Shown here in pieces: positions 1 through 64,000 of a DNA stretch of 64,000 nucleotides (the first letter of the stretch is position 1; every line of letters starts with the position of its first letter). Location: NCBI GenBank assembly GCA_949286705.1, contig CASEDF010000001.1:62001-126000 (forward strand), written 5' to 3'. The position numbers were made by a program, and so were the translations under genes. This DNA is from an uncultured bacterium (GTDB taxonomy: Bacteria; Cyanobacteriota; Vampirovibrionia; Gastranaerophilales; Gastranaerophilaceae). The notes below the pieces were generated by a model, which was not told where the DNA came from, searched no databases, and saw only the letters and a list, made by a program, of their open reading frames with translations.

Positions 1-250
1 AATAATCAAACCATTCGTACAAGTTCAAATATGTCCTAAACTTCCGCCACATAAGGGTTACAACCAAAAGTCGAGGGAGTGGACTTCAACGGACACTTCG
101 TGGACTTTTCAAGTAATTTGGTTTGATTATTTTCGGACACTTCCGGCAGGTTGAAACCTAAACACAAAGCCGCTTTACGGGGTAAAATCATTTTAACCGT
201 ACAGGATTGAAATGTCTGGTTTAATACATACATTTAATACACACACCACA
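1..250. other. left chromosomal flank, no recognisable gene
   Basis: This stretch lies outside the integrated element and originally followed the tRNA-Ser gene. A 65-codon frame on the minus strand (36-233) has no Shine-Dalgarno sequence and no recognisable motif. I see nothing else here that I can support. Confidence 0.4.
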
Positions 251-256
251 CAAAAT

Positions 257-289
257 AAAAACGGGTCTGACTAAAGTCAGCCCGTTTTT
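257..289. terminator. bidirectional terminator, probably the original tRNA-Ser terminator
   Basis: The hairpin has arms 261-271 and 276-285 (one bulged T) with A-rich sequence on the left and T5 on the right. It sits directly beside the duplicated tRNA 3' end. Before integration it would have been just downstream of the minus-strand tRNA-Ser gene, so it is inferred to be the native terminator of that tRNA. Confidence 0.7.
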
Positions 290-292
290 ATA

Positions 293-313
293 AGGAGGAG
301 GTGGGATTCGAAC
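293..313. repeat. att site, left copy (tRNA-Ser 3' end duplication)
   Basis: These 21 bp are identical to 12638-12658 and cover the acceptor strand, part of the T arm and the discriminator position of tRNA-Ser. The match stops at 314, where the sequence becomes AT-rich, so this is a tRNA fragment and not a gene. It marks the far end of the element from the tRNA. Confidence 0.88.
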
Positions 314-413
314 AAATATTTTTGCTTTTTGTAGCTTCAAATTTTATCCCGTAACCTCCAGTATTATTCAATCTTGGAAGTTTGTTTTTTCGGTAACTTT
401 TAATAATTTTCAG

Positions 414-449
414 GGACTATTTGTAAAATTAGTCCCTTTTTAGTCCCCT
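414..449. repeat. candidate integrase arm-type sites, left end
   Basis: The heptamer TAGTCCC occurs here as two direct copies about 10 bp apart, plus one inverted copy (GGGACTA at about 414-420). The pair AGTCCC-TTTTT-AGTCCC (431-447) recurs exactly at 12533-12549. Each copy is roughly 105-120 bp inside its att core. That spacing fits arm-type binding sites of a tyrosine integrase; this role is inferred. Confidence 0.5.
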
Positions 450-1194
450 AAACTTTATTATTTTGTTCTTTGTAAATTCTGGCATTTTCCCAGTCTTTAG
501 GTAACATTCTTAACCAATCTAATTTAATTTTGTCATTTTTTGCCTCTGCTACAAGATTTATTCCCATGAGTTTATCAGAACAAGTGATTTTTTCTTTGTA
601 TATTTCGCTAAGCATATAAGTTAAGTATCTATGCAATAAAAGCGAGAAATAAATCAAACTATCGCAAGTATCATACAATGTTTCAATTATACTTTTAACT
701 TTTATTATATGTATTTCTAAACAATTTATGGCTTTCTTTTCGTCATCCGTTAATGAGAAATTATCAAAAGTTAATATCGTATTGTTTAGTTTTTCTTCAT
801 ATTGTAAAACTTGATTTAAAGCACTCATAGCACCCTTGCTTGTATTAATCAAAAAGTCATAATCTTTAATGTTAACAGGTAATAACCATGAAGAAAATGG
901 ATATTTTTCAGTTGCTACAGTTAAATTTCCTATCTTTATTGCTTTGAGTTTTGGAATTAAAGTGTTGTCCCTGTAATCAATTAAAGCAGGTGCTTGCAAT
1001 TCAATTAAAGTATGCAATATTATTGCTTTATTAATGTTTATTTTATGTTGTTCCTTTTCTCGCCTTTTATCAGTTAGCCAAGCTCCAAAATACACTGCAC
1101 CAAAAGAAGCAATAGCCGTTATAAATGGTGTTGCCACCTGCCACAAGTTTATATTAGGAGTTGTTTTAGCCGTATTTAAAATAAAATCTAACAT
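448..1194 (-). CDS. hypothetical protein with one N-terminal membrane segment (element cargo)
   Basis: This 248-residue protein has a single predicted membrane segment near residues 19-41, then a basic KRREKEQH stop-transfer stretch and a long helical, probably cytoplasmic domain. I do not recognise the family. It is transcribed away from the two-gene membrane operon at 1327-4075, so the three genes share the AT-rich intergenic region 1195-1326. Its stop lies beside the repeated TAGTCCC motifs near the left att. The position at the element end, next to the integrase gene, is typical of cargo. Confidence 0.7.
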   Translation of the reverse strand: MLDFILNTAKTTPNINLWQVATPFITAIASFGAVYFGAWLTDKRREKEQHKININKAIILHTLIELQAPALIDYRDNTLIPKLKAIKIGNLTVATEKYPFSSWLLPVNIKDYDFLINTSKGAMSALNQVLQYEEKLNNTILTFDNFSLTDDEKKAINCLEIHIIKVKSIIETLYDTCDSLIYFSLLLHRYLTYMLSEIYKEKITCSDKLMGINLVAEAKNDKIKLDWLRMLPKDWENARIYKEQNNKV

Positions 1195-1326
1195 TAAAAC
1201 CTACTATACTTTATAGATTATAATACAAACTAACGAAAGTCATTTAATGTATTAATCCAATTTAATGATTAACACATTAAAGAAAAAACTATGTTTTTGC
1301 TATAATTAGATAGCAGGTGTGTAAAT

Positions 1327-1641
1327 ATGAATAATAAAATTACAGATTTAATATCCAGTATAAACAATAATAAAAAGAAATATATAGGATTATTCCTTTG
1401 GGATTTTTTATCAGAATTTTTAGCTGTGGTATGCTTTGTTATTACAGTTAAATTTATATACTTCTTAATCAGTTATTTAAACATAAATTATACTATGTTT
1501 TTTAACTTAGAAAAAATCCTTTATTGTTTTATTTTACTTTGGTTTTTTATTGCTGTTATTATTACAATAATTTTTCATTTTGTAACAATTTGCACAATTA
1601 ATAAAAACGGCAGAGGAATGTTAACAGAAAATGAAGAATAA
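1327..1641 (+). CDS. small two-helix membrane protein (cargo operon, gene 1)
   Basis: This 104-residue protein has two strongly hydrophobic segments (about residues 25-48 and 58-85) separated by a short polar loop. A Shine-Dalgarno-like AGGTG precedes the ATG, and a TATAAT box lies at 1301-1306. Its last codons overlap the start of the 814-residue gene by 11 bp, so the two are very probably co-translated. No family is recognised. Base composition is markedly more AT-rich than the chromosomal genes to the right. Confidence 0.7.
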   Translation: MNNKITDLISSINNNKKKYIGLFLWDFLSEFLAVVCFVITVKFIYFLISYLNINYTMFFNLEKILYCFILLWFFIAVIITIIFHFVTICTINKNGRGMLTENEE

Positions 1642-4075
1642 TTTAGAAATAAATATAAACGCTCTGTTTTGTAAAACTGTTATAAATTTAATTTATTTAT
1701 TGCTAGATACATTGTTAATTTCTAGTATTTTGACCGTAACTTATTATTTTCAATGGATTAAAATTAGCTTTCTGTCTATCTCAGTAATTATTATTCCTGT
1801 AATTATTTTTACTGAAATATTTCGTCAAAATACTGCTTTTAATAGAAGTGTCATAAATAATGTTTACAACTTTATTTATTATTTGTTTCAAGAACCATTT
1901 AGAATAACGAAACTAGTTAATAAAATACTAGATATTGCTACCGCCGGTTTATTTGTGTATTACTTTTCTATTTTATTACTTAATTTAGAGTCTTTAAGCA
2001 CTCAAAATCATCCAATATTTCAAGCTATAGGAATTGTAATTACAGTATCATCCATAGTATTAACTGTTTTATTCTCTACATTACAACAATTTGAAAATAA
2101 ATACTCTGATTTTAAATCAATACTACAACAATGGAAAACAACCAATATTTTTCTTTTTATATTGTTAGCAATATATACAACTACATCATTTATTTTTTAT
2201 TTTATTGGTTCAAATAAATATTTTGACATATTAATTCTTATTTCTTCAATCTACCTTGTTATAAAATTAATACTTATAGCTATTAATATATCTTTTATGA
2301 TGAATTTTGGAATCCTTTTGAAGATATACGAAAGGAATACTATAAAATTTATAAAAAGTTGGAATATAAGTAATGATAAAAATCTTGTAAATGAAATAAC
2401 ACAAAAAGGTGTAAAATATTTTATTAAATATAAAGTTTGGGGAATAAATAAAAAGAAACATTATACAATTTCAGAACAAACAATATCAGAATTACAAGGA
2501 CAGGTTGAACCTATTTTTAGGCTGGCTGAAAATTTTCTAAGAGAGAATAATTTAAACGATTTTTTAATATGTAATAAAGTAATTTATAATGTAGTTGCAA
2601 TATACGCCAAATTATACAATGATAGCTTGGAAACAAAATTCTATCAATTTCTAGCATATAAAATTAAAGATTTATATAGATTAGCTGTAAATTTAAAATA
2701 TCAATCATTTCCAGAACATTTAGTTGAATTGAATGAGCAATTAGGTTTATTTTCAATTAGAGAAAAGAAAGACCAAACTGATTTTAAGACAATACAGACG
2801 TTATCTTTTTATGCATTTAAGGATAATGCAAAAGAGTTTATTATAATGGCAATAAATTTAGAAAATACACCTGCATCAACTCTTGCTATAATTTCTTTTA
2901 GAAAGTTTATTCACAAACTTATTTTTAATCAATCCATAGATGAAGTTAGTGGATTAATTGATGATTTAAATACTATATCTTTTGGAATTTGGACATTAAA
3001 TAATACTAAAAAAGTAACTAATAATGCCTGGTGTATAACTCTTATTAGTTATATTATTACTGATATTATAAATATTTTTTATTATGTAGTAATGTATAAC
3101 TTGCAAGAATATATGTCAATAGACACTACTTATCTTGAAAATAAAATTAAACAAGCATTTGAAGATTCTTTTAAATTATTAACAACGTACAAAACATATC
3201 CTAGTGATTTTTCGATATTTTTTAATAATTTGGGAAGAGATTTAAATTTGAAATCGGTAACCGAAATATTAAAAAATTCTCCATATATAATGACACCTTA
3301 CAAAAATTCTGTGTACAATGGTTCTTCATTAATAACTCATTATGTAAATGCCTTAGACCAAGTTTATAATGCTATATTGGTGTATGATTTTGATACAAAT
3401 GTTGATTTTGTTAGAGGTTTGACTTGTTTATCTAATTTTCTTGATTTATTTGAAAAATCTACAAAAATATTGTTTGATAGTGGCAATAGTATCTGTGTAA
3501 ATAGAATATTAGAATCAATAACAAATATTCAGGAGTATGTCTTCTTATTTATTGAGAGAGTAAATGTAACTAATTATAAAAGAAAACAAATGATAGAAAT
3601 ATCAAGCATATTGTTAAAAAACTTATATTCTACGTTCTTAAATATCTTAAAAAATTATACCATTTCAGAAAATCACCAAAGTTACTATATAGAAGATTTG
3701 GTTAAATTTGTTTACTATTCTGTAAAAATGTATGCAACCACAAATGATAAAAACAAAAAACTAATTGAAGATTTAATCCAAAAATTATTTATTGATTTTG
3801 AACAACAAGATGTTTCCAAACGAAAAGACTTATACGACGGCATAAATTTAATAGCATTGCTTCTTTGTAAAACAGATAGGAATTCTAAAATTTTTAATAC
3901 TCTTTGTCAATTTTCAATAAAGTATAAACCTGACAAACAACAACGAAATAATAGTATATATATTGATTCTCTTGAAGAAAATAATATCCCTTCGTTTGCT
4001 AGATACTGGATTAACTATAATGATATAAAAGAATATCTTAATATTTTATTGAAATTTGAAAATAAGGAATCCTAA
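1631..4075 (+). CDS. large polytopic membrane protein with long helical C-terminal domain (cargo operon, gene 2)
   Basis: This 814-residue protein has about six hydrophobic segments in the first 230 residues (near 16-38, 46-62, 105-121, 133-152, 170-192, 198-225). The remaining 580 residues are a soluble-looking, Lys/Asn/Ile-rich helical region without any motif I can name. It overlaps the upstream small membrane gene and ends convergently with the integrase gene (4-bp overlap). The gene is extremely AT-rich, a sign of recent acquisition. Its place between att and int is where satellites and islands usually carry accessory or anti-phage genes; that role is only a guess. Confidence 0.75.
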   Translation: MKNNLEININALFCKTVINLIYLLLDTLLISSILTVTYYFQWIKISFLSISVIIIPVIIFTEIFRQNTAFNRSVINNVYNFIYYLFQEPFRITKLVNKILDIATAGLFVYYFSILLLNLESLSTQNHPIFQAIGIVITVSSIVLTVLFSTLQQFENKYSDFKSILQQWKTTNIFLFILLAIYTTTSFIFYFIGSNKYFDILILISSIYLVIKLILIAINISFMMNFGILLKIYERNTIKFIKSWNISNDKNLVNEITQKGVKYFIKYKVWGINKKKHYTISEQTISELQGQVEPIFRLAENFLRENNLNDFLICNKVIYNVVAIYAKLYNDSLETKFYQFLAYKIKDLYRLAVNLKYQSFPEHLVELNEQLGLFSIREKKDQTDFKTIQTLSFYAFKDNAKEFIIMAINLENTPASTLAIISFRKFIHKLIFNQSIDEVSGLIDDLNTISFGIWTLNNTKKVTNNAWCITLISYIITDIINIFYYVVMYNLQEYMSIDTTYLENKIKQAFEDSFKLLTTYKTYPSDFSIFFNNLGRDLNLKSVTEILKNSPYIMTPYKNSVYNGSSLITHYVNALDQVYNAILVYDFDTNVDFVRGLTCLSNFLDLFEKSTKILFDSGNSICVNRILESITNIQEYVFLFIERVNVTNYKRKQMIEISSILLKNLYSTFLNILKNYTISENHQSYYIEDLVKFVYYSVKMYATTNDKNKKLIEDLIQKLFIDFEQQDVSKRKDLYDGINLIALLLCKTDRNSKIFNTLCQFSIKYKPDKQQRNNSIYIDSLEENNIPSFARYWINYNDIKEYLNILLKFENKES

Positions 4076-5451
4076 ATATTTTTAACCTTCAATCCTGCAT
4101 AAAATTCATCCATTTTATTAGCAACCTGTGCTTCTTTTGATTTAATTATGTGAGAGTAAGTGTTCAGGGTTACATTTTTATCAGCGTGTCCGAGTCGACC
4201 GCTTACTGTTACAATATCCTCGCCTGATGAAATCAGCAGGCTTGCGTTTGTGTGGCGGAGTTGGTGGAATGTTATTTTCGGTAAGTTATGGCGGTTTAAG
4301 AATTTTGTAAACCACTTATAAGGAAGCTGTGTACTTATCGGCTTCCCATCCTCATGCAGGAATACATATTTGCCGTTTTGCCAAGCTGTACCAAATTTCA
4401 ACCTATTCTCATTCTGTTGCTTTTTGTATTCCTTCAATAGAGATATTACCGTTTTTGAGGCTGTAACAGTTCTTATTCCTGCTTCTGTTTTTGGTTTACC
4501 CTCAATATTGCCATAACCTGCAATATAGTGTCGTTGTTTATTGATATTCACTTCACAGGTATCAAAATTTATATCTTCCCACTTCAAGCCTGTAAGTTCG
4601 CCCTCTCTTAAACCGATATCTACTGCAAGATAAATCATTGTCATATACATTAATGGTTCACTTTTCAAGCAGTCCAGCATATCTGCCACCTGCTCATCAT
4701 TGTAATACTTAGCTTTTGTTTTTGTTGCTTTCTGTGGTTTGGCTCTTTCAGCAGGATTATTCATTAAGATGTTCCAATCTACAGCGGTTGAAAGTATTGA
4801 GTGAATTACAATGTGATGATTTTTGATTGTTTTTCGATTTAACTTCTTTTCTGAATTTCCCTTAAACATTCTGTTGAAGTCTAGTTTATAGCAATTACAG
4901 AGCTTTTGAGCGGTGCTATAGTTTGTTGCCTGTCCATTTTTTAGCCTTCTGCAAGTTTTAGATGATATGCCTGTAGTTTTGATTATGTGAGAAATTGTCA
5001 GAGGTTCAAGATATTTTATCAGGGCTTTGGTAGGGGTAAATCTGCCGTCAAGTCTTACTCCTTCTTCATCAAGATTGTTGTAAAACTGTATCAAATGATG
5101 AGGCTGTAATTTGCCGAGTTTAAGATGTCCGATAGCAGGCAAAATCCGTTTGAGCATGATTTTATATGATTGTAATGTCGTCAGTGTAAGATGTTTCTCT
5201 GCGTAATCCTCTAACCACCTTTGTGTAAATTCTTCAAATGTTATCTTTTCGCCGTCTAAGTAAACCCCGTTTAAGACTTCGTTTTCAAACATAACCATTT
5301 GACGGTTAAGCTCTTTTTCAGCCTGCTTAGCGGTTAATATTTCGTCTAGTTTAATTGTTTTTCTTTTGCGTAACTTTTTGCCTTTGGAGTCGTAACCCTG
5401 ACAAACTGTCAATCTATATGTATAATCTGAAACTTTTTCGTAAAATGCCAT
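4072..5451 (-). CDS. int: tyrosine integrase with an internal HTH-like insertion
   Basis: This 459-residue site-specific recombinase should catalyse integration and excision at tRNA-Ser. Catalytic residues visible in the C-terminal domain are R282 (GLREGE), K321, H396-x-x-R399 (HQLRH), H422 (LGH) and the nucleophile Y432. An AP2-like N-terminal arm-binding part precedes a core-binding domain. That domain is interrupted at about residues 146-195 by a helix-turn-helix-like insertion (TISHIIKTTGISSKTCRRLK). Such insertions are known in some Firmicutes element integrases. AAGGA lies 8 nt before the ATG. The gene reads toward the left att. Confidence 0.93.
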   Translation of the reverse strand: MAFYEKVSDYTYRLTVCQGYDSKGKKLRKRKTIKLDEILTAKQAEKELNRQMVMFENEVLNGVYLDGEKITFEEFTQRWLEDYAEKHLTLTTLQSYKIMLKRILPAIGHLKLGKLQPHHLIQFYNNLDEEGVRLDGRFTPTKALIKYLEPLTISHIIKTTGISSKTCRRLKNGQATNYSTAQKLCNCYKLDFNRMFKGNSEKKLNRKTIKNHHIVIHSILSTAVDWNILMNNPAERAKPQKATKTKAKYYNDEQVADMLDCLKSEPLMYMTMIYLAVDIGLREGELTGLKWEDINFDTCEVNINKQRHYIAGYGNIEGKPKTEAGIRTVTASKTVISLLKEYKKQQNENRLKFGTAWQNGKYVFLHEDGKPISTQLPYKWFTKFLNRHNLPKITFHQLRHTNASLLISSGEDIVTVSGRLGHADKNVTLNTYSHIIKSKEAQVANKMDEFYAGLKVKNI

Positions 5452-5564
5452 TTTATTTTCCTTCTTATCATTTCTTATTATCTCCCTTTTTCATAAATCC
5501 AAGCCTCATTTTCTTAAAAAAGAATGCAGGGTAACAGTTTTGAGGTGTTACCCTGCACCATAGT

Positions 5565-7664
5565 CTAACTTCCATAATAGACGAAGGACACTCCATTTTT
5601 AGCCTTTACCATTCGTCCATATCCTTTGCGTGCAAGCCCTTCCAAAGTAACCTGTGCTGTTTTAATATCTTTGATTTTAGTTTTATTATTGCGGAATAGC
5701 TCTGTCGGTGAAACTGTTTTTAAATTTTTACGCTTAAAAAAGTTCAATGCACATTCCTCTTTTTCATCATAATTAAGCTTATTGTCTGTAATTACTTCAA
5801 AACAGCTTTTAAAATAATTAAACAGTTTTATTGCATTATAAACATCAAAATATGTGGCAGATTTTTCTTCAAGATTGCGTATACAATGAAGTATTAATGT
5901 TAGGCGTGCGGTATAACGGGTTTGTTTCTCTAGATATGATTGTGTTATATCATCATATTTACCTGACCTTTTTAAGCATACTATTTTAGACCGGAATGTT
6001 TGAAAAAGTTTTTTTGCGTCATTATCAAGTTGGTAAATATTTATAGTTTCAGGATGTAATACAACATTTGAAAATATTTTTTGACAAATTTTGGTAAAAG
6101 CAGAAAGGTCATATTCTTCATCAGAATTGTATGAAATTCCAGTTTCCTTGTATTCACTACAGCAATATAGCCATCTTTCAATCATTCCGTTATAGCATTC
6201 TATACCTTTCCCGAAAAGAGTTTCATATAATACCTTAGGCTGAATTCCACCAACTATATTATGACTTGCGTCAAAAGTATAGTCTGATTTATCACTTTTA
6301 CGAACTATATTTTGCCGTTCCCTTGACCATGAAGCTAAGAAATATTCTTTATCATTCCCACCTCCACGTTTGTATTGATTCCAACTTTTTATAAATGCAG
6401 CTAATTCATCAACATATATTGCCAAACCTAGATGAAATTTACTATTTATATTCATAAGATAAGCTAATGTTTCTTTGGTTATATCCTGTGTCATTAAGCG
6501 GGGTTTCATAGGCTTTTCAGGTTCAATAGGTGATTCCATATTTTCTCCCTTTTTAATCGCCTCTTTGTATTTTTCCTTCTGTCGTTTATAATATTCTTTG
6601 TTACGATTATACTCATTTAATTCTGTTTCAAAATTTGTTGATAAAATTCGGTCATACTCATTTAGTATCTCTTTACCAATATTTAAACAAGGTGTTTTCT
6701 TTTGTGAAGGGTCTCCGATTATTGCCAACCATAAAATTGGATGTTCAATCCAATTTGTTCCAGGATTTACATTAATGGCATAATGTCCGTCCATAAGAAT
6801 ACTTGCTACTATAAGAAATGTGCAAGCTATATACTCTATAGGTGCATCCATTCGCTTATGCAGTTCTAGAATTAAATCTTTTACTGGTTCAGGGAATACT
6901 TCTACCGGAAACTCTGCAATTTCTTTCTTACCTGATAGTTTGTTTTGAATTTTTTCTAGTGTAATAAATTCTGCTTTATCAAGTAACTTTTGAAATTCAT
7001 CTGCCCCGTATGCAACTAAGAAGTCATCCAGTCCTTTTGCTTCACCTTTTGGTAAGAATATAAGTTTTACTTTAGCACCCTTTTCGCTTATAAGATAGCC
7101 AGCTAGTGAGTATAGAGCCTGTTTCACTTTTAGGTTGTGGTACATATCATTGTCATAGCATAGAATTACCACTTTATCTTCGAAATCAGCATGTACTAAA
7201 TCTGGTATGATGTCAGCCGTTAACTCCCATTCAGGATTTTCTTCTAAATCTATAGTGTCTGCTTTACATTTCCAACCCCATACTCCGCCAAGCGAAAGAC
7301 AAGGGAAACCTTCTTGTACTGCTTTAATAGCTTTTTTGTCACCCTCTGTTATTATTATAGGTTTTGTCGGGTCTTTTAACATTGAAATCGAAAGATGTAG
7401 AGGTCTAAAAATTTGCGATGGCTTGCCTGCCGGTTTTATGTACTTACCCTTACCATACTCAGGATTTTTTAACCGCCTGTTATAGTAATCCGTTTTGTAA
7501 TTTGCGTATAATGCAGGGTAATTTAATTGCCAGTAGTCATCCGTTTCAGAGAGATAACCTTTGTTCACATAATCCAAGATTGTTGATTTATTTATACCAC
7601 TTTTCTTGAAGTCTGCTAAAATAAATTTGTACTTACGCTTTAATTCGTCTAATGTTTTTGTCAT
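5565..7664 (-). CDS. primase/helicase-like replication protein (DUF3854 + DUF3987)
   Basis: This protein of about 699 residues has a TOPRIM-like DUF3854 region (motif IIITEGDKKA, LSLGGVWGW), then a DUF3987 region with a loop GDPSQKKTP where a Walker-type motif is expected. Such proteins replicate plasmids, satellites and integrative elements after excision. I start it at 7664 because AAGGA lies 9 nt upstream. The longer in-frame start at 7694 lies deeper in the upstream excisionase gene and lacks such a site. Either way the gene overlaps the 3' end of the HTH gene, which suggests coupled translation. Confidence 0.8.
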   Translation of the reverse strand: MTKTLDELKRKYKFILADFKKSGINKSTILDYVNKGYLSETDDYWQLNYPALYANYKTDYYNRRLKNPEYGKGKYIKPAGKPSQIFRPLHLSISMLKDPTKPIIITEGDKKAIKAVQEGFPCLSLGGVWGWKCKADTIDLEENPEWELTADIIPDLVHADFEDKVVILCYDNDMYHNLKVKQALYSLAGYLISEKGAKVKLIFLPKGEAKGLDDFLVAYGADEFQKLLDKAEFITLEKIQNKLSGKKEIAEFPVEVFPEPVKDLILELHKRMDAPIEYIACTFLIVASILMDGHYAINVNPGTNWIEHPILWLAIIGDPSQKKTPCLNIGKEILNEYDRILSTNFETELNEYNRNKEYYKRQKEKYKEAIKKGENMESPIEPEKPMKPRLMTQDITKETLAYLMNINSKFHLGLAIYVDELAAFIKSWNQYKRGGGNDKEYFLASWSRERQNIVRKSDKSDYTFDASHNIVGGIQPKVLYETLFGKGIECYNGMIERWLYCCSEYKETGISYNSDEEYDLSAFTKICQKIFSNVVLHPETINIYQLDNDAKKLFQTFRSKIVCLKRSGKYDDITQSYLEKQTRYTARLTLILHCIRNLEEKSATYFDVYNAIKLFNYFKSCFEVITDNKLNYDEKEECALNFFKRKNLKTVSPTELFRNNKTKIKDIKTAQVTLEGLARKGYGRMVKAKNGVSFVYYGS

Positions 7665-7866
7665 AATTTTCCATCCTTTCTTCTGTATCACCATTTTTTA
7701 AGTAATTAACTAAACTGTCGAGATTGAGCAAAAATTTTTTTCCGCTCTTTACATATTTAACCTTGCCTTGCAGCACTAACTGCCGAATGTGATATTTTGC
7801 TAACTTGACAATTTGTGCTGCTTCATTTATTGTTATCATGCAAGGGATGTCAATTTCTTTATTCAT
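7633..7866 (-). CDS. excisionase-type HTH DNA-binding protein
   Basis: This 77-residue protein matches the short excisionase/MerR-like fold: ITINEAAQIVKLAKYHIRQL followed by a basic wing (GKVKYVKSGKKFLLN) and SLVNYL. It probably acts as recombination directionality factor and/or regulator of the element. AAGGAG lies 8 nt before the ATG. It is first in a short operon with the primase gene, which overlaps its end by 32 bp. The family assignment is good; the Xis role is inferred from context. Confidence 0.8.
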   Translation of the reverse strand: MNKEIDIPCMITINEAAQIVKLAKYHIRQLVLQGKVKYVKSGKKFLLNLDSLVNYLKNGDTEERMENYDKNIRRIKA

Positions 7867-8192
7867 TTGATTTCTCCTTATAATTAATACCTGTATCCTC
7901 AGGATAACAGATATTTCAAGAATTTCAATCCAGAATACCCTTGCAGTACAAGTGTTTCCGCTCGCGAAGGAAATAGTTCCGGCGGCGAGCTTTGTAACAA
8001 TTTTTTTACATTTCCCTTATAAATTTCCACGATTTTATGTTGGTAACTTTTAAAATGGCAACTTTTTCCTGCTTAACCTTAAAGTGGGTATAATTCCGTG
8101 GTCTATGGTGAAATAAGTACATAAAGAAATGCACCTGTAAATATTTTGCAAGTGCATTCCAATATTATAATCTTGTATGTTAGAGGCAGGGT
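7867..8192. other. intergenic region with a hairpin behind the repressor gene
   Basis: This 326-bp region lies between the minus-strand XRE gene (right) and the minus-strand xis gene (left). An imperfect 10-bp hairpin (about 8130-8160, AATGCACCTG / CAAGTGCATT) follows the repressor stop codon and may terminate it. The rest should contain the xis-primase promoter. I see no small gene. Confidence 0.4.
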
Positions 8193-8516
8193 TTATTTCA
8201 ACGCCTTGTATATCCTGTAGAGGGTTTCAATGTCAACTTGTTCATCTCGAATAGCGTTGATTAATTCTTCTTTTAAGATTTCTTTTTCTTGCAGGTAGCC
8301 GAAGTTAAACAGTTCATCAATTCCAATATCAAGAGCCGTTAATAATTTGGCTAGTGTTTCAGCGGAAACAAAGGCATTACCTCTTTCAATTTTGGATAGT
8401 GTTCTCTGTCCTATGTTGAGCTTTTCCGTAAGCTGCTCCTGTGTAAGACCTTTTCCTGTCCTTAATTCTTTAATCCGTTGTCCTAATAATTTTTTTATTT
8501 CTAGATTATTTCCCAT
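8193..8516 (-). CDS. XRE-family repressor of the element
   Basis: This 107-residue protein has an N-terminal HTH_3 domain (residues 10-64: LGQRIKELRTGKGLTQEQLT ... GQRTLSKIERGNAFVS). A C-terminal helical tail of about 40 residues follows. It is divergent from the uracil-DNA glycosylase gene across 165 bp that includes a 10-bp perfect palindrome. By position it is probably the master repressor, comparable to Stl of phage-inducible islands, but no target is proven. Confidence 0.85.
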   Translation of the reverse strand: MGNNLEIKKLLGQRIKELRTGKGLTQEQLTEKLNIGQRTLSKIERGNAFVSAETLAKLLTALDIGIDELFNFGYLQEKEILKEELINAIRDEQVDIETLYRIYKALK

Positions 8517-8656
8517 TACCGCCCTCGTTGTTTAATAATAAGTGATTTCATTCTTTTAAAACAGACCGCAAGAGTCGCAATCAAACTTGCATTTACCACT
8601 GTAATGCGTTAAGATATTCACAGAAGTAGTAATATATGTTTGTATTAAACCTCTAA

Positions 8657-8666
8657 GTTCTAGAAC
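8657..8666. promoter_or_regulatory. candidate operator, perfect palindrome
   Basis: GTTCTAGAAC sits 16 bp before the uracil-DNA glycosylase ATG and within the divergent XRE/UDG region. It is a plausible binding site for the XRE protein; inferred from palindrome and position only. Confidence 0.35.
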
Positions 8667-8681
8667 AGAAGAAAGGAAGTT

Positions 8682-9425
8682 ATGGAAGCACTGAAAGAAA
8701 TATTGATTAAAAATGAATGGTTCACAAGGCAGGAAGTAGAAGAACTTTTTACATCTGAAATTCAGGAGTGTATCAACGAACGCACAAGACCAAGTCAAAG
8801 CGATATATTCAACGCATTTGACGGATTAAGACCGCAAGATGTTAAAGTGTTGATTATCGGACAAGACCCTTATCCTGATGAGGCAAAAGCTCATGGGCTT
8901 GCATTTTCTTACAATAATGGTGAAATTCTTGCAGAGGATTCATTATTAAATATCTTCCGCAAAATCAAGGAAGATGTTGGAATTGAAAACCGTTATACCA
9001 ATTTGTCAGCTTGGAAAAAGCAGGGTGTTTTATTGCTCAATACTACCTTAACCTTTGCACCTGATAATCAGGACTTCCATATAAAAGCGTGGAATAATTT
9101 TATAAATCGGGTAATATCTAAACTTCTTGAAGTTAAGACCGAGAATAAACAACCTTTAGTCGTCATGTTATGGGGTGATAAGGCAAATAAATTGGAAGTT
9201 CTAGCTTATAAAAAAGGCAAATATCGAGTGGATTATCAAGAAAAATATCCATTTGTTAAAATCTTGCGTTCTTCTCATCCGTCAAATAACTATCAGGCTT
9301 GTACTAAGTCTATTTGTGATGGCGAAGTTCCTGCTTTTAAGGATACTGATTTTAGACCTTTCAAAGAATGCAACGAATTTTTAGAGGTTAATAATGCTGA
9401 TATAATCAACTGGCATACAGCTTAA
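8682..9425 (+). CDS. family 1-like uracil-DNA glycosylase carried by the element
   Basis: This 247-residue protein removes uracil from DNA if active. The catalytic motif GQDPYP is at 60-65 with D62, and the uracil-binding LLLNTTLT follows around 117-124. The usual HPSPLS minor-groove motif is changed to SHPSNNYQ (H199-P200-S201 kept, the Leu intercalation loop altered). The AGAAAGGAAG Shine-Dalgarno is close to the ATG. It is the only plus-strand gene in the right part of the element and ends at a strong terminator. UDG on a satellite could protect its own DNA, or attack uracil-containing phage DNA; both are speculative. Confidence 0.88.
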   Translation: MEALKEILIKNEWFTRQEVEELFTSEIQECINERTRPSQSDIFNAFDGLRPQDVKVLIIGQDPYPDEAKAHGLAFSYNNGEILAEDSLLNIFRKIKEDVGIENRYTNLSAWKKQGVLLLNTTLTFAPDNQDFHIKAWNNFINRVISKLLEVKTENKQPLVVMLWGDKANKLEVLAYKKGKYRVDYQEKYPFVKILRSSHPSNNYQACTKSICDGEVPAFKDTDFRPFKECNEFLEVNNADIINWHTA

Positions 9426-9431
9426 AATATG

Positions 9432-9465
9432 TGAAAAGGCTCCATTTTAGGAGCCTTTAAGTTTT
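9432..9465. terminator. bidirectional Rho-independent terminator
   Basis: The hairpin AAAGGCTCC-ATTTT-AGGAGCCTTT is followed by T-rich sequence on the right and A-rich on the left. It lies between the convergent UDG gene and the HTH gene and overlaps the stop region of the latter. Confidence 0.8.
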
Positions 9466-9879
9466 ATTTATGATTTTGTTTCTTTGGATGTATTCTTTAC
9501 CGCTCGGCATTTCTAAGTACATAAATTTGTACAGGTAATTTGATGAATACACCAGATTGAATTTTTCTTTTTCATCTTCATTTTCCAGTAATTTTAATAG
9601 CCGTTCAACATCTCTTTTACAAACAGGAATTTTTTGTACAAGCTGTGTTCCCTCATATTGCCAGTAGGGAATATTATCAATCCTTGCAATTTCGACCTTA
9701 TCAAGGTTTGCCTTTTTGACTAAATCTTTTCTATTATCTACTCCGTACTTTTGATATAGGGAATTCACCCTGCTGTCGCAGGTGCGAAGCGGTTCATTTA
9801 ACTTTCGGCTTATTTCCGCATAGCTTAAGTTTTCTTTCAAGCCCTGCAATATAGTTAGTTCATCTTTTGTTAAGTACAT
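9457..9879 (-). CDS. LuxR/sigma4-type HTH protein
   Basis: This protein has about 140 residues when started at 9879, where GGAGGT lies 5 nt upstream. The N-terminal 50 residues form a GerE-like HTH (TKDELTILQGLKENLSYAEI then SRKLNEPLRTCDSRV). The C-terminal half (LVQKIPVCKRDVERLLKLL and beyond) is unknown. It is the last gene of the minus-strand cluster that also holds the DnaB-like ATPase. Likely a regulator of element replication genes or of late functions; target unknown. Confidence 0.65.
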   Translation of the reverse strand: MYLTKDELTILQGLKENLSYAEISRKLNEPLRTCDSRVNSLYQKYGVDNRKDLVKKANLDKVEIARIDNIPYWQYEGTQLVQKIPVCKRDVERLLKLLENEDEKEKFNLVYSSNYLYKFMYLEMPSGKEYIQRNKIINKT

Positions 9880-9975
9880 TTTTACCTCCAAATAATTTTC
9901 TATTCTTAACTGTAGGTTTTTACCCACTTTAGCTTACAACTGCCTTTATTCTGTCTCTTAAAAAGATTTTTAATT

Positions 9976-10662
9976 TTATGTTCCGATTTTTCCAGTTTTT
10001 CTATTAAATTTCAATTTGATTGAATTATTTTCAGGTTTCGCCTGAATTATCTCTATGATATTTCTTCTATCGTCAGGAATGTCACAGTTGTAATAATCTT
10101 CCCGATAGAGCAATAAGACCACATCCGAATATTTCACAAGATTTTTATCTCGTAAATCTGTAAATTTTGGATAATAGTTTGTTGTGTTGCGAGGTTCCCT
10201 GCGTGTATTTGCTATTACAAAGATTATTAAATTATTCTGCTCTGATATTTCCCTCAATTTTTCAGAACTTAGTCTATTCCTGCTGTTAATATGTATGTTG
10301 ATGAACAAATAATCAGGTTTGTAGTTCTGTATTATTTGTTTGATATTTTTTATCCTGCAAAATTCTGTAGATTTTATAAACAAATTCCAACTGCTTAGTT
10401 CTTTTACTGCTTGCGTGAAATTTTCTGTTTGTATCTCTAAACTTTCCTGCCTGTTTGGATTTGCAACTATTTTTAATAACATTTCTGTAATTATTTGTTT
10501 ATTGTAATCTGTTACATACAAGCATTTATAACCTTCTTTACAGAATAGTTCAACTAAATTCAAAGCAAATGTTCTTTTACCCATAGCAGGACGACCGCCT
10601 ATTGTAATCAGTGAACCTTTTGCATGATATTGTAAGATTTTCTTTAATTCTTCTTTGTTCAT
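9976..10662 (-). CDS. small DnaB-like RecA-fold ATPase
   Basis: This 228-residue protein corresponds to the C-terminal ATPase domain of DnaB-type helicases without the N-terminal domain. Walker A is GGRPAMGKRT (residues 22-31), the Walker B-like strand is PDYLFINIH, and an RREPR motif follows further on. It may act as a replicative helicase or a helicase-loader-like factor for the element. AGAGGT precedes the ATG. It is in line with the upstream methyltransferase-like gene (40-bp gap). The Arg replacing the usual Ser/Thr-Thr pair after Walker A Lys (GKR-T) is a small deviation. Confidence 0.7.
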   Translation of the reverse strand: MNKEELKKILQYHAKGSLITIGGRPAMGKRTFALNLVELFCKEGYKCLYVTDYNKQIITEMLLKIVANPNRQESLEIQTENFTQAVKELSSWNLFIKSTEFCRIKNIKQIIQNYKPDYLFINIHINSRNRLSSEKLREISEQNNLIIFVIANTRREPRNTTNYYPKFTDLRDKNLVKYSDVVLLLYREDYYNCDIPDDRRNIIEIIQAKPENNSIKLKFNRKTGKIGT

Positions 10663-10701
10663 ATTACCTCTGCTATTTTTATAGTTTTATCTTTTCTTTG
10701 T

Positions 10702-11346
10702 CTATAACTTTTCAAAAATAAAAATATTCTTAAAGGTAGCTACATTAAATCCGCTCTTTAAGGCTCTACAATGCCATAAGGCTTTTGCTGTACTAGATTC
10801 AAGAGTTGACCATTTCCAAACTTCTTTAACTATGTGAGCTTTTAAACGCAATCCATGACTTGTAAGAAATTGAGCATATTCAAAAGCTTCAAGGTGCAAA
10901 GTTGAATTTGAATATGTATTACCGATTATTAAAACGACAAATCGACCTTGCTCCAGGCTATCTATGCCTAATTTTGCAAATTGTTTGAATGTGTTGAAAA
11001 ATTCTTCTGTCTTACTTGCTCTAATATCAGTTACATCAGGAGTGAGTAATAATAGCTGAATATTCTTTTGCTCAAGTTCTTTTAATTTATTATTGACTAC
11101 ATCACGCAAAGAATTATCATATTCGTAATCTTCTATCTCAAGATATTTTCTATCTAGCTTTTTTGCTTCTTCTTTTGCGGATTCAGAATTACAGAATATA
11201 TTCAGAACTAAATCATTTCTTTTAGTGTATCTTTTATAAATTTGCTCATAAGTATTAACTTCATACTCCCAGAAAGAGTTAGTTTTGATTTCAGGATAAT
11301 TTTTCCAATTTTTTAAATCAATTTCATTGTAACCTGTTGTATTCAT
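10702..11346 (-). CDS. decayed DNA-methyltransferase-fold protein
   Basis: This 214-residue protein keeps the pattern of N4/N6 DNA methyltransferases (PF01555 type) but has lost the key residues. The motif I-like stretch LVLNIFCNSE (46-55) sits where LDPFxGSGT is expected, followed by AKKLDRKYLEIE as in active enzymes. The motif IV position, LLTPDVTD (100-107), lacks D/N-PP-Y. A later strand FVVLIIGNTY and the C-terminal IFIFEKL also fit. It is probably catalytically dead, perhaps a DNA-binding or SAM-independent relic. GGAGG precedes the ATG. Confidence 0.5.
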   Translation of the reverse strand: MNTTGYNEIDLKNWKNYPEIKTNSFWEYEVNTYEQIYKRYTKRNDLVLNIFCNSESAKEEAKKLDRKYLEIEDYEYDNSLRDVVNNKLKELEQKNIQLLLLTPDVTDIRASKTEEFFNTFKQFAKLGIDSLEQGRFVVLIIGNTYSNSTLHLEAFEYAQFLTSHGLRLKAHIVKEVWKWSTLESSTAKALWHCRALKSGFNVATFKNIFIFEKL

Positions 11347-11355
11347 ATTTCCTCC

Positions 11356-11724
11356 TTAACTTCTAATAATGTCGTAACCCATATTTTTAGCCTTTTGTCG
11401 GGCTTCAAATATGTTGTGTGCTTCAATAGTAATTTCTTCCTGCCTTGCGTATTTATCACCCCTGACACGCACTAACATATTGTATTCGTTAGTATCTTTA
11501 TGATGATATTCAGGCGGTTGAGTACGAGAAATAAAACTATTGTCAAATTGCGGACTATCGTAAGTTTGCTGATTGCAGGAATAATTATTATTCCAATCGT
11601 CGTTGTAATCATAATCATCTTCCTCATAGTAATCGTCACTATAACCGCCTAATCGCTTTTTAGCTTCTTCAATAAAGCCGTTGATAAAAATGTAGATTAC
11701 TAAAGCTATTGCTAACCATTTCAT
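11356..11724 (-). CDS. small membrane-anchored protein of the element
   Basis: This protein has about 122 residues from the ATG at 11724 (AAGGA 9 nt upstream). It has one N-terminal membrane segment (LAIALVIYIFINGF), a very acidic Asp/Glu/Tyr-rich stretch, and a C-terminal domain ending in EARQKAKNMGYDIIRS. Function unknown. Its upstream region is a near copy of the region upstream of the OB-fold gene, so both are likely under common control. Confidence 0.6.
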   Translation of the reverse strand: MKWLAIALVIYIFINGFIEEAKKRLGGYSDDYYEEDDYDYNDDWNNNYSCNQQTYDSPQFDNSFISRTQPPEYHHKDTNEYNMLVRVRGDKYARQEEITIEAHNIFEARQKAKNMGYDIIRS

Positions 11725-11757
11725 AAAATTGTTTCCTTTCTGTGTTCTTGAGTACAC

Positions 11758-11826
11758 AAACTTATAATAAACTGTTTTTCAAAAACACGCTCCCAAATTC
11801 ATCGTTTCGATTGTTATGAAAGCATT
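11758..11826 (-). promoter_or_regulatory. repeated promoter/operator module, copy 1
   Basis: On the minus strand, CTTTCATAnCAATCGAA is followed by GAATTTGGGAGCGTGTTTTT and then a TATAAT-like box. It recurs at 12233-12297. The copies precede two separate element genes and share little else, so selection on a shared regulator or promoter is likely. Confidence 0.5.
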
Positions 11827-11869
11827 TCAGAATTAAAATTTAGGATATCTTGCAAAAAGTATTAAAATA

Positions 11870-12196
11870 TTATTTTGCTAATTTGACATTTTGCATAATT
11901 ATTGGAGTTTGAGGCTCTTCCCTATCTATGAACTTTTCTCCTGTAATAATAACTTGATTGTTAATCTGTAATAATTTATCGAACTTTTTTATTTCTCTGT
12001 CAAAACAAACACAATCTATTGTACCTGTTTCGTCTTCAAGCGTTATAAAGCGTATGAATTTATATGGATTAGATTTTGTTGGTATTTGAATTGTTGAAGT
12101 AATGGTTCCGCAGATTGAAATTTCAGTACGAGACTTATCTTTCAGCAATTCATTGTTTGATAATTCTTTAACTTGATTACATTTTAATAATTTCAT
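11870..12196 (-). CDS. OB-fold nucleic-acid-binding protein
   Basis: This 108-residue protein consists almost entirely of one OB fold of the tRNA_anti / DnaE C-terminal type: ISICGTITSTIQ, FIRFITLEDETGTIDCVCFD, then VIITGEKF. It probably binds single-stranded DNA during element replication, next to the primase and DnaB-like proteins. AAGGA lies 10 nt before the ATG. It is the first gene at the right end of the element and has its own copy of the repeated promoter module. Confidence 0.7.
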   Translation of the reverse strand: MKLLKCNQVKELSNNELLKDKSRTEISICGTITSTIQIPTKSNPYKFIRFITLEDETGTIDCVCFDREIKKFDKLLQINNQVIITGEKFIDREEPQTPIIMQNVKLAK

Positions 12197-12232
12197 AAAT
12201 TTGTTTCCTTTCTTTTATTTAAAGCTATACAA

Positions 12233-12297
12233 ACTCATTATAAATTGTTTCCAAAAAACACGCTCCCAAATTCTTGACTTCGATTGGTATGAAAGGG
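12233..12297 (-). promoter_or_regulatory. repeated promoter/operator module, copy 2
   Basis: This is the partner of 11758-11826, upstream of the OB-fold gene. Read on the minus strand it contains AATTTGGGAGCGTGTTTTTT and a perfect TATAAT close to the gene. Confidence 0.5.
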
Positions 12298-12370
12298 TCT
12301 TGGGGTTGCAAGGTTGTGCAATTTATTAATATTATTTCCGATTTTGAAATTTTGGCATAACAAAACAGAC

Positions 12371-12420
12371 CAATATTTATATGAATATTGGCATTAACCG
12401 CAATTACCACAGGTGGTAAT
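12371..12420. repeat. two adjacent palindromes near the right element end
   Basis: CAATATT-TATATG-AATATTG (12371-12390) is followed by the perfect palindrome ATTACCAC-AG-GTGGTAAT (12403-12420). The region 12197-12634 holds no gene that I can support. Palindromes of this kind could be a replication origin, a transfer origin or a regulator site; the sequence alone does not decide. Confidence 0.5.
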
Positions 12421-12532
12421 CCTGAAATCTATGTGTTACTTGGGATTGACCACATTTACCGCAAAAACCGTTATGTAATATTGAATTTTGCCTGATTGCA
12501 GAAATCTTCTAAAATCAACAAATTTTTTCAGC

Positions 12533-12549
12533 AGTCCCTTTTTAGTCCC
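12533..12549. repeat. candidate integrase arm-type sites, right end
   Basis: AGTCCC-TTTTT-AGTCCC is identical to 431-447 and lies about 90 bp inside the right att core. See the left copy. Confidence 0.5.
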
Positions 12550-12603
12550 TTTTGGGTCTATTTTGGCTCATTTTTGCAGTTCGGGGATAGGGCAGAAACG
12601 CAC

Positions 12604-12634
12604 TAAAAAAGAGCCTTTTCAGGCTCTTTCAAAA
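12604..12634. terminator. terminator supplied by the element to tRNA-Ser
   Basis: The hairpin AAAGAGCC-TTTTCA-GGCTCTTT lies just downstream of the minus-strand tRNA. Because the native terminator (257-289) was displaced by the insertion, the element seems to bring its own. Confidence 0.7.
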
Positions 12635-12724
12635 TGGAGGAGGAGGTGGGATTCGAACCCACGGAACGCGTGAACGTTCGACAGTTTTCAAGACTGCTCC
12701 AATCAACCGCTCTGGCACTCCTCC
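12635..12724 (-). tRNA. tRNA-Ser(UGA)
   Basis: The minus strand reads GGAGGAGTGCCAGAGCGGTT at the 5' end and has a long variable arm. The anticodon loop CTTGAAA contains TGA, and the T arm is GTGGG-TTCGAAT-CCCAC. The 3' end is encoded as discriminator T plus CCA. The duplicated copy at the left att has TTA there instead, so the CCA appears to come from the element. It is the integration target. Confidence 0.95.
12638..12658. repeat. att site, right copy inside tRNA-Ser
   Basis: These 21 bp are identical to 293-313. They include the 3' acceptor strand and part of the T arm of the functional tRNA-Ser gene. Confidence 0.88.
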
Positions 12725-12778
12725 AAACGATTTTTCGGATATTATTTATTCTACCTGCACAAAATTTTTTGTCAAGTA

Positions 12779-13756
12779 TTACAAACTTTCAGGCTTTTCC
12801 TTATCTTTTAATAATGCACGTTCTTCTTTTACCTGTTTAAATGCTTCTTTAAATTTCTTGCGTAAGTCCGGATTTGCCTGCCAGAATCTTTTATAAAAAT
12901 TTTTCCTTACTCTTATTTCACAAGGGTTTAAAGCTATATGTGATATTTCCTTTTTAATAACTGTTTTTGTAAACGGATCCTGTAAAGCCGCAAATTCAGA
13001 CATTGCCTTTCTGATTTCAGGAACTTTTTGCCAGACAGCAAGATCAAATTCACGAATTTTTGCTCTGCGTTCAGGATGAGAATTGTCATACTCAATCATC
13101 CTTTTTGAATGCTCTTTTCTATATTCAGGTGTTTTACAAAATTGTGCCGCATACTTATTTTTTTTATACATTAAATCCGGATGGCAAGCATTCCATGCTG
13201 TTGTTTTTGCCGCAATAACTGCACGAGTTTCGGGATTTGATGACATTAATAATGTTCTGTAATTTGAACTGTATCCGGCAAAATTTATCTTTTTCAATAC
13301 CCAACCCAATGCCGATCTGCCTTTTAAACCCAATTCTTCCGCAATTTCATCCTGCGATTTCAAATTAACCCAAACATCCTGCAGCAATTTTAATGACAAA
13401 TTGTCCTGCAATGCTCCGTTCATTTTAAGTTTTTTAATATTGCCTCTATTTCGTTTAAAAGTCCCTTCGGCTTTTCGCACATTATAAAATTCGGAAAAAA
13501 TTTCCTTTGCCTCGTCCAATGTTTTACATTCCAAAAGCGGAGAATAAATCTCTTTATGCACCTCCATTAATGTAGGCATTTTTTGTGGGTTTGAATTAAC
13601 TATCGCAACAACTTTTTCGTAAACTCTTGGCGGCAAAAGATTTGATCTTTTTTTTAATATATAATTCAAATCAATACTCTTTTTACCCTCAAATGACGGT
13701 GTATATCCTTTTGGGCACGAATAAACAGAAAATGGTTGTATTGCTGTCACAAACAT
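12779..13756 (-). CDS. hypothetical protein with repeated NPE/DxR-type modules
   Basis: This protein of about 325 residues is basic and helical. The second half repeats short units built like (N/T/H)P(E/D)xRxx (NPETRA, TPEYRK, HPERRA, VPEIRK, NPDLRK), which recall nuclease-associated DNA-binding modules, though the similarity is loose. A HTH-like stretch (QDEIAEELGLKGRSALGWVL) is also visible. The GTG at 13762 or ATG at 13756 could start it, neither with a clear Shine-Dalgarno. It lies next to tRNA-Ser, outside the element. Function unknown; DNA binding is plausible. Confidence 0.6.
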   Translation of the reverse strand: MFVTAIQPFSVYSCPKGYTPSFEGKKSIDLNYILKKRSNLLPPRVYEKVVAIVNSNPQKMPTLMEVHKEIYSPLLECKTLDEAKEIFSEFYNVRKAEGTFKRNRGNIKKLKMNGALQDNLSLKLLQDVWVNLKSQDEIAEELGLKGRSALGWVLKKINFAGYSSNYRTLLMSSNPETRAVIAAKTTAWNACHPDLMYKKNKYAAQFCKTPEYRKEHSKRMIEYDNSHPERRAKIREFDLAVWQKVPEIRKAMSEFAALQDPFTKTVIKKEISHIALNPCEIRVRKNFYKRFWQANPDLRKKFKEAFKQVKEERALLKDKEKPESL

Positions 13757-13850
13757 ACACACTTAACGCATCTGAATACATAAATTTGCCATGTAATAAA
13801 CAACAGGCTTAACATTTATTCATTTTTGCCCGTTATAAGCAAACTACATG

Positions 13851-13880
13851 TTGTAATATTTTTTATTTTCATGCTAAGAT
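13851..13880 (+). promoter_or_regulatory. promoter of rpsF-ssb-rpsR
   Basis: TTGTAA (13851-13856), an 18-bp spacer and TAAGAT (13875-13880) lie 35 bp before the rpsF ATG. Confidence 0.5.
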
Positions 13881-13914
13881 TTAAGCATACACTAAAATTT
13901 AAAGGAGAAATCAG

Positions 13915-14214
13915 ATGAAAACATATGAATTGCTGGCAATATTCAAACCGAATTTGGATGCTGAAGAAGTTGAAAAAATGATTTCAAAAATCAGCGATAC
14001 AATTTCTGAATTCGGCGGAAAAGTTGAATCAACAGACAAAATCGGCAGAAAAAAATTGGCTTATGATGTACAAAACTTCAGAGACGGCTACTTTACATCA
14101 ATGGTAATGGAATTACCGAGCGACAAAGTTGCTGAATTCAAAAGACAATTACGTTTGAATGACAATATTTTAAGAACAATGTTCCTGGAAGTTTCCAAAA
14201 AAGCCAGCGTATAG
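13915..14214 (+). CDS. rpsF: 30S ribosomal protein S6
   Basis: This 99-residue protein is of normal length, with the typical start KTYELLAIFKPNLD and the DKIGRKKLAYDVQNFRDGYF motif. It binds S18 in the 30S platform. GGAGA lies 7 nt before the ATG. It leads the conserved operon rpsF-ssb-rpsR, with 9 bp to ssb. Confidence 0.98.
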   Translation: MKTYELLAIFKPNLDAEEVEKMISKISDTISEFGGKVESTDKIGRKKLAYDVQNFRDGYFTSMVMELPSDKVAEFKRQLRLNDNILRTMFLEVSKKASV

Positions 14215-14223
14215 AGGTAAAAA

Positions 14224-14625
14224 ATGTCACTTGCAAAATCAGTTGTAACAGGAACAGTATACAGAGCACCGGAAAAACGTTTTACACAAAACAACATTGC
14301 GGTATCTGCATTTGTTCTTAATATCGGCGACAGAGAAGAAATTCTTATCAGAGTAGTTTCAAGACGTCAGGCTCTTGATGAAATTATTGATAATATTGAA
14401 AAGGGCGAAAGAGTTCTTGTTGAAGGCAGACTTCAAACAGCAACAGTTAAAATGGACGACGGCTCTGAAAAAAGAATTTACGAAATTGACGCCAATACAA
14501 TAGAAAAATTAGGTGAAGGTGCAATGGCACCGGCATCTTCTAAATTCGGAACGGAAGAAATAGTTAAATTTGAGTCTGATGACTTATCAAATGAACTTAT
14601 AGGCGAAGACGAAATTCCGTTTTAA
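14224..14625 (+). CDS. ssb: single-stranded DNA-binding protein
   Basis: This 133-residue protein has an OB-fold ssDNA-binding domain (residues 1-105) and a short linker. It ends in an acidic tail DEIPF, matching the SSB C-terminal interaction peptide. It coats single strands in replication and repair. It sits in its conserved place between rpsF and rpsR; AGAGGT precedes the ATG. Confidence 0.97.
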   Translation: MSLAKSVVTGTVYRAPEKRFTQNNIAVSAFVLNIGDREEILIRVVSRRQALDEIIDNIEKGERVLVEGRLQTATVKMDDGSEKRIYEIDANTIEKLGEGAMAPASSKFGTEEIVKFESDDLSNELIGEDEIPF

Positions 14626-14679
14626 TAACAGAAAACAGGTCGAGCGTCAAATGACGCAAAATAGAAAGGTAAAAAATAA

Positions 14680-14913
14680 ATGGCAAAAATAGATATCTCA
14701 AAAGATAAAAAACGTAAAAACTGCAGTCTTTGTGCAGATAAAGTAACAGAAATCGACTACAAAGACGCTGCAAAATTAAAAAGATATTTGACAGAAGCAG
14801 GAAAAATCATTCCGCGCCGTATCACAGGCAACTGCGCAGAGCACCAGAGAATGATTGCTAAAGCTATTAAACGTGCAAGAGAAGCTTCTATCATTCCTTA
14901 CGTTTTTGATTAA
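14680..14913 (+). CDS. rpsR: 30S ribosomal protein S18
   Basis: This 77-residue basic protein has the S18 core ([33 protein letters not shown]). An N-terminal KKRKNCSLC motif suggests a Cys-containing zinc-type variant. AAAGGT precedes the ATG. It is the last gene of the operon. Confidence 0.98.
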
Positions 14914-14931
14914 TTTTTATCAAAATAATAC

Positions 14932-14959
14932 AAAAAGAGCCTTAAAAAGGCTCTTTTTT
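14932..14959 (+). terminator. terminator of rpsF-ssb-rpsR
   Basis: AAAAGAGCCTT-AAAA-AGGCTCTTTTTT forms an 11-bp stem followed by a T run, 20 bp after rpsR. Confidence 0.9.
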
Positions 14960-15029
14960 ATTCTCTTGACAAAATACAGAATACTAATGCGGCTATTATA
15001 AATATTTAAAATAAATTAAATTGTTCTAT

Positions 15030-15165
15030 AAAATAAAAGCAGCGCCCGTCAAATTGACGGGCGCTGCCAGGCTAACGAACTTTTAAACTACTGGGTTGTC
15101 CCTTCCGGACGGCTCAAACTTTAAGACATTCGGGTTAGGGTTATAGAATTTTCTACTCGAAAACC
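15030..15165 (-). ncRNA. structured 3' UTR or small RNA behind the SLH gene
   Basis: After the SLH stop codon the minus strand folds into several helices. There is an AGGGTT...AACCCT stem with an inner TAGAAAATTCTA hairpin, then a GTCC-GGAAG-GGAC hairpin. It ends in a perfect 14-bp GC-rich hairpin (15039-15067) followed by TTTTATTTT, a good terminator. The 100 nt between stop codon and terminator hairpin is long and ordered for a plain 3' end. It could be a processed 3' UTR sRNA. No known RNA family recognised. Confidence 0.4.
15033..15067 (-). terminator. strong terminator of the SLH gene
   Basis: Arms GCAGCGCCCGTCAA (15039-15052) and its exact complement (15054-15067) are followed on the minus strand by a T-rich run. 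Confidence 0.85.
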
Positions 15166-17214
15166 CTATTCATTACAACCAAAAGCAATAGTAACGTGTT
15201 CTCTTGGATTTACGGCAGATATTTTATATCCGCGAGGGTCAACAAGGTAAGCAAATTCGTCGCCTGTTGTCTGGAATAAGCCCATAGTACCTGACAATGC
15301 TGTTCTAGTTACGTCAACAGGAGCTTTAACAGTTTCCCATAATCCGTCACCAAGGTTACGTGCAGCAGCACCGAATTTACCCTGGAATACGTGACCTAAC
15401 ATATAACCTGCATCGTTAGATACGTTTTCAACAGCGTTACCGAGGTTGGTAACAACACCGCCGACAGTTCTTCCTGCAACACCAACTAATGAACCTGCCC
15501 ATGTAAACGGCATTTCTACAAGTCTTGCAACAGGGTTTACATTTTTAGATTTATTAATTTGTGCACTTAAGATTTGTTTCGGTAACTTGGTTTTGCAATC
15601 GCCGTTTTTAATATCGGTAAATGCCAATTTCAAAGCACCTTTGTCGCAGCCTGAAGGTCTGATAACTTCGACAACCTGACCTGTAACTGTTGATCCGCAA
15701 GGATAAGTTACACCGTTAATTGTAACGTCTTCAAGTGTATTTGCACGGAAGTATTGACCTACGTGAGATGATTTTGCGGTTAACTGGTCTATCATTTCAA
15801 TTTGAAGTGTAGGAATTTTAACGATTTCTTCTTCCTGAACAAATGCATTTTTGTCTACCGGACATGCAGGACAAATGCTGTTTGCTGTTTTAGGGTTAGT
15901 ATCATAACCGAGAGCTACGCGAACAGTCTGCATCATAGATGCAACATCCGCACGGGAAGCGTCTTTATTCGGCATAATCATATTAGGATTAGGTGAATCT
16001 TTCAAAGCACCGTTTTCCAAAGATTTTGCTACAGGAATTCTTGCCCATGTAGGGACAGATGCGCCGTCAGTGTATTTGCTTAAGATTTCATCAGCTTTGC
16101 ACTGATCAATGTCGCATGTCATACCTTTTGCAATTGATGTTAACGCTTCAACCCTTGTAACGTTGTTGTTAGGTCTGAATTGTCCGTTCGGATAACCTTT
16201 TAACAGATTTTCATCAACAGCTTTTGCAATTGCAGCATTAGCCCAGTTTCCACGGGGAACGTCAGTAAACATGCCTTCGCGTTCAAGACCGCATGAGTCA
16301 AGGTTAAAACCTTTAACTAACATTGTTGCAAATTCAGCACGTGAAATATTCTTATTAGGTCTGAATTTTCCGTCAGGATAGCCTACAACAACATCGTTAA
16401 CAGCCAATTTATCAATATCACATGCTGCCCAGTGGCTGTTCGGGACGTCAGGAAACATACATGCACCTGCAACACCCGCTGCCGCACCTGTTGTTTGATT
16501 TGCAAACGGTTTCAAATCAAAAGGGACAAATGACTTTTTTATTGCATCAATTGAATTTGATGATTGAAAGTCAATCGGACAATTGTTGCCATCCATAGTT
16601 GCTTCATTTCTGTTAACGGAAACACCGTTGTTGATTGAAGGTAATTCATTTAAGCAAGGCATTTGAGCAGCAGCGCCTGTAATGTTGCCGTCTGTTGCAA
16701 CGGTTACACCGCTGATGTTAGATGATAATCTGCTTGAAGAGCAGCCTTTCATTGCTGTTTCTGTTGAAAAAATTGAATTAGCCGGTTCGCCTACATAGTT
16801 GTTCGTACCGTAGATTGCCTGCGGATAACCGTAAACCTGTTTCATTTGAGCTTTGTCAGGTTTGCCTGTTTGAGGACACAATGCACATGCCGGAACTGCA
16901 GGTTCATCACAGCTTATTTCATCAGGACAACCGCAATCAGATTTTTTTTCTTGTTCGCACGGATCGCAAGGTGCAGGTTTTTTACAATCGCAATCAGGCA
17001 ATGCTTTTTTACAAGTATTGCACTTAGGCGCCGGTTTTTCACACGGACAAGCCCCGCCTGTAACTACAGGCATTTGTTCTTCAATCGGACATGCAGGACC
17101 TGTTACTGTCGGTAACGGCTCTGCACACGGGCAAGCCGCCATTGCTTGATTCAAGGAACACGTTGCTATTCCAACGGCAATTGCAGCTGCCACAGTAAGT
17201 TTTTTAATAGTCAT
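15166..17214 (-). CDS. cysteine-rich SLH-domain surface protein
   Basis: This protein has about 682 residues from the ATG at 17214 (GGAGGT 4-5 nt upstream; an earlier in-frame start lacks this). It has a Sec signal peptide (KKLTVAAAIAVGIATC...AMA). A Cys/Pro-rich segment of about 90 residues with CPC, CDC and CGC motifs follows, then three SLH repeats (FPDVPNSHWAACDIDKLA ..., MFTDVPRGNWANAAIAKAV ..., SKYTDGASVPTWARIPVAKS). The C-terminal half is unrecognised. SLH domains of cyanobacterial relatives anchor outer-membrane proteins to peptidoglycan-linked polymer. Its abundant Cys could form disulfides or bind metal. Confidence 0.85.
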   Translation of the reverse strand: MTIKKLTVAAAIAVGIATCSLNQAMAACPCAEPLPTVTGPACPIEEQMPVVTGGACPCEKPAPKCNTCKKALPDCDCKKPAPCDPCEQEKKSDCGCPDEISCDEPAVPACALCPQTGKPDKAQMKQVYGYPQAIYGTNNYVGEPANSIFSTETAMKGCSSSRLSSNISGVTVATDGNITGAAAQMPCLNELPSINNGVSVNRNEATMDGNNCPIDFQSSNSIDAIKKSFVPFDLKPFANQTTGAAAGVAGACMFPDVPNSHWAACDIDKLAVNDVVVGYPDGKFRPNKNISRAEFATMLVKGFNLDSCGLEREGMFTDVPRGNWANAAIAKAVDENLLKGYPNGQFRPNNNVTRVEALTSIAKGMTCDIDQCKADEILSKYTDGASVPTWARIPVAKSLENGALKDSPNPNMIMPNKDASRADVASMMQTVRVALGYDTNPKTANSICPACPVDKNAFVQEEEIVKIPTLQIEMIDQLTAKSSHVGQYFRANTLEDVTINGVTYPCGSTVTGQVVEVIRPSGCDKGALKLAFTDIKNGDCKTKLPKQILSAQINKSKNVNPVARLVEMPFTWAGSLVGVAGRTVGGVVTNLGNAVENVSNDAGYMLGHVFQGKFGAAARNLGDGLWETVKAPVDVTRTALSGTMGLFQTTGDEFAYLVDPRGYKISAVNPREHVTIAFGCNE

Positions 17215-17382
17215 TTTTACCTCCTTGTGTCGGGCTTTTGCTTGAAAAACCCCAAAAGTTAAAAAACAAACTTTATACCAAATTATGTACTTCATTCAAC
17301 GTCAGAAACATTGCCAAAAGCGGTTATTCACTCAGGCTATTTGATTTCCCGTCAAAAATGTACACTCAGGTGGTAATAACTA

Positions 17383-17490
17383 TTACAAAGATTTTAAAAA
17401 TAATACTGAAATATCAATACCAAGGGCATCTGCAATTTTTAAAAGAGTAGTATATTTTGCATCAGAAAATGGATTACTAACTATAAGATA
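17383..17490 (-). pseudogene. C-terminal remnant of an XRE-family regulator
   Basis: The minus strand reads an open frame of about 35 codons containing LLKIADALGIDISVLF, the usual end of an HTH_3 domain, then LKSL and a stop. No start codon and no recognition helix remain, since a stop codon lies just upstream. It is a broken regulator, a trace of a lost mobile or toxin-antitoxin locus. Confidence 0.65.
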
Positions 17491-17541
17491 TATTTACAGA
17501 AAAGTATTTTCTACCTTAAAATTTCATGCTATAATTAATCT

Positions 17542-18324
17542 ATGCTTAAAAAATTCTGCGGAGCTTTATTATTAGTATCATTAATCCTATGCGGATGCGG
17601 GAAAAAACAGGAGGTCACAAATGACACCCTGACTTCAATCCGCCAGAAAGATATACTGACTGTTGGTGTTAAAGTTGACACTCCGCCTTTCGGCTATTTG
17701 GACAAAAAAGGCAATAATATCGGATTTGACATTGATCTTGCAAGATTTGTGGCTAAAAAAATTCTCGGAGACCCTGATAAAATAGCTTTTGTTCCGGTGA
17801 ATACGACAAACAGGATTATGAAACTCACATCTGGTGAAGTCGATATGATTGCGGCGACCATGTCCATAACCCCGCAAAGACAGATTATTCTGGATTTTTC
17901 CATACCATATCACACCGCAGGTCAGGCAATTATGGTGCCGAAACAAAGCGATATCACCTCCTTAAGCGATCTTGAGGACAGAAAAGCGATTATTGTATAC
18001 GGTTCAACCGTAGAACAGGGTTTAAGATCAAATGTTCCTAATATTCAAATCATAGGCTACAAAACATACCCCGAAGCTTATCAGGCACTAAAAACCGGCA
18101 AAGCTGACGCAATGATTGCGGATGACACAATTTTGCTGGGCTTTGCAATGAATGACCCGAATGTAAAAATTCTCCCCAAACGCTATTCAAAAGAACCTTA
18201 TGCACTTGTTTTCCGAAAAGGTGAAGAATCCGAAAAACTTTTAAGAACGGTTAATATAGAACTTGAAGAAGCGCTTAACCGCGGCGAAATAAGACAGATG
18301 AAAGCCAAATGGGGAATTAATTAG
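17542..18324 (+). CDS. ABC transporter substrate-binding lipoprotein, polar amino-acid type
   Basis: This 260-residue member of SBP_bac_3 has a lipoprotein signal with lipobox LCGC near residue 18. The motifs ILTVGVKVDTPPFGYLDKKG and GFDIDLARFVAKKI are typical, as is MIAATMSITPQRQIILDFS. It would bind a polar amino acid on the outer face and hand it to a permease, but no permease or ATPase gene is adjacent. Its 3' end overlaps the convergent hypothetical gene by 8 bp. Confidence 0.93.
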   Translation: MLKKFCGALLLVSLILCGCGKKQEVTNDTLTSIRQKDILTVGVKVDTPPFGYLDKKGNNIGFDIDLARFVAKKILGDPDKIAFVPVNTTNRIMKLTSGEVDMIAATMSITPQRQIILDFSIPYHTAGQAIMVPKQSDITSLSDLEDRKAIIVYGSTVEQGLRSNVPNIQIIGYKTYPEAYQALKTGKADAMIADDTILLGFAMNDPNVKILPKRYSKEPYALVFRKGEESEKLLRTVNIELEEALNRGEIRQMKAKWGIN

Positions 18325-18943
18325 CATCCCGCAGAAGTAGAATTGCCTGTTCAACTTCTTTTTTCAAATATTCAAGCTGCTGATTAATATTATCGGGATC
18401 ATAAATATATCCGGCGCCTGAATATGCAAGATAGGGGTTATATTTTTGCGCCTCGGAACGTAAAAGCGCAATTGATTTGGCATGTGTGCTTAATTCCATA
18501 AGCTTTTTAAAAGAAATATATTCGCCTTCGGGTTTTTCAACGTATTTATCACGTAAATAATCCGCATTTTTATTGAAAAAATATACCTTGGCATTAAATA
18601 ATTGAACATTTTCGCCATCCTCAATAGAATCGTATATTTTTTCAAGCATAGGAATAAATTCATTAATATCATTTACGTATCTTGTTGTTTTATCCTGTTT
18701 CAAAATAATATTAACGAACGCCGGATTATCACGGGGAATAGGTTTTACCTGATCGGATGAATGAAAATTTTCCACCTGTTCAATAACCGGTTTTGTAGAC
18801 TTTGGTTCCGTCGGCTGATATTGACGGGTTAAATCGGGCAAAGTCCCGACATATCCCATACCGTCAAATGCAGGATTTTTTTTTGCGCCGTAAACAGGCA
18901 GGCAAAAAAATGCTATGAAAATTATCGCGAATAATTTTTTCAT
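18317..18943 (-). CDS. hypothetical exported protein
   Basis: This 208-residue protein has a clear signal peptide (KKLFAIIFIAFFCLPVYGA) and a Pro-rich linker around residues 35-70. A helical C-terminal domain follows (YVNDINEFIPMLEKIYDSIE, LEYLKKEVEQAILLLRD). It probably acts in the periplasm or at the envelope. No family recognised. Confidence 0.75.
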   Translation of the reverse strand: MKKLFAIIFIAFFCLPVYGAKKNPAFDGMGYVGTLPDLTRQYQPTEPKSTKPVIEQVENFHSSDQVKPIPRDNPAFVNIILKQDKTTRYVNDINEFIPMLEKIYDSIEDGENVQLFNAKVYFFNKNADYLRDKYVEKPEGEYISFKKLMELSTHAKSIALLRSEAQKYNPYLAYSGAGYIYDPDNINQQLEYLKKEVEQAILLLRDAN

Positions 18944-19034
18944 ACTATTATTATAACGATTGTTCTTAAAAAATCATCATTTATATGAATTATTGTTGAT
19001 TTTAAGACTCTTTCGACGTAACATAATAAAAGCT

Positions 19035-19940
19035 ATGACAAAAGAAGAATTACTTGAATTATATAATACGGATTTGGATGAACTATTAAAGATTTCATCC
19101 GAATACGTATCCGATAAAATTGAATTTTGTTCAATAGTAAACGCGCGTAACGGCAAATGTTCCCAAAACTGCAAATACTGTGCACAAAGTTCACACTACA
19201 GAACAAATATTGAAACATACCCGCTGATTAACGAAAATGAAGTTATAAAAGCTGCACTTGATGCAAAATCACACCACGCAGACAGATTCTCCGTTGTAAC
19301 CTCAGGCAAAACCCCTGCTGAAGAAGATTTTGATAAAGTAATAAACCTTATAAAAGCGGTTAATAAAATTGACGGGATAAAAAGCTGTGCATCTATCGGA
19401 ATTTTGGATGAAGATATGGCAAAAAAACTTGCAGATGCCGGATTGAAACGCTTTCACCACAATATAAACACATGCCGGTCATATTATCCGGAAGTCTGTA
19501 CCACGCACACGTGGGATGATCGGCTGAATACCTGCAAACTTGTTAAAAAATACGGAATGGAACTCTGCTGCGGGGTAATTCTGGGTATGGGAGAAACAGT
19601 TGAACAAAGAATTGAAATGGCGCTTGAACTTGCGGAAATTCAGCCGGATTCAATTCCGATAAATATTCTGATGCCGATTCCCCAAACTCCGTTTGAAAAT
19701 TATCATAATAAAATTGATGAAGAAAATATCTTAAGAACGCTTGCTATATTTAAAATCGCCAACCCAAAATCAGTTCTCCGTTTTTGCGGCGGCAGAATGA
19801 GGTTAAGCGATGAAAACCAAAAACTTGCTCTGAAAACTTGCGTTGAAGGGATTTTAATAGGCAATTATCTTACAACAGTCGGCAAAAATCCCGACGAAGA
19901 TATCAAAACCGTTCTGGAATTAGGCAAAAAACTTACATAA
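19035..19940 (+). CDS. bioB: biotin synthase
   Basis: This radical-SAM enzyme inserts sulfur into dethiobiotin to make biotin. From the ATG at 19035 it has 302 residues, starting MTKEELLELYN. An earlier in-frame start at 18960 would add an unrelated hydrophobic stretch. The 4Fe-4S cluster motif is C42-x3-C46-x2-C49 (GKCSQNCKYCA). Conserved Cys of the sulfur-donor 2Fe-2S site appear in KSCASIG, VCTTHTW and LCCGVILGMGE, with the Arg ligand in RFCGGRM. No other bio genes are nearby. The 3' end overlaps the convergent acyltransferase gene by 8 bp. Confidence 0.95.
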   Translation: MTKEELLELYNTDLDELLKISSEYVSDKIEFCSIVNARNGKCSQNCKYCAQSSHYRTNIETYPLINENEVIKAALDAKSHHADRFSVVTSGKTPAEEDFDKVINLIKAVNKIDGIKSCASIGILDEDMAKKLADAGLKRFHHNINTCRSYYPEVCTTHTWDDRLNTCKLVKKYGMELCCGVILGMGETVEQRIEMALELAEIQPDSIPINILMPIPQTPFENYHNKIDEENILRTLAIFKIANPKSVLRFCGGRMRLSDENQKLALKTCVEGILIGNYLTTVGKNPDEDIKTVLELGKKLT

Positions 19941-20592
19941 TTATATTATTTTTGGCAACATAGCTGTCAAAATCAGCCCTGTCCCAGGAAACATTTCCTC
20001 TGATTTTTTTCGCAGGAACTCCTGCAAGAATAATGTTCGGCTCATCAAATTTTTTATTAACAAGTGACATTGCACCGACAATTGAACCTTCCCGAATTTC
20101 GCTTCCTTTTAAAATCATTGACCTTGTTGCAACCCAAACCCTGTCGTGAATTATTATATCTTCGGGTGCGTTTAAAATTTCGCCTGTCAAAGTATCGGTT
20201 ATTGTGTGTCCGTCATTGTTTCTTATAATAACATCTCTGGCAAACATACATTCATCACCGATTTCTACTTTTTTACCGTTCTTTGCAACTACATTTAGAT
20301 TTCTGTAAACTGATATTCCGCTGCCGACAGTAATTATCCCGCCGTTTTCCATACCAAAACTTGTATGTCTTATAAATCTGTGTTTAGTAGATTTTATGTG
20401 GCAAAAATTATTGTCGCCGTTCATGACTATTGATACCGCAATAAATTTTGTCGGAACTTCCACCATTACAGTGTTTGAATTGCCCGTTATTGTGATATTT
20501 AAACCCTTAACAGGTTCATACGGAATTTCTTTCCCGTCTTTTATCAAAACTATTTTGTTATTCTCACCGTTTACGTCTAATCCGACTGTCAT
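19933..20592 (-). CDS. left-handed beta-helix (hexapeptide) acyltransferase-like protein
   Basis: This protein of about 219 residues starts at the ATG at 20592; GGAGAG just before it is the Shine-Dalgarno, so a slightly longer TTG start is unlikely. The C-terminal half has hexapeptide repeats and the usual ending (IIIHDRVWVATRSMILKGSE, GSIVGAMSLVNKKFDEPN, GVPAKKIRGNVSW) of O-acetyltransferases such as those of polysaccharide synthesis. The N-terminal half is beta-rich. Substrate unknown; the pathway is not indicated by neighbours. Confidence 0.8.
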   Translation of the reverse strand: MTVGLDVNGENNKIVLIKDGKEIPYEPVKGLNITITGNSNTVMVEVPTKFIAVSIVMNGDNNFCHIKSTKHRFIRHTSFGMENGGIITVGSGISVYRNLNVVAKNGKKVEIGDECMFARDVIIRNNDGHTITDTLTGEILNAPEDIIIHDRVWVATRSMILKGSEIREGSIVGAMSLVNKKFDEPNIILAGVPAKKIRGNVSWDRADFDSYVAKNNIIM

Positions 20593-20622
20593 TATTCTCT
20601 CCAAAATCTAATTATAACAAAA

Positions 20623-21327
20623 TTATATCTTTTTATAACATTTACATGCAGTATTTTTTGTAATTTTCAACTTTTTAAAATCATTTGTTAAAGCATTATA
20701 AGTCAATAATAGCCCCTCAAGAGGCTCACCTGTATTCAAAATCTGTTTGACAGCCTCCATGGATTGAATTGACGCAACGGTTGACACCACGGGGCTTAAA
20801 ATACCTTTCGGAACTTCTTTTCCCAAATCAATATCCGAAAAAATACACCTGAGGCAAGGCGTTGAAGGTTTTATCACCGTAACCTGTCCGAAATATTCCG
20901 TAACTCCGCCATGGATAAGGGTTTTACCGGTTTCTACAGCTATATCATTTAACAAAAATTTTGATTTATACGAATCAAAACAGTCAATTATGACATCATA
21001 ATCTTTTACAATACTTTGATAATTATTTTCATCAAGCCTTATTTTATATGTGTTAACCGTAATTTCAGGATTATATTCCAGAATTCTTTTTTTAGCGGAT
21101 GTAACTTTATCTTCACCAATATTTTTATGAATAAACTGCCGGTTAAGGTTGGAAACTTCAACAACATCATCATCAATAAGCCCGATTGTACCGACGCCTG
21201 AACCTGCAAGATTCATAATAACTGTTGAGCCTAAACCCCCGCATCCGCATATCAGGACCTTTGATTTTAAAAGTTTTGTTTGTCCTTGATTGCCAATTAA
21301 TAAAATATTTCTGCTGTACCTTTGCAT
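20623..21327 (-). CDS. thiF: ThiF/MoeB/HesA-family adenylyltransferase
   Basis: This 234-residue E1-like enzyme adenylates the C-terminal Gly of a ubiquitin-like sulfur carrier. The nucleotide-binding loop ICGCGGLGS and the signature VVEVSNLNRQFI are present. Zinc ligands are given by PCLRC and the C-terminal CKC. It lies back to back with thiS (36 bp between the start codons), which points to thiazole synthesis rather than molybdopterin. A strict MoeB role cannot be excluded by sequence alone. Confidence 0.88.
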   Translation of the reverse strand: MQRYSRNILLIGNQGQTKLLKSKVLICGCGGLGSTVIMNLAGSGVGTIGLIDDDVVEVSNLNRQFIHKNIGEDKVTSAKKRILEYNPEITVNTYKIRLDENNYQSIVKDYDVIIDCFDSYKSKFLLNDIAVETGKTLIHGGVTEYFGQVTVIKPSTPCLRCIFSDIDLGKEVPKGILSPVVSTVASIQSMEAVKQILNTGEPLEGLLLTYNALTNDFKKLKITKNTACKCYKKI

Positions 21328-21363
21328 AAATTTATTTTATAATAAACAAAAAGGAAAATATTT

Positions 21364-21573
21364 ATGGCTAAAATTAAAATCACAGTAAACGGACATGAAA
21401 TTGAAATTGAAGAAAATTCAACGATTCAGGATTTTATAACAGAACGGCAGGTCACAGGCAAAATGTTTGCCATAGAAAAAAATCTTGAAATTATAAACAA
21501 AGACAAATACTCAACCGAAGTTATAAAAAACGGCGATGTTCTGGAAATTGTCGGATTTTTCGGAGGCGGCTAA
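21364..21573 (+). CDS. thiS: sulfur carrier protein ThiS
   Basis: This 69-residue beta-grasp protein begins KIKITVNGHEIEIEENSTIQ and ends FFGGG, so the terminal Gly-Gly can be adenylated and thiocarboxylated. It donates sulfur for the thiazole ring of thiamine. It is divergent from thiF with overlapping promoter space. The stop overlaps the convergent cation-efflux gene by 4 bp. Confidence 0.93.
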   Translation: MAKIKITVNGHEIEIEENSTIQDFITERQVTGKMFAIEKNLEIINKDKYSTEVIKNGDVLEIVGFFGGG

Positions 21574-22469
21574 ACCCTTGCGCATCTTTTGCAATCAGGT
21601 TCCGCATGGATTACAACATTTGTATTCCCGAATTCTTTATGTAACTTTTCCTCCACTTCATCACAAATCGTATGACATGCCAGAATTGTCATATCCGAAG
21701 GAAATATAAGAGTCATCTCAACATCTTTGCACGCGCCTACCTGACGGGATTTTATAGTTTTATATTTAATTACACCCTTACTTTTAAATTCATTTACAAT
21801 ATTTTCAATCAATTCAACGTCTTTATCCGGCAAAGAACCGTCCAAAAGATTGTTTAAAGCTGTTTTTGTAATTGAAAAACCCGCTCTCAAAATTAACGCA
21901 GCAACCAGAAGTGCAATAATCGGGTCTAAAATTTGTATTCCCGTGATTTTTATAAGCACCAATCCTGATAAAACCCCGAAAGATGAAAAAAAATCCGTCC
22001 GCAAATGTTCCGCGTCTGCCAGAAGCGCAATTGAACCGGACTTTTTAGCGGTTTTAAAAAGGAATGAACTCACCGCAAAATTTGCGACTACCGCAAACAA
22101 CATTACATAAATTCCCAGAACGGGTTCAAAATCTTCATATTGACCGAATAATAATTTTTTACCGGCTTCAAAAATAATATAAAATGCAGCAAGAATTATC
22201 AAAACACCTTCAATAAACCCTGACATATCTTCATATCTTCCATGCCCGAACGGATGTTCCTTGTCTGCGGGTTCTGATGATCTTATTACGGAAAAATACG
22301 TTAAAACAGACGCAAACATATCACTCAGAGAATGAATTGCCTCTGATATAATACTTATACTGCCAGACAAAAATCCGGCGATAAGTTTTAAAAGGATTAT
22401 CACGGCATTTGAAAAAATCGAAAGCCCTGCAGCAAATTTTTTCTGTAAATTGATATCCATAAATCTCAT
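21570..22469 (-). CDS. cation diffusion facilitator (CDF) efflux transporter
   Basis: This protein of about 299 residues probably exports divalent metal (Zn, Mn or Fe) in exchange for protons. Signatures include LIAGFLSGSISIISEAIHSL, SDMFASVLTYFSV and HPFGHGRYED, plus HLRTDFFSSFGVL, i.e. the metal-binding Asp/His of membrane helices 2 and 5. A cytoplasmic C-terminal domain follows (VRQVG-like, VIHAEPDCKRC). Start may be 22469 or the Met three residues later. Metal specificity is not visible. Confidence 0.93.
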   Translation of the reverse strand: MRFMDINLQKKFAAGLSIFSNAVIILLKLIAGFLSGSISIISEAIHSLSDMFASVLTYFSVIRSSEPADKEHPFGHGRYEDMSGFIEGVLIILAAFYIIFEAGKKLLFGQYEDFEPVLGIYVMLFAVVANFAVSSFLFKTAKKSGSIALLADAEHLRTDFFSSFGVLSGLVLIKITGIQILDPIIALLVAALILRAGFSITKTALNNLLDGSLPDKDVELIENIVNEFKSKGVIKYKTIKSRQVGACKDVEMTLIFPSDMTILACHTICDEVEEKLHKEFGNTNVVIHAEPDCKRCARV

Positions 22470-22497
22470 TATACATATAATGAAATTTTTATCAAGC

Positions 22498-22938
22498 TTA
22501 CATAAAAACTATTATAGGAAGTTATTTTTATTTATTTTTTATAGCCTCCGGCGGGTGCTGCGCGCACGGCGGTCGCTTTTGGTGTCAAAAGCGACGCAAA
22601 ACCACCGCACGCTGCGTTCACTAATAACTTGTATGCCTCAAGACACCCTCACCTACGCTACGCTTCGGAAACAGGCTCACACAACTCGTTCCTCGTTGGT
22701 TCGCTTTGTTTCCCCAAAGGGAGCGAGGGATAAAATACTGCAACGGCACGTAGTGCGCCCGTTAGGGCTTGAGCAATCCAAAGGATTGCAAATTATTTAG
22801 CGTGTTTCTCTTTCTTTTGCCAGCGTTTTCTTTCTCTTTTCCTCAAGGACTCCGTTTTTTTAATTGAGTATTAAAAAAATGGAGGGAAAAGAGAAAGAAA
22901 GAAAATGCTGATACATACCTGTAATAGTTTTTACGTAA
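22498..22938. repeat. non-autonomous element with terminal inverted repeats, copy A
   Basis: Ends are TTACATAAAAACTATTATAG (22498) and the near inverse CCTGTAATAGTTTTTACGTA (from 22918), matching at 19 of 21 positions. Inside are a block with TGTTTCTCTTTCTTTTGCCA (about 22800-22845) and a GC-richer part that encodes no convincing protein. A second member is at 59346-59705. MITE-like; no transposase present. It fills the gap between the CDF and alcohol dehydrogenase genes. Confidence 0.75.
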
Positions 22939-23005
22939 AGATAATTATTGCAAAAGATGAATTTATGAATTACAATATACTTGTAATATGAAAGGAGAGT
23001 TTATT

Positions 23006-24214
23006 ATGTGGGAAAAAGACATTAATATTAACGACATCCGCGAAATCAGAACACGCACATCTGTATTTTTCGGTGTTGGTGCAATCAAAAAAATTGAAGA
23101 TATCGCAAAAGATTTAAAAACAAAAGGAATTGATAAAGTTATCGTAATGTCAGGACGAAATGCCTATAAAGCAACAGGCGCATGGGATTATGTTGAAAAA
23201 GCACTTAAAAATAACGGCATAAGCTACGTAAATTACGATCAGGTGACTCCAAACCCGACAACACACCACGTTAATGAAGCAGCAAAAATAGCCCGCGATT
23301 TCGGTGCAAAATGCGTCATCGCAATCGGCGGCGGCTCACCGACAGATGCCGGCAAATCAGTTGCTATTCTGCTTGAATATCCCGACAAAAACGCTAATGA
23401 TATATATGAATTCAAATTTACACCGGAAAAAGCAGCACCTATCGTTTCAATCAACCTTACACACGGTACCGGCACAGAAACAAACAGATTTGCAGTCGTA
23501 ACTGTTCCTGAAAAAAATTTCAAACCGGCAATTGCTTATGACTGCATCTACCCGATGTATGCAATTGATGATCCGCAGTTGATGACCAAATTGTCACCGA
23601 AACAAACCCGCTATGTTTCAATTGATGCGGTAAACCATGTTGTTGAAGCGGCTACAAGTACTGTTACATCGCCTTATGCAGTTACTCTCGCACGTGAAGT
23701 TATTGCTGACGTTGCAAAATATCTGCCTAAAGCAAATGAAAATCCTGATGATTTGGAGGCAAGGTATTTTCTGGCTTATGCGGCAATGATGGGCGGGGTA
23801 TGTTTTGATAACGGTTTATTACATTATACACACGCGCTTGAACATCCTTTGAGTGCCGTCAAACCCGAACTCGCACACGGGCTGGGACTTGCAATGCTTT
23901 TGCCTGCGGTTATTAAAGTAATTTACAAAGACAGAGCAAATATCCTCGCAGATATTTTATCACCGATTGTTTCCGGTCTAACAGGCAATCCCGATGAAGC
24001 TGAAAAAGCTGCAAAAGGTGTTCAGGATTGGTTATTCTCAGTTGGCGTAACCGAAAAACTTACAGATGAAGGCTTTACAGAAGGTGACGTTGAAAAACTT
24101 GTTGATTTAGTCTATACTACACCTTCATTAAGCGGTCTTTTAGACATTGCACCGTCAGGAAACGGCCGCGGGGTGGTTGAAGAAATTTACAAAAATTCTT
24201 TAAGAGCTCTATAA
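23006..24214 (+). CDS. iron-containing alcohol dehydrogenase
   Basis: This NAD(P)-dependent group III dehydrogenase has about 402 residues from the ATG at 23006 (AAAGGAGA 7 nt upstream). Features are the nucleotide loop IAIGGGSPTDAGK and the HGTGTETNRF motif. Metal ligands in DAVNHVVEA (Asp, His) and the later LHYTHALEHPLSA and AHGLG histidines are present. It resembles enzymes of mixed-acid fermentation that reduce aldehydes to alcohols. Substrate cannot be told. A hairpin terminator follows directly. Confidence 0.92.
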   Translation: MWEKDININDIREIRTRTSVFFGVGAIKKIEDIAKDLKTKGIDKVIVMSGRNAYKATGAWDYVEKALKNNGISYVNYDQVTPNPTTHHVNEAAKIARDFGAKCVIAIGGGSPTDAGKSVAILLEYPDKNANDIYEFKFTPEKAAPIVSINLTHGTGTETNRFAVVTVPEKNFKPAIAYDCIYPMYAIDDPQLMTKLSPKQTRYVSIDAVNHVVEAATSTVTSPYAVTLAREVIADVAKYLPKANENPDDLEARYFLAYAAMMGGVCFDNGLLHYTHALEHPLSAVKPELAHGLGLAMLLPAVIKVIYKDRANILADILSPIVSGLTGNPDEAEKAAKGVQDWLFSVGVTEKLTDEGFTEGDVEKLVDLVYTTPSLSGLLDIAPSGNGRGVVEEIYKNSLRAL

Positions 24215-24215
24215 G

Positions 24216-24247
24216 TTTTAAAAGCCCTCAAGATTGAGGGCTTTTAT
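24216..24247 (+). terminator. terminator between alcohol dehydrogenase and alkD-like gene
   Basis: AAAAGCCCTCA-AGAT-TGAGGGCTTTT is followed by T-rich sequence. It overlaps the stop of the convergent repair gene and may serve both. Confidence 0.85.
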
Positions 24248-24912
24248 TTTCTCATTTTTTTAAGTAGTTCTTTTTTCTCATCCGAAATTCTATAAGATTC
24301 GCAGGCTTTTTGAATTGATTTATTATAAACCCATTTTGAAATATCAGACTTCTTAAAATATTTCAGGGTTTTGTCCCAATATTTTACAAAACAAATCGAA
24401 AATGCCCACGCAACGGCCATTTTGGCGTAATAGCCATCATGATTGATTTTATCTAAAATTTCAATGACTCTGTCAATATATTCATCATCCAAAAAATAAC
24501 TCAAAAGCATTACAACACCGAAGCGTATTTCAAACTCCTTATCTGAACCCAAATACTTCTGTATAAACTTCCAGACAAGCGCCTTGTTATTGTTAGTAAA
24601 CTTCAAATTTGAACAAACAACGTCACACACGCCCCAGCTTGTAATTTTCGGAACAAATTCCCCGAGCAAAACAAGCCTCTCCGCTGCCTCAATTTTTGCA
24701 TAACCTATCAAAAGCCCCTGTATCATTAATTCTTCGTAATACAGATCATCTTTATAATTCCGCCAGCCGGAAGTTTTGGATAATTCTTTTGCAATTTTTC
24801 TGATATCCGGAACCCTGACCCCAAGAACATTATCTATATTAGGCACAAGAGCCGAATGAAATTTTTGGTATTTCTTATCTTGAAGCTCTAAAAGTCTTTT
24901 TCTCACGTTCAT
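24244..24912 (-). CDS. DNA alkylation repair protein, AlkD-like
   Basis: This 222-residue protein is built of HEAT-like helices typical of AlkC/AlkD glycosylases, which remove N3- and N7-alkylpurines. Supporting motifs: KYQKFHSALVPNIDNVLGVR, VPDIRKIAKEL, WGVCDVVCSNLK, RFGVVMLLSYFL and AVAWAFSICF. It overlaps the upstream TPR gene by 4 bp (ATGA), indicating translational coupling, though a functional link is not obvious. Confidence 0.88.
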   Translation of the reverse strand: MNVRKRLLELQDKKYQKFHSALVPNIDNVLGVRVPDIRKIAKELSKTSGWRNYKDDLYYEELMIQGLLIGYAKIEAAERLVLLGEFVPKITSWGVCDVVCSNLKFTNNNKALVWKFIQKYLGSDKEFEIRFGVVMLLSYFLDDEYIDRVIEILDKINHDGYYAKMAVAWAFSICFVKYWDKTLKYFKKSDISKWVYNKSIQKACESYRISDEKKELLKKMRK

Positions 24913-25460
24913 TGTTGATAAACCAGTTCCTTTATGTATTTTTTAATTGACGGTGTAATTATCAAATCCGGTTCCGTCATACAAAATTCGTCCAAAATTG
25001 TAATGGCTCTTTTTGTTTCACCCTTTTGAGCATACAAAACCCCGAGCATAACTTTGTTTAAAGGATTGGAACCGTCTGAATATTTTGCAATCTGTTCGTC
25101 AACTGTACCGAGCGCCTTAAAGGTTTTGGCAAGGTTTTGATAATATTTAAAGCTTAAACTATACTGTTTCAAAGCTCTCTGGAAACAATCAAGCGCGTAA
25201 TCAGGATAACCTATTATAAGATAAACTTCACCGAGATTGTTATAATAAACGGCAGTTGCCTGAGTATTCGGATTTAAACTTATGGCAATTTTGTATTCTT
25301 GAATTGCAGCATAATAACATTTTTCATTTACATACATCAAACCCAAATTATTGTGCATATAGGCATTTTTTTCAGCATCAATAACGTATACATCGGGCTT
25401 TTTATATGCCGATGTTAAAAAAGACATTAGTATTAATGCTGTTAAACAAAACTTTTTCAT
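24909..25460 (-). CDS. exported TPR protein
   Basis: This 183-residue protein has an N-terminal signal (KKFCLTALILMSFLTSA) and three or four TPR units (NNLGLMYVNEKCYYAAIQEY, NNLGEVYLIIGYPDYALDCF, NLAKTFKALG). It is probably a periplasmic scaffold. It is one of several exported TPR proteins in this window and is coupled to the AlkD-like gene downstream. Confidence 0.8.
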   Translation of the reverse strand: MKKFCLTALILMSFLTSAYKKPDVYVIDAEKNAYMHNNLGLMYVNEKCYYAAIQEYKIAISLNPNTQATAVYYNNLGEVYLIIGYPDYALDCFQRALKQYSLSFKYYQNLAKTFKALGTVDEQIAKYSDGSNPLNKVMLGVLYAQKGETKRAITILDEFCMTEPDLIITPSIKKYIKELVYQQ

Positions 25461-25481
25461 TACACAATTATTAATTTTTTT

Positions 25482-26405
25482 CTACAAAATTTCAAGCTGC
25501 AAACCTTCTTTTGCCATTATGACATTATCAGGGAATTTTTGAGAATAATGTTCATTAATTCTATTGAGTTTTTCATCGTCATAACCGGGTTCAAAATGGA
25601 AAAATACAAGTTTTCCTGCATTAGATTGTCTTTGAGCTTCAACAGCCATATCAAAAGTTGAGTGCCCGTAACCTTGTTTCGGAGAATACTGATTCAGATA
25701 ATCTTCCGTTGTATATTGCGCATCGTGGATAAGTATGTCACAATTCCTTGCAAAATCAACCAACTTTTTATCCCCGCCCAGATAGCTTTCTTTATCCGTA
25801 GCATATACAACTGATTTTCCTTTATAATAAATTTTATAAATCATAACACCATCTTGCGGATGGGCGTAAGACTTGTAACATGAAATTACAACGTCGTCAG
25901 GCAGAATATTTTCCTGAGATTTGCAGATAATAGGTTCCGACCCGTGTCTTAAGATAATCAAATCATTTGACGTGATATTTTTGATATCAAGTTTTCCTGC
26001 AATATCACCCAGATCCAGCGGAAAAGTTTTTCCGAACAAAACATTTGACAATTCATCGGACAAATTTTCTTCTTCACAAACAGAACCGAAAACCGAAAGA
26101 ACGGTTGATTTCAAATGCAGAGGTCTGAAAAACGTAAAGCCCTGAATATGATCTTGATGAATATGTGATAAAAGCACGGTAGCCCTGACAGGTTTTCTTT
26201 CCTCAGGAGTAAATCCCGATGTAATATATTTTTCCATAAGTTCATCGCCGACACTTATCATGCCTGTTCCGGCATCAAGAATAATCAAATGCCCGCCAAC
26301 GTTCACTTCTACGCAGGCAGTATTGCCTCCATATGCTAAAAAATCTTTAGAAGAAATAGGATAACTTCCTCTGACACCCCTGAATTTTAAACTGAATTCA
26401 CTCAT
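25482..26405 (-). CDS. metallo-beta-lactamase-fold hydrolase
   Basis: This protein of about 307 residues starts at the ATG at 26405 (GAGGTG upstream), overlapping the phosphoesterase gene by 8 bp. Metal-binding motifs are SHIHQDHIQG (a variant HxHxDH), ATDKESY and GYGHSTF, plus a late FFHFEPGYDD. The start RGVRGSYPI with GGNTACVEVN resembles a family often fused to or encoded with cyclic-nucleotide or PAS modules. It probably hydrolyses a phosphodiester or related bond; substrate unknown. Confidence 0.82.
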   Translation of the reverse strand: MSEFSLKFRGVRGSYPISSKDFLAYGGNTACVEVNVGGHLIILDAGTGMISVGDELMEKYITSGFTPEERKPVRATVLLSHIHQDHIQGFTFFRPLHLKSTVLSVFGSVCEEENLSDELSNVLFGKTFPLDLGDIAGKLDIKNITSNDLIILRHGSEPIICKSQENILPDDVVISCYKSYAHPQDGVMIYKIYYKGKSVVYATDKESYLGGDKKLVDFARNCDILIHDAQYTTEDYLNQYSPKQGYGHSTFDMAVEAQRQSNAGKLVFFHFEPGYDDEKLNRINEHYSQKFPDNVIMAKEGLQLEIL

Positions 26406-27381
26406 TAACACCTCGCTGCTTTTTGATTACAAAAACACCGTTTTGATCTTTTTCTTCACCGCTGTATATTGATGATGCAAACACCATAAGTTTTGCAAGT
26501 TTTTGAACATTTTTCAAACGTGTTTCCTTAAACTCTATATTAAATATAACTTTATTTCTTCTGTTTTCAATATTAACAAGTCTGAAAGCATTCGGGTAAG
26601 ACACAAGAGAGGGCGTGCTTACATATAAAACATTATTATTTTGCGTAATTTTAGCGGCATGATAGTGACCTGTAAAAACTCCTATAGGGTTTTTATATTT
26701 TTCAATAATTGCCTGCACCTCTCCGGCATTTCGCATCCTGTGATTAGGACTTGGAAACGGCTCAATAACAGGTACATGCATAAAAATAAGAACAATATCT
26801 TTTTGAGAATTTTTTAATTCTTCATCCAGCCATTTCAACTCCTCCGGATAAATATATCCGTTTGCAGTGACTTCTGTATCTATGATACTATCAAGAACAA
26901 TAACTTTATAACCCTTTTTCGGTACAAAAGAATAATAAGGCTTTTCAAAAGTAAAATTAGGATTATTTTCCCTAAGAATCCTCAAATACATACTTTTTGT
27001 AAGATATCCGCCCACGCATATATCATGGTTTCCAAAAGAAAAATACCACGGTACAGTCAAATTATTCAAATGCGGCAAGACAGCATGTAATTCTTTTTCA
27101 AAAGGTTTGTCTATCAAGTCGCCTGTAAACATAACAAAATTAACATTTGGTATTGAATTTACCTGATTAATTGCATCATCAAGCAAATTTGGAGATTCCG
27201 CAATCATTTTAAAAGTTGTATTAGGTGAATTTTTCAAAAAATGGTCGTCGGAGATCTGAACAAATTTAAGACCTGACGCATTTGTATACCCTTGAACCCA
27301 AAATAACATTATACCGACAAGGATAAATGTAAATACCCAATTTTTTAATTTTGTAATAAATTTTTCTTTTTTATGTCTCAT
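26398..27381 (-). CDS. membrane-anchored calcineurin-like phosphoesterase
   Basis: This 327-residue protein has an N-terminal membrane segment (WVFTFILVGIMLFWVQG). The metallophosphoesterase motifs follow: QISDDHF (first metal Asp/His), FTGDLID, SFGNHD, FMHVPV and GHYHA. The active site should lie outside the inner membrane. Its ATG directly follows the TAG of the upstream TPR gene. It belongs to the operon TPR - phosphoesterase - MBL hydrolase. Confidence 0.88.
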   Translation of the reverse strand: MRHKKEKFITKLKNWVFTFILVGIMLFWVQGYTNASGLKFVQISDDHFLKNSPNTTFKMIAESPNLLDDAINQVNSIPNVNFVMFTGDLIDKPFEKELHAVLPHLNNLTVPWYFSFGNHDICVGGYLTKSMYLRILRENNPNFTFEKPYYSFVPKKGYKVIVLDSIIDTEVTANGYIYPEELKWLDEELKNSQKDIVLIFMHVPVIEPFPSPNHRMRNAGEVQAIIEKYKNPIGVFTGHYHAAKITQNNNVLYVSTPSLVSYPNAFRLVNIENRRNKVIFNIEFKETRLKNVQKLAKLMVFASSIYSGEEKDQNGVFVIKKQRGVNE

Positions 27382-28266
27382 CTACTTCCCAATCTTAGTT
27401 TTTAATTCATTATACTTTGCATTAACCGTTTTGTCGTCCTCAAAGAGGAGGATTGATTTATCTAAATTATTCAATGCTTCGGAATAATTTCCCAATCCGG
27501 CATAACATAGACCTATATATTTATATATTTCTGCAGTTTGAATTTCTTCGGTTAACTTTTCAAGTTTATCTTTTGCCTGTTCGTATCTTTTCATATTATA
27601 TAAAATTTTGCCTTCCAAAAATCTGTTATCTATAGAATTTTCCAGAGCAATTGCAGTTAAAATATCACTTAAGGCAACATCATTATTGTTCATATTAGCT
27701 TCGCTGCGTGCTTTTAGGGCATACGCAAAATCATCTTGAGGGTTAACTTTTAAATACTGGTTAAGATAAGTGACAGCCTGTTGGAAATTTCCGAGTTCAA
27801 AATAGCAAACGGCAATTTCAAGATAACACTGATTAAAACTTGGTTTTACGTTAACAGATTTAATAAAATAGCTTATTGCCTGATTGTAATCCTTATTTTG
27901 GCGGTAGTATTGAGCGAGAAAGTAATATGCCCAATAATCGTTTGCGGCTGTTAAAGCCGTCAATTCTCCCTGCTTGTTTCCGGATTTTTTATAATTTACT
28001 GCCTGTTTTACGGCATTACTTTTAGGCAGAATAAATGAAGTATTTTTCCCCTGAAGAATTTGTCTTAAACCGTTTCTTAAATCATTAACTGTTTTATTAT
28101 CCGGCTCAATTAATAAGATTTTATCAAGATAATTCGCTGCCTCGTTGTAATTTCCCTCAATACAATAATTTGTTGCAATATCAAAATAATCTTCTACAAC
28201 TTCACTGGCAAAAACAAACGGACAAAATAAAGTAAAAAATAATCCTGTTAAAAGAAGTTTCTTCAT
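27382..28266 (-). CDS. exported TPR-repeat protein
   Basis: This 294-residue protein has a signal peptide (KKLLLTGLFFTLFCPFVFA) and about six TPR units. Clear ones are YFDIATNYCIEGNYNEAANY, YFLAQYYRQNKDYNQAISYF and YLEIAVCYFELGNFQQAVTY. It is the first gene of the operon with the phosphoesterase and is probably a periplasmic protein-protein interaction scaffold. Confidence 0.85.
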   Translation of the reverse strand: MKKLLLTGLFFTLFCPFVFASEVVEDYFDIATNYCIEGNYNEAANYLDKILLIEPDNKTVNDLRNGLRQILQGKNTSFILPKSNAVKQAVNYKKSGNKQGELTALTAANDYWAYYFLAQYYRQNKDYNQAISYFIKSVNVKPSFNQCYLEIAVCYFELGNFQQAVTYLNQYLKVNPQDDFAYALKARSEANMNNNDVALSDILTAIALENSIDNRFLEGKILYNMKRYEQAKDKLEKLTEEIQTAEIYKYIGLCYAGLGNYSEALNNLDKSILLFEDDKTVNAKYNELKTKIGK

Positions 28267-28295
28267 AACAGGATTATATCATAAATATTCAAGTT

Positions 28296-28955
28296 CTAAT
28301 AATCCATAACCCAGTTATTTTCTCTGAGTCGGCTAAAACATCCGGAGGCATAGCCGCCATCAACAATTTCAGGATCGCACCTATGTATTTTAGTTTGCAT
28401 ATCATAACCTTCACTGACTTTACCGTCAGAATAAAACTCAAAAGAAAAAAGATCAAGTCCTTTTATATTAGGTGCCTTAGATCCGTTTACATCAAAAATT
28501 ACATTGGAAAGACCGTGGGAATCGTCATCATCTGAACCCATTGCCTCCATACAAATAACGGCGCCGGTATTTATTTTAACGCAATATCTATTTTTATAAG
28601 CGGGTGTATAGGTACCGTTGCCCCCGACATCTTTATATGAAGCAGCAAAACAATCGGTTCCTCCACTATTTACAACACCGCAATCTTTCACGACCTTAAA
28701 ATAAGTTCTAAAAAACTCACGTACACCATCTGTTGTTACTAAATCCGTTTCCGCCAGAGAGTCAGTCCTGTTATCCGCCATATACTTGCGTGCGGCATCA
28801 GAAAAAAGATTATAAATTTTTTGGACATTGCTCACATAAATTTTCTTTTGAAAACCATTTAATACATTTGGCAATGTTAATACTGCAATCACACCGACTA
28901 TAGCAAGTGCAATTAGAGCTTCTGCAAGAGTGAATGCTTTTAATTTTTTTCTCAT
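28296..28955 (-). CDS. type IV pilin-like / pseudopilin protein
   Basis: This 219-residue protein has a class III leader MRKKLKA followed by FTLAEALIALAIVGVIAVLT, with Glu5 of the mature chain. It should be cleaved by prepilin peptidase and assembled by a type IV pilus or type II secretion machine. The globular part has Cys pairs and a DVNGSKAPNIKGLDLFSFEF motif that recurs in the family here. It lies 12 bp after thrC. No assembly genes are in the window. Confidence 0.88.
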   Translation of the reverse strand: MRKKLKAFTLAEALIALAIVGVIAVLTLPNVLNGFQKKIYVSNVQKIYNLFSDAARKYMADNRTDSLAETDLVTTDGVREFFRTYFKVVKDCGVVNSGGTDCFAASYKDVGGNGTYTPAYKNRYCVKINTGAVICMEAMGSDDDDSHGLSNVIFDVNGSKAPNIKGLDLFSFEFYSDGKVSEGYDMQTKIHRCDPEIVDGGYASGCFSRLRENNWVMDY

Positions 28956-28967
28956 AACTCAAATCCT

Positions 28968-30020
28968 TTATATACTCATAACTTTTAATATTTCCGTCAA
29001 ATCAGCAGGAGTTTTCTTTACATCAGTGTTAGAATATTTAATAGCATTATCAGGATCTTTCAAGCCGTTTCCTGTAAGTATACAAACGACTTTTGAACCC
29101 TTTTGGACTTTATCTTTAAACTTAATCAATCCTGCAACTGATGCGGCACTGGCAGGCTCTGCCAATACACCTTCCGTTGATGCTATAAGTTTATAAGCTT
29201 TAACTATTTCATCATCAGACACAAAATTAATCATGCCTTTGCTTTCATCACGGGCGGCTTCTGCCTGCTTCCAGCTTGCAGGATTTCCAATTCTTATGGC
29301 AGTTGCAAGAGTTTCCGGATGCATAATCCTTTCACCTTTAACAATTGCGGCAGAACCTTCTGCTTCAAACCCCATCATCTTAGGTAACTTTTTGGATTTG
29401 CCGAGTGAATAAAATTCTTTATACCCCTTCCAGTATGCAGTAATATTTCCGGCATTTCCGACAGGAATAAAATGATAATCGGGTGCATCGCCGAGTGCAT
29501 TACAAATCTCAAACGCACCTGTTTTTTGACCTTCAATTCTGTATGGATTAACGGAATTTACAAGTGTAATCGGATAATTATCGGAAATCTTTCTGACCAT
29601 TTCAAGCGCTTCATCAAAATTTCCCTGAATAGCAATTATTTCAGCGCCGTACATCATGGCTTGAGAAAGTTTGCCAAGCGCAATGTAACCGTCAGGGATA
29701 AGAACATAAGTCTTAAGTCCGCCGCGTGCGCCGTATGCAGCGGCAGAGGCGCTTGTATTACCTGTAGAGGCGCATATAATTGCTTCCGAGCCTTCTTCTT
29801 TTGCTTTAGAAACCGCCATTGTCATACCGCGGTCTTTAAAGCTGCCTGTCGGGTTTGAGCCTTCAAACTTCAAATAAATTTCCGCATCAATCCCTATTTT
29901 ACGGGCTAAATTGTCTGCTTTAATTAACGGAGTATTGCCTTCATTTAAAGTAATAACCGGAGTTTTGTCCGTAACGGGAAGATATTCTCTGAAAGTGTTT
30001 ATAAGTCCTTGATAATACAT
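28968..30020 (-). CDS. thrC: threonine synthase
   Basis: This 350-residue PLP enzyme converts O-phosphohomoserine to threonine. The PLP lysine is K62 in GSFKDRGM, the phosphate-binding loop is [11 protein letters not shown], and the start [15 protein letters not shown] is typical of the short class. It follows hom by 2 bp in an operon, so two consecutive threonine-pathway steps are co-expressed. Confidence 0.96.
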
Positions 30021-30022
30021 AT

Positions 30023-31300
30023 TTACACCTGCACTCTTATTAAACTATTAACATTATTAATGAAACCGCTTTCTTCAAAAGCTTTTACGGCATTTTGCAT
30101 ATTTCTTTCTTTACAAATTTCGGTAATAACCGTAATATCTGCAGTATTATTTTCTGAAACATTTTTCTGGACAATGCTTTCAACGCTGATATCGCATTCA
30201 GCGCAAATATTCCCGATATTTCCGATAACACCTTTATTATTTTTTGCATTTAAAGAAAGATAATATTTATTTTGTGTATCCAGAATGTTTATACAATCCG
30301 CAAGTTCTTCGTGGTTACAACGCATCATAGGCAGAAGATAATCCGTTGTACCGAGTTCTGCCGCAATAGCCAGAATATCACCGACAACAGAGCTTGCTGT
30401 AGGGAATTCACCTGCCCCGGGACCGGAAAGAGTAATATGTCCTATGGGATGACCGGAAAGACTTACCGCATTTGTTACGTAATCAATATGTGCAAGCGTT
30501 GAATCTTTAGACACAAGCATGGGATGAACTCTAACATCAGCCCGACCATTTTCATCCAATTTGGCAGAGGCAATAAGCTTAATCTTATATCCCAGGTCAT
30601 TTGCCGCTTTCATATCTTCAGCACGGACTTTTGTAATCCCTTCTCTATAAACGTTTTCAAATTTGATTCTCTTTTTAAACGCGAGAGTCGCAAGAGTTGT
30701 AATTTTATAAGCGGCATCAAAACCTTCAACGTCGCCTGTCGGATCTGTTTCAGCGTAACCGAGTTCCTGAGCTTCTTTCAAAACATCATCATAAGATGCA
30801 CCCTGTACATCCATTTTTGTAAGAATATAATTTGTTGTGCCGTTAATAATAGCTTCAATTTTACTAATTTTGTTGCCTGCAAGAATTGTTTTTATAGGCA
30901 TAATAATCGGAATGCCGCCTGCAATTGCGGCTTCATAAAGAACAACTTTATTATGTTTTTCTGCAAAGTTAAAAATTTCCACCCCGCGTTTTGCAAGAAG
31001 CTCTTTGTTTGCCGTTACAATATGCTTGCCGTTTTCTATAGCCTTAGTAATCAAATCATACGCAGGCTCCATACCGCCAATAAGTTCACATACGATGTCA
31101 ATTTCAGGGTTATTTACAACTTCATACGGATCATCCGTGATTAAACTCTCATCCAAATTAGGAATATCGCGTTTTTTATTTTTATTTTTAACAGCGATTT
31201 TAACGACCTCAATATTATTAAAAGTTCCGAGAGTCTTATAAACCCCTGAACCTACAGTACCTAAACCAATCAACCCTATTTTAATCTTCTTATTTTCCAT
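30023..31300 (-). CDS. hom: homoserine dehydrogenase
   Basis: This 425-residue protein reduces aspartate semialdehyde to homoserine. Features are the N-terminal NAD(P) loop [12 protein letters not shown], the [10 protein letters not shown] and [11 protein letters not shown] motifs, and the catalytic [15 protein letters not shown] region. A C-terminal ACT domain (about 345-425, [20 protein letters not shown]) is likely to give feedback inhibition by threonine. It is the first gene of the hom-thrC operon. Confidence 0.97.
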
Positions 31301-31342
31301 ATGTTGAGTATAGCATAAATAAATAATTAAATAAAATTTAAA

Positions 31343-31412
31343 CCCTCACCCGAATTTCAAATACTCGCAAAGCTCGTATTGAAATTCAACCCTCTCCCAG
31401 AGGTAGAGGGTT
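31343..31412. repeat. palindromic repeat beside the DUF559 gene (left side)
   Basis: ACCCTCACCCGAATTTC leads into an inverted AAT-rich stem, then CCCTCTCCCAGAGG-TAGAGGG. It closes right against the DUF559 stop codon. Related copies lie at 31785-32010, 39300-39450 and 40680-40770. Confidence 0.75.
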
Positions 31413-31770
31413 AAATATTTAAATATTCATTATAAATATACTCTAAAACTGTATCAAGATTATTATATATATCATTATTAAATATACGTATAACCTTGTA
31501 ACCTAGAACCTGTAATTTAATTGTTCTTTCTTCATCTTTAATCGTATTTTTTTCTTCAAGATGTTGTGAACCGTCCAGTTCTATAATCAATTTTTTATCA
31601 GAAGCAACAAAATCAGCAATATATTTATCTATTGGAACTTGTCTGCGAAATTTTATCCCGTTCAAACTCCTGTTACGTAATCGTGACCATAAAATTGCTT
31701 CGGTATCAGTCTGATTTTGTCTTAATTGCTTAGCCTTATCTAATGCCTTTTGCATGTAATATCTTTTCAT
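31411..31770 (-). CDS. DUF559 endonuclease-like protein (Vsr-like fold)
   Basis: This 119-residue protein is of the DUF559 family, related to very-short-patch-repair and restriction-endonuclease-like folds. Motifs are LRQNQTDTEAILWSRLRNR, GIKFRRQVPIDKYIADFV and LIIELDGSQH, the presumed metal-binding part (Asp, Glu-x-Asp, Gln-His), then GYKVIRIFNNDI. It sits exactly between two copies of the GAGAGGG-type palindromic repeats. A TATAAT box is 10-15 bp before the ATG; no Shine-Dalgarno. A 5' fragment of the same gene is at 39261-39307. Biological role of DUF559 is not established. Confidence 0.85.
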   Translation of the reverse strand: MKRYYMQKALDKAKQLRQNQTDTEAILWSRLRNRSLNGIKFRRQVPIDKYIADFVASDKKLIIELDGSQHLEEKNTIKDEERTIKLQVLGYKVIRIFNNDIYNNLDTVLEYIYNEYLNI

Positions 31771-31784
31771 AAGAGTATTATATC

Positions 31785-32010
31785 ATAACCCTCTCCCTCT
31801 GGGGTGCCTGAGGCACGACAACATACTGAACATTGATGGGACTTGTCATCCTGAGGTTACTTTGCTTCCCCTCTCCCCCTGGGAGAGGGAGGAGTTGTGT
31901 GAGCGGAGCGAACTACAACTACGGGTGAGGGTCTGACTGTATACCCTCACCCGAATTTCTAAATTCACGTGCGTTCATTAAGAAATTCTGCCCTCTCCCA
32001 AAGGTAGAGG
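31785..32010. repeat. composite palindromic repeat between DUF559 and pilin 1
   Basis: CCCTCTCCCTCTGGGG is followed by GTGCCTGAGGCAC, then a segment with GAACATTGATGGGACTTG (shared with 40760-40800). Next comes GGAGTTGTGTGAGCGGAGCG with CTACGGGTGAGGG (shared with 39310-39360), and last ACCCTCACCCGAATTTC. It is mosaic of several short repeat modules and encodes nothing convincing. Confidence 0.7.
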
Positions 32011-32012
32011 GC

Positions 32013-32045
32013 ATAAAAAGAGGGCGCTTGCGCGCCCTCTTTATA
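32013..32045 (-). terminator. terminator of pilin gene 1
   Basis: AGAGGGCGC-TTGC-GCGCCCTCT with flanking A and T runs lies just behind the pilin stop. A near copy serves pilin 2 at 39458-39486. Confidence 0.85.
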
Positions 32046-32061
32046 TCTTTTATTCAATAAA

Positions 32062-32865
32062 TTATTTACCGAATAATACTGCTCTTGCTGCATCAGTTGC
32101 AGGTTCTACTGTTTGTCCGTGGAAAATTACAGGAAACATATCTGTAATACCTGATGACTCTACTTCACAAGCATTAGTTCCTGTTCCTCCTTCAGTACCT
32201 TTTGTACATTTAATAATTGAGTTCGGACCTGTTACACCGTTTACATCAATAAAACCATAACATTTATTTTCTACAGCATCAGAATCAGTACATTCTAAAG
32301 CTTCTTTATGATACATAAATGCTGTACCATCAGCAAAACTATACGGAACATAACTTGCTAAACTAGTCTCCATTTCAGCTGTGAGTTCAACTGTTCCATC
32401 CTCATTACAAGTAGCACCCTCAGGCAAATCGTCGCCACCAACAAGCTTATCTGTATCAGGATCACAGGCACCTGTATAACGTACCTCTACACCTACAGGA
32501 GTATTACCCTCACCCGTAGTACCTATAGACAAAACCGTACCGGTCGGATAAGTCAAAGGAGTTGCTGACTGCATTCTTGATGTCAAAAGTGATGACATTG
32601 TACCATCACCACCTAATGATACAGTTGCAGTTGCACCATCGCCTGTTGTTTCTTCTTTTTTCAAAGTTGAAAAATCAGTGTCTTCCATTGCAATATTCAT
32701 CAATACTGCCTGATTCAAGGTTGACAATGCTTTTTTGTAAGCTGTCTTAAATTGTGCTCCGTTTGTATTGGAAATCAATGTCGGAATTGTCATGGCAGCC
32801 ACAACGCCGATAATACCTAATGTGATCAATACTTCTGCCAAAGTAAAGCCAAATCTTTTTGTCAT
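32062..32865 (-). CDS. type IV pilin-like protein, paralogue 1
   Basis: This 267-residue protein has the leader MTKRFG, cut before FTLAEVLITLGIIGVVAA (Glu5 present). Its first 65 and last 30 residues are nearly identical to the pilin at 39501-40283, while the middle differs strongly. Shared distal motifs include YSFADGTAF, CYGFIDVNG, TGPNS and FPVIFHGQTVEPATD. The globular domain has several Cys pairs. It should be the structural or minor pilin of a type IV-like filament. AAAGGT is the Shine-Dalgarno. A leader RNA of about 334 nt precedes it. Confidence 0.9.
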   Translation of the reverse strand: MTKRFGFTLAEVLITLGIIGVVAAMTIPTLISNTNGAQFKTAYKKALSTLNQAVLMNIAMEDTDFSTLKKEETTGDGATATVSLGGDGTMSSLLTSRMQSATPLTYPTGTVLSIGTTGEGNTPVGVEVRYTGACDPDTDKLVGGDDLPEGATCNEDGTVELTAEMETSLASYVPYSFADGTAFMYHKEALECTDSDAVENKCYGFIDVNGVTGPNSIIKCTKGTEGGTGTNACEVESSGITDMFPVIFHGQTVEPATDAARAVLFGK

Positions 32866-33199
32866 AATCTTTTACCTTTCTTTCTTTTACAACTATCTTT
32901 TGGTTATTCACGCATAACCGTGCGCTGATATCACAGCCCCATTGCAGCCCGAGTTGTTACAATTATCGAAAGGTGAAATCAATATTGTATCAACATGACA
33001 AGTCAGACCCGTCATATTTCGTTTGTTCATAGCGATTACGGGCCACAACAGGGTTGTGATGTCAGATAAACCTATTATATGGAAAAGCCTCTTAATGCTT
33101 AAAGTATGGTACCCCCCCCCCGACTTCAATACTAGTCGCGGCAAGGGTTGCAGACGTTTTAATATTTAAAATAATCTTTTCCATATATTTTTTAATCAT
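32866..33199 (-). promoter_or_regulatory. long structured pilin leader with a G10 tract, copy 1
   Basis: The region between promoter and pilin 1 is shared with 40284-40610. On the minus strand it has a short frame starting ATG at 33184, and a run of ten G at 33121-33112 after which that frame stops. It then has a stem GGCCCGT/ACGGGTC (33038-33044 with 33006-33012) around a conserved loop GCTATGAACAAAC. An anti-Shine-Dalgarno TTCACCTTTC (32968-32977) faces the pilin GAAAGGT (32874-32880). It probably controls pilin translation. No known riboswitch class recognised. Confidence 0.6.
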
Positions 33200-33205
33200 G
33201 ATTTT

Positions 33206-33233
33206 ATTATATTTGTTTTGCATTTTTTGTCAA
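33206..33233 (-). promoter_or_regulatory. promoter of pilin 1 leader
   Basis: On the minus strand a consensus TTGACA (33228-33233), a 16-bp spacer and a perfect TATAAT (33206-33211). The same arrangement and spacer precede pilin 2. Confidence 0.8.
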
Positions 33234-33305
33234 GATATTCATAATAAAATACATCAAATGTATAATTTATTGCAGAAATCAATTTAAAACTATATAATAT
33301 AGTTA

Positions 33306-34964
33306 ATGAACGAGAGATTAAAAGAAAGCTTAAAACTATTGCCGTCATTACCCGGTTGTTATATCTATTACAACAAGGATAATGAAATAATCTATGTCGG
33401 TAAGGCCAAAATCCTCAAACGCCGCGTTAAAAGTTATTTTAACAAAAAGCATGACAGCGTAAAAGTTCAGGTGCTTGTGTCGCAGATTGATCATCTGGAA
33501 TACATAATCACCAATACCGAAGTTGAAGCTTTAATTCTTGAAAGCCATCTGATCAAAAAGCACAAACCGCGTTATAATATTCTTTTAAAAGATGATAAAA
33601 AATACCCGTATTTTCTTGTAACTGATGAAGATTTCCCGAGAATTTCAATAGTCCGCAAGAAAAATCTTAATCCCGAAAAAGGACGCTATTACGGACCATA
33701 CACTGATATACGGGCAATGCATTCAACGCTCGATTTTCTGAAAAAAATATTTCCTCTAAAACAATGCCGCACCCCGAAGTTCAAAGACAGACCATGCCTT
33801 TATTATCAAATAGGACGCTGCCTTGCACCATGCCAGAATAAAGTTACAAGCGAAGAATACAAAGCCGTAGTTCATCAGGCTGAACTGTTCTTATCGGGTA
33901 AACAATCCGAATTAATGAAACAGTTAATGGAACAAATCCAAAAATACTCTGACAGCCTGCAATTTGAAAAAGCCGCACGGCTTCGTGACAGTTATCTTGA
34001 TTTGAAAAAGACGCTGGAAAAACAAAAAGTAGTTTACGAAAATACCCGTCTTAACGAAGATGTAATTTCTCTTGCCGCAGATGACGGAATTTTTGCAATA
34101 GTGATTTTAATGGTAAGAGAAGGCAGACTGATTGACAAAAAAGATTTTGTCTATGATGTTGAAGAGGAAGACCGCACCGAATTTTTCGCAACATTTTTCA
34201 AGGAATACTACAGCACTCTAACCCTCGGCTATCCTGACAAAATTGTTTCAAATGAATTGGAAGCAGTAGGGGAAAAGGCGCTTTATGAAGAATGGCTTGA
34301 AATTCTTGCCCAAAAGAAAGTTAAAATAAGTTACGGCAAATCCGCTCAAGGTAAAGAATTACAAATGCTTGCAGATAAAAATGCAAACGTTGTTCTCCAA
34401 AACGCAAAAATCACCAAAATGGCAAAAATTCGGGATGATTTTAACGAAATCGGTTCATACTTAGCTGAAAAATTGCATCTCAAAAACTTTCCGCACCGCA
34501 TGGAATGCTACGATATTTCACACATTCAAGGGACAAATACCGTTGCCTCAATGGTCACCTTCATAAACGGCGTCAAGAAAAAATCCGAATACAGAAAATT
34601 TAAAGTCCAATCAACGGAAGGTAAACCCGACGATTTCCTCTCTATGAAAGAAGTCCTGACGCGTCGTCTGACGCATCTTGGCGAAAAAAAATGGGAAAAA
34701 CCGGATTTGATTATAATAGATGGCGGCAAGGGTCAATTATCAAGCGTCATGGAAATTATAAAAGAACTCGGCATCACGGGAATTGACGTTGTCAGCCTTG
34801 CAAAACGCAATGAAGAAGTATTTTTACCCGGCAAATCCAAGCCCGTAATCTTACCAAGGAATTCCAGCGCCTTATTTCTATTCCAGAGAATAAGAGATGA
34901 AGCTCACAGGTTCGCAATTACATACCACAGGCAGTTACGTGCAAAATCAATGAAAAATCAGTAA
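33306..34964 (+). CDS. uvrC: UvrABC excinuclease subunit C without the terminal HhH domain
   Basis: This 552-residue protein makes both incisions in nucleotide excision repair. It has the GIY-YIG domain (PSLPGCYIYY, IIYVGKAKILKRRVKSYF), the UVR motif (LQFEKAARLRDSYLDL), and the RNase H-like C-terminal nuclease (ECYDISHIQGTNTVASMV, IIDGGKGQLSS). It ends at FAITYHRQLRAKS, exactly where the helix-hairpin-helix pair of normal UvrC (about 600 residues) would begin. The convergent next gene starts immediately, so no remnant of the HhH domain is seen. Confidence 0.95.
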   Translation: MNERLKESLKLLPSLPGCYIYYNKDNEIIYVGKAKILKRRVKSYFNKKHDSVKVQVLVSQIDHLEYIITNTEVEALILESHLIKKHKPRYNILLKDDKKYPYFLVTDEDFPRISIVRKKNLNPEKGRYYGPYTDIRAMHSTLDFLKKIFPLKQCRTPKFKDRPCLYYQIGRCLAPCQNKVTSEEYKAVVHQAELFLSGKQSELMKQLMEQIQKYSDSLQFEKAARLRDSYLDLKKTLEKQKVVYENTRLNEDVISLAADDGIFAIVILMVREGRLIDKKDFVYDVEEEDRTEFFATFFKEYYSTLTLGYPDKIVSNELEAVGEKALYEEWLEILAQKKVKISYGKSAQGKELQMLADKNANVVLQNAKITKMAKIRDDFNEIGSYLAEKLHLKNFPHRMECYDISHIQGTNTVASMVTFINGVKKKSEYRKFKVQSTEGKPDDFLSMKEVLTRRLTHLGEKKWEKPDLIIIDGGKGQLSSVMEIIKELGITGIDVVSLAKRNEEVFLPGKSKPVILPRNSSALFLFQRIRDEAHRFAITYHRQLRAKSMKNQ

Positions 34965-35306
34965 TTAATCAGTACCACTCGTAGCTTTACCGATATGTTT
35001 TTCTGCGTTTTTCAAAACGGCATTCAGTTCTTCTCTGTTTGAGCCTCTGTCCAGCCACCTCAGGACATACCGTTCATCAGGACCAAGCCCGCCTGATATC
35101 TTTTCTCCGGTTGCAAGGTTAAACGTAGCCTCTGACATTCCTATAGTTACGATAATCTGCGGTGTTTTAGTCGTTCTGGGATCCGAGATATCTATTTTTA
35201 GATTATTATATCTGTATTTTTTAATATCTCCTGATGTATGTGCATCCTGAGTTGAGGCTATGAATTCTTTTAATGATGCTGCTAATTCGTTTAATGTTTT
35301 TGCCAT
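34965..35306 (-). CDS. hypothetical protein in the MotAB-like operon
   Basis: This 113-residue protein starts with a helical part (MAKTLNELAASLKEFIAST) and continues beta-rich (YRYNNLKIDISDPRTTKTPQ, IIVTIGMSEATFNLATGEKI). It has no signal peptide. It is the last of four tightly packed genes (9 bp after the DUF711 gene). Family not recognised. Confidence 0.7.
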   Translation of the reverse strand: MAKTLNELAASLKEFIASTQDAHTSGDIKKYRYNNLKIDISDPRTTKTPQIIVTIGMSEATFNLATGEKISGGLGPDERYVLRWLDRGSNREELNAVLKNAEKHIGKATSGTD

Positions 35307-35315
35307 ACATTTTCC

Positions 35316-36677
35316 TTAATTGTTTAAACTGTGAATTGGTGCGGGAATTCTGCCACCGCGGCATACAAATTTTTCTGAAGAGAGTTTATTAACAGGCATG
35401 ACAGGAGCTTCACCCAAAAGCCCGCCATATACAACCTTGTCACCTACACCTTTGCCTGTAACAGGAATAATTCTTACCGCGGTTGTTTTTTTATTAATCA
35501 TTCCGATTGCCATTTCATCAGCAATGATACCTGCTATAGTAGTTTCCGGAGTATCACCGGGAATTGCAATCATATCAAGCCCTACTGAACAAACTGACGT
35601 CATAGCCTCTAATTTATCAAAAGTCAAATAACCGTTTGCAGCAGCCTCAATCATTCCGGCATCTTCGGATACAGGTATAAATGCGCCGGATAAACCGCCT
35701 ACATGCGAACTTGCCATAATACCGCCTTTTTTCACCGCGTCATTAAGCATTGCAAGCGCGGCTGTTGTTCCATGAGCACCGGCATGCTCCAGACCCATTG
35801 CCTGAAAAATTCCTGCTACACTGTCACCTTCTGCAGGTGTCGGAGCTAAGGATAAATCAATTACGCCAAAAGGAATATCAAGACGCTTGGCAAGTTTACG
35901 TCCTACAAGTTCACCTGTTGTTGTAATTTTATAGGCAATTTGTTTAATTTTATTTGCCAGTTCACTCATATCAGCACCCTGAGGCATTGATTCTATTGCC
36001 GCTCTTACAACACCCGGACCGGAAACACCAACATTTAAAGCACATTCAGGCTCGCCAAATCCGCAGTATGCTCCTGCCATAAAAGGATTATCATTTGCTG
36101 AATTACAAAAACATACAAGCTTTGCCGCACCTATTCCGTCACGATCTTTTGTAAGTTCTGCTGCTTTTTTTATTATTTCCGCCATCTTTAAAACAGCATC
36201 CATATTAATCCCGGCCTTTGATGAGGCAAGATTAATTGAAGAACAAAGTCTTTCCGTAACCGCTAATGCCTCAGGAATAGAATTCATTAATAATTCATCG
36301 CCTTTTGTAAAGCCTTTTTCTACAAGTGCAGAAAATCCGCCTATAAAATTAACCCCTACATCCTGTGCCGCTTTGTCAAGAGTTTTTGCAATTTTTACGT
36401 AATCAGGATTTTTGCATGACTCTCCGATAATTGAAATAGGAGTAACTGCGATTCTTTTATTTATTATTGGAATTGAATAATCATTTTCCAAATCATTTGC
36501 ATATTCTACAAGATTTCGAGCATATTTGATTATTTTGTTATAAATCTTTTCACAGACAACGTCAACATCCTCGGATATACAGTCCCTCAAACTTAACGCA
36601 AGAGTAACGGTCCGGATATCCAGATTGTAAAGCTTTATCATATTTATTGTTTCAAGTATCAAGCTTTCATTTATCAT
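35316..36677 (-). CDS. UPF0210/DUF711 family protein
   Basis: This 453-residue protein matches the PFL/UPF0210 family: [50 protein letters not shown]-like [20 protein letters not shown], and [20 protein letters not shown]. The biochemical role of this family is not established. Here it is in an operon with a MotA-like and an OmpA/MotB-like gene (2 bp gap), which is unusual in my knowledge of the family. Confidence 0.88.
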
Positions 36678-36679
36678 AA

Positions 36680-37366
36680 TTAAAATCCAAATGCCTGTGA
36701 AATATCCCAGCGTTTTACTGTAAGTTTAAGCTCTACACGTCTGCTTTTGTCAAAATCTTCCGTGCCGTCACTTTTTAATATAGGTTCTGAAAAACTTTTC
36801 CCTTCAACAATAAGCCTGCTTCTCAATTGCTCGCTATATGCTTTGTTATAATTTGTCTTAAACATATATTCCGCTACTGAATTTGCACGCTTCAAGCTTA
36901 ATTCCATATTTTTGGCAAACTGTTCGTCTTTTGTTTTTAATCCGGAAAAAGACTGAGAATCAGTATGACCTTGAATTATAATATTATTAATACCTTCAAC
37001 CAATTCCGGTTTAGAAAATATTGTATTTACGTATATAGGAATAAGTTTATCAAGATATTGCTTACCTTTAGGCGAAAGATTCCAGCTGTTTACCTCAAAT
37101 AATTCCAGATCAGAAATCTTTATATCGCCGGTCATTTCATCAACTTCAGCCTGAATGTCTTCCTGTTCAAGTTTTTCTGTCAATTCCTGAGAAGCTTTAA
37201 TCTGTTCTTGTTTTTGCTGAACCGTATCCTGCGTAAACCCTGTCATTGCAAGAATAAATAGTGTCATAAAGATAATCGCCAAACCTAACATAAGGTCCGC
37301 CATTGTCGTCCAGAATATATTATCTGCGCCTTCCGGTGCTTTAGCTTTTTTTGCGAGAATTGCCAT
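36680..37366 (-). CDS. MotB/ZorB-like OmpA-family protein
   Basis: This 228-residue protein has one membrane helix with the ion-conducting Asp in [19 protein letters not shown] helical linker and a C-terminal OmpA-like peptidoglycan-binding domain follow ([47 protein letters not shown]). It should pair with the upstream MotA-like protein as a proton- or sodium-driven stator unit. Resemblance to ZorB of the Zorya system is in architecture; MotB, TolR and others share it. Confidence 0.85.
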
Positions 37367-37376
37367 CTATCATCCT

Positions 37377-38282
37377 TTAAAATAAATCGTCTACAGAATC
37401 ACCGCCGCCAGCCTTGGCATTTTCCTTTAACTGTTTGTTCATCTGATTTATGCCAAAAATTAAATTTTCCAAATACGGTACAAGATTACTTGCAATGCCG
37501 GCGTTCAATGCTGTTTTAAAATGATTTGGCATTGCAACAATCAAATTTGAAACCGAATTGTTTTGAATTTTCGTTTCTCTTAAAAGTTCAAACAAGAATT
37601 TTTCAGAAGAAATATTATCAAACAAATGTCCGATAAGACTCTGAACAGTTGCTAACGGTTTGGCACATTTTTGTCCGTACAATATTTTTTCTATAATAAG
37701 AAAAATAAGTGACGAACCTACCGCAATAACTGATACCAGAGCTGCAACCTGCATACTGCTCATCAAGCCCGCAACTGATGCGATTGTTCGTTCCTGCGTT
37801 GAAAAGTCAATTTTACCGAATGCAATTGCAATGTTTAAGAATGTAAATAACGGACCGAAACCTGTCAAGATTGTCGGTATTGTTTGTAATAATTTAAAAT
37901 TAAATTTTGAAGTTATAAGAGATTCTTCGTTAAAAAAATACAACGGATCAACGGTTGTTTGAATATTTTGAACGGTTGAAGAAACTTCCCGGTAAGTCAG
38001 GTCATCATCTTCGCCCTTCAAGGCAACGGATTCAGAAAATATCAACGTATTTTTAAATTCCAGCCAGCTGCCCGAAACATACGGATTGGCACACATCCAT
38101 TCATCAATTTCTTTAAATCTGAAATTTAAATCACTTTTACTAAACTTTGTCAAAAAATTAAGAAAAACTACTAAATGTTTATTTACATAAATATATTTAG
38201 TCAAACAAAAAATGATTGAAAAAATAAATGTCGTTAAAACTATCAAAATCGGAATATCCGTAAAAATATGCATTAAATTCAT
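37377..38282 (-). CDS. MotA/TolQ/ZorA-like channel protein
   Basis: This protein has about 301 residues from the ATG at 38282 (AAAGGAGAAG just upstream; an earlier start would add an unrelated hydrophobic stretch). Hydrophobic segments lie near residues 10-28 and in the pair around IPTILTGFGPLFTFLNIAIA and VAALVSVIAVGSSLIFLIIE, characteristic of MotA/TolQ/ExbB channels. A C-terminal helical tail follows. First gene of the four-gene operon. The partner nuclease genes of a true Zorya locus (zorC, zorD or zorE) are absent. Confidence 0.82.
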   Translation of the reverse strand: MNLMHIFTDIPILIVLTTFIFSIIFCLTKYIYVNKHLVVFLNFLTKFSKSDLNFRFKEIDEWMCANPYVSGSWLEFKNTLIFSESVALKGEDDDLTYREVSSTVQNIQTTVDPLYFFNEESLITSKFNFKLLQTIPTILTGFGPLFTFLNIAIAFGKIDFSTQERTIASVAGLMSSMQVAALVSVIAVGSSLIFLIIEKILYGQKCAKPLATVQSLIGHLFDNISSEKFLFELLRETKIQNNSVSNLIVAMPNHFKTALNAGIASNLVPYLENLIFGINQMNKQLKENAKAGGGDSVDDLF

Positions 38283-38431
38283 AGCTTCTCCTTTAGCAGA
38301 ATTATAGCACATAAGATACAATGTGGCAAATAATAATAAGATTAGCAAATACTACTATAATAACTTATACCTTTCGGGGATTATTTCTTGTATAAAATTA
38401 TTTAAAATTCAAATATAACAGGAGATGTATT

Positions 38432-38731
38432 ATGCTTATGGAAAACAGTTGCGGCAAATACAACCGACTGGAAATGAAAAATGTTGATAAAAATATCATC
38501 GGTTGGCTAGAAGATATTATTGAAGAAAACAACAGCCGCATAGAAAGAAAAGAATGGAAAAGTAAATATAACAGTTATGTGGTATATGATTACGAGCCGT
38601 TTTGCACAGACGGATTTGAAATTAATCTTGTCATAACATCCTACGATGCAGCTTATTTGAATTTTATAAAATATCTTTATGACGAAAAAATAAACACTAT
38701 TGAATACTTAAATAACTGTATAAATGTTTAG
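38432..38731 (+). CDS. hypothetical small protein
   Basis: This 99-residue acidic cytoplasmic protein (IIGWLEDIIEENNSRIERKE, YVVYDYEPFCTDGFEINLVI) has ACAGGAGATG upstream of the ATG and a terminator directly after it. It is monocistronic. No family recognised. Confidence 0.7.
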   Translation: MLMENSCGKYNRLEMKNVDKNIIGWLEDIIEENNSRIERKEWKSKYNSYVVYDYEPFCTDGFEINLVITSYDAAYLNFIKYLYDEKINTIEYLNNCINV

Positions 38732-38757
38732 AGGGGTTTATTAAAACCCCTCTAAAA
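38728..38757. terminator. terminator between convergent small genes
   Basis: AGAGGGGTTT-ATT-AAAACCCCTCT forms a hairpin with T/A-rich ends. It serves the plus-strand 99-residue gene and possibly the zinc-ribbon gene. Confidence 0.8.
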
Positions 38758-38758
38758 C

Positions 38759-39049
38759 TTATTCTTCATTATTATTTTCTTCTGAAAGTTTAGCAAAACA
38801 TTCTTTGCAATAAACTTCTCTACCCTCAATGGGTCTAAAAGGAACCTGTGTTTGAACTCCGCATTTAGAGCAGACCGCATCATACATTTTCCGGTTTCTT
38901 CTATTGTTTTGTCTGCGTTTTTTTCTGCATTCAGGACATCTTTTAGGTTTATTTACAAGACCTTTTTCCGCATAAAATTCCTGTTCGCCTGATGTGAAGA
39001 TAAATTCGACTCCGCAATCTTCACAAACTAATTTTTCATCTTCGTACAT
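38759..39049 (-). CDS. double zinc-ribbon protein
   Basis: This 96-residue protein has four CxxC knuckles: CEDC (9-12), CPEC (38-41), CSKC and CKEC in the second half, with a basic Arg-rich linker KKRRQNNRRNRKM. The second half has the CxxCGxQTxVPFRP pattern of the CxxC-x-x zinc-ribbon family found widely in anaerobes and Cyanobacteria. It probably binds nucleic acid; exact function unknown. Confidence 0.85.
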   Translation of the reverse strand: MYEDEKLVCEDCGVEFIFTSGEQEFYAEKGLVNKPKRCPECRKKRRQNNRRNRKMYDAVCSKCGVQTQVPFRPIEGREVYCKECFAKLSEENNNEE

Positions 39050-39149
39050 GGTTTTTCTCCTGATTTGGTAATACTAAAAAGAAACCTTAATTCCTTTTAT
39101 TCTTGAAATTATACACTATTTTTGAAAAACATGCAAGGGGTAAAAGCTA

Positions 39150-39450
39150 AAACCCTCACCCATCACTGCGTACCACTCTCACACAAAGGGGTGCCTGAGG
39201 CAGTTTACTAACCCGACTGTTAATTTTTCTGTCGGCTTGGTAAAGCCGACCTACTACTACTAATGCCTTTTTCATGTAATATCTTTTTGTATCATAACCC
39301 TCTCCCTCTGGGAGAGGGAAGTAGTTGTGTGAGCAGGGCGAACTACAACTACGGGTGAGGGTCTGGATACCCTCACCCGAATTTCTAAATTCAGCCCCTC
39401 TCCCGTCCTTCGGACACCCTCTCCCCTAGGGGAGAGGGTTAGGGTGGGGG
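39150..39450. repeat. mosaic of palindromic repeats downstream of pilin 2
   Basis: Contents in order: GGGGTGCCTGAGGCA; the hairpin TGTCGGCTTGGTAAAGCCGA (about 39230-39250); a DUF559 gene fragment (39261-39307); CCCTCTCCCTCTGGGAGAGG; GTAGTTGTGTGAGCAGGGCG; ACCCTCACCCGAATTTC; and CTCTCCCCTAGGGGAGAG. The block parallels 31740-32010. Together with 39050-39149 it fills the gap between the zinc-ribbon and pilin genes. Confidence 0.7.
39261..39307 (-). pseudogene. 5' fragment of a DUF559 gene
   Basis: 39261-39287 matches 31741-31767 (the first codons of the intact DUF559 gene after its ATG) at 26 of 27 positions. The upstream TATCATAACCCTCTCCCTCT also matches. The start codon and the rest of the gene are deleted. 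The left edge is replaced by a GTCGG/CCGAC palindrome. Confidence 0.8.
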
Positions 39451-39457
39451 AACACAA

Positions 39458-39486
39458 AAAAGGGCGCTTGCGCGCCCTCTTTTAAT
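39458..39486 (-). terminator. terminator of pilin gene 2
   Basis: AGGGCGC-TTGC-GCGCCCT lies between A and T runs and is nearly identical to the terminator of pilin 1. Confidence 0.85.
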
Positions 39487-39500
39487 TTTTATTCAATAAA

Positions 39501-40283
39501 TTACTTACCGAATAATACTGCTCTTGCTGAATCAGTTGCAGGTTCTACTGTTTGTCCGTGGAAAATTACAGGGAACAAGTCTGTAATTTCAGATGAGTCA
39601 CAAGAACCTGATGCTGCATCTGCACAATAAATAACTGAGTTTGGACCTGTTGCACCATTTACGTCGATGAAACCATAGCAATCATTGTTTGATGCAGTTG
39701 CATCTGTACATTTATAAGCATTCTGATTATACCAGAAAGCTGTACCATCAGCAAATGAATACTTTTTATAATCGCCCATTTCTGTTGACATTGATTTGTT
39801 AATAACAGCAGTATGTGTAGTTGCATCACAAGTAGCACCATCTGGCTTAGTTAAATCTGTAACACCTGCCGGAATTTCAATCTGCCAGTTTGGAGATTCA
39901 GTAGAACCTTTATTTACACAATTAATAGTATAGTCCAATTTTGGTGCTGCATTATTTTCTTGTAATGTAATACCTGTTGTAGGATATGAAGCTGTAATTT
40001 CGGTTGCTGATTGCATACGTTGACCTAAGATTTCAGATAATCTTGTGCCGGCGTTTGTTTGTGTCGCCTTATCATCACCAATAGTACTAAAATCCTCGTC
40101 TTCCATTGCAATATTCATCAATATTGCCTGATTCAAGGTTGACAATGCTTTTTTGTAAGCTGTTTTGAACTGTGCTCCGTTTGTGTTTGAAATCAATGTC
40201 GGAATTGTCATGGCAGCTACAACACCGATAATACCTAATGTGATCAATACTTCTGCCAAAGTAAAACCAAATCTTTTTGTCAT
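39501..40283 (-). CDS. type IV pilin-like protein, paralogue 2
   Basis: This 260-residue protein has the leader and N-terminal helix of pilin 1 (TKRFG then FTLAEVLITLGIIGVVAA) and the same C-terminus. The central segment (about residues 65-150) differs completely in sequence. Nucleotide identity at the two ends is close to complete, synonymous sites included, which points to recent duplication or gene conversion. Shine-Dalgarno GAAAGGTG. It is transcribed from its own promoter through a leader of about 327 nt. Confidence 0.9.
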   Translation of the reverse strand: MTKRFGFTLAEVLITLGIIGVVAAMTIPTLISNTNGAQFKTAYKKALSTLNQAILMNIAMEDEDFSTIGDDKATQTNAGTRLSEILGQRMQSATEITASYPTTGITLQENNAAPKLDYTINCVNKGSTESPNWQIEIPAGVTDLTKPDGATCDATTHTAVINKSMSTEMGDYKKYSFADGTAFWYNQNAYKCTDATASNNDCYGFIDVNGATGPNSVIYCADAASGSCDSSEITDLFPVIFHGQTVEPATDSARAVLFGK

Positions 40284-40610
40284 AATCTTTTCACCTTTCT
40301 TTTTTTTGTAACAACTATCTTCTTTGGTTAATTTTTTTCATAACCTCTTCGTTATGTCTTTACAGCCCTATTGCAGCTCAAAATACGATTATCGAAAGGT
40401 GAATTCAATAATTCGCATTGACGATTCGTCATATATTGTTTGTTCATAGCAATAATGAACCGCAACAGGGGTGTAAAAACATAATTATTTATTATCCGGA
40501 AAAGCCTCTTAATGCTTAAAGTATGGTACCCCCCCCCCGGTCGTTACACCTGTGGTGGTAAGGGTTTTAGCCATATCTGTATTGAAATAAGTCTCTTCCA
40601 TAACTATCAT
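40284..40610 (-). promoter_or_regulatory. long structured pilin leader with a G10 tract, copy 2
   Basis: It is organised as in copy 1. A frame starts at ATG 40601. Ten G lie at 40538-40529, and the frame then stops at 40509 unless one G is lost or two gained. A stem GGTTCAT/ACGAATC (40455-40461 with 40423-40429) encloses the same 25-nt loop length. The anti-Shine-Dalgarno at 40394-40403 is an exact 10-nt complement of the pilin Shine-Dalgarno region at 40290-40299. Confidence 0.6.
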
Positions 40611-40616
40611 GCTTTC

Positions 40617-40644
40617 ATTATATTTGTTTTTTAAGTTTTGTCAA
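40617..40644 (-). promoter_or_regulatory. promoter of pilin 2 leader
   Basis: On the minus strand TTGACA (40639-40644), 16-bp spacer, TATAAT (40617-40622). Same layout as pilin 1. Confidence 0.8.
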
Positions 40645-40679
40645 TAGATTTACAAAAAATACTACTTTTGGTGCAGAAT

Positions 40680-41280
40680 TTTTAACCCTCACCCGAATTT
40701 CTAAATTCACTTACGTTCATTAAGAAATTCTACCCTCTCCCAGAGGGAGAGGGGTGCCTGAGGCACTTCAACACACTGAACATTGATGGGACTTGCCATG
40801 CTGAGGATGAAACCCGAAGAATCTCATTAAACAAGGGATTATTCTTCCCCTCTTGCAAAACAATACTCAATTGTTCTGCTCGGCAGAGAGCTCAGAATGA
40901 CAAAAAGTTAATTTTTCTGTCGGCTTAGCCGACCTACTACTGAGGTCCCTATGGTTCCCTCTCCCTGCGGGAGAGGGTTGGGAGAGGGGGCAGCAATAAG
41001 ATCCCGCAACACCTACCGGCTACGCCGACGGATACTGGCTCACACAACTCGTTCCTCATTAGTTCGCTTTGCAAAATGCGGGATGACAAGATAGACCAAA
41101 GCTAAAAGTGTTATCCCGTCTTTGGCTGTTCAGTATGACAAAATTGTGAGCGCAGCTCACAGTAAAAACTTATTTACTTATTCCCTTATTAACTTATTCA
41201 CTTCATTCAAATAGCAGGTTGGGTTTCCACCCCAACAGTAAATTCTTAGTGCCTTACTATCTTAGTATCTTAGTAACTTC
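40680..41280. repeat. mosaic of palindromic repeats upstream of the pilin 2 promoter
   Basis: ACCCTCACCCGAATTTC and CCCTCTCCCAGAGGGAGAGG are followed by GTGCCTGAGGCAC and GAACATTGATGGGACTTG. Then come the hairpin TGTCGGCTTAGCCGACC (about 40918-40934), CCCTCTCCCTGCGGGAGAGG and further fragments. No gene is visible in this 600-bp stretch. Several modules are shared with 31785-32010 and 39150-39450. Confidence 0.7.
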
Positions 41281-41282
41281 AC

Positions 41283-43247
41283 TTACACACTGGTAGAAAG
41301 CGACGGAGCAATGGAAATAAAATGTCTTACAAGATCGGCATCCCATTGAGTTCCTGAACCCATCTGCAAAATTTCACATGCTTTTTCAACCGACATACCT
41401 TTGCGGTATGGTCTGTCACTAATCAAAGCATGATAAGCATCCGCAACTGACACAATTCTTGCAGCAAGCGGTATTTGATTGCCCTTAAGCTGTTCCGGAT
41501 ACCCTTTCCCATCAATTCGTTCATGGTGATATTTAACAATCGGAATCAAATCTCTTAATGCTTCATTAGGCTCTAAAACTTTTTCTGCACCGATTACCGG
41601 ATGTTGTTTCATGATTTCCCATTCATCATCAAGCAATTTGTCCGGTTTTTTCAAAACACTTTCCGGAATACCGATTTTACCAACATCATGTAAAAGTGCA
41701 CCCAGTTTTATGCGCTCAACTTCTTCTTCCGGCAGGTTTACCGCACGCGCAAGAGCTTCCGAATATCTTGAAACAGAGGTTGAGTGGTCTTTTGTATAAG
41801 GATCTTTAGCATCAATAGCGCCTGCCAATGATGTTGCCATTTCCATCAAATGGTTGTGCGATTTTATCTGCTCGTTATTAAATTTATCAAGCAATTCTTC
41901 TTCAAAATTAATACCGATTTGAGCATGACGTTTTGTCAAAATTTCAGCAAATGAATTCAAAGCAACATCATCCCAGAAATTATAATCTGAAGAACTTATA
42001 ATTGCAGACATGCCTTCTTTATAACCTTTGGCTTGTGAAATATACATCGCTTGTTCTGCCAGAATAAGAAGTTTTTCCTGATCCTTTGTACATTCAGGGA
42101 ATGTTGAAATCCCGACGGCAACTTTTACCGGACCCACATCATCCACAAAACAGCAAGAAAGACAATACGTAATATATTCTGCAAGATATTTTGCCTCTTT
42201 TGTATCTGTATTCGGCATTATAATTGCGATTTCATCCCCGCCGTATCTGCCTGCACTGTCTGACGGTCTTATATTTTGTTTAACCTTTTCCGCTACAAGT
42301 TTAATTACTTCATCACCTTTAGCATGCCCGAGTTCTCTGTTAATTTTGGAAATATTATTCACATCAAGCATTACAACTGACAGGTGGGTTTTGTTATCTT
42401 CCGCTTTTTGAAGTTCCGATGATAAAACCTCCTGAAATCCTCTGTGATTATATAATGATGTAAGAGTATCAGTATTGGCATATTTATTGGTTCTTGCCAT
42501 CAACTCAACATTATGCATAAACATGGCAAGATAATTTGCAAAAAGCTCCAAAAGCTTTATATTTACATTTGAACTTTCTTTTCCTAAAATCAATACACCT
42601 ATGCACTGGTTTACGGAAATCATAGGCAGAACCAATGATGGTGAATTTTGCAAATACGGTATGTTCAAAAATTTATTATGACTCTGGGCAACAGTTTCAG
42701 AATTTTTAAAAGATTTTATAACCGGATTTGTTTCATCAGACAATAATATTTTGGAAGAATAGGCTTCTCCTCGCTTTGTATACAACTTTAAATTAATACA
42801 TTTAGATTTTTCATGAAACAAACCGAATGCAGTAAAATTACAATCCATTTTTTCATATAAAGTAGTATTAATAGCATTAAACATTTCATGTAATGAAACG
42901 CTTTGTTGAAACTTTTCGCCTAATTCCTGCAACAAATCCGCATAGTTAATAATCCTGTTATTAGTTGCAACAGGATTTGTTATACCGCCGGAATAAAGTC
43001 TGTTATTGGTTCTGTAGGTGTTAAAGTTATTAATTTTGGCAACTATACTGTTTGTTGTATCAGAAAACGGATTTGAAACTTTTCCGGATGCCGATATATT
43101 CTTCTGCGGCACAACAGACTTTACAATCCTATCAACAATAGGATTTGAAGCTTTAAGAGGATTTGAGCTTAAAGACTTCTTTTCAGCCTGTTTTTTATTA
43201 TTTTCTACCTTATTTTTTTCCAAAACTGAGTTCCACCTACTTATCAT
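41283..43247 (-). CDS. GAF-GGDEF-HD-GYP signalling protein
   Basis: This 654-residue protein has a Ser/Asn-rich N-terminus, a GAF-like sensor domain (about 90-240) and a GGDEF domain with intact signature RYGGDEIAIIMP. An HD-GYP domain follows (LGALLHDVGKIGIPESVLKK, HHERIDGKGYPEQLKG). It could make and degrade cyclic dinucleotides, most likely c-di-GMP, and so influence type IV pili, but no link to the nearby pilin genes is shown. It lies downstream of the repeat cluster, transcribed from the divergent region 43248-43553. Confidence 0.92.
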   Translation of the reverse strand: MISRWNSVLEKNKVENNKKQAEKKSLSSNPLKASNPIVDRIVKSVVPQKNISASGKVSNPFSDTTNSIVAKINNFNTYRTNNRLYSGGITNPVATNNRIINYADLLQELGEKFQQSVSLHEMFNAINTTLYEKMDCNFTAFGLFHEKSKCINLKLYTKRGEAYSSKILLSDETNPVIKSFKNSETVAQSHNKFLNIPYLQNSPSLVLPMISVNQCIGVLILGKESSNVNIKLLELFANYLAMFMHNVELMARTNKYANTDTLTSLYNHRGFQEVLSSELQKAEDNKTHLSVVMLDVNNISKINRELGHAKGDEVIKLVAEKVKQNIRPSDSAGRYGGDEIAIIMPNTDTKEAKYLAEYITYCLSCCFVDDVGPVKVAVGISTFPECTKDQEKLLILAEQAMYISQAKGYKEGMSAIISSSDYNFWDDVALNSFAEILTKRHAQIGINFEEELLDKFNNEQIKSHNHLMEMATSLAGAIDAKDPYTKDHSTSVSRYSEALARAVNLPEEEVERIKLGALLHDVGKIGIPESVLKKPDKLLDDEWEIMKQHPVIGAEKVLEPNEALRDLIPIVKYHHERIDGKGYPEQLKGNQIPLAARIVSVADAYHALISDRPYRKGMSVEKACEILQMGSGTQWDADLVRHFISIAPSLSTSV

Positions 43248-43553
43248 GCTAAACCGCCGAGCTGCATTTTTTTGTTAGCTTGACTTATAAATTTAACATT
43301 ACTTAAAATAATTTTACACTATTTTTTATCTCTTGCAATACGCTATTTAGATGGCAAAATATAACAATTATGATATTTTTTATGATAATTGTTGCCATTT
43401 TAAACACTTAACCTATTTTCGGTATAACTCTTTTTTTATATTTTTTCCAGTGATAATATTAAAAGTTTTACAAAAATTAAGAATTATTCTCAAAATTATT
43501 TTTATGAACCCGCAGGCTTGATTTATGATATAATAAAAATCTGAGGAATAAAA
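43248..43553. promoter_or_regulatory. divergent intergenic region with an imperfect palindrome
   Basis: This 306-bp AT-rich region lies between the GGDEF/HD-GYP gene and the transporter gene. A palindrome at 43353-43396 has arms AACAATTAT/ATAATTGTT flanked by GGCAA and TTGCC. It could be an operator serving both genes. A TATAAT box lies about 20 bp before the transporter ATG. No gene is seen. Confidence 0.4.
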
Positions 43554-44885
43554 ATGTTTGAAAATTTTATAACAAATCACAGTATGATAATATCCGGAGC
43601 AATTCTTTTAATTGCTTATATTTTTATAGCAACGGAAAAAATTCAAAAATCCGTTGTGGCATTAGCCGGTGCAGGTTTAACACTTTTATTGGGGTTACTG
43701 CCGTTTCATGCGCATTATGATAACGGAATTTACATAAAATCAGTTTTTGAATACATCTCATTTGACGTAATATTTTTACTTATCGGGATGATGATTTTAG
43801 TGGAAATTGCAAGCAAAAGCGGAGTTTTCAAATGGATGGCGCTTGAACTTTTAAAATTAACTAAGGGACATCCAAAATGGGTTCTTTTCACACTTGCGGC
43901 ATTTACGGCATTTGCATCAGCGTTTTTGGATAACGTAACAACAGTTGTATTAATGATGCCTGTAACTTTTGTAATAGCAAAAGAACTTGATATTGATCCG
44001 GTACCGTTTTTGATTACGGAAGTTCTCGCGTCAAACATCGGAGGAACCGCAACACTTATCGGCGACCCGCCGAATATTATTATAGGCGCCAAAGCAGGCT
44101 TGAGCTTTATGGATTTTCTTTATGAATTGACGGATATTGTAACCTTAATTTTTCTGGTATGTACCGGAATACTTATATTTATGTTCAGAAAACAACTTGT
44201 TTCAACGCCTGAAAAAATGAATCAAATTACAAATCTTGATAATTCCAAAACAATTACCGATAAACCGCTTATGATACGTTCAATGATTGTTTTGTTTCTT
44301 GTAATTTTAGGGTTTGTGACCCACGATATAACAGGAATTCCGGCATATGTATTTGCACTTTTCGGGGCTGCCGTATTATTGATATTTGAAAAACCAAAAG
44401 AAATTTATGAAAACGTCGAATGGATGACAATTTTTTTCTTTGTCGGATTATTCATTATAATCGGCGGATTTGAAGCAAACGGCGGCATAAGTTATCTGGC
44501 TGATAAATTAATTGAGCTCACGCGAGGAAGTCTGACCGCCGCCACTATGCTGATTCTCTGGGGATCAGGAATTTTATCCGGCATTGTAGATAATATTCCT
44601 TATACTGCGACAATGGCGCCTTTAATTGCGGAAGTTCAGCATACACTTCCTTTTGCGGCACATATTCACGAACACCATCCTTTGTGGTGGGCATTATCAC
44701 TCGGAGCATGCCTTGGCGGAAACCTTACAATTATCGGCGCTGCGGCAAATGTTATTGTCAGCGAAACCGCTGCCTCTAAAAATCACCCAATAACCTTTAT
44801 GCGGTTTATGAAATACGGCGCTCTGGTTACTTTTATTTCACTTACACTGAGTTCAATTTATCTGTATCTGAAATATTTACGCTGA
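43554..44885 (+). CDS. ArsB/NhaD-family ion transporter
   Basis: This 443-residue protein has about 11 membrane segments and belongs to the ArsB/NhaD superfamily. Motifs: FDVIFLLIGMMILVEIASKS, SAFLDNVTTVVLMMPVTFVI, ASNIGGTATLIGDPPNIIIG and GILSGIVDNIPYTATMAPL. It could be a sodium/proton antiporter or an arsenite-type exporter; the DNVTT and GDPPN motifs occur in both. No ars genes are nearby. TGAGGA is the Shine-Dalgarno. Confidence 0.9.
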   Translation: MFENFITNHSMIISGAILLIAYIFIATEKIQKSVVALAGAGLTLLLGLLPFHAHYDNGIYIKSVFEYISFDVIFLLIGMMILVEIASKSGVFKWMALELLKLTKGHPKWVLFTLAAFTAFASAFLDNVTTVVLMMPVTFVIAKELDIDPVPFLITEVLASNIGGTATLIGDPPNIIIGAKAGLSFMDFLYELTDIVTLIFLVCTGILIFMFRKQLVSTPEKMNQITNLDNSKTITDKPLMIRSMIVLFLVILGFVTHDITGIPAYVFALFGAAVLLIFEKPKEIYENVEWMTIFFFVGLFIIIGGFEANGGISYLADKLIELTRGSLTAATMLILWGSGILSGIVDNIPYTATMAPLIAEVQHTLPFAAHIHEHHPLWWALSLGACLGGNLTIIGAAANVIVSETAASKNHPITFMRFMKYGALVTFISLTLSSIYLYLKYLR

Positions 44886-44887
44886 AT

Positions 44888-46558
44888 TTATTTGCCTTTT
44901 ATTAAATGATACCGGCGGCCGGTTTTTAAAATCTCATAATCGGCTCCGTTCATTACTCTTTCCAGATCTTTTTTCAAAATTACGACAACCTTATTACTGT
45001 CTTTAAGCATATCTTGTGCCTGCTCATCTTCTCTGTAATCTACCTTTTTGCCGCCGTAATATAAAAGAGAATATTTACGCTCAAGATCTACCGCGCCTAT
45101 ATCGTAATTATTTTCTTTTGCATATTTTGCAAATTCTATCAAGTCATTTTGTCCGAAAGCATAATCGACTTCAAAAAATTCTTCCGTCGCAAATGCGGAT
45201 ACAAAAAGTATAAATCCCGCTAAAACCGCAAAAAGCGCATAAGGCTTGTTTTTTCTTGTAAAATACAAAGTCAAAATACCTACAACAAATAAAACAACTA
45301 TACAAAACCATTTTATAGTCAAAATATCCTGATAAAGCTGAGAAGGTAAATATAACGGAGTACATAGTCCTGCGATAAATGCGATTAAAACAATTCCTCC
45401 GAGGATATACGATGAAATATCAAGCTGTTTTTTAAATTCACCGTAATGATTCCAGATATATCCCGTAATAAACGCTGCAGGAACATATATCGGAAGCAGA
45501 TAGGTTATAAGTTTTGTGCTGGATATTGAGAAAAATACCATTACCCACAAAAAAGTTATCACATTCAAATAAAGAAACTTTTGTTCATCAGTCAAAGTTT
45601 CATAAGCATATATTTTAATTGCTCTGAATTTTGCAACAATTGCCGCAATAAATGAAAAAATCCACGGGAAAAATCCCCATAACAACGTCACAACAAAGAA
45701 ATAAAACGGCTGCTCACGTCCGACATAATCCGATGTAAAAAATCTTTCTATATGATGTTTGATAATATATTCTTTAAAAAATAACGGATCATGAATTTTA
45801 AACATCAAAGCATGCCATGGAACAACAACAAGCAAAAATAATATCAAACCCGGAACCCAATAAATCGGTTTAAAAAGTTCTTTAAAACGTTTTGTAGCAA
45901 TTGCCGTAAAAAACATTGTTCCAAAAGGCACAACAAACCCCGGAATGCCTTTTGCCATAACAGCCAAACCTGAAAACATATAAAACAGCCACCAGAGATA
46001 CTTTTTACTCCGTTCGCTGCAAAAATAAGTCAAAAGCCCAAAACACACCGAAAATGCCGTACACATTGCAAGAACAATATCAAGTATTGCGAATTTTGCA
46101 AGAATTACAAATTCCAAACTTGTCGCAAGAATTAAGGCTGATAAAACCCCGAATTTTCTGGATACAATTCTCCGCCCTGTTAAATAAACAAGAAAACATG
46201 TTAAAGTTCCGTATAAAGCAACCGGAAATCTTGCTGTGAATTCATTTATTTTGCCGAATAATGCAAAAAAGAAACACTCACCCCAAAAATATAAAGGCGG
46301 CTTTTCAAAAAAATATTCACCGTTCAAATAAAGCGTCATAAAGTCTTTTGAATGAAACATATCTCGCGCCATTGAAACATATCTTGTTTCATCCACATCC
46401 ATAAGCGCATAAGTTCCTATGTCATTGAAAAATATGTAATAAAAAGCAATCAATAACCCGATTATTGTAAACAATTCCGGATGTTTACAAATAAACTGCC
46501 AGAGTTTTGTATTCTTAATTCCTTCAAAGTTTTTATTAAAAACGTTTATAAAATCCAT
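44888..46558 (-). CDS. GT39-type (ArnT/PMT-like) membrane glycosyltransferase
   Basis: This protein has about 556 residues from the ATG at 46558 (GAAGGGA 8 nt upstream). It is polytopic, with the family motif DVDETRYVSMARDM in the first outer loop and EYFFEKPPLYFWGE following. ARFPVALYGTL and LTGRRI are also typical. It transfers a sugar from a polyprenyl-phosphate donor to lipid or protein on the outer face of the inner membrane. Acceptor unknown. Confidence 0.9.
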   Translation of the reverse strand: MDFINVFNKNFEGIKNTKLWQFICKHPELFTIIGLLIAFYYIFFNDIGTYALMDVDETRYVSMARDMFHSKDFMTLYLNGEYFFEKPPLYFWGECFFFALFGKINEFTARFPVALYGTLTCFLVYLTGRRIVSRKFGVLSALILATSLEFVILAKFAILDIVLAMCTAFSVCFGLLTYFCSERSKKYLWWLFYMFSGLAVMAKGIPGFVVPFGTMFFTAIATKRFKELFKPIYWVPGLILFLLVVVPWHALMFKIHDPLFFKEYIIKHHIERFFTSDYVGREQPFYFFVVTLLWGFFPWIFSFIAAIVAKFRAIKIYAYETLTDEQKFLYLNVITFLWVMVFFSISSTKLITYLLPIYVPAAFITGYIWNHYGEFKKQLDISSYILGGIVLIAFIAGLCTPLYLPSQLYQDILTIKWFCIVVLFVVGILTLYFTRKNKPYALFAVLAGFILFVSAFATEEFFEVDYAFGQNDLIEFAKYAKENNYDIGAVDLERKYSLLYYGGKKVDYREDEQAQDMLKDSNKVVVILKKDLERVMNGADYEILKTGRRYHLIKGK

Positions 46559-46641
46559 ACTATATCCCTTCCCATCTTTGTCGATTATACATAATATACT
46601 CCAAAGTTGCAATATGTGAGAAACTATTATAAAATAGACCT

Positions 46642-47226
46642 ATGATTTTTGACAAAGCAAAAAACGAGCTGGATAAATTATTACAAGGGAACAAAAATTT
46701 TGTAAACGGCACACCGACCGCAAAAAACATGAGCCTTGAAACCTTGAAAAAATTTGCATATCATCAAGAACCTTATGCGTGCGTTTTAACGTGTTCCGAT
46801 TCAAGAGTTGTGCCGGAAATTATTTTTGACTGCGGGATAGGCGAACTTTTTGTCATTCGTGTTGCAGGAATGACAACCGGACCGAATGTTATAGAAAGTA
46901 TTGAATACGCTGTTAAAAAACTTCGGGTGCCTCTTGTAATCCTTCTGGGACACGATGACTGCGGGGTTATGAAGTATGCAAAAGAACATTATCCCGAACC
47001 TATGAGTGATTTTTCATCAATATTAAAATGTGTTTATCCTGTTCTGGACAAAAAAGAGGACATAACCTGCCACAACTTTTTTGCTCAGGAACACACAAAA
47101 TGGGTTGAAGATTACCTGATGAAACATTCCGTTATAATCAATGATGCCGTTAAAAACAACAAAGTTTATATTGCAAAATGTCATTTCAATCACGATACGG
47201 GATTGGTGGAAGTTTTAGGAGATTGA
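46642..47226 (+). CDS. beta-class carbonic anhydrase
   Basis: This 194-residue enzyme interconverts CO2 and bicarbonate. Zinc ligands are C51 and D53 in TCSDSRVVPE, H103 and C106 in LGHDDCGVM. It is somewhat shorter than average. It is followed 3 bp later by a small Cys-rich gene, so they are probably co-transcribed. Confidence 0.95.
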   Translation: MIFDKAKNELDKLLQGNKNFVNGTPTAKNMSLETLKKFAYHQEPYACVLTCSDSRVVPEIIFDCGIGELFVIRVAGMTTGPNVIESIEYAVKKLRVPLVILLGHDDCGVMKYAKEHYPEPMSDFSSILKCVYPVLDKKEDITCHNFFAQEHTKWVEDYLMKHSVIINDAVKNNKVYIAKCHFNHDTGLVEVLGD

Positions 47227-47229
47227 TTC

Positions 47230-47418
47230 ATGAAAAACGCATTAATAATTATGTTTGTTTTAATTCTTTGTGCCGGCGCAAGTATGGCAGTTATGACAAA
47301 TTTTGACCTTTTAAACCGCCGCGGCTGCTGTTCAAGCCATGGCGGAGTGTGCGGCTGCTCCGGCGGAAGCGCTCAATGCTGCGACGGAACCCTCAGCCCA
47401 ACCTGTGGTTGTGATTAG
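47230..47418 (+). CDS. small cysteine-rich exported or membrane protein
   Basis: This 62-residue protein has an N-terminal hydrophobic segment (ALIIMFVLILCAGASMAVM) and a Cys/Gly-rich tail with RGCCSSHGGVCGCSGGSAQC, then CDGT-LSPTCGC. The pattern CCxxHGGVCGC...CCDGTLSPxCxC recurs in many bacterial small proteins of unknown function. The fixed Cys may bind metal. Confidence 0.85.
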   Translation: MKNALIIMFVLILCAGASMAVMTNFDLLNRRGCCSSHGGVCGCSGGSAQCCDGTLSPTCGCD

Positions 47419-47423
47419 AAATA

Positions 47424-47726
47424 TTACAGTATTGAACAAACATCCTGATAAGTAGTCAATACTCTCAATATTCTCAAAGTTTTGTTGTCAATTATCCTGT
47501 AAATTATTAAATAATTCTTTTTTACTATATAAAATTTTACATCAAGATATGTGAAATCTCCTCTGGATTTCCCGATATTTGGATGTTTGCATAATGTTTC
47601 AAAAGTTTTTTTAAATAATTCCACAAATTTTATTGCCGCATTTTTGTTATCCCTTGCAATATAATCAGAAATTATTTCAATGTCATTATACGCTTTACCT
47701 GTAATTTCCAGTTTCAAACTATTCAT
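47424..47726 (-). CDS. parE: ParE/RelE-type toxin
   Basis: This 100-residue protein has the RelE/ParE fold: LEITGKAYNDIEIISDYIAR, FKKTFETLCKHPNIGKSRGD, FYIVKKNYLIIYRIIDN and LRILRVLTTYQDV. Members either poison gyrase (ParE) or cleave mRNA; the ParD-type partner favours ParE. It overlaps the antitoxin gene by 8 bp in the usual antitoxin-first order. Confidence 0.9.
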   Translation of the reverse strand: MNSLKLEITGKAYNDIEIISDYIARDNKNAAIKFVELFKKTFETLCKHPNIGKSRGDFTYLDVKFYIVKKNYLIIYRIIDNKTLRILRVLTTYQDVCSIL

Positions 47727-47955
47727 ATTTTTTTATTAACTTTTCCATAGCGGAATGCCCGTCTAAAATTGTAGTATCATTCCAGCCTTCTTCAATATCT
47801 TTGTTCAATTGCACAATTCTTTCTTGTGAAATTTTATCTTTTGAAGCCATCATTCTTAATGCTTCTCGGATAACTTCACTGACAGAATTATACAATCCTG
47901 ATGCAACTTTATCCTGCACAAATTTTTCTAATGTAGGAGTTAAAGATATGTTCAT
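47719..47955 (-). CDS. parD: ParD-type antitoxin
   Basis: This protein has about 78 residues from the ATG at 47955; GAGGT 7 nt upstream supports this start rather than the ATG 12 bp earlier. The N-terminal ribbon-helix-helix (ISLTPTLEKFVQDKVASGLY, SVSEVIREALRMM) binds the operator. The C-terminal tail neutralises the toxin. Confidence 0.9.
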   Translation of the reverse strand: MNISLTPTLEKFVQDKVASGLYNSVSEVIREALRMMASKDKISQERIVQLNKDIEEGWNDTTILDGHSAMEKLIKKYE

Positions 47956-48029
47956 ACTATACCTCATTTATAACAATTTATATATATATTATAACAAATA
48001 TTGCTATAATATTCAAGTGTATATAAATA

Positions 48030-48057
48030 TAAAAAAGGCTCTTTTCAGAGCCTTTTA
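48030..48057. terminator. bidirectional terminator
   Basis: AAAAAAGGCTC-TTTTCA-GAGCCTTTT forms a hairpin that also covers the stop codon of the minus-strand 84-residue gene. Confidence 0.8.
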
Positions 48058-48309
48058 GTTATTACAAACTTTCCACTCCATTTGTTCATAGAGTTTTTGG
48101 AGTTTGTCGTGCTTGGCAAGACGCCTTTCTGTGGAACGAATTGCCTTATTCATATCATGTGTAATCTTTTTGAACATATCCACTGCATATTTACCGGTTT
48201 GGAGTTTAGACAAACGATTTCGCTTGCCTTTTTTGATTAACATAAAAATCATAACCGCACCGGCTGCAACAGCTGCTGTACCGAGTATAATTTCCGTTAC
48301 TTTATTCAT
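48055..48309 (-). CDS. small membrane protein, YtxH-like layout
   Basis: This 84-residue protein has one N-terminal membrane segment (IILGTAAVAAGAVMIFMLIK), a basic stop-transfer stretch KKGKRNRLSKL, and an amphipathic helical tail. Third gene of the operon with the ferritin-like and GH13-like genes (3 bp after the former). Function unknown. Confidence 0.7.
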   Translation of the reverse strand: MNKVTEIILGTAAVAAGAVMIFMLIKKGKRNRLSKLQTGKYAVDMFKKITHDMNKAIRSTERRLAKHDKLQKLYEQMEWKVCNN

Positions 48310-48312
48310 AAT

Positions 48313-49620
48313 TTATTCCTCCTCAAAGTCATAAATTTCGACTTCAGTCATTCGTTCATATTCCGCAACGGAAACCGTATCAGGCGCTTGAGCTTTACGT
48401 TCCAAACCTTTCTCGAGAAGTTCGGGCTGTTTTTTCACAAGTTTTTTATCCGCGCAGACAATATCCCGGCTGAGGGTTGATTTTATAAGCTGAATTGTTT
48501 TCTCTGTCGGAGCGCCCTTGCCGTTGACGGCATTTTGTGCGTCATAGCTTGCCCAATTATCCGGAAGCTTGTCGATTGTTGTGTAGTCCATATTTTCATC
48601 AAGACGTTTATCGACTTCGTTTTCCAGAATATTTTTAACATAGGCTTTCTGGCTTTCAAAATGGCACGGCAAAATAATATCCGTTCCGATAATCTCTTCC
48701 GGGTCACGGTTTTCATGTTTTTTGAAAACATCTGCCGCAACTTGCAAATGACCGATTTCCATTGCAAGCATTTCTTCCCAGATGAGTTTAAGACGTTTAT
48801 CAACTTCATCAACATAGCAATTATAATAATTACAAACTTCGGTAAATTCATGGATAAGCCATTTTTCAAGCGGAGTTTCAGTCGGGTCAATTAAAGATTC
48901 ATACATTGTAACGTGTTCTTCTTCAACGTCGCAAATTTCTGCATAAGTCTTTTTCAAATCGTCATTTCCGTACATAAAACCGTGTTCTGCGTAATAGTTA
49001 TGAGTTTGCTGCTCGCCTGACACCAGCGTTAAAATATTAACCTTTGTCTGCGGAGAAGCTGTATTTTTATCATAATGTTTTCTGAGCCTTACGGCATTAT
49101 CGTTATGGTGATTCTGGGTCGGTCTGCCGATTACGACATCCGTCATTCCCTGCAAAATGTCGTCAGGATTGTTTCCCTCATACATATAAGCCCACTGGGA
49201 ATATCTGTACAAATGGTCAAAATCCTCCAGCAAACCGAAATCATACGTTTCTTTAACATATTCATCAGGTTCATTCTGTGCAAGCCATGCAGTCAAATCC
49301 ACCGCAACTTGTTCATAGCCGAGCGTTGTGTCAAGAACTGTTTGGTTTACTGGCGATAACCAGTTAATTGTAGTCTGCTGCATATCTTCAAGACGTCGGA
49401 TTTTTGCAAGCAAAATTTTCAAATCATTATCTTCACATTTTCTCGCAAAACAGTGTTTGAAACCCCAGGCTTCAGTTTCAATACCGTTCATCAAAATTTG
49501 TCTTGTTCGTGTGTAACAGTCAACATCCATTCGTTTATACGGTCTTTTTACAATATCATGCCAGGATTTTAACTGTTTTTCTATAGGAATTCCCTTTTCT
49601 TTTAAAGCGTTAAATGTCAT
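48313..49620 (-). CDS. large ferritin-like di-iron protein (putative)
   Basis: This 435-residue, mostly helical protein has three Glu/His motifs of a ferritin-like four-helix bundle in its central part: LVSGEQQTHNYYAEHG, DVEEEHVTMYESL and EMLAMEIGHLQVAAD, which could bind two irons. The flanking regions are unrecognised. AAAGGAG precedes the ATG. It follows the GH13-like gene by 13 bp. The fold call is inference from motif spacing. Confidence 0.55.
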   Translation of the reverse strand: MTFNALKEKGIPIEKQLKSWHDIVKRPYKRMDVDCYTRTRQILMNGIETEAWGFKHCFARKCEDNDLKILLAKIRRLEDMQQTTINWLSPVNQTVLDTTLGYEQVAVDLTAWLAQNEPDEYVKETYDFGLLEDFDHLYRYSQWAYMYEGNNPDDILQGMTDVVIGRPTQNHHNDNAVRLRKHYDKNTASPQTKVNILTLVSGEQQTHNYYAEHGFMYGNDDLKKTYAEICDVEEEHVTMYESLIDPTETPLEKWLIHEFTEVCNYYNCYVDEVDKRLKLIWEEMLAMEIGHLQVAADVFKKHENRDPEEIIGTDIILPCHFESQKAYVKNILENEVDKRLDENMDYTTIDKLPDNWASYDAQNAVNGKGAPTEKTIQLIKSTLSRDIVCADKKLVKKQPELLEKGLERKAQAPDTVSVAEYERMTEVEIYDFEEE

Positions 49621-49633
49621 AATTCTCCTTTCT

Positions 49634-50953
49634 TTATAAGCCTAATGCGTGTGCAAAAAGCTCACCTGCTTTGTGGTTATAAAATTTTCCGTCATCTTTG
49701 GCAAACAAATTTTCCCAATGGCTTTCGGGTGTGCCGTTTTCGGAATATGAAGGGTTTGTCATCATTATGTGATGAGTGTTTGTGTCATACCGTAATGGAA
49801 AAATATCGCCTGTCTGCATAAAACTCGGCAATTTATCACTTGCGAGATAAAACCCGAAAAGTGCCGAATTAATTCTGTTGAGCCTCTGCTCATAAGACAA
49901 ACCGCCTTCGTTGTTGTCATTTTCGACTTCAACTCCAGGGGCATAATCCCTCATATATTTACACTTTTCAGACAACTCTCTGACCGCAAAAAAATCATCC
50001 CCCGTAATATAATCAGTACCTGCCGTAAGCCCCATCATTCTGTATCGTTCAAAATCATCAGAACTTTTTTCGCCGACAAAACTTATATCGGTTTTACCCG
50101 AACGGCTGCGAATTTCGTTCAAAATATACTGCATCTGCGGATATTCAGGCAACGCACCCACGCCCGTGTAATTCCCCATATCATAGCCCCCGATATGTTT
50201 TGCGGAATCTATAAACATCGCTTCAAATCCCAAATTCATAAGCTTTACACATTCGTTTATGTAAATTTCAACGTGTTCAGAATTTTTCCAGTCAAAAGTC
50301 ACATCTTGTTTATCCGAATATGCAACCTTCATTTGATCAGCAGAAATCACCATTCTGAACCCTGATTTAATCCCTCTGAAATGCGCCAAATCATTAAATG
50401 CTCTCAATTGCTCCTCAGGTGTAATCTTATCCGCAATCCCGTAAGAAATTACGTTCTCACTATAGCCGGCATTCAGCTTTAGCCCGTATATGGAATTTTC
50501 TTCAAACGGCCCTTTATTATAACCGTCACCAAAAATATTCGGAAAAATCTGGGAAATAATTACACAATTTGCCCAGCTTCTGGCGGAAGGCGGAATAGCA
50601 GGAAGAATTTTTATCATACTCAAAATCCCGCAGCAGTCCCTGTTTTCATGCATCTCGGATATTGCGCGATTATTTATTTCAATATAATTTGCAAGACGTC
50701 CCCACCTGTCCCCGTAATTCGGAGTTTCTATAAGATTCGGAAAAGTATCATAAAATATATCACCTTCCGAAAGTGTCACAATTGATTCCACAGCCTGCTT
50801 TAAAGAACGTCTCAAAAGCTCATAAGGCGTAATATTTGCCACCCATTTTTTTGTGGTATTTATGGCATAATATGTATGATTTTCCGTCCAGATGTCTTTT
50901 TTAAGCTTTGTTGTATGCCCCGAAGCTTTTAAAAGTTTATTTACACAATTCAT
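49634..50953 (-). CDS. GH13-like TIM-barrel protein (divergent, putative)
   Basis: This 439-residue protein has stretches that recall alpha-amylase family conserved regions. NLGFEAMFIDSAKHIGGYDM resembles GFRxDaAkH region II with the Asp, DISFVGEKSSDDF offers a region III Glu, and AGTDYITGDDF follows. No signal peptide is seen, so it would act in the cytoplasm. It leads an operon with the ferritin-like and small membrane genes. Enzyme activity is uncertain; many residues differ from standard GH13. Confidence 0.5.
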   Translation of the reverse strand: MNCVNKLLKASGHTTKLKKDIWTENHTYYAINTTKKWVANITPYELLRRSLKQAVESIVTLSEGDIFYDTFPNLIETPNYGDRWGRLANYIEINNRAISEMHENRDCCGILSMIKILPAIPPSARSWANCVIISQIFPNIFGDGYNKGPFEENSIYGLKLNAGYSENVISYGIADKITPEEQLRAFNDLAHFRGIKSGFRMVISADQMKVAYSDKQDVTFDWKNSEHVEIYINECVKLMNLGFEAMFIDSAKHIGGYDMGNYTGVGALPEYPQMQYILNEIRSRSGKTDISFVGEKSSDDFERYRMMGLTAGTDYITGDDFFAVRELSEKCKYMRDYAPGVEVENDNNEGGLSYEQRLNRINSALFGFYLASDKLPSFMQTGDIFPLRYDTNTHHIMMTNPSYSENGTPESHWENLFAKDDGKFYNHKAGELFAHALGL

Positions 50954-51022
50954 AACATTTAATGTATAAATAAAATCAATAAATTTTTCATTACCCGATA
51001 TAATTACAAAATAGGATAACAG

Positions 51023-51050
51023 TTGACAAAGCCTGAAAAGGAGTTATAAT
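51023..51050 (+). promoter_or_regulatory. promoter of the antisense RNA
   Basis: Consensus TTGACA (51023-51028), a 16-bp spacer and TATAAT (51045-51050) point toward 51057, with no coding gene following on that strand until the ferritin gene. Confidence 0.7.
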
Positions 51051-51056
51051 ATAAAT

Positions 51057-51149
51057 AGGGTGGCTGTCGCACCTGACAGCCTTTACAGACCCTACAAGAA
51101 AAGAACAATAATTTGTAAAAGTGCTATCAGTGCGTTGATAGCACTTTTT
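51057..51149 (+). ncRNA. candidate antitoxin RNA of a type I toxin-antitoxin pair
   Basis: This RNA of about 93 nt is predicted from the promoter at 51023-51050 and a Rho-independent terminator (51117-51149, stem GTGCTATCA/TGATAGCAC plus T5). It begins with a nested stem AGGGT-GGCTGTC...GACAGCC...ACCCT (51057-51093). It is complementary to the last 58 nt of the toxin frame (51092-51149) and to the 3' part of the toxin mRNA. No plus-strand frame with a Shine-Dalgarno is seen in it. Confidence 0.55.
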
Positions 51150-51166
51150 ACTATTTTCCTTTTCAT
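51092..51166 (-). CDS. 24-residue hydrophobic peptide, candidate type I toxin
   Basis: The peptide begins MKRKIVKSAI and ends QIIVLFL: a positively charged N-terminus then one membrane-spanning helix, as in TisB-, Ibs- or Fst-like toxins. The Shine-Dalgarno AGGAGGTGAG is almost ideal and 4-5 nt from the ATG. A consensus promoter lies 77 bp upstream, and a perfect anti-Shine-Dalgarno is in the leader. No homologous family is recognised from sequence. The convergent antisense RNA is the key supporting feature. Confidence 0.6.
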   Translation of the reverse strand: MKRKIVKSAINALIALLQIIVLFL

Positions 51167-51171
51167 TGTTC

Positions 51172-51223
51172 TCACCTCCTTTCCACCCTTTTTACAGTAA
51201 AGTTTGTTGTGAGGCGGAGGTGA
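51172..51223 (-). promoter_or_regulatory. Shine-Dalgarno / anti-Shine-Dalgarno pair in the toxin leader
   Basis: In the minus-strand transcript TCACCTCC (from 51216-51223) is an exact 8-nt complement of GGAGGTGA (from 51172-51179). The pair would hide the ribosome-binding site in the full-length mRNA, a hallmark of type I toxin transcripts. Confidence 0.6.
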
Positions 51224-51242
51224 TTTGGTCTACCCTGATTAA

Positions 51243-51271
51243 ATTATAATAATTTCATTTGTTTATGTCAA
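51243..51271 (-). promoter_or_regulatory. promoter of the toxin mRNA
   Basis: On the minus strand TTGACA (51266-51271), 17-bp spacer and TATAAT (51243-51248): a full consensus. Transcription should start near 51236, giving a leader of about 70 nt. Confidence 0.75.
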
Positions 51272-51356
51272 TAATTATAAGGAAATATTATTAATAAATT
51301 ATACCTATTCCATTTTAATTTTTACGTGTTAAACTAAAGTCAAAAAGGAGAGAATT

Positions 51357-51866
51357 ATGATATCTGAAAAAATGGAAAAGGCTTTTAACGAACAAATTAA
51401 CAAAGAATTATTTTCAGAATATCTGTATTTATCAATGCAGGCATATTTTGAAAGAATGAATCTGACAGGTTTTACCAACTGGATGACAGTACAGGTTCAA
51501 GAAGAACATGCACACGCAATGGGAATGTACACTTATTTGAACGAAAGAGGCGGAAAAGTTGAGCTTATGGCAATTGACAAACCGCAAACCGACTGGGCAT
51601 CACCTCTGGATGTGTTTAAACATGTTCTTGAACACGAACAATTTGTAACTTCTTGCATTAACAAATTGATGGACGTGGCAGAAGAAGAAAAAGACCGCGC
51701 AGCACTGTCATTTTTAGACTGGTATTTAAAAGAACAGGTTGAAGAAGAAAACAATGTCGGCGGAGTTCTTGCAAAATTAGAACTAATCGGTGACGATAAA
51801 CACGCATTATTATTGTTAGACAAAGATCTTGCAACCAGAACATTTGTTGCTCCGGTTATAGGTTAA
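51357..51866 (+). CDS. ftnA: ferritin
   Basis: This 169-residue non-haem ferritin stores iron. Ferroxidase ligands are visible in NKELFSEYLYLSMQAYFE and QVQEEHAHAMGMYTYLNERG, with EEEKDRAALSFLDWYLKEQV and EEENNVGG completing the bundle. AAAGGAGAG precedes the ATG. It stands alone with its own terminator. Confidence 0.96.
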   Translation: MISEKMEKAFNEQINKELFSEYLYLSMQAYFERMNLTGFTNWMTVQVQEEHAHAMGMYTYLNERGGKVELMAIDKPQTDWASPLDVFKHVLEHEQFVTSCINKLMDVAEEEKDRAALSFLDWYLKEQVEEENNVGGVLAKLELIGDDKHALLLLDKDLATRTFVAPVIG

Positions 51867-51893
51867 CAGGGGAATAAAATTCCCCTGTTTTTA
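51865..51893 (+). terminator. terminator of ferritin
   Basis: AACAGGGGAA-TAAAA-TTCCCCTGTT plus T run, overlapping the stop codon. Confidence 0.85.
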
Positions 51894-51908
51894 AAATAAG
51901 GTGATTCT

Positions 51909-52259
51909 ATGATAAAAACTTTTTCAAAAATTTTCACGGTATTTATACTTTTATGCGGAACAGCATTTGCTTATGATGAAGCAAAACAGGTAAGAGCAAG
52001 CCATATTTTGGTGAAAACCCGCGCAGAAGCTATCCAGATTAAAAAAGATATTGATAACGGCGGCGATTTTACATATTATGCAAAAACTTATTCTCTTTGC
52101 CCGTCAGGTCAAAACGGCGGAGATTTAGGATATTTTTCAAGAGGTCAGATGGTGCAGCCGTTTGAAGATGCTGCATTTGAACTTCCTGTCGGTGAAGTTT
52201 CTGATCCTGTAGGAACGGAATTCGGCTGGCATTTGATTAAGGTTACGGATAAAAAATAA
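51909..52259 (+). CDS. exported parvulin-type peptidyl-prolyl isomerase
   Basis: This 116-residue protein has a signal peptide (FSKIFTVFILLCGTAFA) and a single PpiC rotamase domain (VRASHILVKTRAEAIQIKKD, LCPSGQNGGDLGYFSRGQMV, VGEVSDPVGTEFGWHLIKV). It helps fold envelope proteins. The stop overlaps the ogt start by 1 bp (TAATG), so the two are coupled. Confidence 0.93.
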   Translation: MIKTFSKIFTVFILLCGTAFAYDEAKQVRASHILVKTRAEAIQIKKDIDNGGDFTYYAKTYSLCPSGQNGGDLGYFSRGQMVQPFEDAAFELPVGEVSDPVGTEFGWHLIKVTDKK

Positions 52260-52717
52260 TGTTCTACTATGGATACAACACAAAAATTGGCAAAATTTAC
52301 ATATCTGCCGACGAAAATTTTGTCCTTTCAATATCTCTTAACAAGCCCGACTTTTGTAAAAAAGAAACTCCCTTAATTAAAAAAACTTTTCAGGAACTTG
52401 ATGAATATTTTTCAGGCAAAAGAAAAACTTTTGACCTGCCTTTAAAGCTTAACGGTACTGAATTTCAAAAAAAAATCTGGCAGGAACTTATTAAAATTCC
52501 ATACGGTAAAACAATAAGCTACAAAGAACTCGCCAAAAGAGCAGGCAACGAAAAAGCCTGCCGCGCAGCAGGTATGGCAAATAACAAAAATAAAATTATG
52601 ATAGTAATTCCGTGTCATCGCGTTGTAGGCTCAAACGGCGATTTGACGGGCTATGCAGGCGGTTTAAATGTTAAAAAACAACTGCTTGATCTGGAAGCTG
52701 AAAATTCCCAAAATTGA
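52259..52717 (+). CDS. ogt: methylated-DNA-protein cysteine methyltransferase
   Basis: This 152-residue suicide enzyme takes the alkyl group from O6-alkylguanine onto Cys of IPCHRVVGSNGDLTGYAGGL. The helical part TISYKELAKRAGNEKACRAA is typical. It is coupled to the parvulin gene; a repair gene behind a folding gene suggests only shared transcription. Confidence 0.96.
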   Translation: MFYYGYNTKIGKIYISADENFVLSISLNKPDFCKKETPLIKKTFQELDEYFSGKRKTFDLPLKLNGTEFQKKIWQELIKIPYGKTISYKELAKRAGNEKACRAAGMANNKNKIMIVIPCHRVVGSNGDLTGYAGGLNVKKQLLDLEAENSQN

Positions 52718-52756
52718 CAATATATTTAAAATATGTTAGTATCTAAAATATACTAA
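52714..52756 (+). promoter_or_regulatory. promoter with overlapping HxlR operator
   Basis: TTGACA (52714-52719), 17-bp spacer and TAGTAT (52737-52742). A perfect inverted repeat TTAGTAT-n7-ATACTAA (52736-52756) covers the -10 box, the GTAT/ATAC style bound by HxlR-type regulators, so autorepression is likely. Confidence 0.65.
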
Positions 52757-52766
52757 TGAGGTAAAA

Positions 52767-53108
52767 ATGGAATTAAAAGAGCTGCCAAAGTGTCCGGTTG
52801 AAACAACTTTAAAACTTTTAAGCAACAGGTGGAAGGTTCTGATAATCCGCGATTTATTAAGCGGTACAAAACGTTTTGGAGAATTAAAAAACTCTCTCGG
52901 TACAATTACACAAAAAGTTTTGACAACTAATCTACGCGATATGGAAGAAACAGGACTTGTAATGAGAAAGGTATACAACCAGATTCCGCCAAAGGTTGAA
53001 TATACTCTTACGGATATAGGATACAGCCTTGGCGTAGTGCTGGATGGCATGGCAGAGTGGGGCAGCGGTTATAAAGAATATTTAAAACTTTTACAAAAAC
53101 AAAAATAA
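52767..53108 (+). CDS. HxlR-family transcriptional regulator
   Basis: This 113-residue winged-helix protein has the signature CPVETTLKLLSNRWKVLIIR, DLLSGTKRFGELKNSLGTIT and YTLTDIGYSLG. The conserved N-terminal Cys (CPVE) often senses electrophiles or oxidants in this family. Its own promoter contains the inverted repeat 52736-52756. Confidence 0.93.
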   Translation: MELKELPKCPVETTLKLLSNRWKVLIIRDLLSGTKRFGELKNSLGTITQKVLTTNLRDMEETGLVMRKVYNQIPPKVEYTLTDIGYSLGVVLDGMAEWGSGYKEYLKLLQKQK

Positions 53109-53110
53109 AT

Positions 53111-53734
53111 CTAATCTTTTAAATGTTTAAAATGTTTATAAACATATAAAATTCCAAGCACGCCAAAGATAACAACAATTAAAATATCAAACTTATGCCA
53201 GAGGTGTTTAAACATTTCCATATTCTGCCCGAATTTTACGCCGACATATACCAGAACATAACTCCAAACAAGCGAACCCAGAAAGGTTAATGTAAAAAAT
53301 ACTCTTTTACGTGCTTTCAAAATTCCTGCAGGCAAAGAAATAAATGTTCTTATCACAGGCAGCATCCTGCAAAGGAAAAATGCCCAGTCACCGTATTTTT
53401 CAACCCATTTGTCAGCGTCTTCAAGATCTTTATGCGAAATTAAAAAATATTTTCCGTATTTTTCAATAAATTGACGTCCTCCAAAATACCCGAGATAATA
53501 AGAAGGAATTGAACCTAAAACACAGCCGAAAGCGCCTGCCCAGGAGGCAACATGAAAGTTCATTTCACCTTTACTTACTATATATCCCGCAAAAGGCAAA
53601 ATAGCTTCACTTGGAAGCGGAATATTGCAAGATTCTATAGCCATAAGTAAGCTTATGCCGAAAGGACCCATATATGTAATAACATGTTCTATAAAATTAA
53701 CAAGATAAGACAAAATTAAATTTATAAATTCCAT
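53111..53734 (-). CDS. DedA-family membrane protein
   Basis: This protein has about 207 residues from the ATG at 53734; a longer in-frame start has no ribosome site. DedA motifs: MAIESCNIPLPSEAILPFAG, GSIPSYYLGYFGGRQFIEKY, FLCRMLPVIRTFISLPAGIL and GSLVWSYVLVYVG. These proteins move polyprenyl-phosphate or phospholipid across the membrane. Confidence 0.92.
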   Translation of the reverse strand: MEFINLILSYLVNFIEHVITYMGPFGISLLMAIESCNIPLPSEAILPFAGYIVSKGEMNFHVASWAGAFGCVLGSIPSYYLGYFGGRQFIEKYGKYFLISHKDLEDADKWVEKYGDWAFFLCRMLPVIRTFISLPAGILKARKRVFFTLTFLGSLVWSYVLVYVGVKFGQNMEMFKHLWHKFDILIVVIFGVLGILYVYKHFKHLKD

Positions 53735-53814
53735 AAAATTCCCGCTTATTTTTGGATAACCAAAACAAAGATACCCTCTCGCTGTACGCTTCAAACATTT
53801 TTCTTACTTAAAAT

Positions 53815-53850
53815 AAAAAGAGGATCAAAGAAATTCTTATCCTCTTTTTA
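53815..53850 (-). terminator. terminator of tRNA-Met
   Basis: AAAAAGAGGAT and ATCCTCTTTTT arms, 13-nt loop, directly downstream of the minus-strand tRNA. Confidence 0.8.
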
Positions 53851-53851
53851 T

Positions 53852-53925
53852 TAGCAAGGGAGAGATTCGAACTCTCGACCTCACGGGTATGAGCCGTGCG
53901 CTCTCACCAACTGAGCTACCTTGCC
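53852..53925 (-). tRNA. tRNA-Met(CAU)
   Basis: The minus strand reads GGCAAGGTAGCTCAGTTGGT, then an anticodon loop CTCATAC with CAT, and a T arm GAGAG-TTCGAAT-CTCTC. Elongator-type methionine is most likely; tRNA-Ile with modified CAU is possible. CCA is not encoded, and position 1:72 appears to be a G-U pair. Confidence 0.93.
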
Positions 53926-54044
53926 ATAATCTTAGATATTCTTTTATCATTTTAATAACCGCTCAGATCCTGAAACAAGTTCAGGACTCCGTTGGTTCTA
54001 ATTCACTTCGTTCATAAGAACCAAAGTCGGCTACCTTGCCATAA
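53915..54044. repeat. partial tRNA-Met duplication with a palindromic insert
   Basis: GCTACCTTGCCATAA, the first bases of the tRNA, occurs at 53915-53929 and again at 54030-54044. Between them lie two hairpins, TCCTGAA...TTCAGGA and GGTTCT...AGAACC. It looks like a small repeat inserted with duplication of the tRNA 5' end. Confidence 0.6.
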
Positions 54045-54151
54045 ATATTGTCATATTTATCGACAAGCTTTATTCTTGCACAAAAGATTTGAATTTTCAA
54101 GTATTTAGTTATATAATTTTTTTTGCTTATAGCGAACAATAATTTTTTATT

Positions 54152-55522
54152 ATGATTAAAGACTTAACAAAAGGTGCTCCATTAAAGCTTATACTGCTGT
54201 TTTCCGTACCTCTTTTAATCGGAAATATTTTTCAGCAGTTATATAACCTTGCAGATATTGTAATCGTCGGCAGAACCCTCGGTGTTAATGCTCTTGCATC
54301 TGTCGGAGCGGTTGCTCCGTTGTTTTTTCTAATTATGTTTGCGGTTAATGGTATGACGAACGGTTTTGCCATTATAACAGGTCAAAAATTCGGTGCGAAT
54401 GATGACAACGGTGTAAGACGCTCGGTTGTTATATCTACTATTTTAAGCACCATTTTTACCGTGTTTTTTACAATTATTTTTATGATATTAATGAAACCGG
54501 TTTTACTTTTTATGAATGTTCCTCCGGAAATCTTTCATAATGCATACTGGTATATCCAAATTTGTGTTTTCGGACTTCTAACCGCCAATTATTACAATCT
54601 TCTTGCAAGCGTTGTCCGCGCGCTCGGCGACAGCAAAACTCCTCTGTATTTTCTGATATTTGCATCAATACTTAATGTAATTCTTGCCTTAATTTTCATT
54701 CTTAATTTTCACTGGGGCGTCCCCGGGTCTGCAATCGCACTTGTGCTTTCTCAAGCTTTTTCCGTAATTCTATGTCTTATATATATTAAAAAACGTTTTC
54801 CCATACTGCATTTAAAAAAATCCGACTGGCTGTTTAAAAAAGAAAACCGCAAAGAAGACTTTGATTTCATAAAGGAACATTTAAATGTCGGTTTTCCAAT
54901 GGCAATGCAATTTTCTGTCCTTGGGATAGGAATTTTAATTATACAAAGCGTATGTAACACATTTGGTCCGAATTTAATTGCAGCGATGACAGCCGCCCTA
55001 AGAATAGAACAAATTGCGACCATGCCAATGATTTCTTTCGGAGTTGCTGTATCTGTTTTTGTTGCGCAAAATTTTGGAGCCAAAAATCTCCCGAGAATCC
55101 GCTACGGTGTTTTAAGAACTTCTATGATAAACCTTCTGTTAAGTATATTTATGGCAATTATCATGAGGGTATGGGGAACAAATATTATCGGAATATTTAT
55201 AGGCACGGAAAAAACAGAGGTAATCAATCTAGCGCACGAATATCTCTGGATAAGCACATTATTCTATTTCTTCTTAGGACAAATTTTTATATTCAGAAAC
55301 GCGCTTCAAGGTATGGGCAGAACCCTTATTCCGCTCACTTCATCTTTTGCTGAACTTATGATAAGAGCCTTTGCCGCAGTATATCTGGCTGTGAAATTCG
55401 GTTACTACGGCATGTTCTATGCAGGCCCTATTGCATGGATTACTGCATCCATTATTGTTTCACTGGGTTACTTTATTAATATTAAAAAATTAATTTTCAA
55501 AGACAAACTAAATCGTATCTGA
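54152..55522 (+). CDS. MATE-family efflux transporter
   Basis: This 456-residue protein has 12 membrane segments. NorM/DinF-type motifs: LLIGNIFQQLYNLADIVIVG, GMTNGFAIITGQKFGAND and NVGFPMAMQFSVLGIGILII. It exports drugs or metabolites using a Na+ or H+ gradient. The 3' end overlaps the convergent DJ-1-like gene by 15 bp. Confidence 0.94.
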   Translation: MIKDLTKGAPLKLILLFSVPLLIGNIFQQLYNLADIVIVGRTLGVNALASVGAVAPLFFLIMFAVNGMTNGFAIITGQKFGANDDNGVRRSVVISTILSTIFTVFFTIIFMILMKPVLLFMNVPPEIFHNAYWYIQICVFGLLTANYYNLLASVVRALGDSKTPLYFLIFASILNVILALIFILNFHWGVPGSAIALVLSQAFSVILCLIYIKKRFPILHLKKSDWLFKKENRKEDFDFIKEHLNVGFPMAMQFSVLGIGILIIQSVCNTFGPNLIAAMTAALRIEQIATMPMISFGVAVSVFVAQNFGAKNLPRIRYGVLRTSMINLLLSIFMAIIMRVWGTNIIGIFIGTEKTEVINLAHEYLWISTLFYFFLGQIFIFRNALQGMGRTLIPLTSSFAELMIRAFAAVYLAVKFGYYGMFYAGPIAWITASIIVSLGYFINIKKLIFKDKLNRI

Positions 55523-56179
55523 CAAATATTTGACAATTGTGTCCGCAAAAGTTTGAGATGACTGATAATTTTGCCCTGTGATAATATTTCCGTCGACAAC
55601 TACATTAATTTCACCGACAGGAAGTTCTTCAAATATTGCATGCCTGTCTTTTAAGGCATCTTCAAGGCTAAACGGCAAAAGTTCCGTTTTCTTATAGAAT
55701 TCTTCTTCTTTATTGGTAAAACATGTAACGCGTTTACCCGATACAATATAATCGCCGTCATCTTTTTTGGCAGTTAATAAACCTGCAGGACCGTGACATA
55801 CGGCTGCTATAAGCTTTCCTTTTTTATAAAAATCCGACACAATCTCACCGACAAGTTCACTTTCCGCAATATCAAACATAGGTCCATGACCGCCCGGAAA
55901 TACAATTGCATCATACATATTCATGTCAAAATTTTCCAATTTTTCAGTATTATCCAGAACTTTTTTCGCTTCATGCCATTTTATATCGTTTATAAAATTT
56001 TCACTTTGCGGATCAAGCAAAACCTCTCCGCCTTTTAAACTTGCAACGCTTACATGATACCCGTTTTCCAAAAACGTCACATAAGGCACGGCAAATTCTT
56101 CAAACCAAAGCCCGGTGCGCGTCCTGCCGTCACCAAAATAATCAACATTTGTAACCGCTATTAAAATATTTTTTGTCAT
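55508..56179 (-). CDS. DJ-1/PfpI-family protein, Hsp31-like
   Basis: This 223-residue protein has a nucleophile elbow AAVCHGPAGLL with Cys and an early Glu/Tyr region WFEEFAVPY. Related proteins act as glyoxalase III, deglycase or chaperone. GGAGG precedes the ATG. Substrate not visible. Confidence 0.9.
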   Translation of the reverse strand: MTKNILIAVTNVDYFGDGRTRTGLWFEEFAVPYVTFLENGYHVSVASLKGGEVLLDPQSENFINDIKWHEAKKVLDNTEKLENFDMNMYDAIVFPGGHGPMFDIAESELVGEIVSDFYKKGKLIAAVCHGPAGLLTAKKDDGDYIVSGKRVTCFTNKEEEFYKKTELLPFSLEDALKDRHAIFEELPVGEINVVVDGNIITGQNYQSSQTFADTIVKYLSDTI

Positions 56180-56271
56180 AGTAATTTCCTCCTTAAAAAA
56201 GGATAAAGTAAATCCTAAATGTATACATCAGAAAAAATGATTATGAAAGATTATACTATCCGCTAATTTAA

Positions 56272-57814
<1,543 letters not shown>

Positions 57815-57903
57815 TGAAATACTCCTATATTGTTATTATAGTACAACTTTGGTTATATTATAAAATGATTATTTTATCCCGTCAAATATTATAAAATCAT
57901 TAT

Positions 57904-58125
57904 ATGAATTTTGAAGAATATAAGAAAAAAGTCGGTTTACGATTAAAATATTTCAGAACTCTAAGGGGATTATCCCAGGCACAATTAGCTGAAAAAATTA
58001 AAATGGAAGAAAAATATATCAGCAAAATTGAAAACGGACATCAAAATATAAGCCTTGAAACAATTTATAGATTTTCGACAATATTGAATACAGATTCTGC
58101 AAAATTTTTTACATTTGAGGATTAA
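57904..58125 (+). CDS. XRE-family small regulator
   Basis: This 73-residue protein is a single HTH_3 domain: VGLRLKYFRTLRGLSQAQLA, EEKYISKIENGHQNISLETI, ending SAKFFTFED. It stands 90 bp upstream of a small gene whose ribosome site can be sequestered, and may regulate it; inferred. Confidence 0.88.
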   Translation: MNFEEYKKKVGLRLKYFRTLRGLSQAQLAEKIKMEEKYISKIENGHQNISLETIYRFSTILNTDSAKFFTFED

Positions 58126-58155
58126 TGTAAAAATATGTAACAAAGCACTTAAAAA

Positions 58156-58208
58156 CCTTAAAGATTTTTTAGCTGAAATCCGATAGATTTTTTGTAAGAT
58201 CTTTAAGG
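58156..58208 (+). promoter_or_regulatory. Shine-Dalgarno-sequestering hairpin
   Basis: CCTTAAAGAT (58156-58165) and ATCTTTAAGG (58199-58208) are perfect 10-bp inverted arms. The right arm includes the first part of the AAGGAG ribosome site of the gene at 58220. AGATTTTTT is repeated in the loop. Confidence 0.5.
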
Positions 58209-58219
58209 AGAAGTGTATT

Positions 58220-58426
58220 ATGGACGAGAAGAAAATCATGAGCGAAGAAGATTTAATGGTTGATTTTGCAGAAATGACAAGTTTCGACTTTAATTCTTTG
58301 GATTATCAGCAAATGCAGGATTTGCATAAGATTACTGACAGCGAATATGCTGAAAAACCTTATGCTTTTAAATTCGGCAAATTTGATTTGACAGATTTAT
58401 TCAGGTCATTTGTTAAAGAAGTGTAA
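58220..58426 (+). CDS. hypothetical acidic small protein
   Basis: This 68-residue protein (SEEDLMVDFAEMTSFDFNSL, KPYAFKFGKFDLTDLFRSFV) has AAGGAG 9 nt before the ATG, preceded by a hairpin that could hide it. Followed 21 bp later by another small gene, likely the same transcript. No family recognised. Confidence 0.65.
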   Translation: MDEKKIMSEEDLMVDFAEMTSFDFNSLDYQQMQDLHKITDSEYAEKPYAFKFGKFDLTDLFRSFVKEV

Positions 58427-58453
58427 AGCTCGTTGAATTAGGGAGTTATGTGT

Positions 58454-58672
58454 ATGGAAAATTTTGACGATTTGTTTCAGGAAAACTGCTTTTTACCATG
58501 TATTGGCGAAGCTGAACCCAAACAACAACCATTTATCAGACAGCATAAAAGTTTAGACACATTACTTGCAGAACTGGAAGTGATAAAGAACAATATAGAG
58601 GAGATAAAAGCCAGAGAATGGCATCTGGCAAAACTGATGCAATTCCACAAAGAGGGGCTTGCCCCTCAGTAG
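58454..58672 (+). CDS. hypothetical small protein with coiled-coil C-terminus
   Basis: This protein has about 72 residues, starting at the second ATG (58454), better placed behind GGGAG than the ATG 6 bp earlier. The C-terminal half LDTLLAELEVIKNNIEEIKA is a likely coiled coil. A terminator follows. Confidence 0.6.
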   Translation: MENFDDLFQENCFLPCIGEAEPKQQPFIRQHKSLDTLLAELEVIKNNIEEIKAREWHLAKLMQFHKEGLAPQ

Positions 58673-58685
58673 GCTGCCGGACTTG

Positions 58686-58714
58686 AAAAGCACCCCTTTC
58701 GGGGTGCTTTTTTA
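58686..58714 (+). terminator. terminator of the small-gene operon
   Basis: AAAGCACCCC-TTTC-GGGGTGCTTTTTT. Confidence 0.9.
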
Positions 58715-58781
58715 AATAAAAAGCACTTCTTTTTGGAGAAGTGCAACAATTACTTTGTCAGAAAAATGGAAAAAAGGAGTA

Positions 58782-59006
58782 TTAAGCCAGCCGGGGTTTA
58801 CCTGTAAGATTTATTAATGCGTCTATAACTTTTGGCATTTGACAGACGAATGAGTAATTACCGTGTGCTAAAGAACATTTTTTACAGTCACAATGAATTC
58901 TGTAGCATTCAAGTGCTTGCTCCGTCCAATTTTGTGTTATGGATTCGGAAATTTCTCCCTTAGTCTGAGGATAAAAATCTTCTTCAACATCCTGATACTC
59001 TCTCAT
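58782..59006 (-). CDS. small four-cysteine protein, putative metal binder
   Basis: This protein has about 74 residues when started at 59006 (MREYQDVEEDF). The C-terminal half has CYRIHCDCKKCSLAHGNYSF then C, i.e. Cys spaced C-x4-C-x-C-x2-C, suited to bind zinc or an iron-sulfur cluster. No family recognised. Confidence 0.6.
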   Translation of the reverse strand: MREYQDVEEDFYPQTKGEISESITQNWTEQALECYRIHCDCKKCSLAHGNYSFVCQMPKVIDALINLTGKPRLA

Positions 59007-59018
59007 TACAAACCCCAC

Positions 59019-59345
59019 AGATTACCTACCCATGTTTATTTTATCAGATCAAATTCTTCTTTTAATCCTCTATTTAATGGATTTATGTAAAATATTTACA
59101 TAAAAAGTGGCAAAGCGTGAGCGAGCAGAGGCTGGAGAGCTTTGCGAAGGCAAAGCCCTCAACGCCGTTTAATGCGAGCGACAAGAGAGACACAACAACA
59201 AACTTGACCTTGGATAATCCTTATACGTCATCCCGCACTGCCTGAGGCAGGACAAGACATCTGATTTTGGTCGTATGCAATTCGTCATCCCGCATTTATT
59301 GCGGGATCTAATATAATGTCGGATTAGTAAATCCGACCTACATTT
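59019..59345. other. gene-free stretch with small palindromic repeats
   Basis: Contains CATCCCGCA-TTTATTGCGGGATC (about 59285-59310) and TGTCGGATTAGTAAATCCGA (about 59318-59337). The latter is of the same GTCGG/CCGAC family seen near 39235 and 40920. No gene is supported. Confidence 0.55.
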
Positions 59346-59705
59346 TTACATAAAAACTATTATAGGTATCTTATTTTGTTCACTTTTTCTTTTTATTGCG
59401 ATGTAAAAAGAAAAAGTGAACCGAAAAAGAAAAACACGCTGTTTATTTGCAATCCTACGGATTGCCCAAGCCCTAACGGGCGCACTCCGTGCCGTTGCAA
59501 GCTGACGCTTGCAATTGTTCACCGCGCCTATAATTACGGCGCGGAGCCGGCACAGCCGGCTTTAACGGGGATGCGGGGGTGTCCCCTGCTCACTCGTTCA
59601 TTTCAATCGCGTGTTTCTCTTTCTTTTGCCAGCGTTTTCTTTCTCTTTTCCTCGCAAAAAAGAGAAAGAAAATGCTGATACATAACTATAATAGTTTTTA
59701 TGTAA
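59346..59705. repeat. non-autonomous element with terminal inverted repeats, copy B
   Basis: Ends TTACATAAAAACTATTATAG (59346-59365) and its perfect inverse (59686-59705). It shares the TGTTTCTCTTTCTTTTGCCA block with copy A (22498-22938) in the same orientation. The block around CCCTAACGGGCGCAC is inverted relative to copy A. A 100-codon frame across it is not considered a gene. Confidence 0.78.
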
Positions 59706-59710
59706 AATAC

Positions 59711-60277
59711 TTATCCAAGTAACTTTTCTAAAATCTTTTCATTATATCTGTTATCTATAGCACTAAACGGGTAAACTTCAACGCCGAATTCTTTTTCAAC
59801 CTTCTTCAACACACTTTGAATTTTCGGCTTCGGAACATAATCTATTTTTGTAACTATTGTAAATACTGGCAAATTATAAGCTTCCACCCATTCCCGCATC
59901 TGAAAATCATTCTTCTGGATTTCATGCCTGCCATCCACAAGCTGGATTAAAGATTTTATCTGTTTACGATTTAACAAATATTCTTCCAGATACTTCTGCC
60001 AGCGGTTCTGGGCTTCTTTTGAAACTTTTGCATAACCGTATCCCGGCAAATCCGCTATTATAAATTTGTCCGAAAAATTAAAAAAATTTATCAGCCGTGT
60101 CTTTCCGGGGGTGTTTGATGTTTTGGCAAGCTTTTTGTTATTCGCAAGTGCATTAATAAAAGAGGATTTGCCCACATTTGAACGCCCCAAAAGCGGATAC
60201 TCGCTAAGTTGAAAATCAGGACACTGACTTAATTTTTCAGCGCTCACTATAAATTTTGCCTCTAAAAACGGTCTCAT
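59711..60277 (-). CDS. engB: ribosome biogenesis GTPase EngB/YsxC
   Basis: This 188-residue small GTPase is needed for 50S assembly. G1 loop GRSNVGKSSFINA, G3 ADLPGYGYAKV, G4 TKID and G5 SAID are all present. It overlaps the upstream 83-residue gene by 4 bp. Confidence 0.96.
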   Translation of the reverse strand: MRPFLEAKFIVSAEKLSQCPDFQLSEYPLLGRSNVGKSSFINALANNKKLAKTSNTPGKTRLINFFNFSDKFIIADLPGYGYAKVSKEAQNRWQKYLEEYLLNRKQIKSLIQLVDGRHEIQKNDFQMREWVEAYNLPVFTIVTKIDYVPKPKIQSVLKKVEKEFGVEVYPFSAIDNRYNEKILEKLLG

Positions 60278-60525
60278 TTAAGTGCCTTTTCCTTCTGCTC
60301 TTTTAACCTGCGTTTATACAAAACCGTTTGAAATAAATTGTACATATTGTCACTGTCAACAACCGTAATTTGTGTTTTTTTATTCACAATATCAACATTT
60401 ACGGAAGGTTTATTGCTGAAAATATTTGTTTTTATATTTACAATCTGAAAAAGCCCCTCAGTTAAGACACTTAGAGGCTCTCTCAAAAATATTTCAAATG
60501 TTTTTCGTATATCAAATTTTTGCAT
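60274..60525 (-). CDS. hypothetical protein upstream of engB
   Basis: This 83-residue protein of alpha/beta type (FEIFLREPLSVLTEGLFQIV, VNVDIVNKKTQITVVDSDN) has a basic tail. Coupled to engB through an ATGA overlap and 4 bp after the TPR gene, so these three form an operon. No family recognised. Confidence 0.7.
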   Translation of the reverse strand: MQKFDIRKTFEIFLREPLSVLTEGLFQIVNIKTNIFSNKPSVNVDIVNKKTQITVVDSDNMYNLFQTVLYKRRLKEQKEKALK

Positions 60526-60529
60526 TCAA

Positions 60530-62347
60530 TTATTTTTTAATTTTTTTCTGATATTTATTGATTTTTCTGGTTACGGAAGCTTTATCAGCAGCGTTCGGGT
60601 TATATGACAAATACTGATTATAGTATTTTACAGCGCCCTGATAATTCTTTTCAGCTTCGTATGCCATTGCTTTTAATTTGGCAATATCAGCTGAATTGTG
60701 GAAGAAATCAATTGCGCGGTTACAATATTCAATTGTTGATGCGTAGTTTTCTTCCTTAAACTGTCTTCTTGCAACATCCAAAAATTCATTTGATTTAATT
60801 TCGCAAAGATTAATGTAATCTATACCGTTTTTGGCAGCAACGTTATTCGGATCCTGCTGAAGAACTTTTTCCAATGCAGTTCTTGCGGTTTTAAATTGTT
60901 TATTATGAAGCAAAATTTCTGACAAATACAGATAATCATCAGTTGTCTTTGAAAAATTAATTGCATTTTCAAACGTATAAACCGCATCTTTTTCTCTGCC
61001 CAAAGCCAGATAAGCCTCACCTTTAACAACAGTATCCATCAAACTGTCACTGGCAGATTGAATAATATAATTCAAACTGTCTTTTGACATCGGAACCTGA
61101 TGCGTAATTCTTGCAAGTTTAATTTTTGCAAGGTGAAGTTTCAAATCATCCGGTGTTTTTTCAATTGCTTTGTTTACATAATCATAAGCCAGATAAACAT
61201 CTTTGTTTGTTGTATAAGCTTCACTGTCACCGGCATCTTTTGCCATTTCATAATAAGTATTGGCAAGACCGATTATAGCTTCGTCATTATAAGTTTCATC
61301 ACCGAGCAATTTTGAATAATATTCAAGCGCCTGATCATATTTTTTTGTATCCAAAGACATATTCGCAACTCTATATATACCGTCTTTATAATTAGGATTA
61401 ATAACAATTGCGGTCTTTAACTGTTCCATCGCGAATTCTGAATCCGCTCTGCGTTCATAAACACCTGCAAGGTTGATATAAGGACGTGAATTTTCAGGTT
61501 TTACGGCAACTGCTTTTTTGAAGGAATTAATAGCGGCAGCCTGATTGCCCTGTCTTAAATATAATTCACCCTGCAAGTTCAAAGCCGGAGATGAATTCGG
61601 GTTAATATGAATTGAATGGTTAATCCATGTTAAAGCTTGTGAATAATTTTTTCTTTTAGCTTCAACCTGTGCCATATGATACATTGATGTCGGGTTATGA
61701 GAATTATATTTCAAAGACTGTTGAAAATATTTTTCGGCATCATCAAGTTTGTTATCCATCATAGCAAGGGTGCCAAGGTTATCATAAGCAGGTGCAAAAT
61801 CAGGTTTTATTTGTAAAGCTACCTTAAATAATTCTTCCGCATCTTTTTTGTTGCCGAGTTTTAATGTAGCAACACCCATTGCGTTATATGCTTCAAAATG
61901 ATTATTATTCAAATTTACTGCGTTAACAAATTCTTTAATCGCGTTTGTTGTAAGATTTCTTGCATTTTTAATATATTCAACGTCAGAAGAAGTTTGTCTG
62001 AGCATATAAATCAAACCCTGCGCATAGTGTAAATCCGCATTTTTCGGATTTTGTTTCATTAATTTATCGAGTTCAGCTTGAGCAGGCGCCAGCTTATATT
62101 GTTTCGCCATAGAAATAATCTGCAATGCCTGAGCATCAAGATTATTCGGATTTTGTTTTAAAAGGTTATTCAAAGCCGCATCCGCTTCTGAATAATTGTT
62201 ATATTCAATCATTTTACTGATTTCCGGATATTTTTGCGAAACCTTATTTTTCTCAACCTTTGCTTCCAAATTAGCTGCAAACACTGTAGAAGAACACATA
62301 ATACCTGTAAGAACCATTGCTGATACTAATAACTTTTTACAACTCAT
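60530..62347 (-). CDS. large exported TPR protein
   Basis: This 605-residue protein has a signal peptide (KKLLVSAMVLTGIMCSSTVFA) and about 14 TPR units over nearly the whole length (e.g. AYNAMGVATLKLGNKKDAEE, AYDNLGTLAMMDNKLDDAEK, LNLQGELYLRQGNQAAAINS). Probably an envelope scaffold involved in complex assembly. First gene of the operon with engB. Confidence 0.9.
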   Translation of the reverse strand: MSCKKLLVSAMVLTGIMCSSTVFAANLEAKVEKNKVSQKYPEISKMIEYNNYSEADAALNNLLKQNPNNLDAQALQIISMAKQYKLAPAQAELDKLMKQNPKNADLHYAQGLIYMLRQTSSDVEYIKNARNLTTNAIKEFVNAVNLNNNHFEAYNAMGVATLKLGNKKDAEELFKVALQIKPDFAPAYDNLGTLAMMDNKLDDAEKYFQQSLKYNSHNPTSMYHMAQVEAKRKNYSQALTWINHSIHINPNSSPALNLQGELYLRQGNQAAAINSFKKAVAVKPENSRPYINLAGVYERRADSEFAMEQLKTAIVINPNYKDGIYRVANMSLDTKKYDQALEYYSKLLGDETYNDEAIIGLANTYYEMAKDAGDSEAYTTNKDVYLAYDYVNKAIEKTPDDLKLHLAKIKLARITHQVPMSKDSLNYIIQSASDSLMDTVVKGEAYLALGREKDAVYTFENAINFSKTTDDYLYLSEILLHNKQFKTARTALEKVLQQDPNNVAAKNGIDYINLCEIKSNEFLDVARRQFKEENYASTIEYCNRAIDFFHNSADIAKLKAMAYEAEKNYQGAVKYYNQYLSYNPNAADKASVTRKINKYQKKIKK

Positions 62348-62425
62348 ATTATCTCCTGCTTTTTTACTATTCTAAATATTATAAATATATTGTATAATAT
62401 ATATTATAAAAAAGCAATACGGTGA

Positions 62426-63343
62426 ATGATGGGTTTAAACGCAAATTCAAAGCAAGATCTGGAAGATTTCAAATCATATATTTTAGTAGAAAAAAACTTT
62501 TCCGAACATACGGCAAAAGCTTATTGTTCGGATGTTTTAAGTTTTCTTGTTTGGATTGATGACACTTCATGTGAAAATGTTAACTTTTCCAAAGTCAGGG
62601 ATTATCTTCATTTTATCCAAAAATTCAATTACAAAAAAACTACAATTGCCAGAAAAATTGCATCACTAAGAACTTTCTACAAATTTCTTTACAGAGAAAG
62701 AAAAGTAAACTCAAATCCGGCAATGAATTTAACATCTCCCAAGCGTCCGAAATCTCTGCCCAAATTTTTAACACCGGATGAAATTGAAAAAATTCTTAAC
62801 AATGTAAAAATTGACACACCTGCGGGATTTAGAAACAGAGCTATTCTGGAACTTTTGTGGGCAACGGGAATGCGGGTATCCGAACTCAGCGGATTAAATT
62901 TCGGGGATTTGAATTTAGAAAACAATGAAATCCGTGTTTTCGGAAAGGGTGCCAAAGAAAGAATAATTCTTGTAACTGACAGGGCAAAAACTTACCTTGA
63001 AAGATATATAACTTCAGCCCGTATGCTTATACCAAAAGGCTTTAGGGTGGAAGAACCGACGGAAAGCTCGCCTGTTTTTATTAATAACACAGGCTACAGG
63101 CTTCAAACAAGAACTATCCGTAACGTCATAAATGAAACCGTTGACAAAATTGAATTACCAAAAAAGGTTACACCTCACGTATTCAGACACAGTTTTGCAA
63201 CTCATTTGATAGAAAACGGTGCAGATTTGCGTGTGGTGCAGGAACTTTTAGGTCATGCCAGTATTTCCAATACGCAAATTTACACACATGTTTCCATGCA
63301 GCATATGAAAGAAGTCTACAATGAAGCTCACCCGAGAGCCTAA
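62426..63343 (+). CDS. XerC/XerD-type tyrosine recombinase
   Basis: This 305-residue protein has the normal Xer length. A core-binding domain (FKSYILVEKNFSEHTAKAYC) is followed by the catalytic domain. It has Arg in WATGMRVSELSG, Lys in FGKGAKERIIL, HVFRHSFATHL, LGHASISNTQ and the nucleophile Tyr in IYTHVSMQHM. It resolves chromosome dimers. XerC and XerD cannot be separated by eye. Distinct from the element integrase at 4072-5451. Confidence 0.95.
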   Translation: MMGLNANSKQDLEDFKSYILVEKNFSEHTAKAYCSDVLSFLVWIDDTSCENVNFSKVRDYLHFIQKFNYKKTTIARKIASLRTFYKFLYRERKVNSNPAMNLTSPKRPKSLPKFLTPDEIEKILNNVKIDTPAGFRNRAILELLWATGMRVSELSGLNFGDLNLENNEIRVFGKGAKERIILVTDRAKTYLERYITSARMLIPKGFRVEEPTESSPVFINNTGYRLQTRTIRNVINETVDKIELPKKVTPHVFRHSFATHLIENGADLRVVQELLGHASISNTQIYTHVSMQHMKEVYNEAHPRA

Positions 63344-64000
63344 AGCCACGGATAATCATCCTTTATTTCCCAGCCGTCAAGGAATATAAGCTGACCGCAT
63401 AAATTATAGACATCATCATCACCAACTTCTCCTCGGCATGCCCGCAAATATTGATTGCGAGAGGTATAGCTTGAGTATTGATAAAAACCAAATTTATTTG
63501 CACGAACATCTAATGTCATCAAAAAGACATCCTTACCAATAATATTTGGTGAATTAAAACCATTTACATCTGTTTTAAACATTATATTTGTATAACCATG
63601 CTTTAAGCAATTACCATCATTATCCCTTTCAAAACAGCCTGTCCCAAGTCCAATACCTACAAGCACATTATTTGAAAGTGTAAACCAATACAAAGCACTT
63701 TGCCTAACCACTGTATCATTAGGAATACTGTGTGAATATGGTCTCGGTAACAAAATAGGATTTTTGTAGCCGTAAACCTCAGAAACTTTTACATAAGGCT
63801 TTAAATACGTATTAAAAAAATTGGTTAATATCTCTTTTGGATCCAGACTTCCTACAGATGATTCATATATATATGCTAACCCCCAATTAGAAATATCCCC
63901 ATTATCAACCTGTGCGCGTGTAATTGCTTGAGCAAGTATTGAGTAACTCTGTTTTAACTTAGAAACTGTCTCTTTTTTAGTGTAATTCGATATTAGTGTA
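63340..64000 (-). CDS. type IV pilin-like protein, 5' end outside the window
   Basis: The frame is open from the stop at 63340 to the window edge. The upstream part reads TKKETVSKLKQSYSILAQAI, typical of the post-helix region of the pilins of this group. The C-terminal part has MFKTDVNGFNSPNIIGKDVF and Cys pairs. The leader and FTLAE helix must lie beyond 64000. The Met used by shorter readings (63753) is internal. It overlaps the xer stop by 4 bp. Confidence 0.85.
   Translation of the reverse strand, partial: TLISNYTKKETVSKLKQSYSILAQAITRAQVDNGDISNWGLAYIYESSVGSLDPKEILTNFFNTYLKPYVKVSEVYGYKNPILLPRPYSHSIPNDTVVRQSALYWFTLSNNVLVGIGLGTGCFERDNDGNCLKHGYTNIMFKTDVNGFNSPNIIGKDVFLMTLDVRANKFGFYQYSSYTSRNQYLRACRGEVGDDDVYNLCGQLIFLDGWEIKDDYPWL

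Follow-up and report, generated by a model that had tools for sequence, protein, structure and literature searches.

Pseudoenzymes of the methyltransferase fold that pair with an active paralogue have been described in eukaryotes. METTL14 and DNMT3L belong to this kind, as does the ciliate protein MTA9. Neither the catalytic nor the SAM residues of MTA9 are conserved, and its heterodimer with the active paralogue MTA1 has been solved (PMC9174199). We analysed a window of 64,000 nucleotides from a gut bacterium, meaning the whole stretch of DNA under study, that carries a comparable gene, whose product we call the pseudo-methyltransferase (pMT). pMT resembles MTA9 in having a methyltransferase fold in which catalytic and SAM residues are not conserved. 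On the other hand, MTA9 is part of a eukaryotic system, whereas pMT lies on a bacterial mobile element, combines deletions with substitutions and has a putative partner. Two further properties of the MTA9, METTL14 and DNMT3L kind were found for pMT: an intact paralogue in the same cell, here the core methyltransferase in the seven carriers, and purifying selection despite a dead site.

The closest relative is this core methyltransferase of the Gastranaerophilales (PF01555; PDLC03351). It shares with pMT homology over the full length, the N-terminal segment and an LWxxRALxxGF tail. The core enzyme is near-universal and has its SAM and catalytic motifs; pMT has lost them and is mobile and rare. 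Relatives in viral contigs (L111-L113) and in a restriction-modification-like locus (L178) belong to the same methyltransferase family, but their motifs are intact and they are more distant (62-85 bits). Within the terms used, no bacterial or mobile-element pseudo-methyltransferase of this kind was found in titles and abstract openings of the open-access literature. In the present case a mobile element carries an apparently inactivated version, maintained under selection, of the core methyltransferase that nearly all of its potential hosts own.

Lost motifs and predicted fold of pMT

The gene and its translation signal are as follows:

10702-11346, minus strand: pseudo-methyltransferase (pMT), 214 aa, ATG start; open reading frame with a full-length match to the host core methyltransferase, motifs lost
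11351-11356, minus strand: AGGAGG ribosome-binding site of pMT, four bases before the ATG; read from the sequence

The original prediction described a methyltransferase without catalytic and SAM motifs. Homology bears this out, since pMT residues 1-213 match the host methyltransferase end to end (31% identity, E 2e-36) and the PADLOC profile MTase_II (PDLC03351) matches at E 7.2e-24; the conserved stretches that had been quoted are present in the frame as stated, with FCNSE at the FxGxG position. Matches to PHROGs are weak. The comparison with PF01555 enzymes held in part: PF01555 matches pMT weakly and below its cut-off (E 1.7e-4, 22 bits versus 26.7; 17.5 for the relative L097), but pMT is most closely related to the core methyltransferases of the order itself, in which the motif order (I before IV) is unlike that of the PF01555 profile.

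At the motif I position pMT reads NIFCNSES. The SAM-binding FxGxG is replaced by FCNSE or FGNSK in the two pMT clades, compared to FFGSG in the core enzymes, and the position of the second glycine drifts, being occupied by E or K depending on the clade. At the motif IV position pMT reads LLTPDV, in agreement with the reported absence of D/NPPY; instead of (D/N/S/H)PPY, TPDV or NPDF is found and the loop after this position is deleted. In an alignment with 53 core methyltransferases, both pMT and a 65%-identical relative have lost motif III, PPY with the loop behind it and the glycines of motif I (G124 and G126 in the host row of the alignment). The HGHSNEYHGNYIP loop of the host enzyme, N-terminal to motif I, is mostly deleted in pMT. 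This deletion is visible only with a homologue and for that reason escaped the first reading of the sequence. The motif II glutamate is retained. Altogether pMT is shorter than the core enzyme by about 55 internal residues. Three in-frame deletions of about 17, 26 and 11 residues are common to all seven known copies, and the deleted stretches comprise most of the HGHSNEYHGNYIP loop, the residues that follow motif II up to and including motif III, and those of the loop behind PPY.

An AlphaFold2 model of pMT shows a Rossmann methyltransferase fold (pTM 0.74, mean pLDDT 71), which the intact relatives in the underlying alignment may have favoured. The similarity to methyltransferases that had been anticipated was seen in VIA-align, where the best match has a Z of 13.5 (rmsd 3.6, 150 aligned residues) and the 50 matches shown, at Z of at least 11.4, are mostly SAM methyltransferases. 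The top structural matches are mostly RNA and small-molecule methyltransferases; DNA methyltransferases are represented among the structural matches by, for example, M.BseCI and M.TaqI, and there is no CcrM-type enzyme among the matches shown. An intact viral relative, modelled with a pTM of 0.68, has an alpha helix and a strand, beta-3, that are missing from pMT. Beta-3 lies at the edge of the classical methyltransferase sheet, and its loss would for this reason be tolerated by the fold. The pMT model falls below pLDDT 50 at residues 1-7, 23-25, 107-111 and 178-202.

The mobile element and the distribution of pMT

A 21-bp exact direct repeat bounds about 12.3 kb around pMT, and one copy lies inside a tRNA gene. 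The features of this element are:

293-313, no strand: distal attachment repeat; repeat match
4072-5451, minus strand: putative tyrosine-recombinase-type integrase; open reading frame, HxLRH...GH...Y by reading
5565-7694, minus strand: DUF3854/DUF3987 replication-type protein; PF13148 E 2.5e-48, PF12965 E 2.1e-20, PHROG DNA helicase E 2e-33
7633-7866, minus strand: excisionase-like HTH_17 protein; PF12728 E 1.2e-6, PHROG excisionase matches
8193-8516, minus strand: Xre-family repressor-like protein; PF01381 E 5e-14
8682-9425, plus strand: uracil-DNA-glycosylase-like protein, divergent gene; PF03167 E 9.9e-12, NCBIfam ung E 2.5e-40, below its cut-off
9457-9927, minus strand: LuxR/sigma-like helix-turn-helix protein; PF00196 E 9.8e-5, just below cut-off
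9976-10662, minus strand: DnaB-like helicase/ATPase domain protein, directly downstream of pMT; PF03796 E 9e-20
11356-11757, minus strand: small protein, hydrophobic near its N terminus (by reading), gene adjoining pMT on the upstream side; open reading frame, nucleotide collinearity
11870-12196, minus strand: OB-fold nucleic-acid-binding protein; PF01336 E 5.2e-9
12638-12658, no strand: attachment repeat inside tRNA-Ser(TGA) (12635-12724, minus strand); 21-bp exact repeat of 293-313, tRNA

Matching repeat pairs are present in three related loci (L094, L096, L099); in three others (L093, L095, L103) the tRNA copy alone was found within the fetched stretch. These computed features suggest that the element is mobile. 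The DnaB-like gene is 60-100% identical in ten elements, our own included. Five of these carry pMT and five show its clean collinear absence. Thus, pMT is a removable accessory gene of a tRNA-Ser-integrated Gastranaerophilales element. A packaging role, which had also been proposed, finds no support and was set aside: no capsid, terminase or portal gene was recognised among nine element reading frames searched with Pfam and eight with PHROGs, a set that covers genes other than the integrase and those at 448-4075.

Of those three genes beyond the integrase, with products of 248, 104 and 814 aa, only the first has counterparts in L094 and L096, and none has a PADLOC match; the region looks like a variable cargo slot. 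The uracil-DNA-glycosylase-like gene is conserved in related elements (45-93% identity outside the window) and is unusual cargo for a replicating element.

Seven of the 383 genomes sampled from the order carry pMT (E <= 1e-24), and the same seven were recovered among 288 family genomes; six of the copies are catalogued in Candidatus Gastranaerophilales MAGs. Three copies are nucleotide-identical in three genera, two others show 96% protein identity and the last two 64-65%. Four pMTs were placed in a tree, one of which stands for the remaining three, whose proteins are the same. They group as a single clade with full support (100/100), but on a very long branch that does not fix its place among the core enzymes. 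In two genomes, G201 and G249, near-identical pMTs adjoin tRNA-Ser and tRNA-Gly and the DnaB-like gene is missing. No attachment pair was found around either copy and these loci may therefore be element remnants. Within one genus, a 1.1-kb pMT block (L097 9072-10203, L098 7160-8292) is 95% identical and sits at tRNA-Ser in one locus and at tRNA-Gly in the other.

Scans of viral contigs with the window protein and with a pMT alignment found no relative at the sensitivity used. Intermediate forms were sought in 24 selected genomes, namely 21 that had given extra matches and G138, G201 and G249; no further pMT was among the matches listed. The other strong matches are long methyltransferase frames or a frame split across two contigs (G034), and there are three weak ones. 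Two extra copies were inspected: that of G215 is an intact enzyme in a restriction-modification-like locus, and a DPPY-type methyltransferase lies at the place of the weak match in G023.

The host core methyltransferase and the possible role of pMT

The genome that carries pMT also encodes an intact full-length methyltransferase (L005 10173-11108) with FFGSGT and HPPY, whose E-values are 2e-84 for PDLC03351 and 1.9e-21 for PF01555. In a search of 288 family genomes (Candidatus Gastranaerophilales, a sample of a larger group), this core enzyme was present in 280, as a single match per genome except in G034, G118, G214 and G215, and GSGT...HPPY is found in all 53 loci examined. All seven pMT carriers have it, which is uninformative because nearly every genome does. 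Among ten neighbours of the L005 gene, PADLOC returned one match, a weak ATPase (mads_8, E 3.6e-7), and no restriction enzyme, and for this reason the enzyme looks solitary at this locus. Its substrate would be DNA, judging from its families (PF01555, PADLOC type II) and the locus of the G215 relative. Among solved structures, the fold closest to that of an intact relative belongs to Trm11, a tRNA methyltransferase.

In 10 of 15 loci (L005 10173-13941 and L144-L157, 14 of them chosen by hand plus L005), the core gene is divergent beside mutL or one gene off. It may be connected with mismatch repair or with replication. In G215 (L178 3022-6603), an intact relative of the core enzyme is accompanied by a D12 DNA methyltransferase, an EVE-domain protein and a protein of the IceA family, IceA being an NlaIII-like endonuclease; the locus is apparently a restriction-modification system. 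HPPY is present in this relative and in all three viral ones, with GSGT (L112, L178), GGGT (L111) or GCGT (L113) at motif I. In two of the three viral relatives (L111 4580-5416, L113 3544-4340) the homologous region is interrupted by one in-frame TAA; these genes may be in decay, have a later start or reflect misassembly.

The original prediction proposed a new, non-enzymatic role for pMT. This is the most likely outcome, because a methyltransferase fold without its motifs has been kept by selection in a mobile element. We infer from the motif loss that pMT does not carry out methyl transfer, and less firmly that the core methyltransferase is its partner and the effect inhibitory. The reading that we tentatively favour is that the element encodes pMT as a pseudoenzyme that targets the core methyltransferase of its host, either as a partner in a mixed complex or as a decoy. 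In this model the pMT lineage would derive from that of the core methyltransferase of the host order. Loss of the loops that form the SAM and catalytic sites and of edge strand beta-3 would have made it a pseudoenzyme that still folds as a methyltransferase-like scaffold. It would then bind the core enzyme in a mixed complex or compete with it, and methylation of the element or the cell would be damped or redirected during element replication.

A kept scaffold with lost ligand-binding loops fits a protein-partner role better than an enzyme, and the core methyltransferase leads as the partner because it is the closest relative of pMT in the cell. In a comparison that took in two pMTs, these scored 107-139 bits against all 53 core enzymes, above the restriction-modification-type relative (85) and the viral ones (62-78; of these three, one is truncated). 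When pMT is divided into eleven blocks, residues 1-20 rank second in identity to the host enzyme (50%); host-like yet outside the confidently predicted fold, they might be an interaction segment. Against this reading, no sign of co-evolution was seen, as the three genera with identical pMTs have core methyltransferases up to 18% different from that of the window's host, and pMT is less constrained than its neighbours. If pMT does act on the core enzyme, mobile elements can steer a host epigenome via subunit mimicry, and pMT offers a handle on the job of the core enzyme in this order. A more specific version is possible but doubtful: by analogy with DNMT3L, METTL14 and MTA9, the element may have captured the host's near-universal solitary DNA methyltransferase as a dominant-negative or redirecting subunit that switches host methylation during replication.

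Rather unlikely, though the first alternative to be weighed, is that pMT binds DNA without altering it, at the recognition site of its parent or at the element origin, as a site shield or as an accessory replication or regulatory factor. This corresponds to the original proposal of DNA recognition once packaging is set aside. pMT sits among replication-type genes (DnaB-like, OB-fold, DUF3987), and its relatives have net charges of +4 to +9, with +7 and +9 for the 65% relatives; the window protein, however, has a net charge of 0. In such enzymes the loop after PPY is part of the nucleic-acid side, and it is deleted in pMT. Moreover, pMT is dispensable in five of the ten related elements and has a different context in G201 and G249, where the DnaB-like gene is missing, and is therefore no core replication part.

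The same distribution bears on the idea that pMT is a scaffold or partner of another element protein, the DnaB-like ATPase or the small upstream protein, in a function unrelated to methylation. Both neighbours lie on the strand of pMT, 39 bp and 9 bp away. Yet they persist without pMT in five elements, and pMT persists without the DnaB-like gene in two genomes, which makes this explanation unlikely. Some methyltransferase or SAM-binding activity through an unusual route is highly improbable: the motif II glutamate is still there, but the motif I glycines, motif III and PPY are missing, together with the loop that follows PPY and the greater part of the HGNYIP loop.

Selection on pMT

The dN/dS of pMT is 0.30 between the window copy and both G077 and G107, and 0.21 and 0.22 between the window copy or G077 and G201, at a dS of about 1.0 and 35% protein divergence. 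The G201-G249 pair gives 0.39, a value resting on four differences. Neighbouring element genes have a dN/dS of 0.04-0.20 versus 0.30 for pMT in the close comparison, in which the constraint on pMT is somewhat weaker. Neutral simulations with the observed 167 differences (213 codons) gave 6 stops and a protein identity of 51% on average; 0.1% of runs were stop-free, and the observed 65% identity was reached in none of 5000 (maximum 60%). Conservation of the intact frame, as first proposed, is thus upheld by a dN/dS of about 0.21 and by the neutral runs, which together argue that pMT is no decaying pseudogene. That pMT is a functionless remnant has the slightest chance of all: every catalytic motif is lost, the dN/dS is somewhat above that of the neighbours and the G201 and G249 copies may sit in element remnants, but five comparisons all fall within 0.21-0.39, the 167 differences left no stop codon, just one residue of gap separates the two clades, the gene is nucleotide-identical in three genera and the ribosome-binding site is intact. 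Of the residues invariant in the core enzymes, pMT keeps 50 of 98 at scaffold positions compared to 10 of 49 at motif positions (Fisher p = 4e-4).
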